Source: a virus. Taken from it: 22,194 bases of DNA. Made by a program: the position numbers and the translations under genes. Below the pieces are notes generated by a model that did no database searches, was not told where the DNA came from, and was given only the letters and a program-made list of their open reading frames with translations. Positions 1 to 22,194 of the stretch are shown here, piece by piece. The stretch's first letter is position 1. Each line of letters begins with the position of its first letter. The stretch lies in the IMG/VR virus record IMGVR_UViG_3300033141_001279, positions 1 to 22,194 of that record, one strand, 5' to 3'.

Positions 1-1
1 T

Positions 2-919
2 GTGGTACGTGAAACCTCCTGGTGTCGTAATTGGGGTATCTTCAGCGGTAAAGATTATCTGACAGCTTGGATTTCTTGCCTCATCCGTGAACCGTTCGAG
101 CCACTACCCTATCTATTTATGTATGGACCACAGAACTCTGGTAAGTCTATTTTCCATGAAGCCGTCAGCCTGCTGGTTACTGGTGGTGTAGTGAAGGCTG
201 ATCGTGCTCTCACTAACTCCAACGATTTCAACGGTGAGCTTGCCAATGCAGTGCTAGGTGTGATTGATGAAGTCAACATTGCCCACGCTGGCCCTTCAGT
301 CTACAACAAGATCAAGGAATGGACAACTAGCCAATACACTAGTATTCACGCAAAATACCAGCAGGTGTATCAGCAACGAAATTGCTTACACTTTGTTCAA
401 ACAGCAAACTTTCGTGACAACTGCCCTATCTTCCCTGGAGACACGCGGATTACCGCCATGTACGTTGGGCCACTGATTGAGGAGATTCCGAAAACAATTC
501 TCACCAGGGCTCTTGAGGAAGAGGCTCCTCATTTTATGGCGACTTTGATGGGGCTTTCACTTCCAACATCCGATACACGACTTCGATTGCCGATTCTTGA
601 CACTGCTGGAAAGGAACAAGCAGCCGAATCCAATCGTGACCCACTTGAAGAGTTCTTTGCGGAAACCTGCTATACGGTTCCTGGCGAAAAGATTCTTTTC
701 AAGGATTTCTACGCCCGATTTGTTGAGTCGTTGTCAGCTTTTGAACAAGCGTCATGGACAAAACGGAAAGTACGACAGAACATCCCCGATAGGTTTCCAG
801 TTGGCAACAATACTGGTGGTCAACTTTACATCGGGAACCTTAGTTTCACAGCGAAGGATGTTCCGCCTGATACCAAACGATATATCGCTAAAGGGCGATA
901 CATCAGCTTGGAGGATTAA
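2..919 (+). CDS. Superfamily 3 (D5/P4-like) replicative helicase, C-terminal part
   Basis: This is an ATP-dependent DNA helicase for phage replication. The reading frame is open to the left edge, so the true start and any N-terminal primase or D5-N domain lie outside the window; only about 305 residues are seen. Counting from base 2, the Walker A motif GPQNSGKS is at 42-49. The Walker B strand VLGVIDEVN is at 84-92 with acidic D89/E90. A sensor segment VQTANF carries N136, and GDTRI with candidate arginine finger R149 follows. This order and spacing is typical of SF3 helicases of the D5/P4 type. The C-terminal region after about residue 210 looks like a winged-helix tail, but that is inferred. 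The gene ends in TAA, and one base separates it from the next ATG. GGAGG inside its last codons serves the downstream gene. Confidence in the helicase call is high; the exact replication role is inferred. Confidence 0.88.
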   Translation: MVRETSWCRNWGIFSGKDYLTAWISCLIREPFEPLPYLFMYGPQNSGKSIFHEAVSLLVTGGVVKADRALTNSNDFNGELANAVLGVIDEVNIAHAGPSVYNKIKEWTTSQYTSIHAKYQQVYQQRNCLHFVQTANFRDNCPIFPGDTRITAMYVGPLIEEIPKTILTRALEEEAPHFMATLMGLSLPTSDTRLRLPILDTAGKEQAAESNRDPLEEFFAETCYTVPGEKILFKDFYARFVESLSAFEQASWTKRKVRQNIPDRFPVGNNTGGQLYIGNLSFTAKDVPPDTKRYIAKGRYISLED

Positions 920-920
920 C

Positions 921-1100
921 ATGTATCGGATTGAGATTTGTCGCAGCACAGGGTCGCTGGAAGCAGTGGTTCTTGCTGAAACTCTTGCCACCCTATACAA
1001 AGAGGAAATTCCTGATGATCTTGATGAGATCGTCGAGGAGTATGGTGGTGATTTCTATAATATCGAAAAAGAGGAAGACGATGAATTCGGAAAAAGCTGA
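921..1100 (+). CDS. Small acidic protein, unknown function
   Basis: A 59-residue protein that I do not recognise. The start is chosen at 921 because GGAGG at 910-914 sits six bases upstream and the helicase stop is one base before it. A longer in-frame reading upstream would run through the helicase gene in another frame and has no comparable signal. The second half is strongly acidic (runs such as EEIPDDLDEIVEEYGGD and EKEEDDE), which could suit a DNA-mimic or protein-binding role, but nothing proves this. Its last 20 bases overlap the start of the next gene, consistent with translational coupling inside the replication cluster. Confidence 0.7.
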   Translation: MYRIEICRSTGSLEAVVLAETLATLYKEEIPDDLDEIVEEYGGDFYNIEKEEDDEFGKS

Positions 1101-1554
1101 GCGATTAAACACCGGTAAACCAATGCTTAGTTTCTTGCTTCAATTTCCCACGGCAATTGAAGCGTTTTCCCGAGTTAAGGAAATGGGCGCAATCAAATAT
1201 GCACGTGACAATTGGAGGAAGGGCGGCAAACCGTGGTATGAATATATCGATGCTGCAATGCGGCACATGGTTGAGTTTGTCAAGTGGAAAATGGGTGATC
1301 CGAAAGCAGATTTCTATGCTTATGACACTGGCAACTCGCACCTTGCCCATGCCACGTGGAATCTTATGGCTATCCAGGATTTGAACTATCCTGGTATGAC
1401 ATCCGATATGAAACTTTTTGCCAAGATGGCTGAGCTATGGAGTCAACGGCAGGAACTTGGCCCGGAGGAAACCAATCGTCGTCTTGATGAATGGTTCCAG
1501 GAATGGTTGGCTCGTCCACGTACAGAAGACCCTGATAAAATTGAGGAGGGGTAA
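1081..1554 (+). CDS. dATP/dGTP diphosphohydrolase-like protein (DUF5664 type)
   Basis: A 157-residue protein. The start at 1081 has GAGGA at 1071-1075 and gives an N-terminus MNSEKAERLNTGKPMLSFL. Visible family motifs are KPMLSF near residue 13, GAIKYARDNWRKG at 36-48, DAAMRHMVEF at 57-66 with R61/H62, and DTGNSHLAHATWNLM at 82-96 with H87 and H90. This K-P-L / GA-KY-NW / RH / H-A-W pattern is that of the phage family called DUF5664, annotated in Pfam as the N-terminal domain of a dATP/dGTP diphosphohydrolase. By family knowledge it would hydrolyse purine dNTPs and so shape the dNTP pool during replication; activity here is inferred. The last 50 residues are charged and less conserved. It overlaps the preceding gene by 20 bases, and the next GTG start is two bases after its TAA. 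Confidence 0.8.
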   Translation: MNSEKAERLNTGKPMLSFLLQFPTAIEAFSRVKEMGAIKYARDNWRKGGKPWYEYIDAAMRHMVEFVKWKMGDPKADFYAYDTGNSHLAHATWNLMAIQDLNYPGMTSDMKLFAKMAELWSQRQELGPEETNRRLDEWFQEWLARPRTEDPDKIEEG

Positions 1555-1555
1555 C

Positions 1556-1903
1556 GTGAAGCCTAATCGTAAATCAATGCGCCGCTTTATTGCTGGGGCT
1601 TTATGTGATCTAGTTGGCTATTTAGATGAACTAAGCAACCCTATAGTTGTTGGGGGTCGCTATTCAAAGGATCGTTTGGTTCAAGCATTCTACAGTTGGT
1701 GCAAAGATCGTAATGTCAACATAAGTAATCCTGACGCAATCGGTTGGCTCAACGCATGTAAATCTGGGGTGCTAACGACAGATAACGAATCCACACGGTC
1801 TCCCGAGCAGCCAAAACCGCCACCAGCGCCTTTTCTGCCTCCAACAGTAACGGAGCCTGAAGAGAATCTGCCAGAAGAAGGATTCTATAGAGGCGACTCA
1901 TAA
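1556..1903 (+). CDS. Hypothetical protein with helical N-terminus and proline-rich tail
   Basis: A 115-residue protein, not recognised. The GTG start at 1556 is chosen because a strong SD (GAGGAGGGG) lies just upstream in the end of the previous gene, whose TAA is at 1552-1554. An upstream in-frame ATG at 1418 would bury most of its N-terminus in the previous gene. Residues 1-70 look helical (RRFIAGALCDLVGYLDEL, then AFYSWCKDRN and AIGWLNACK). Residues about 80-105 are rich in Pro and Glu (PKPPPAPFLPP), a likely flexible tail. Position suggests a replication-accessory role, but that is only context. Confidence 0.65.
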   Translation: MKPNRKSMRRFIAGALCDLVGYLDELSNPIVVGGRYSKDRLVQAFYSWCKDRNVNISNPDAIGWLNACKSGVLTTDNESTRSPEQPKPPPAPFLPPTVTEPEENLPEEGFYRGDS

Positions 1904-1982
1904 AACCTCCCGGAAACGTAAGAAACCGTGGTTTAAGCAAGGTGAAGATTGGAGAGATGGTGATGAACCGATCAACGCTTAA
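1887..1982 (+). other. Out-of-frame basic peptide continuing past the 115-residue gene
   Basis: A different frame, overlapping the end of the preceding gene, stays open to TAA at 1980-1982. It encodes a protein-like segment with KTSRKRKKPWFKQGEDW and DGDEPINA. There is no ATG, GTG or TTG start in this frame after its upstream stop at 1848-1850. Only ATA at 1887 (AAGGA four bases upstream) or CTG at 1857 are possible. It may be a frameshifted C-terminal extension of the preceding gene, a tiny gene with a non-standard start, or chance. Confidence 0.2.
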
Positions 1983-2026
1983 GTTTACAACACAGACGCA
2001 AGCAAAGTTTTATACATGTCGCCCCT

Positions 2027-2090
2027 TGATGAAACCACCATAACAAGTTGTAGCTAACAAGTTGTAAAATACCATTCATCCTGATGAAAC
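2027..2090. repeat. Short direct repeats upstream of the exonuclease gene
   Basis: Two exact copies of taacaagttgta lie at 2041-2052 and 2055-2066, and two copies of tgatgaaac at 2027-2035 and 2082-2090 bracket them. The junction of the inner repeats also forms an imperfect palindrome (ttgtagctaacaa). They sit in the 214-base gap before the exonuclease start. They could be an operator or part of a replication origin; no recognised consensus was seen, and no convincing promoter with correct spacing. Confidence 0.5.
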
Positions 2091-2117
2091 TATCACATAT
2101 CCCACGGGAGTCATATC

Positions 2118-2735
2118 ATGCCTGCACCAAGTAGCCTATTGAATCTAAATGGAAATATGATGGTCGCTGTTGATGTGGAAACAACTGGCCGTGTAGCGGG
2201 ATACCATGAGATTATTCAGATTGCTGTTGTGCCATTAACCAGTGAAATTGAGCCTGTACCTGACATCAATCCCTTCTACATGAACATTGCGCCAGCTCAA
2301 CCAGAGCGGTGCGAACACGGAGCCCAAATGGTTCATGGACTTGATATAAACGAGTTAGTGAACAACAGCCCAGACAGTTGGAAAGTTGCTGATCTATTTG
2401 ATGAATGGTTTCAGAATCTTGATCTGCCGTACCAACGAAGCTTGATGCCTTTGGCACACAACTGGGCTTTTGAGCGTGGTTTTCTAATGCACTGGCTTGG
2501 GATTGAATCCTTCAACCAATTCTTCCACCCACATCCACGTGATACAATGCTCTTCGCATTAAGCATCAACGATGCCGCTTCATACCACGGGTTAAAGACA
2601 CCTTTTCCGTATGTCAGTCTCGGAGCGGTGTGTAAGAAGTATGGCATCAAGATTGAGAATGCCCATGATGCCCTTTCTGATGCACTTGCTGAAGCAGAGT
2701 TATACAAAGCGATGCTGTCTTCCTTTGGGAGGTAG
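2118..2735 (+). CDS. DEDDh-family 3'-5' exonuclease (DnaQ/RNase T-like)
   Basis: A 205-residue exonuclease. The start at 2118 has GGGAG at 2106-2110, seven bases upstream. Exo I is VAVDVETTG with D19 and E21. Exo II is AHNWAFERGFL near 113-123, where the usual metal-binding Asp is replaced by E119. Exo III is AHDALSDALAEAELY with H183 and D188, which places it in the DEDDh subgroup. The length suits a single-domain proofreading or DNA-processing exonuclease; it would remove 3' nucleotides from DNA or RNA using two metal ions. It is the last rightward gene before the convergent tail operon and is separated from the replication cluster by its own repeat-containing leader. It ends with TAG, the only amber terminator among the complete genes here. 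Confidence 0.88.
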   Translation: MPAPSSLLNLNGNMMVAVDVETTGRVAGYHEIIQIAVVPLTSEIEPVPDINPFYMNIAPAQPERCEHGAQMVHGLDINELVNNSPDSWKVADLFDEWFQNLDLPYQRSLMPLAHNWAFERGFLMHWLGIESFNQFFHPHPRDTMLFALSINDAASYHGLKTPFPYVSLGAVCKKYGIKIENAHDALSDALAEAELYKAMLSSFGR

Positions 2736-2793
2736 ACTTTTAACTTCATACAATCTGCTTCCCGCTGGACTTACCAACGTGACCCTGGTGAGG

Positions 2794-2937
2794 TTATCTT
2801 TTGTGCCCTTGAGCTTTTCGCCCACTGCGTTTACCAGCACGCGGCATCCTGGATAACTTGGTCCGAGTCTTTCCAGGAATGCGCACATTCTTTGTGCTAC
2901 GATTTCCTACCTTCCCCTTACCTGCACAACAACCCAT
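2794..2937 (-). CDS. Candidate small basic protein
   Basis: A 47-residue minus-strand frame starting at 2937 and not recognised. Support comes from a good SD (GGGGAG at 2947-2942, four bases before ATG), purine-rich first codon positions and a position just downstream of the Cys-rich genes. The product is rich in Gly, Lys and Arg (MGCCAGKGKVGNRSTKN at the start) and could bind nucleic acid. It overlaps the 62-residue frame at 2700-2888 in another phase, whose C-terminal part also looks protein-like, so a frameshift joining the two is possible. Confidence 0.35.
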   Translation of the reverse strand: MGCCAGKGKVGNRSTKNVRIPGKTRTKLSRMPRAGKRSGRKAQGHKR

Positions 2938-2958
2938 TACACTCCCCTTTATATTAGT

Positions 2959-3035
2959 AGCAGGTCGTTTATGTTTGACTATCGCGGCGCAATTCGATCA
3001 ATGACACAAATGCCACTTGCCAACTACGACCTGCT
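2959..3035 (-). ncRNA. Candidate structured RNA with 10-bp closing stem
   Basis: AGCAGGTCGT at 2959-2968 is perfectly complementary to ACGACCTGCT at 3026-3035. Between them the minus strand can form two further hairpins: TGGCA/TGTCA (3022-3002) and TTGA-TCG/CGA-TCAA with a bulge (3001-2975), giving a three-way junction of 77 nt. It lies just after the stop of the Cys-rich gene and before the small basic frame. No tRNA T-loop or acceptor fits, and no T-tract follows on either strand, so it is neither a tRNA nor a standard terminator. Confidence 0.35.
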
Positions 3036-3043
3036 GGTTATCG

Positions 3044-3787
3044 TTACCAAAAGTTACGCGGACAGTGCTCTGTCGCCATTCTAATCTTGTTTAGCATAGC
3101 AGCCCCTTCTGCTCGTACCTTGCAACCACAACCTTTGCACCGCTTGCTTTTCTTGTCATACCAATTACAACGAGCGCAGTAGCTTTCGTGAAGTAATTTT
3201 ATTTCTTTGTCAGAACGAGTAGGTCTACCTGCTGCAATCCAACGTTTAATAGCTTGCCAATAATTCTGAACCTGTGTTGTAAGTCCAGGAATTTCAGGGA
3301 TGTCTTCTGGATTCAACGTTGCGCCAACTTTGGTGATTGCACCTTGACAACGATCACATTCTTTGAAGTCTACTGACTTCTTTGCTAATGCACAATAAGC
3401 ATTGACTTTGATAGACCCATCTGGTTTCAAATCATTGTTGAAAACCCGATATGGGCAGGGAAACCAAATTGGATCGAAAGTCCAAGGATCGTCAGAGCGA
3501 CGTTTGTAACCATCGGGACATTCAGGCAAATCAACATCAACACGCTCATAGCGAATTTCAGCATCTTCACCATACGTTGCTTGTTTGTAAATTGGCTCTT
3601 TTGGAGGCTTTGGACTACATGGTTGCTGACTAAGCAAGACTTGGCGAAGAACACAACTCTCACATGCTTGTTCGTCTACTTCTTGCCGATAAGTGCAGGC
3701 TGCTCCATGCGCACAACGAAAGAACTCTCGCTTAGAGCCATCCCGTTCCTTTCTAACAATCTTACGTCGTTTTTGACAAATGAGCAT
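3044..3787 (-). CDS. Cys-rich, probable metal-binding tail-operon protein (long paralog)
   Basis: A 247-residue protein, last well-supported gene of the leftward operon. Start 3787 is preferred over 3793: it makes the TAATG overlap with the upstream stop and has GGAG eight bases upstream, whereas GGAG is only two bases from the 3793 ATG. Cysteines are grouped. An N-terminal cluster ends in ACESCVLR, a middle cluster has FKECDRC, and the C-terminus follows Y-C-x2-C-x9-C-x2-C-x-C-x19-C-P-x3-W ending HCPRNFW. The same ends are found in the upstream 127-residue neighbour, so the two are paralogs; this one has about 100 extra central residues. The grouped CxxC pairs suggest zinc or iron-sulfur binding. 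I recall similar C-terminal Cys signatures in other phage proteins of unknown role. It probably acts in tail-tip assembly, inferred from position. Confidence 0.75.
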   Translation of the reverse strand: MLICQKRRKIVRKERDGSKREFFRCAHGAACTYRQEVDEQACESCVLRQVLLSQQPCSPKPPKEPIYKQATYGEDAEIRYERVDVDLPECPDGYKRRSDDPWTFDPIWFPCPYRVFNNDLKPDGSIKVNAYCALAKKSVDFKECDRCQGAITKVGATLNPEDIPEIPGLTTQVQNYWQAIKRWIAAGRPTRSDKEIKLLHESYCARCNWYDKKSKRCKGCGCKVRAEGAAMLNKIRMATEHCPRNFW

Positions 3788-4170
3788 TACCATAACTCCA
3801 AAGGGCAGTGAAAATCTTGATATTTTGCATACTCATCGACTGGCGATGCTACTGTACAGGGGCATACTAAACAAATTTTCCCTTCCTTGTCAAAATGCGT
3901 GCATTTAAGGCAATATGTATCCAGGATTTGTTGACGTTCTTCTGGAGTACGTGTAGGGAGCTCCTCTCTTGCATATACGTCTTCCTGTAATGTTTCCATG
4001 TATTGTCGATCCTTTGAATCAGGATGTTCACGTAACGGGCAATCATCACAGATCATATGACTGACTGGTGCGCAATGATGCAAACACTTATAATTGCCGC
4101 AAGATGAGATATGGACCTTTCTATCAATCTCAAATATTGTCCTTTGATGTTTGCAAACTCGTTCTTTCAT
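3787..4170 (-). CDS. Cys-rich, probable metal-binding tail-operon protein (short paralog)
   Basis: A 127-residue protein with a strong SD (GGAGGTGA) just before the ATG at 4170. An N-terminal Cys cluster ends in MICDDCPLR, a charged linker follows, and the C-terminus has Y-C-x2-C-x9-C-x2-C-x-C-x16-C-P-x3-W ending HCPLELW. Both ends match the downstream 247-residue gene, which supports duplication. Its TAA shares one base with the next ATG (TAATG). It lies 12 bases after the hub-like gene, so it is probably co-expressed with the tail tip. A zinc-finger or Fe-S cluster role is inferred from cysteine spacing only. Confidence 0.75.
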   Translation of the reverse strand: MKERVCKHQRTIFEIDRKVHISSCGNYKCLHHCAPVSHMICDDCPLREHPDSKDRQYMETLQEDVYAREELPTRTPEERQQILDTYCLKCTHFDKEGKICLVCPCTVASPVDEYAKYQDFHCPLELW

Positions 4171-4182
4171 TTCTCACCTCCA

Positions 4183-7116
4183 TCATGCTTTTGTCGGTTC
4201 GTATAGCTCTCCTTGATTTGGTGAATTAGGATCACCTGGAAACTCCTCGCATTCACCAAAAGGCGAGTCTGGATCAGGAATTCCTTTGGGTGACCAAATC
4301 ATGGATGGGGCCCATACATAGCAATAATAACCACAATTTGCCAAGCGAGTTTTAATTTCAGCCATCTTTGCTAGATAAAATGCCCAAGCAGAAAAGGCAG
4401 CACCAAAGGTATGACAGAAGGCTGATAACGAACCCGTGCAAGGTGTGCCACCACCCACACACCCACAAGGACCACCTGCGCAACCGCCGAGAATTTTTCC
4501 TGATGTTACCCATGTTGGCATTATATACCAAACTATGACTTCATAAACACAACCATCACCATATTGTGGTTGACCACAAGCAGTTCGTTTTTTCTTCTTA
4601 TCAGAATCACCACCTGGTTGTCCAGCCGCAGGAACACCAGCATTCATGGTTTGCTCAGTATTCTGACGATTATTTTTCTGAGCTAGCTTTAAGGCTTTGA
4701 ACTCAGGTGCTTCATCTTCAACATCCTCAAAGTCAGAGATTTCACAGAAGAGGGTAGGTAGTGTATCATCCAAATCAGATGGAAAACGATCACCACTGGT
4801 AAGAACAACGAAATTTTCATCTTGTGTCGTATCACCTCCAGACAAGATATGATCTATCGGCGGTGTTACATTGAAATCATAACCAGGATCGGCCCATTCT
4901 ATTTCTTCATCAAGAGGCCAACGCATGTAAGCAGCTTGCTCCGCAGGCCAGGCCCAGAAATAGGGTTTAGAATCACCAGCGCGAATTGGAGTCCATGCCT
5001 CAAAGTGCATGGTATTGTTAGCATTATCAAACTGTGCTTTTGTAATGACGCATTTCACAGGTGATGGAGAAAACTGTGGCAAATCCAACGTGATGCAATC
5101 AAACAAATCGAGATCAAGATGCTTGATTGGAGTATCAAACTCTACTATCTTCCAAGTATGTGAGCGTCGAATGAGCCAGAAGGTTGCTGATTTTAGGATT
5201 GTGTCATAAGTATTCTGTGTGTAGTAATTGTAACTTTCTTCTTGAACACCATACTTAGAAACATTGTGCTTGAGAATAATCTTCCGTACAACCTCATCAT
5301 CATCCTCTGTACCTACTTCTCCATTTTGCCATGTAACAGAATGCTTTGTCACCAAATCTTCAGTGGGTGTGTAACTGACCTGAAAAGTACCTACAAGAAT
5401 ATCACTAGCTTCTAATGTACGAACAGAAGCGGGCTCTTTTGAGAGATACTTAATGAAGATAACATCATTTCTCACGTAAACTGCGCACCGAGTTTGATAG
5501 GCAATATCCTGAATCAAATCAAGAATGTTCATACGTTCTTTGACCCAGAAATTTGTTGGATAGTTTGTCATACTAGCTCGAACAAGATCAAATGAGTCTA
5601 TATCAATTGTGAGATTGGTATACTTGTTGACCAACCATTCAATGATGTCAACTGGATTTGGACCAATATCAGAAGTTAATGAGATATAAAGTTCATCATC
5701 CCAGTCTGAATCATATAGACTAAGTTTCTTGTTCAAACCAATTTCAGTGACCATGTAACCATCATAGTCTGTCTCGTAAACTGTGTAATAGTCAGACGGA
5801 ACTTCAAGTAGTAGCTTTCTACCAGTCGGTTGTGTCTTGTATGCAGCTACGTGATTGATTGTTGCTGGGAGTAAGCTTACAATGTAAAGAATTTCAGCTT
5901 CATCCTCCAAGTATACGTCAGTTCCCGGCGGAATCCAGAAAAAGCTTGACGTTGGCATAGCATCATAGACAGCTTGAGATTCAGTTGGGCCACCTTCATA
6001 CGCTTGCCTAAAGACTGGATCAGCGTCACAATCTTCTGGACACTCACATTCATTTACATCAAAATACCAAGCTGTACCTGTGTCTGTTTCTTTCCAGCAG
6101 CCTGTCCAGTAGGTTTCAACCAATCCAATGGAACGATCAGCAACAGGCGCACACGTTACGTGTTCTGTTGTGTCATATTCTGGATGCTTTCGTTCCAAGA
6201 CTCGGAATTGCGTCCCGTTGAAAAAACCAGTGAATAAACCACCACCGATATTCAGAGTGATAGTTTCTTCTTGGGGAAACTCTTCACCGCCGCGGATGTT
6301 TAGGTATAAATGCTCATAGGATTGTTGCTGTTCTAGCAAGTATTCCAAGTTGCACATTTCCTCATAGCGGTGTTGTACACATTCCAAGTCTGGTCCATAG
6401 TCTTGTGAGGTTTCTGTCTCATAACCACCTTGACCATCAGGTGTAATTGTAGTTCTCTGTCCTACAGATACGCTTGGACACTGAATGTAACATATCTGGC
6501 AAATTCTGTCTGGTAGTGTAAAATCATGGATACCTTCACCATGCGTAATGACACCACGAAGGGGAGCCCGAACTTGAACAGCCTGCATGTTGCAAACTTC
6601 TCCAAAGACGAGGGGCCAAACTTTACCGAAAGCTTCTTCTGGGATACTAGCAAAATCACCTTCCTCCATTGAGAAGGCAACTTCAGTATCTTCTTGACGT
6701 GTTAGTATATCAAATGAAAGTGTACGTTCACCTTCATTCCAAATGACAGGACTGCTAATTTCACCTTTGAAAAGAAGGAACTTGTGATTTACAGTAAGAC
6801 CTTGGAACCCTTGGTATACCCATACTGGACGCTTATGAATGTCATAGGAATCCAGAAGAGTCTTCAGCTTACCATCAATATCATCCAAGGTGATATTGAT
6901 TTGTTGTGAGTCGCTGGCACCATCTATTTGAATTGCCGTATCAAAATTGCCTACTTGAATGATCCTCGGATAAGGATAATCCAAACCTGACAATTTCTGA
7001 TCGGAATACATAACGCGCGGTCCATCTTCAACCCACTGTACTTCAATGATAAGTAGTGGTTCTGCGCCATATTGCTGTTGTAAATTATTAATAATGCCTG
7101 AAGGAACGTCACGCAT
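4183..7116 (-). CDS. Tail hub / tip-like minor tail protein
   Basis: A 977-residue protein with SD GAGGAGG seven bases before the ATG, which overlaps the preceding TAA (TAATG). Residues about 1-180 resemble N-terminal regions of phage minor tail proteins (DUF2163-like impression), with INITLDD, a beta-rich stretch and the motif GKVWPLVFGEV at 164-174. Around 520-600 the pattern MNILDLIQDIAYQTRC, YVRNDVIFIKYL and ASDILVGTFQVSYTPTEDL resembles hub domains of siphovirus tails (gp27/gpJ-like). About residues 780-845 are hydrophilic, with a DKKKKR run. The last 130 residues are Gly- and Cys-rich (ten cysteines) and unlike the rest. Place in the operon, after the tape measure and tip genes, agrees with a tail-tip hub that closes the tube and may carry receptor contacts. 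The family assignment comes from pattern memory, not a search. Confidence 0.7.
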   Translation of the reverse strand: MRDVPSGIINNLQQQYGAEPLLIIEVQWVEDGPRVMYSDQKLSGLDYPYPRIIQVGNFDTAIQIDGASDSQQINITLDDIDGKLKTLLDSYDIHKRPVWVYQGFQGLTVNHKFLLFKGEISSPVIWNEGERTLSFDILTRQEDTEVAFSMEEGDFASIPEEAFGKVWPLVFGEVCNMQAVQVRAPLRGVITHGEGIHDFTLPDRICQICYIQCPSVSVGQRTTITPDGQGGYETETSQDYGPDLECVQHRYEEMCNLEYLLEQQQSYEHLYLNIRGGEEFPQEETITLNIGGGLFTGFFNGTQFRVLERKHPEYDTTEHVTCAPVADRSIGLVETYWTGCWKETDTGTAWYFDVNECECPEDCDADPVFRQAYEGGPTESQAVYDAMPTSSFFWIPPGTDVYLEDEAEILYIVSLLPATINHVAAYKTQPTGRKLLLEVPSDYYTVYETDYDGYMVTEIGLNKKLSLYDSDWDDELYISLTSDIGPNPVDIIEWLVNKYTNLTIDIDSFDLVRASMTNYPTNFWVKERMNILDLIQDIAYQTRCAVYVRNDVIFIKYLSKEPASVRTLEASDILVGTFQVSYTPTEDLVTKHSVTWQNGEVGTEDDDEVVRKIILKHNVSKYGVQEESYNYYTQNTYDTILKSATFWLIRRSHTWKIVEFDTPIKHLDLDLFDCITLDLPQFSPSPVKCVITKAQFDNANNTMHFEAWTPIRAGDSKPYFWAWPAEQAAYMRWPLDEEIEWADPGYDFNVTPPIDHILSGGDTTQDENFVVLTSGDRFPSDLDDTLPTLFCEISDFEDVEDEAPEFKALKLAQKNNRQNTEQTMNAGVPAAGQPGGDSDKKKKRTACGQPQYGDGCVYEVIVWYIMPTWVTSGKILGGCAGGPCGCVGGGTPCTGSLSAFCHTFGAAFSAWAFYLAKMAEIKTRLANCGYYCYVWAPSMIWSPKGIPDPDSPFGECEEFPGDPNSPNQGELYEPTKA

Positions 7117-7499
7117 TACTTAGCCTCCTCAAATTCCAGAGTAATGTCCATTGTCTCCCCACCGGGAAAATCAACAGCACGTCCACTACCAGCGTGCTCA
7201 AATGGATTGTTAATTAGATACCCAATCCATACGTCATCATTGTGGTCAGTTACTTGAATCTGCACTCGGTAATAGGCATTTATAAAAGCTCGTAATTCAA
7301 GAGCCTTATGACGTGTAATCGTGAAATCCCACTGCAATCGTTTCCTACCATCCTTGGTATGTACGTAAGTATATGCTGTTCCATCCATTGCTCGTAACAC
7401 TTGAAGTGTAGAAGCAATTCCTGATGAGTCACCCCAATTAGGACCGGGGAGAATGACAGTTGATTGCATTGCTGGATAGGGGGCACGTAGCATAAGCAT
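7116..7499 (-). CDS. Small tail-tip protein, paralog of a domain in the 506-residue neighbour
   Basis: A 127-residue beta-rich protein. It starts at the TAATG overlap at 7499, with GGAG eight bases upstream. The pattern LPGPNW ... GTAYTYV ... GRKRLQWDF ... ELRAFI ... QVTDHNDDVWIGYL ... NPFE ... ITLEFEE is typical of small siphovirus tail proteins seen near the tip. It parallels residues about 335-441 of the upstream 506-residue protein (LRAPNL, KLSIFADP, IGIIDWEGRQWMGII, ITFEFEG). A DIT-like or tip adaptor role between tube and hub is inferred. Both its ends overlap neighbours by one base. Confidence 0.7.
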   Translation of the reverse strand: MLMLRAPYPAMQSTVILPGPNWGDSSGIASTLQVLRAMDGTAYTYVHTKDGRKRLQWDFTITRHKALELRAFINAYYRVQIQVTDHNDDVWIGYLINNPFEHAGSGRAVDFPGGETMDITLEFEEAK

Positions 7500-9019
7500 T
7501 ATGGTGACTCCACTGTTTCTACAACTTCATCTGTCATTACAAGTGTATCAGACAAACTTCGTGAAAATTCAACCCAACGCTGTGTCCAAGCCGTCCATTC
7601 AATTGTGTCTGTGAGGGGGCGTGATTTATGGAAGTAGTGAGAAAAACTGTCAACAATTGTCATAGCATTTCCAGACGGCATCTCTTCCACCATCAATCCT
7701 TCAAATTCAAACGTGATGGTGAATCCATGCTTACCATCTTGTACAGCACGTTCATTAGGTGTAGTGATGATACCCATCCATTGGCGTCCTTCCCAATCAA
7801 TGATTCCGATTTCTTGACCGATATGGTCCACCATGAATTGCTGCGTTTCTTCAACCTCTGCTTTTGTTAACCCGGAGAAACTAAGTACAAGTGTATTGAT
7901 CTTTGGCCATGTTGGATCAGCAAAAATAGAAAGCTTTCCACCACGAGTTTCACGATTGACTCGCGTAAAGGATTGTCGCTCCCGATTATCTAAGTTAGGT
8001 GCTCGAAGTTCTACAATATCAATAGATTCACCTAAGGCTGGATACAGTAATAGAAATCGTTCACCTTCTGGAAGTCCCTGGACAAAGGGAACATCACTAT
8101 CAGGTGGGGTTGGACTATCGGTTACGTCACTCTCTCCAATGAAAGGTGTGTATGCTTTGTCATCGCAAGGATCAGGTAGATAATACGTAAGTGAGTGTCC
8201 GATACCAAGAGTATCAATGACAACACGAGACCAATCTCCACTTAGATCAACTATATGCTCCAAGTTCAACCATTGAGCCGGGATACCTTTTGTCTTACCC
8301 CAATCAAGACTTTGAACTAGATTCATGTTAGTTGTAGGAGTTCCACTGCGCCACATATCCTGAGTCAGAGACATAGTTGATGAAACTATAGCCTCATAAT
8401 CACGACCCGCCCAATCTGAAAATTGAATATGATCTTCTAACTTCTCGAAGTAATCTTCGTATGGAAAACCATCATACAAGTGCATCCTTGTCCACATAGT
8501 TTTGTAGATTGGACCAATGACATTGACACTTTGAGTCAATGTCATTTTTGTTTCCATGACGTTGAAAAGTCCTGCTTCAAAATCAATATCCTGTACAAAG
8601 GCCAGGGTATCGTGAAACGATGTATGCTCGCCAACATTCAAAAATTCAGTAAAAATCTCCTCAAGATTCAGGTTGTCTGTGAGGCTTTTTGATTGAACCC
8701 GAGAAGCAGCACCCTCCAAATCTAAATCCTGTAATAGAGACTCGCTAAATTGAGCGGGTACACGCTGAGTAAGCGTCATAGTATCTTTTAAGCGTTCATG
8801 CCGCTCCCACAAACGAAGCTCATCAGTGATGCCAAGATTTTGGGATAAAGTTTTCTCGTAGGTAACAAAAGCTAGTGCAAGCACTTCAATGTACTGTCGT
8901 GTAACACGAAGCTTACCTTCACCTGAGCCAAGAACTTCAGCCATTTGGCGCGTAACGCGCAGTTTACCATCCCCACCACCGAGGACTTCACCAAATTGTC
9001 TCGTTACCCTCAGTGCCAT
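7499..9019 (-). CDS. Repeat-containing tail protein with tip-like beta domain
   Basis: A 506-residue protein beginning one base after the stop of the fifth lectin-like gene. Residues 3-47 contain three units: LRVTRQFGEVLGGGDGK, LRVTRQMAEVLGSGEGK and LRVTRQYIEVLA. Residues about 55-275 contain a loose repeat of the type T-(M/L)-x-L-T-Q or L-(T/S)-D-x-L (MTLTQRV, SLTDNLNL, MTLTQSVNV, MSLTQDM, MNLVQSLDW). The same type returns at the C-terminus (PLTDTIEW, SLSDTLVMTDEV). Residues about 335-441 form a beta domain resembling the downstream 127-residue protein. The build suggests a virion fibre or tip protein with a repetitive shaft and one globular domain. Function is inferred from context and repeat style. 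Its TAA overlaps the next ATG (TAATG). Confidence 0.65.
   Translation of the reverse strand: MALRVTRQFGEVLGGGDGKLRVTRQMAEVLGSGEGKLRVTRQYIEVLALAFVTYEKTLSQNLGITDELRLWERHERLKDTMTLTQRVPAQFSESLLQDLDLEGAASRVQSKSLTDNLNLEEIFTEFLNVGEHTSFHDTLAFVQDIDFEAGLFNVMETKMTLTQSVNVIGPIYKTMWTRMHLYDGFPYEDYFEKLEDHIQFSDWAGRDYEAIVSSTMSLTQDMWRSGTPTTNMNLVQSLDWGKTKGIPAQWLNLEHIVDLSGDWSRVVIDTLGIGHSLTYYLPDPCDDKAYTPFIGESDVTDSPTPPDSDVPFVQGLPEGERFLLLYPALGESIDIVELRAPNLDNRERQSFTRVNRETRGGKLSIFADPTWPKINTLVLSFSGLTKAEVEETQQFMVDHIGQEIGIIDWEGRQWMGIITTPNERAVQDGKHGFTITFEFEGLMVEEMPSGNAMTIVDSFSHYFHKSRPLTDTIEWTAWTQRWVEFSRSLSDTLVMTDEVVETVESP
8876..9013 (-). repeat. Tandem 51-bp coding repeats (17-residue LRVTRQ..EVLG units)
   Basis: Two full units (9013-8963 and 8962-8912) and a partial third (8911-8876) code for L-R-V-T-R-Q-x2-E-V-L-G-x-G-x-G-K. 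Protein conservation is much clearer than at variable positions, so they are an ancestral tandem duplication under selection, close to the junction with the lectin-like array. Confidence 0.8.
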
Positions 9020-9020
9020 G

Positions 9021-10055
9021 TTACCCTACCTTTACACCAAACGCTGCGTTGTTGATTCCGCTCTCTGTCCAAAGAACGCCGGTATCTGGGTCAAGTTCTG
9101 CAATACGACGGAGTGTAAGCCAATCACCACTACCCGCCGCTTGGGGTGAGTCATTATATTCAGTACCGCCTGACTTGATGACGGTAATTAGTGTGAAATC
9201 AGTTGCATCAGTTTCCTTGCAATCGGTATTGATTTGAAGTCCTTGAATCTGTCCATAAGTTGGAACACTGCCATAGTTCCAAATATCCCGATCTCCGCTA
9301 TCGTCATCTTCAATATAGCTAGAGTCATCATCTACTTCTTCCTCATCGACAGTTTCGTAATGATTACCCACAGGCACCACTGTCTCCCAATCTGCAATTA
9401 CGTCTCCGCCACCAGGAAAGATTGCAGATACCTGCTGATTTCCAAGAAAATCATTATTCTGGGCTCCAGTGCTATCGCAGATGTAAAGATCGTCCCAACG
9501 CGGCCAGGTGTAGGATGTCGGCTCGAATCGAATTGAATCGTGGTAATCATTAGACCCAGCTTTTGTATTTACACCTGTGGCACTTGTAATCGTGATGCCA
9601 TCAACTTTAAGTTCATATTCACCACTTGAAGCATGACACTTGACTTTGAACTCAATATGATTCCATACATCAGTTCCAATGTTAGCACCACTTGTTGTTT
9701 CAATAAATGTGGAACCACGGAAGATGTGGATTTCACTACCGCGGTCCTGGGTCCAAAGATTCATGCCCTTTGTGGTACCGTCATAAAGAGACATGATATA
9801 TGAAGATCGTGCTGAGCTACGCTTATGAGCAACACCAACAATCAAGGTATCATCTGTTGTCAATACTGGTGTCTTTATACTACAATTATAACTATTGAAT
9901 TGCAATGCACGTCCACCAAATCGGCCATCTTGAATCCGCATATCAGTTTCGCTAGCGGTAACAGGATACCTACGTGCAAGGATACCTGATGGTGCTGGGG
10001 CAGCACCGATGGTAGTTCCATAGCCTTCAAAACCATCAATCCAAAGTAGTGCCAT
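9021..10055 (-). CDS. LamG/concanavalin-like lectin tail protein, array copy 5
   Basis: A 344-residue protein, last in transcription order of five tandem paralogs. The start at 10055 (MALLWIDGFEGY) is chosen over an upstream in-frame ATG at 10106 because it makes the TAATG overlap, has GGTGG just upstream and matches the first residues of all copies. Residues about 1-205 form a beta-sandwich-like lectin domain: GRFGGRALQF, TPVLTTDDTLIVG, WNHIEFKVKC, YELKVDG and DDLYICDSTGAQNNDFLG. The second half has DWETVV, the acidic segment DDDSSYIEDDDSGDRDIWNY and an ending of LDPDTGVLWT...FGVKVG. Such proteins are known from many phages as structural or adhesin-like; carbohydrate binding is inferred. Confidence 0.72.
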   Translation of the reverse strand: MALLWIDGFEGYGTTIGAAPAPSGILARRYPVTASETDMRIQDGRFGGRALQFNSYNCSIKTPVLTTDDTLIVGVAHKRSSARSSYIMSLYDGTTKGMNLWTQDRGSEIHIFRGSTFIETTSGANIGTDVWNHIEFKVKCHASSGEYELKVDGITITSATGVNTKAGSNDYHDSIRFEPTSYTWPRWDDLYICDSTGAQNNDFLGNQQVSAIFPGGGDVIADWETVVPVGNHYETVDEEEVDDDSSYIEDDDSGDRDIWNYGSVPTYGQIQGLQINTDCKETDATDFTLITVIKSGGTEYNDSPQAAGSGDWLTLRRIAELDPDTGVLWTESGINNAAFGVKVG

Positions 10056-11107
10056 TAGTCCACCTTTACACCAAACTGGGATGAATTGATCCCTGTCTTC
10101 GTCCAATCCAAACCTGTATCTGGATCAGATTCAAGAATGTCATACCGATTAACATACGATGATGACCCTACAGCTTGACTTGTTTGATCATATTCTGAAC
10201 CACCTGACCTAACAATCTGGATGATATCAAATGAAGTCGCATCAGTTTCTCGGCAAATGGTGTGCAATATCAAGCCATCAACTGAGACAAGAGAATCAGT
10301 GATGTCGCCATATTCAAAGATGTCCTTGTCACCAGCATCATCATCCTCAATGTATGATGTATCATCATCTGGTGTTACTTCAGCAACGGCATCTGCATGA
10401 TTAGAACCACCAATCATTGTTTCCCATTCAACTGTATGTTCAGACTCAGGGAAGATTGGAACTACTTTTACCAAGCCAAGAAAATCATTGTTTTTTGAAC
10501 CAGTTCCATCACAAATGTAGAAATCATCAAAACGTGCCTTACGATGGAGACTATCCAGTGAAACAGATGCGTAATAGTTGGAAGTTCCTTCCTGAGTATT
10601 AACACCAGTATCACTGGCAATTGTTTCACCATTCAACCGGAGTTCATACGTCCCAGATGTACTATCACAGTAAACTTTGAATTCAAGATGAAACCATTGT
10701 AACGCCGAGGGGAAGGTAGGATTATCAACTGTTTCAAGGATATTGGTTCCTCGGCGAATTTGAAACTTCCGTCCTGATCCTGGAGCACTGTTAAGACGAA
10801 CATTCATCCCTAAGCTGCCATCACCATCAAAAAATCGAATGATTTCATCGGCATCATCATCAGATTGTTCTGTATAGATGGAGACTCCTACAATCAATGT
10901 TCTGTCTGTCGTCAAATTAGGGGTTCTAATATATAGGCCATCATCATTAAAGAGCCAAAGAGCATAACCACCGAAACGACCTTCTCTAAGCTCATAACAA
11001 TTGCTATCACCAGTATGCGTATAACCGCGACGAGTGAGCGCATTGTTAACATCGGGACCATAGCTCGTTTCATAGCCTTCAAAACCATCAATCCAGATAA
11101 GTGCCAT
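10055..11107 (-). CDS. LamG/concanavalin-like lectin tail protein, array copy 4
   Basis: A 350-residue paralog. The start at 11107 (MALIWIDGFEGYETSYG) uses the TAATG overlap rather than the in-frame ATG at 11158, which would lie inside copy 3. Family landmarks in order are GRFGGYALWLF, TPNLTTDRTLIVG, WFHLEFKVYCDSTSGTYEL, DDFYICDGTGSKNNDFLG, VEWETMIGGSNH, DDDTSYIEDDDAGDKDIFEY, SGGSEYDQTSQAVGSSSY, and a C-terminus RYDILESDPDTGLDW...FGVKVD. It is the closest relative of copy 3, sharing VEWETM/IEWETM, SGG(S/T)EYDQ and the whole RYDILESDPDTGLDWT block, which points to a late duplication of this pair. Role as for copy 5: a probable surface-exposed adhesin or tip appendage. Confidence 0.72.
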   Translation of the reverse strand: MALIWIDGFEGYETSYGPDVNNALTRRGYTHTGDSNCYELREGRFGGYALWLFNDDGLYIRTPNLTTDRTLIVGVSIYTEQSDDDADEIIRFFDGDGSLGMNVRLNSAPGSGRKFQIRRGTNILETVDNPTFPSALQWFHLEFKVYCDSTSGTYELRLNGETIASDTGVNTQEGTSNYYASVSLDSLHRKARFDDFYICDGTGSKNNDFLGLVKVVPIFPESEHTVEWETMIGGSNHADAVAEVTPDDDTSYIEDDDAGDKDIFEYGDITDSLVSVDGLILHTICRETDATSFDIIQIVRSGGSEYDQTSQAVGSSSYVNRYDILESDPDTGLDWTKTGINSSQFGVKVD

Positions 11108-12171
11108 TAGCCCACCTTCACTCCAAATTGAGCCGCATTGACGGTAGCTTGTGTCCAATCTAATCCTGTGTCTGGATCAGATTCCAGTATATCATAACGA
11201 TGAACATATGATGTTGAACCAACTTGTTGACTCGGTTGATCGTATTCAGTACCACCGGAACGAACAACATTGATGAGATCAAAGTTCTGGGCATCAGTTT
11301 CTCGGCAGAGTGTGCTCAACATGACCCCAGCCACAGGTCCGAGACTTTCGATTATGTTCTCGTAATCAAAAATATCCCTATTTCCTGTATCATCATCTTC
11401 GATATATAATGAATCATCGTCTGATTCAATTTCATTGACAGCCCTGGAATGATCTGGTGCGCCGACCATTGTTTCCCATTCGATTGTATGATCTGTTCCA
11501 GGCCAACCAGGTACTACTCGCATCACACCCAAGAAGTCATTATTCTTTGTACCGGTCCCATCACAGACATAGATGTCATCATATTGAATCTGTGAATAAT
11601 TGGTATCCCAGCGAACCGCTTGATGATAATTGGTGATGCTTCCTTTAGTATCAACCCCACTGTCATTTCCGAGCAGGTTTCCATTGAGACGTACTTCCCA
11701 AGTCCCTGCTGAATCGTCACAATAGACTTTGAACTCAATATAAAACCACTCAGCTTCAGGAATCATTTGCCCGGTTAATATATTTAGAAGTGTATTACCA
11801 CGCCAAACTTCAAGATACTCGGCGTCATCATTCAAACGAAGATTCATCCCTTCTAAATTGTCACCATCGTACATTGTAAAGAGACGGGCTGGATTAGCAC
11901 CGTTACGTGTCCCTAGATAGAGAGCAGTTCCTACAATCAATGTTCGATCAGTTGTAAGAGGGTGAGTTTGCCAATAAACATTGGTTCCAGGAAAAAGCTT
12001 AATAGCGTAACCACCAAAACGTCCTGCCGTTAGCTGTGACAAGTTTCCGAAGGTGCTGCCTACTAGCTCATATTTTCGTACCATCCCAATGTATATTTCA
12101 GGACTTTGGTTCCACCCGGGATCAAACTCATCATCCAACCCTTCAAAGCCTTCAATCCAAAGCAATGCCAT
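11107..12171 (-). CDS. LamG/concanavalin-like lectin tail protein, array copy 3
   Basis: A 354-residue paralog starting at the TAATG overlap at 12171 (MALLWIEGFEGLDDEF). Visible landmarks are GRFGGYAIKLF, HPLTTDRTLIVG, WFYIEFKVYCDDSAGTWEV, YDDIYVCDGTGTKNNDFLG, IEWETMVGAPDH, DDDSLYIEDDDTGNRDIFDY, CRETDAQNFDLI and RYDILESDPDTGLDWT...FGVKVG. The DD-x-Y-x-C-D-x-TG-x4-DFLG motif and the C-terminal FGVKVG are hallmarks of the array. It differs from copy 4 mainly in the N-terminal 40 residues and in the loop before SGGTEYDQ, the places expected to meet ligands if this is a receptor-binding lectin (inference). Confidence 0.72.
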   Translation of the reverse strand: MALLWIEGFEGLDDEFDPGWNQSPEIYIGMVRKYELVGSTFGNLSQLTAGRFGGYAIKLFPGTNVYWQTHPLTTDRTLIVGTALYLGTRNGANPARLFTMYDGDNLEGMNLRLNDDAEYLEVWRGNTLLNILTGQMIPEAEWFYIEFKVYCDDSAGTWEVRLNGNLLGNDSGVDTKGSITNYHQAVRWDTNYSQIQYDDIYVCDGTGTKNNDFLGVMRVVPGWPGTDHTIEWETMVGAPDHSRAVNEIESDDDSLYIEDDDTGNRDIFDYENIIESLGPVAGVMLSTLCRETDAQNFDLINVVRSGGTEYDQPSQQVGSTSYVHRYDILESDPDTGLDWTQATVNAAQFGVKVG

Positions 12172-13226
12172 TATCCCACCTTTATTCCAGCTTGAAGGTT
12201 GTCTACATCATCACGAATCCATGCAACACCTGTAACAGGGTTGAGAGGCATTAATCGTGTGAAGGTAAGATAATTACTGTTGCCCACCATTTGCCCAGTA
12301 TCTTCACTTTCTGTTGTATAATCATGCTTGATGACTGTCTTCAATGTTCTCTCTGTTGTTCCAGTAATTCTTGCTTCAGTATGAACTTGAAGTCCTTTGA
12401 TCTCACTTAATGCAGACGGACTATCGTAATGGTAAAGATCAAGACCATCTGTTGTTATGCTTTCAACATATTCGGTATCATCCTGTATCAATTCATCAAC
12501 GGCAGCATAATGATCTGGACCAGGGGTTACATCCCAGTCTGAATCATCACCTGCTGATGAAGGCACAAGTGACTGTACAAAATACCCAGGGCCAAGAAAA
12601 TTATTACACGGCGCGCTACCGGTGCCGTCACAAACCCAGAAATCGTCAAAACGCGGTGACTGCTCCCAGATATGCGTGATACTTTGAAAACGAACAGCCG
12701 CATAATAATCGTTATTTGGATCATCTTGTGTATCAATACCAGTTAGTGTAAGTTCAGTAGTGTTGTCCACTCGAAGTTCCACTGTCCCACTCGTATTGTC
12801 ACAATAAACTTTGAGTTGAATAAACTTCCATTCATCCAGAGGAAGCACGCCTGCCGCAGTTGTACCTAAAACATCCCATCCACGAAGGACACTAAAGGAA
12901 CCGTCACTATTAAGTTGTAGCTGTAGTCCTACATAATAGTTGTCAATTGTTCTGAGTGACATAAAGATTCCATTCTTTGATTCATCTTGATACATGGAAA
13001 ATCCGACAACCAGCGTTCTATCAGTTGTCAAATATGGAGTCTGAAACCAGTGTGTGTTGTCCCAAAGAATGGAAATTGAGCAACCTTCAAATCTACCTGG
13101 TCTTGCTGCAATGTTAAGATTACCGTCTCCAGCTAACTGGTAACGGCATAGCATAATTTGTCGCGGATCGACATAGCCAGAGTCGTCCCCGTAGCGATCG
13201 AATCCGTCAAACCAGAGCAAAGCCAT
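12171..13226 (-). CDS. LamG/concanavalin-like lectin tail protein, array copy 2 (most divergent)
   Basis: A 351-residue paralog starting at the TAATG overlap at 13226 (MALLWFDGFDRYGDDSG). It keeps GRFEGCSISIL, TPYLTTDRTLVVG, WKFIQLKVYCDNTSGTVEL, DDFWVCDGTGSAPCNNFLG and a C-terminal NPVTGVAW...GIKVG. It departs from the others in several landmarks: the acidic segment is shortened to QDDTEYVESITTDG, FLG is preceded by an extra Cys-Asn, and the SGG-x-(E/K)Y element is replaced by HDYTTESEDTG. It is therefore the oldest or fastest changing copy. Order, overlap and size still fit the array. Confidence 0.7.
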   Translation of the reverse strand: MALLWFDGFDRYGDDSGYVDPRQIMLCRYQLAGDGNLNIAARPGRFEGCSISILWDNTHWFQTPYLTTDRTLVVGFSMYQDESKNGIFMSLRTIDNYYVGLQLQLNSDGSFSVLRGWDVLGTTAAGVLPLDEWKFIQLKVYCDNTSGTVELRVDNTTELTLTGIDTQDDPNNDYYAAVRFQSITHIWEQSPRFDDFWVCDGTGSAPCNNFLGPGYFVQSLVPSSAGDDSDWDVTPGPDHYAAVDELIQDDTEYVESITTDGLDLYHYDSPSALSEIKGLQVHTEARITGTTERTLKTVIKHDYTTESEDTGQMVGNSNYLTFTRLMPLNPVTGVAWIRDDVDNLQAGIKVG

Positions 13227-14251
13227 TAACCTACCTTTACACCCATTTCAAGACCATTAACTCCACTCACAGCCCAATTTGTACCGGTATCAGGATCATT
13301 AGCCATTAAACGTAGATCAGTTAAATATTCAGTGCTACCAATAGTATTAGCAGCACTATCATATTTTACCCCACCTGATTTGACAACCGTTTTCAAATCA
13401 TAGGATGTAGTATCAGTGACTCGAACATCTGTACAAAGACAAACAGCTTCGACTACATCAAAGTCTAAAATATCACTGTATTCATAAATATCTTCATTGT
13501 CTGTTACAGTGTCTTCAACATATTCACTATCATCATCGGGATCGACTTCATCAACCAAGGTATGGTGATCTATCACAGTACTAGGGGTCCAGTCAATATC
13601 GGCTGTATCAGCATTAGGCCAAATTGGACTGATCCTTTGCTGACCGAGGAAATCATTATGTTTTGAACCTGTACTATCACAGATGTAATAATCATCAATA
13701 TGTGGTGTATAATTTGCACTAGACTGAAGTCCACGAATTTGAACTTGATCATGATAAGGTTGATTTTCCTGAGTGTCGATTCCTGAATCTAATAGAATAG
13801 TTGCCCCGTTGACACGAAGTTCATAGGAGCCATTTATATTGTCACAAATAACCTTAAACTCAACATATATCCATTTATTTGAGCGTACTAAAATTTCGGA
13901 TGTTTGAGCAATAACAGTATTACCTTTGTAAACAAGTAAGATTCCTGCATCATCAACTCCAATTCCCATACCGGCTATACCATTACTTTGCATCTGAAGA
14001 AACCAATTCCAGTTAGGGACACCCCAAAATCTCAAGGCAAATCCAACAATGAGCGTATCGTCTGTTGTAAGAGCAGGTGTACGAATCCAGGAACTTGAGT
14101 AGTATGGGACCAAAGAATAACCACCAAAGCGACCTGATTCAAGTCTTATTTGACTTGAACCAATGGCATAACGACGTGCTACAATGTTCTGGCAATCTAC
14201 ATTCCAGGCGTCGCTATAACCTTCAAAACCATCCATCCAAAGAAGTGCCAT
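13226..14251 (-). CDS. LamG/concanavalin-like lectin tail protein, array copy 1
   Basis: A 341-residue paralog, first of the array. The start at 14251 (MALLWMDGFEGYSDAWN) is preferred over ATG 14302 because every copy begins with MAL(L/I)W and AAGGTAG lies a few bases upstream; the longer reading would add 17 residues encoded within the hairpin region. Landmarks are GRFGGYSLVPYY, TPALTTDDTLIVG, WIYVEFKVICDNINGSYEL, IDDYYICDSTGSKHNDFLG, DDDSEYVEDTVTDNEDIYEY, SGGVKYDSAANTIGSTEYL and NDPDTGTNW...MGVKVG. It is not overlapped upstream: a 70-base gap with a hairpin separates it from the 160-residue gene, so the array may begin a translationally coupled sub-block here. Confidence 0.72.
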   Translation of the reverse strand: MALLWMDGFEGYSDAWNVDCQNIVARRYAIGSSQIRLESGRFGGYSLVPYYSSSWIRTPALTTDDTLIVGFALRFWGVPNWNWFLQMQSNGIAGMGIGVDDAGILLVYKGNTVIAQTSEILVRSNKWIYVEFKVICDNINGSYELRVNGATILLDSGIDTQENQPYHDQVQIRGLQSSANYTPHIDDYYICDSTGSKHNDFLGQQRISPIWPNADTADIDWTPSTVIDHHTLVDEVDPDDDSEYVEDTVTDNEDIYEYSDILDFDVVEAVCLCTDVRVTDTTSYDLKTVVKSGGVKYDSAANTIGSTEYLTDLRLMANDPDTGTNWAVSGVNGLEMGVKVG

Positions 14252-14276
14252 TGTAGCTACCTTTGAAGAAAGCCCC

Positions 14277-14300
14277 GGCGCAGGGAGAATCCCCCACGCC
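14277..14300 (-). terminator. Intergenic stem-loop before the lectin array
   Basis: ggcgcaggga (14277-14286) and cccccacgcc (14291-14300) form a 10-bp stem with three G-U pairs in the minus-strand RNA and a 4-base loop. It is followed on that strand by GGGGCTTTCTTC. The tail lacks a clean T-run, so it is at best a weak terminator; it may instead protect or set processing of the mRNA. Confidence 0.35.
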
Positions 14301-14321
14301 AAGGCTTGCCAAGGGAGAGAC

Positions 14322-14804
14322 TTAACCGCTGACCGTATAAGTGATCTTTAGCGCGTCACCATTCTGAACCGAAACAGGTGAACTAAACAAAGCCGTGGAC
14401 CACAAGATACCGGATGTACCAGTTTCCTGATCCGTGACAAAGATGCCCCGTAGAGTTGCTGTAGCAGTAATGTTGAAATCAGCCGTAGTTCCGTTCGAGA
14501 TTGAACGACCAGCAGCCGAGCCAACAACCCACTGTTTTCGGCTCCCGCTGTAATCAGTATTTTCTGACCAACCGGCATGCGAAGCGAGTGTATCACTCGG
14601 GTCTACTCCAGAATAGCCAGAATTGTCAATAAGGCCAATATACCAAAGAGCGTGCTGCGTATCATTTCCGAAATGCACGTCAAGTAGGTCATTCATGCCC
14701 ACATCTGTAATACCATTAGGTACGCGATAGACACCAATGAGCTTTCCCGTTTTGTTCCGGTGCTCAATGAAATAATAACCGTGCAGAGGAAGTCGAGTTC
14801 TCAT
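14322..14804 (-). CDS. Putative tail-associated structural protein (160 residues)
   Basis: Starts at 14804, with GGAG eight bases upstream. The protein has a pattern I associate with small phage structural proteins of unknown role: NGITDVGMNDLLDVHFG near residues 29-45, WYIGLIDN, DPSDTLASHAGWSE, RKQWVVGSAAGRSIS, then beta strands ITATATLRGIFV, GILWSTALFSSPV and a C-terminus GDALKITYTVSG. It is likely a virion component (fibre, collar or adaptor), judged from these motifs and from its place between the tape measure and the lectin-like array. It is isolated by hairpins on both sides, so its expression level may be set separately from its neighbours. Confidence 0.6.
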   Translation of the reverse strand: MRTRLPLHGYYFIEHRNKTGKLIGVYRVPNGITDVGMNDLLDVHFGNDTQHALWYIGLIDNSGYSGVDPSDTLASHAGWSENTDYSGSRKQWVVGSAAGRSISNGTTADFNITATATLRGIFVTDQETGTSGILWSTALFSSPVSVQNGDALKITYTVSG

Positions 14805-14825
14805 ATCTCTTTCTCCATTTGCTTC

Positions 14826-14877
14826 GCGGGCTTTACCTTACAAATACCAGTGTTGGGTATCATAACGGAAAGCCCGC
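14826..14877 (-). promoter_or_regulatory. Long imperfect intergenic hairpin after the tape measure gene
   Basis: gcgggcttt (14826-14834) pairs with aaagcccgc (14869-14877). Pairing continues inward with cc/gg and tta/taa, and the centre closes with atacc/ggtat around a 7-base loop, about 19 bp in all. It sits in the 110-base gap between the tape measure stop and the next start. No T-tract follows, so a regulatory or RNA-processing role is more likely than intrinsic termination. Confidence 0.5.
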
Positions 14878-14914
14878 TGGATTCCGTGCAGCCCTCACTA
14901 CACTGGCACCCTAC

Positions 14915-17900
14915 TTAGAAAATTCTTGTCGTTTTCCTTTTGAGTTCTCGTCGCAAGCCAGATGCGATCTCTCGAATTGTCTGGCTTGAATTGTCGCCTC
15001 CTTGCACCGTCACATTGATATCGCCAATATTTGTCACTGTACCACCTTGGTCACGGTAGATCGGCTGTTGCCCCGCATTGATTGCTTGCAACTGCGGGAA
15101 GAAATTGCGTGCTGCACGGGCGTTCACTACGAACTCCCCCGGTGTCAACCAGGCTGGGATACGATCCGTCCCTCGGCCACCATCTTGGAAATAACGCCCT
15201 CCGTGAGCCGCTCCTACGCCGCCTCCCGCACACACTGCCGCAGCTTGGGCACAAGCGGCTGCTGCCGCCTGAGCCGCTAAGGCGGCTTGCTGCATCGCTG
15301 CTGCGGCATTTCCAGCCGCTACCACGGCACTACCTAGAGAGTTTGTAACACTATCCCATGCAGTCTTCAGATTATTTGTAGCTGTTTTAGCATCATTAGT
15401 GGAGTTAATAAGATTATTCATCCTATCACCACTAATAGCAGCAATCTTCCCATCCAAGGCATCCCAATCTTGCCACAAAAGGCGAGCCTGCTGGCTAGCA
15501 TTATTGGTATTAGTTTCAATATCCATCACCCGCCAAACAACTTCATCTACAGCAGGTTTTACTTGATCGAAGCCTTCACCAAGTTTTGGCACAATTGCAG
15601 AAACTTGTTCAATCTTCTGTTGTAAAAGATCAAGACTTGCATTAATTTGGTCTACCTGTTGTGGGATAACAGCAGCCTCCGCAGGAACACCAGTTTCAGG
15701 TACAGCAGGAACACCTGGCGCAGCAGGGACACCTGGCGCAGCAGGAGCCCTAGGTTCAGCGGCGCCCGTTGCTGCTCTAGCTCTTTCGTGCTCTTTAGAA
15801 ATCAATTGATCGAGTTTTTGAAGTTGAGTATCATACTTCGTAACTTGTTGACCCATTGCTCCTGTTACATTATCATGGGCACCTTTAAGAACATCAACTT
15901 TACTTTTAATAGCATCAGTTTTTGTTCCAACTTCATCAGTCTTAGTACCACTTGCTTCAATCTTCTTGGCCCAGTCGTCTGTTTTACTGCCGAGATCGGC
16001 TACCAATTCTCGCATAGCTTTTATAGGAGTATCCTCCCATTTCTCAACTAATTCCCTTTTCCTGGCAACTTCATCAAACTTATCCGCGAGAAGATCAACG
16101 GCCAATTTAAGTTTTTCAGTATTTTCCTCTGTAAGTCTCCCACGTTCAACTTCCATGTCAATTTCAGTTTTTAAGTAATCGAGATTCAATTTGGAAACAT
16201 CAGCAGCGGCTTCAAGAGCATTAGCTACATCACGAATTTTCTGTTCAAGATTATTATAACGATCAATCTCTGCTTGACCCATTCGTTGACAATCCTCTTG
16301 TATCGCTTTTATATTGCCGCGATGTTTAAGGGCTAATTGGACAAGTAACTTCTCATCAGCCAACCAGGGCTTCATATCCACCTGATCAAGAATATCTTTG
16401 ACATGTTGTGTAGCTCGTCCAATATCCTCAGTAAGCTCCATAATTTCCATTTCGTCAGGCTTAAAACGTTGTAATGCTTCTTGTGCCTGATCAAAAGCTT
16501 TACCAGGATATTGACCTGGGTCCTCGTAAGGTAATCGAGGTCGACCTAGAATCTCCCGCGCTAGTTTACTAAGCTTGCCACCAATATCGCCAAAGTCAGC
16601 CTTAAGTTTGAAGACAGTACGATCCAAAATAGCTTGAAGTCGTGCAACTTCAACATCCCAAGCAAATTTGGCTTCAGTTAATACCTTCTGAATACCTTCA
16701 TTGAAGGCTTTCAACCGCTCTCTGTCCGCACCTAAAGCTTTCGCCATTCGCAACTCTTGTTCATCAAAGAGATTACTTCGCATCTGGCGTTCAACTTCGA
16801 CCAAACCCTCTCGAAGTTGTGCAGAACGTTTACTATCTGAATCTTCTTGCTTAGCAAGTTCTTTCTGAATATCAATCCAACGTTCTTTAAGTTGATCCAT
16901 CAACTCCATTCGTCGTTCAACATCATCCCGAAACCGTTGAGCTTCTTGGGTATTCGCTTTCTCCATAGCTTTAGTATGGTTCATTCGTGCCTTTTCTTCA
17001 GCTCGACGTGCTTTAGAAAGTTGCCTTGCTGCCTGATATTCGGCACTACGATTACCCATTTCACGTGCATGTCGAATACGTTCTAATGCCAACTCTTGGG
17101 CACGGTGAGTTGTTTCTAAACCATGACGATATTTCTCTTCATCAATCCCGGCTCTAGCTAAATCCCTTCTAGCTTTTGCTAGTATCTTATCTACTTGCTC
17201 CATAAGCAAGCGATCTTTACGTAATCCTTTAGATTGATCTAGTTCAAGTTTGAAGTCCTGCTCAGCAAAACGTTGTCGCATATCTGAGGTTTCTTGCACA
17301 TGATCTCGCATCTTCTTTTGAAAGTTATCTTGAAGATCAGCAAGACTTTTGATGGCATCCTTACCATCCTTAATGACATTATCCCACATACGGTTAGTAA
17401 GTTCAGCTACAGATTCAACACCAGCATCAACAATTGCTTCCATTCGTTGCCAAACAAGCGAGATCTCAGAGAAGAAATTCCAGGCATTCTGTGCTTGGGT
17501 ATCCCAGAATTTCTTATCAGTATCCATCGCACGTTTACGTGATTCTTCCCATGATTTTGCGAAACGTTCATCCTCAGCCTTAATCTCTCTCAACATTTCC
17601 TTAGCAACTGCACCGACATCAGTAAATGCGTTCTTAATACTTTCAGCCGTAGGAATTTCACCAGTAAATAAATCACCAATAACCTTAGCAGTACCTTCAA
17701 CCCACCGTACAATAGTTGCTAAGCCTTCAACAAATGAGATAACGAATAACGAACCAATTTTAGCCACTTCAATAATTGCAATACCTACATACTTGAAAGC
17801 TTGAGCTATTGTGTCAGCCTCAGGAGTAATCTTTACAATCCATTCTAGCATATCTGCTAATGCTGGAAGAGCCTTAGCCGCTAATTCTTCAAAAGTATTC

Positions 17901-19369
17901 TTCAAGGTAATAATGGCTTTATTAACACGATGGGCAGGTACTTTTGAATATTCTTCAAAGGCTTCTGTCGATGCTTTAGTTGCATTCTTAATTCCTTCAA
18001 TAGCCTCAGCTACATCTTGACCACTATCAACCATGATACCCATTTGACCAGCAATGGCTCGTACACGATTGAAGAACTTTGCCATTTCAGCACTACTACC
18101 ACCTGTTTCTTTAGCAAGCTCACGTAGTAATGAAACTAATCCGCCGAATTTCTTAATAGCTTGTTCAGCATCACGCACCCCCCACTGCCTAAAGAGTCTT
18201 GACATCTCTTCAGTTGGTTTGATAAGCTTCAAAACGATAGCTCGCATTTGAGTAATAGCTGTATTTGCTCTAACACCTTGACGTGTCATTACAGTTAAGG
18301 ATGCAGCTACTTCTTCCCATTCAATCCCTAATTCTGCCGTTAATGGAGTTACACGTCCAAGAATATCCGCGAATTCACTTAAGCGTAAACGACCTAATTC
18401 AATCGTCTTAAATAATGTTCCAGCTACGTGCTCTGTTTCCTCTGAACGTAGTTTATAACTATTCATTACAGATGAAAGAGCATTTACAGCATCACGCGTT
18501 TCAGCATGTGTAATCAATGCAAGTTTTTGAGCCTGTTCAAGAAAATGAAAAGCATCTCCTGCTTCAACAACCTGGTTTGATAATGTTTGGTACAAACCTT
18601 CAGCTACTACCTGAGCCGCAATACCTAGCTCAGATGAAAGATTACGTACCTGATGTGACATTTGCTCCAGATTACCTAAAAGCGGCGGTGCAATGGTTTG
18701 AACTTCAGCGATAGCTAATTGAAAATCAATAGCTGCTTTGGTAGCTTCTTTCATTGAGCTTACAATTGCACTAAAAGCTCGAATAATAAGCTGTGCCTGA
18801 ATTACACGAAGAACTGTTTTCCATGAAAGTGTCATCGTTTTAGCAGCTTGTGAACCTGCCCGTCCCGCTCGCTGCATTTGTTCTGCCATTGTAGCAGCAG
18901 CGCTACTAGCTATCTTAGATGAAGTTTGAACTTGCTTACCGGCAGACTGCATAGCAGAACCAGCTTTTGTCATTGCAGACCCGGCTTTAGTGCTTCCAGA
19001 AGTTACCTGATTCGCCATTTGTTGCGTACTGATACCCATACCAGCAACAGCCTGATTGTACAGCCCACTAAAATTTTGCATTGAAGTGGCTGTACCTTGT
19101 AACCCCCTACCTGTTTGAGCCACAGACCCTTGTGAAGCTCGCATTGCACCAGCAAGTCTTTGCGCAGCTCCGGCTGCTGATTTTGCAGCTGTAGCAATAT
19201 CACGCATATTTTTTGCTGTCGATGCCGTACTTTGATTAAATTGACGCGCAGCATTAGCGGCATCTGTTAACCCTCTTTTGAAACCATCCAAACGCTGCTT
19301 CAAATCAGTCAAGGTTTGAATTGCCTTTGAGGCATCAAAACCTAATTTTTGCGTGATTTCCTCTGGCAT
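14915..19369 (-). CDS. Tail tape measure protein
   Basis: A 1484-residue protein that sets tail length and helps DNA delivery. Residues about 1-180 are Ala/Gln/Ser-rich helical repeats. About 195-400 match the TP901-type tape measure core: AIDFQLAIAEVQTIAPPL, SSELGIAAQVVAEGLYQTLS, AVNALSSVMNSY, GRVTPLTAELGIEWEEVAAS and TRQGVRANTAITQM. A hydrophobic stretch lies near 525-557 (VGIAIIEVAKIGSLFVISF), which may insert in membrane. About 600-1190 are charged coiled coil, followed by a Pro-Ala-rich linker (PAAPGVPAAPGVPAVP) and more helices. The C-terminal module GTDRIPAWLTPGEFVV near 1400 is common in tape measure proteins. The start at 19369 lies one base after the previous TAA; the SD is weak (AGGGG rather far), so coupling is likely. 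At the usual 0.15 nm per residue, the length predicts a tail near 220 nm. Confidence 0.93.
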   Translation of the reverse strand: MPEEITQKLGFDASKAIQTLTDLKQRLDGFKRGLTDAANAARQFNQSTASTAKNMRDIATAAKSAAGAAQRLAGAMRASQGSVAQTGRGLQGTATSMQNFSGLYNQAVAGMGISTQQMANQVTSGSTKAGSAMTKAGSAMQSAGKQVQTSSKIASSAAATMAEQMQRAGRAGSQAAKTMTLSWKTVLRVIQAQLIIRAFSAIVSSMKEATKAAIDFQLAIAEVQTIAPPLLGNLEQMSHQVRNLSSELGIAAQVVAEGLYQTLSNQVVEAGDAFHFLEQAQKLALITHAETRDAVNALSSVMNSYKLRSEETEHVAGTLFKTIELGRLRLSEFADILGRVTPLTAELGIEWEEVAASLTVMTRQGVRANTAITQMRAIVLKLIKPTEEMSRLFRQWGVRDAEQAIKKFGGLVSLLRELAKETGGSSAEMAKFFNRVRAIAGQMGIMVDSGQDVAEAIEGIKNATKASTEAFEEYSKVPAHRVNKAIITLKNTFEELAAKALPALADMLEWIVKITPEADTIAQAFKYVGIAIIEVAKIGSLFVISFVEGLATIVRWVEGTAKVIGDLFTGEIPTAESIKNAFTDVGAVAKEMLREIKAEDERFAKSWEESRKRAMDTDKKFWDTQAQNAWNFFSEISLVWQRMEAIVDAGVESVAELTNRMWDNVIKDGKDAIKSLADLQDNFQKKMRDHVQETSDMRQRFAEQDFKLELDQSKGLRKDRLLMEQVDKILAKARRDLARAGIDEEKYRHGLETTHRAQELALERIRHAREMGNRSAEYQAARQLSKARRAEEKARMNHTKAMEKANTQEAQRFRDDVERRMELMDQLKERWIDIQKELAKQEDSDSKRSAQLREGLVEVERQMRSNLFDEQELRMAKALGADRERLKAFNEGIQKVLTEAKFAWDVEVARLQAILDRTVFKLKADFGDIGGKLSKLAREILGRPRLPYEDPGQYPGKAFDQAQEALQRFKPDEMEIMELTEDIGRATQHVKDILDQVDMKPWLADEKLLVQLALKHRGNIKAIQEDCQRMGQAEIDRYNNLEQKIRDVANALEAAADVSKLNLDYLKTEIDMEVERGRLTEENTEKLKLAVDLLADKFDEVARKRELVEKWEDTPIKAMRELVADLGSKTDDWAKKIEASGTKTDEVGTKTDAIKSKVDVLKGAHDNVTGAMGQQVTKYDTQLQKLDQLISKEHERARAATGAAEPRAPAAPGVPAAPGVPAVPETGVPAEAAVIPQQVDQINASLDLLQQKIEQVSAIVPKLGEGFDQVKPAVDEVVWRVMDIETNTNNASQQARLLWQDWDALDGKIAAISGDRMNNLINSTNDAKTATNNLKTAWDSVTNSLGSAVVAAGNAAAAMQQAALAAQAAAAACAQAAAVCAGGGVGAAHGGRYFQDGGRGTDRIPAWLTPGEFVVNARAARNFFPQLQAINAGQQPIYRDQGGTVTNIGDINVTVQGGDNSSQTIREIASGLRRELKRKTTRIF

Positions 19370-19370
19370 T

Positions 19371-19877
19371 TTAAGATACCCCTACCGTTCGTATAAACTT
19401 AAACGGATTTGGAAGCTCTGTATACCGTGTAAAATGCTCGAAAGCCGCTACACCCTTCTCCTGGAAATGATAGGGAGTTGGGGTACGCAAACCGTAAAAT
19501 ACGTTGTTAGTGCCCTTTACTGCACGATTGTATTCATTATAAGCAAGATACCGGAGGGTACTATGGTATTTGAAGTGCCAACGCGAATTTTCCGGGTCAA
19601 GTTCCAAACCACTGCCGCTACCAGTGGAAAGACCAAGCGACTCTCGATCCTTTCGACTTAATTGGGGACCATATGGAATACCAGTCCCTAATTCACGGGC
19701 AAGTTTTTGGAACGTGGCCCTAGACGCTTTGGACCACGTTGGAATTATGGCAAGAACAGTTGCCTGAAGCCATTCACGTCCTGCTTGCTTGAGCCAATCT
19801 TCCATATAATCACTCAAGTGTCGTTTGTAACCACCTATATCTAAACTAGGAGCACGAAATTTAGGAATAAATTTCAT
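19371..19877 (-). CDS. Hypothetical tail-module protein between chaperone and tape measure
   Basis: A 168-residue protein whose family I do not recognise. It starts at 19877, where ATGA overlaps the TGA of the -1 frame chaperone extension. It has a helical N-terminal part (YMEDWLKQAGREWLQATVL), SKASRATFQKLARELG, a Gly/Ser linker and a C-terminal half rich in aromatic and basic residues (WHFKYHSTLRYLAYNEYN, PYHFQEKGVAAFEHF). Its place, after the chaperone and before the tape measure, is where some siphoviruses carry small tail completion or neck-like proteins; that is only context. The gene ends in TAA with one base before the tape measure ATG. Confidence 0.6.
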   Translation of the reverse strand: MKFIPKFRAPSLDIGGYKRHLSDYMEDWLKQAGREWLQATVLAIIPTWSKASRATFQKLARELGTGIPYGPQLSRKDRESLGLSTGSGSGLELDPENSRWHFKYHSTLRYLAYNEYNRAVKGTNNVFYGLRTPTPYHFQEKGVAAFEHFTRYTELPNPFKFIRTVGVS

Positions 19878-20158
19878 CGCCTTCGTCCCCCACCTCTTCG
19901 ACGTGTTGGTGATGTAGGTGCTTTTCCTTTACTAACTCCTAACAATGCCTTTTGTGTTTCAAGCTCTTCATGTTGACGTGTTTGTTCATAAGCAATTAGT
20001 TTTGCTTGTATCCACACATCACAATCATCCCAGGCATCCCTCACTCCTGGAGGTCGGACTTTGAATCGCTCGCAGGCTCGCCAGATGGCGTATTCTCCGG
20101 TTCTGTTGGGAGGCCAGAGGATTCGCTTTGTCCCTCCGCCTGCCCAAGTAGAAAAACC
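19874..20158 (-). CDS. -1 frame extension of the tail assembly chaperone (gpT-like)
   Basis: The -1 frame relative to the chaperone gene is open from 20158 to TGA at 19876-19874. From about 20098 it encodes GEYAIWRACERFKVRPPGV, then DAWDDCDVWIQAKLIAYEQT and RQHEELE, followed by a basic tail (TRRRGGGRRR). This W/E-rich stretch is what tail assembly chaperone C-terminal domains look like in many siphoviruses, and it starts well upstream of the only in-frame start (GTG at 20044, overlapping the chaperone stop). This favours a ribosomal -1 slip between 20158 and about 20100, as with lambda G/GT. No classical slippery heptamer was found; candidates are the five-T run in GGTTTTTC near 20157-20151 and CTCCCAACA near 20115. 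Without the slip, reinitiation at the GTG would give a 56-residue protein. Confidence 0.65.
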   Translation of the reverse strand, partial: GFSTWAGGGTKRILWPPNRTGEYAIWRACERFKVRPPGVRDAWDDCDVWIQAKLIAYEQTRQHEELETQKALLGVSKGKAPTSPTRRRGGGRRR

Positions 20159-20586
20159 TCACGGGCTTCCTTCAGTTTATCCTCATCAAGGGCGTTAGCT
20201 TGCATGACACATAAAACAATTCGATTTACTTCCACTTCTGAAAGTCCAGCTTGCTTGAGTTCATCTGTCCAATTTGCCCATGTTTTCGGGTTATCTTCGA
20301 TAATTGATTCCCATTCAATCTTACTTGGCTTGAGTGATTGAATGATCATGTATGCCAAACGTTGACTATTGTAAGTCTCAAGCTTTTGGCGGTAGGTTTC
20401 ATCGTTCGGAAGAGGAACAAAACCGTCTTTTGTAAGTTTCCCAGGCGGTTTTGGTTCAGGAACCAATTTGTCAAATTCATCCATACTTGTTACAGCCCGA
20501 GTACGGATAACAATATCATCACCCATTCGCGGAAGTACAAGAACTTCCTCATTAGGGCCTTTGACTTCAACACCACCAATTTTCAT
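20041..20586 (-). CDS. Tail assembly chaperone, short form (gpG-like)
   Basis: A 181-residue protein in the slot between tail tube and tape measure that is usual for chaperones keeping the tape measure soluble. SD GAGGGAG lies eight bases before the ATG at 20586. Residues 1-40 form a small beta part (KIGGVEVKGPNEEVLVL), followed by KPPGKLTKDGFVPLPNDETY, a helical region RLAYMIIQSLKPSKIEW and WANWTDELKQAGLSEVEVN, and a low-complexity Glu/Ser/Pro/Gly C-terminus (TEPENTPSGEPASDSKSD). The final region is where the frame changes to the -1 extension that carries the conserved C-terminal domain. The low-complexity tail would then be the read-through of the unshifted frame. Function is inferred from order, size and the extension. 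Confidence 0.72.
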   Translation of the reverse strand: MKIGGVEVKGPNEEVLVLPRMGDDIVIRTRAVTSMDEFDKLVPEPKPPGKLTKDGFVPLPNDETYRQKLETYNSQRLAYMIIQSLKPSKIEWESIIEDNPKTWANWTDELKQAGLSEVEVNRIVLCVMQANALDEDKLKEAREVFLLGQAEGQSESSGLPTEPENTPSGEPASDSKSDLQE

Positions 20587-20606
20587 ATCAAATTCTCCCT
20601 CTTACA

Positions 20607-20644
20607 AGGTAAAAGAAAGTGGGACGGGGCTAACCCGCCCCACT
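20607..20644 (-). terminator. GC-rich terminator-like hairpin between tail tube and chaperone genes
   Basis: On the minus strand, AGTGGGGCGGG and CCCGTCCCACT pair (11 bp, one G-U) around a 5-base loop and are followed by TTTCTTTT. It lies 18 bases after the tail-tube stop. This has the form of a Rho-independent terminator. Since essential tail genes follow, it is probably leaky and lowers expression of the chaperone and tape measure relative to the abundant tube protein. Confidence 0.75.
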
Positions 20645-20662
20645 ACACAGGTTCAACTTTGG

Positions 20663-21421
20663 TTATGACGGACAATCGTCCTCATAATTGCCTCGTGTCA
20701 CTGTCGCATCGCTCGCATTGCATCGACCGCCCACAGAAATTGTGGCTTCACCAAGATCGTACTCCAGGCTCTCATAGCGGAAGTCTGGGAAGATGATTCG
20801 CTCATCTTCATCCCCACCGCACGGTACGCAGTGGAGAACTTCAAGGTCTACTGCATACGGTTCACATAGGTCATCGGAACTTGAAACCCACTCATCAGCC
20901 CCACCAACACCTTTTACAGCATCAACAGGGGTAATGGATTCACTTGTTCCAGTTGTAACGTGCTCGTACACAAATTCAAGCGAAATCTCAAGAGGTTGCT
21001 CGTCACCTTCTTTCACAGTATCAAGATTACCACGGTCAAGTAGGTACTCATATTCCTTGGCTTCTGTCCAAGTTAAATTACCTTCACCAATGGTGACATC
21101 AATTTGCTGCGGGAGGAAAGTGATTACATCGCTCGCTGTTGGAGTTTCAGAACCCCAGGCTGGCGTAAATTCGATGTTATTTGTCGGACTTGTATCCGCA
21201 GGTGTACGCGCAGTAACCGTATAGGTTGTGGTGTTATCTACAGTGTTGACAGTGAACCGAGCCCCAATCGGCACCAAATCAGTATCAGTTGTATTCAGGT
21301 TGGGGGTATTGATGTCAACATCTGTATCCGTCGCACCAGGAGTAGTCTCCTCGATGATTGCACTGCCACTAAGGCCATCTTTGATGCGGATAATAGCATC
21401 GCGCAGCTCGATTCTGGCCAT
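20663..21421 (-). CDS. Major tail (tube) protein with inserted N-terminal domain
   Basis: A 252-residue protein. The start at 21421 (MARIELRDAIIRIKDGL) is preferred over ATG 21466 because AGGAGG lies seven bases upstream. The conserved core contains QQIDVTIGEGNLTWTEAKEY, then EYLLDRGNLDTVKEGDEQP, LEISLEFVYEHVTTG, VDAVKGVGGADEW and a C-terminal part with LCEPYAVDLEVLH, CVPCGG, FPDFRYESLEYD and SVGGRCNAS. I recognise this combination as a phage tail-tube type protein. Residues about 19-104 (Thr/Asp/Asn-rich beta strands, VGARFTV-like PIGARFTVN) sit between the first helix and the tube core and look like an inserted surface domain. Four or more cysteines at the C-terminus could form disulfides. 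A strong terminator-like hairpin follows, as expected for an abundant structural gene. Confidence 0.78.
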   Translation of the reverse strand: MARIELRDAIIRIKDGLSGSAIIEETTPGATDTDVDINTPNLNTTDTDLVPIGARFTVNTVDNTTTYTVTARTPADTSPTNNIEFTPAWGSETPTASDVITFLPQQIDVTIGEGNLTWTEAKEYEYLLDRGNLDTVKEGDEQPLEISLEFVYEHVTTGTSESITPVDAVKGVGGADEWVSSSDDLCEPYAVDLEVLHCVPCGGDEDERIIFPDFRYESLEYDLGEATISVGGRCNASDATVTRGNYEDDCPS

Positions 21422-21444
21422 GATAAACCTCCTATCAAAAGGTA

Positions 21445-22062
21445 TTAGTTTGTTACGTATCCCCATCCGCGTAGCCAGTTCTTAGAACGATTGTATCGAG
21501 AAAATCGTTGTCTAAGTGTGCCGGCCTTTATCTCAAGTGCCTTAGCAGCATCTTGAATACATGGGTAAATTCGTCCTTGAACTTTTACTTTCCGTGCTCG
21601 CGGATTCTTTGAACCACGATTAAGTTTGTTAAGCTTTGAACGTGTAGGATTCTTTGATCCTTGACGTTTTAAGCCTATTTTCTTTTTTGTTTCCTTACTA
21701 TGCTCCTTGCCATACATTCCATTTCTTCGGCCTTTATGTGCTTGACTCATTTTCTTGCGAGTTTCGATTGTAGGTTTCCAACCAATTGAGCCTTCGCCGC
21801 CATCCGTAAGATTATAACCATGTGGTGCTTTCGTATTCAGTTGTGCAATTAGAATAACTTCCAACTGTTTAATGCTATTTTCATCACCTCCACAAAGAAC
21901 ATTAAAAACAAAGCTCTCAACACCATATTTCTGTATGGCTTGATACACAAGCTTTGACCCGTGGTCACACTTATGCTCAATCTAACGGCGACCAACATCG
22001 GTAGTAATACCAATATATTGCTTGTTATTGATGCAATTAGTTATGGTGTAAAGATACCACAT
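21445..22062 (-). pseudogene. GIY-YIG homing endonuclease gene interrupted by an in-frame TAG
   Basis: From ATG at 22062 to TAA at 21447-21445 there are 206 codons in one frame with a single internal TAG at codon 27 (21984-21982). Before it, MWYLYTITN and KQYIGITTDVGRR carry the GIY-YIG signature (Y-x-Y and YIG). After it, IEHKCDHGSKLVYQAIQKYG, NVLCGGDEN, QLEVILIAQLNT and YNLTDGGEGSIG continue the nuclease fold. Then come NUMOD3-like repeats (ETRKKMSQAHKGRRNGMYG and HSKETKKKIG) and a C-terminal DNA-binding segment (IQDAAKALEIKAGTLRQRF). One base change (TAG from TGG or similar) breaks the catalytic domain. A fragment from GTG 21948 would lack the catalytic tyrosines. It lies between two tail-region genes and carries no clear SD, typical of a selfish free-standing endonuclease decaying after insertion. 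Confidence 0.85.
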
Positions 22063-22068
22063 GATTAC

Positions 22069-22194
22069 TTATAAAGTTACGTACATTTCAAATCGACCAT
22101 CCACAACGGCCTGCCGGATTCGGTCTTCACGGCTTACTTGACCAAAGTGGATCAGACGCGCTGGTTCACTAAAACCCTTCCGCTGGGTTAAACA
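22069..22194 (-). CDS. 3' end of an unknown structural-module gene (partial)
   Basis: The last 41 codons of a leftward gene that enters from the right edge and ends with TAA at 22071-22069. The visible sequence includes GFSEPARLIHFGQVSREDRI and RQAVVDGRFEMYVTL. I cannot name its family. Its place just before the tail-tube gene fits a head-tail connector or tail terminator protein, by order only. The homing endonuclease start is six bases downstream, so the endonuclease gene sits between this gene and the tube gene. Confidence 0.55.
   Translation of the reverse strand, partial: CLTQRKGFSEPARLIHFGQVSREDRIRQAVVDGRFEMYVTL

Follow-up and report, generated by a model that had tools for sequence, protein, structure and literature searches.

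Organization of the array and its neighborhood

The window analyzed here is the whole 22,194-nucleotide stretch of IMG/VR virus record IMGVR_UViG_3300033141_001279. It contains five open reading frames of 341, 351, 354, 350 and 344 codons, arranged head to tail on the minus strand from position 14251 to position 9021. An earlier sequence-only reading had reported five consecutive genes of these lengths, which was correct, and had left out the strand. The genes are designated copy 1 (A; 13226–14251, 341 aa), copy 2 (B; 12171–13226, 351 aa), copy 3 (C; 11107–12171, 354 aa), copy 4 (D; 10055–11107, 350 aa) and copy 5 (E; 9021–10055, 344 aa). All five products matched PHROG 2448 ("unknown function") near full length, with alignments spanning about 300–350 residues per copy and E-values between 2.6e-30 and 8e-40 (4.9e-32, 6.9e-34, 7.8e-37, 8e-40 and 2.6e-30 for copies 1 to 5, respectively). 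A Pfam search of the five copies matched no family, and the complete window gave no megablast match among phages. All-against-all comparison bore out the proposed paralogy: pairwise amino-acid identity was 34–51%, and copy-versus-copy blastp E-values (1e-47 to 1e-126) were far beyond chance. The motifs on which the paralogy had been based, namely the MAL(L/I)W start, DD-x-(Y/W)-x-CD-x-TG...FLG, DD(S/T)xY(I/V)E and G(V/I)KV near the C-terminus, were aligned in all five copies.

At each of the four junctions in the array, the stop and start codons formed TAATG with a one-base overlap, and a ribosome-binding site of the form AAAGGT(A/G)G or AAGGTGG was located in the terminal K-V-G codons of the upstream gene. 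The site for copy 2 (AAAGGTAGG, minus strand, 13230–13238) falls within the final codons (KVG) of copy 1 and is followed by the TAATG overlap; sites arranged in the same way were found on the minus strand at about 12175–12183, 11111–11119 and 10059–10067. Because of the one-base overlaps and the placement of each site within the end of the upstream gene, the five genes are very probably translationally coupled, so that all copies would be made together. An invertible or switching cassette was considered and rejected, since coupling would make all copies together and a search for strong inverted repeats spanning the array genes found none. A second rejected reading was that the conserved junctions had recently undergone gene conversion or recombination: synonymous identity was 0.49 in the first 13 codons and 0.47 in the rest, and the conserved DNA at the junctions is therefore attributable to protein conservation and the ribosome-binding sites.

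The array is encoded within the tail gene cluster, between the genes for the tape-measure and 160-aa proteins and those for the 506-aa and tail-hub-type proteins, an order that was conserved across relatives. The tape-measure protein (14915–19369, minus strand, 1484 aa) matched PHROG 991 with an E-value of 2.4e-37. The 160-aa virion-type protein (14322–14804, minus strand), which precedes the array in relatives, gave a weak Pfam Gp80 fiber I match, and its alignment matched a solved chain named only "Structural protein" (26la_U, E = 3e-15). On the other side, the 506-aa protein (7499–9019, minus strand) is found after the array in almost every relative, and its position suggests that it is a distal-tail protein. 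Profile searches with this protein matched no known family; its N-terminus contains three near-repeats, LRVTRQ-x-EVL-x-G, that are conserved across relatives. The 977-aa tail-hub-type protein (4183–7116, minus strand) gave weak matches to Phage-tail_3 and to PHROG 31 (central tail fibre J), and a 127-aa protein is encoded downstream of the array, on the side between the 506-aa and 977-aa genes.

Two further observations concern this cluster. The tape-measure protein was 72% identical to that of relative L005, whereas only 168 residues could be aligned with that of the otherwise closer L002, and identity with those of L003, L004 and L006 was 36% or less; to judge from these alignments, the body of the tape-measure protein appears to have been exchanged among members of this group. 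Where the tail cluster ends, at 21445–21948, a homing endonuclease is encoded (PHROG 314, E = 6e-31, with a GIY-YIG family match).

Copy number, history and virion data of relatives

Scanning of IMG/VR detected array relatives at 77 loci; a scan of a genome collection with a narrow alignment returned four MAG contigs, whose hosts are uncertain. Copies per slot were counted only at loci with both flanks, numbering 43, or 37 after near-identical contigs were merged. One copy was present in 14 of these distinct contigs, two in 15, three in 3, four in 1 and five in 4. The statement that most such phages carry one or two of these genes thus held for this tail cassette (29 of 37 contigs). Because the slot holds one to five copies in relatives, five is the top of the range, and five copies were also found in the close relatives L001, L002 and L005 and in the more distant L023.

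In a tree of 132 copies, window positions 1–5 were orthologous to positions 1–5 of L001, L002 and L005. Orthologues of copy 1 occupied position 1 in L001–L007, those of copy 3 were restricted to the five-copy relatives L001, L002 and L005, and L004, L006 and L007 had positions 1 and 2 only. Orthology by position persists from phage to phage, so the copies are old and distinct. Because trees of the 977-aa and 506-aa proteins placed L005 beside the window and L001/L002 and left L004 outside, copies 3–5 were most simply acquired by the ancestor of the window, L001, L002 and L005; their loss in L004 is a possible alternative. The five copies of L023 fell elsewhere in the tree, so that L023 reached five separately. 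Contigs L019, L029 and L066 had further family copies beyond the 506-aa gene, and the tree paired copies 1 with 3 and 2 with 4 of L029, which suggests that a two-gene block was duplicated there.

Known phages also carry the family. Phages of the Chi-like group (Casjensviridae) have three tandem genes beside the tail-fibre gene, all matching PHROG 2448; in FSL SP-088 these are gp39, gp38 and gp37. A total of 162 phage records, including Chi and YSD1, matched gp37 over most of its length, usually at three places per record. The Chi-like arrays (FSL SP-088 gp39–gp37, YSD1_33 and AchV4 gp25–gp27) share the family, the tandem layout and the adjacency to tail genes with the window. They differ in that they comprise three genes located after the tail-fibre gene, whereas the window has five between the tape-measure and distal-tail genes, and their proteins are about 23–27% identical to the window copies. 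The window array is not a unique oddity: its five copies mark the upper limit of a slot with variable copy number, and it is related to the three-gene array conserved in Chi-like phages.

The Chi-like array is followed by a gene whose product (open frame of 431 aa) matched the C-terminal domain of the array proteins only. Hence, the C-domain travels with different N-termini, as a docking part would. An unannotated reading frame of about 408 codons with the array C-domain was seen at 8678–9904 of FSL SP-088 (L083, NC_021780.1); a frame matching it is annotated at the equivalent place in SPN19 and Smarc6. The slot itself recurs in Tetraselmis viridis virus S20, in which gene TVGG_00032 lies, as in the window, after the tape-measure gene and a small gene and before a tail assembly protein gene; it differs in having one copy, and its small gene encodes a glycoside-hydrolase-like protein. 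The recorded host of this virus (L086, NC_020840.1) is algal and its gene order is that of a tailed phage, making the host label doubtful.

Virion data exist for Achromobacter phage AchV4, which has three tandem homologues, gp25–gp27, adjoining its tail-fibre gene. LC-MS/MS of AchV4 virions detected gp25 (22 peptides, 75% coverage) and gp26 (14 peptides, 36% coverage), and the authors noted that neither is similar to a characterised structural protein; the remaining homologue of the three, gp27, was absent from the reported virion proteins (PMC7996906). The single homologue in phiCbK was not among eight virion proteins found in a gel-based survey that found few proteins (PMC3556154).

Predicted fold and domain-wise divergence

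Copy 4 was modelled by AlphaFold2 with a 120-sequence alignment, giving a mean pLDDT of 94.6 and a pTM of 0.93; a poor model from the five window sequences alone (pLDDT 57.9) was set aside. The copy 4 model consists of two mainly-beta parts, residues ~1–213 and 214–350, with the boundary set by eye from secondary structure and the alignment; the corresponding domains of copy 1 are residues ~1–204 and 205–341. The N-terminal part was modelled as a concanavalin-A-like jelly roll and the C-terminal part as beta-rich. The beta-sandwich lectin domain that the sequence-only reading had called for is thus present in this model.

The leading Foldseek matches in the PDB (E = 8e-7 to 5e-5) were concanavalin-A-like jelly rolls. 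The enzymes and lectins among them included alginate lyase Aly36B, a glucuronan lyase, the calreticulin lectin domain, GH131, legume lectins and pentraxin, together with an arabinanase lectin-like domain; a sequence-profile search independently matched the arabinanase domain (5hon) with an E-value of 6e-4 over positions 33–168. The phage matches were TM4 gp23 (receptor-binding domain; PDB 9n6a) and the Pan3 tailspike (9vyh), which resemble the predicted N-domain in fold, gave no sequence match to the array at E-values up to 1 and are not known as arrays. Against viral models, the best full-length matches of copy 4 (TM ~0.85) were other phage proteins, and the matches included an AchV4 "virion structural protein." A search for solved structures of Chi-like array copies found none.

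From the model, the N-domain is predicted to have a lectin-type fold of the concanavalin-A-like lectin/glucanase (LamG) superfamily. None of the five window copies matched a Pfam LamG-type family above the curated cut-off, and Laminin_G_3 was matched in 2 of the 120 relatives (best E = 1e-5); the filing in the LamG superfamily is therefore by predicted fold only. Enzymes, as well as domains that bind no sugar, can have a jelly-roll lectin-type fold.

The two domains were then compared between the window and L002. Most neighbor genes and copies 1 and 2 had a synonymous difference (pS) of ~0.37–0.51. In copies 3, 4 and 5 the pS of the lectin domain rose to 0.70, 0.68 and 0.69, respectively, and it fell back to 0.49 (copy 4) and 0.47 (copy 5) in the C-domain. 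The lectin domain changed faster than the C-domain in copies 1, 3, 4 and 5. Copy 5 shared 65% of its lectin-domain residues and 94% of its C-domain residues with L002, whereas copy 2 was an exception, with a very conserved lectin domain (93% and 86%, respectively). Mean conservation over the five positions in two comparisons was 0.67 for the lectin domain versus 0.80 for the C-domain, and the most variable stretch (0.37) was residues 81–90 of copy 4, which are mostly loop. Between most orthologues the lectin domain thus changes more rapidly than the C-domain, as would be expected if a binding surface were adapting; dN was below dS throughout, so that positive selection on average was unsupported. 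In Chi-like phages, the lectin domain was just slightly faster than the C-domain. The pS values between the window and L002 suggest, rather than prove, recombination at the boundary between the lectin and C-domains of copies 3–5, because pS was also raised in two other small tail genes (g181, 0.60; g168, 0.69) and low in g127a (0.20), and because values near 0.7 approach saturation, which makes the recombination signal moderate.

A putative set of co-displayed adhesins

Taken together, the array is probably a co-expressed set of two-domain virion adhesins, in each of which a lectin head is joined to a C-domain that docks. We consider it highly likely that the five products of this uncultured phage are virion tail proteins, and we infer their presence in the virion itself. 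A single message with coupled translation would yield all five proteins. The first ~210 residues, with their concanavalin-A/LamG-like jelly roll, would form an outward, surface-binding head; there is a better than even chance that the heads bind surface glycans, and the chance that different copies have different ligands is about even. No ligand-binding motif could be read from the array sequences. The C-terminal beta domain of ~135 residues would most likely dock the protein on the tail; we infer this division of roles because the C-domain is more conserved in most copies and is common to proteins with other N-termini. The phage would thus display several different lectin heads at once, with copies 1 and 2 older in the slot and copies 3–5 representing an expansion whose lectin domains may diverge or be exchanged fastest. 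The earlier description of lectin-like tail proteins, suggested to form a multi-adhesin tip or to be variants for different surface glycans, is supported in part: the predicted beta-sandwich fold, the tail-cluster position, the faster-changing lectin domain and the AchV4 homologues in virions are in its favor. Five-copy arrays are not unique to this phage, and arrays of three are the norm in Chi-like phages.

The proteins could instead be structural blocks of the tail or baseplate, such as a hetero-oligomeric ring or a tail decoration, with the lectin fold serving as a scaffold without host binding. The homologues in AchV4 virions, the slot fixed between tape-measure and distal-tail genes in one lineage and the retention of several copies in a fixed order would all fit such blocks. 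However, a copy number of one to five beside the same neighbors is not what would be expected of an obligate ring, the array sits elsewhere in Chi-like phages, after the tail-fibre gene, and it is the lectin-fold domain that changes faster; we regard this explanation as unlikely.

Another explanation is that the N-domains are enzymes, polysaccharide lyases or hydrolases, degrading capsule or exopolysaccharide during approach. Alginate lyase Aly36B, glucuronan lyase and the GH131 enzyme are among the closest solved folds, Pfam Polysacc_lyase was weakly matched in 4 of the 120 relatives (best E = 5.7e-5), and one relative, in Pam4, is annotated as a polysaccharide lyase. Yet none of the five window copies matched an enzyme family, the near-invariant residues across 120 members were mostly Gly, Trp, Pro and Asp around the DD motif and gave no lyase catalytic set, and such jelly rolls serve non-enzymatic lectins equally, which leaves an enzymatic role quite improbable. 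Recent dosage amplification, in which five near-equivalent copies supply more of one protein, would suit tandem, co-expressed genes of the same length but is very hard to sustain for paralogues that share only 34–51% identity, differ strongly at silent positions and lack homogenisation at their junctions (codon identity 0.49 v 0.47); it is also contradicted by the tree, in which orthology follows position between phages.

Returning to the co-displayed adhesins, a more speculative extension is that the slot acts as an evolvable cassette, in which tandem two-domain lectin genes come and go (one to five copies) beside constant neighbors, the heads of the later copies are replaced through recombination with relatives, and the docking C-domains are kept. 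If this were true, each particle would carry a varied set of lectins that the phage could also renew. PHROG 2448 is widespread: the Chi-like phages covered by this analysis have it, as do many phages from the environment, and the laboratory phages Chi and YSD1 carry three such genes, still annotated as hypothetical. The family has no assigned function in PHROGs, to which the present analysis adds a predicted fold and a probable virion role, and the lectin fold, the AchV4 virion proteomics and the variable-copy slot together give PHROG 2448 a testable role.

Display of several binding proteins by one particle is known from Kuttervirus tailspike clusters and similar systems; there the proteins are large tailspikes or fibres whose N-termini are conserved and whose C-termini vary. 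Four variable tailspike genes have been noted (PMC3728262). The window array, by contrast, encodes small two-domain lectin-fold paralogues in which the variable part is N-terminal.
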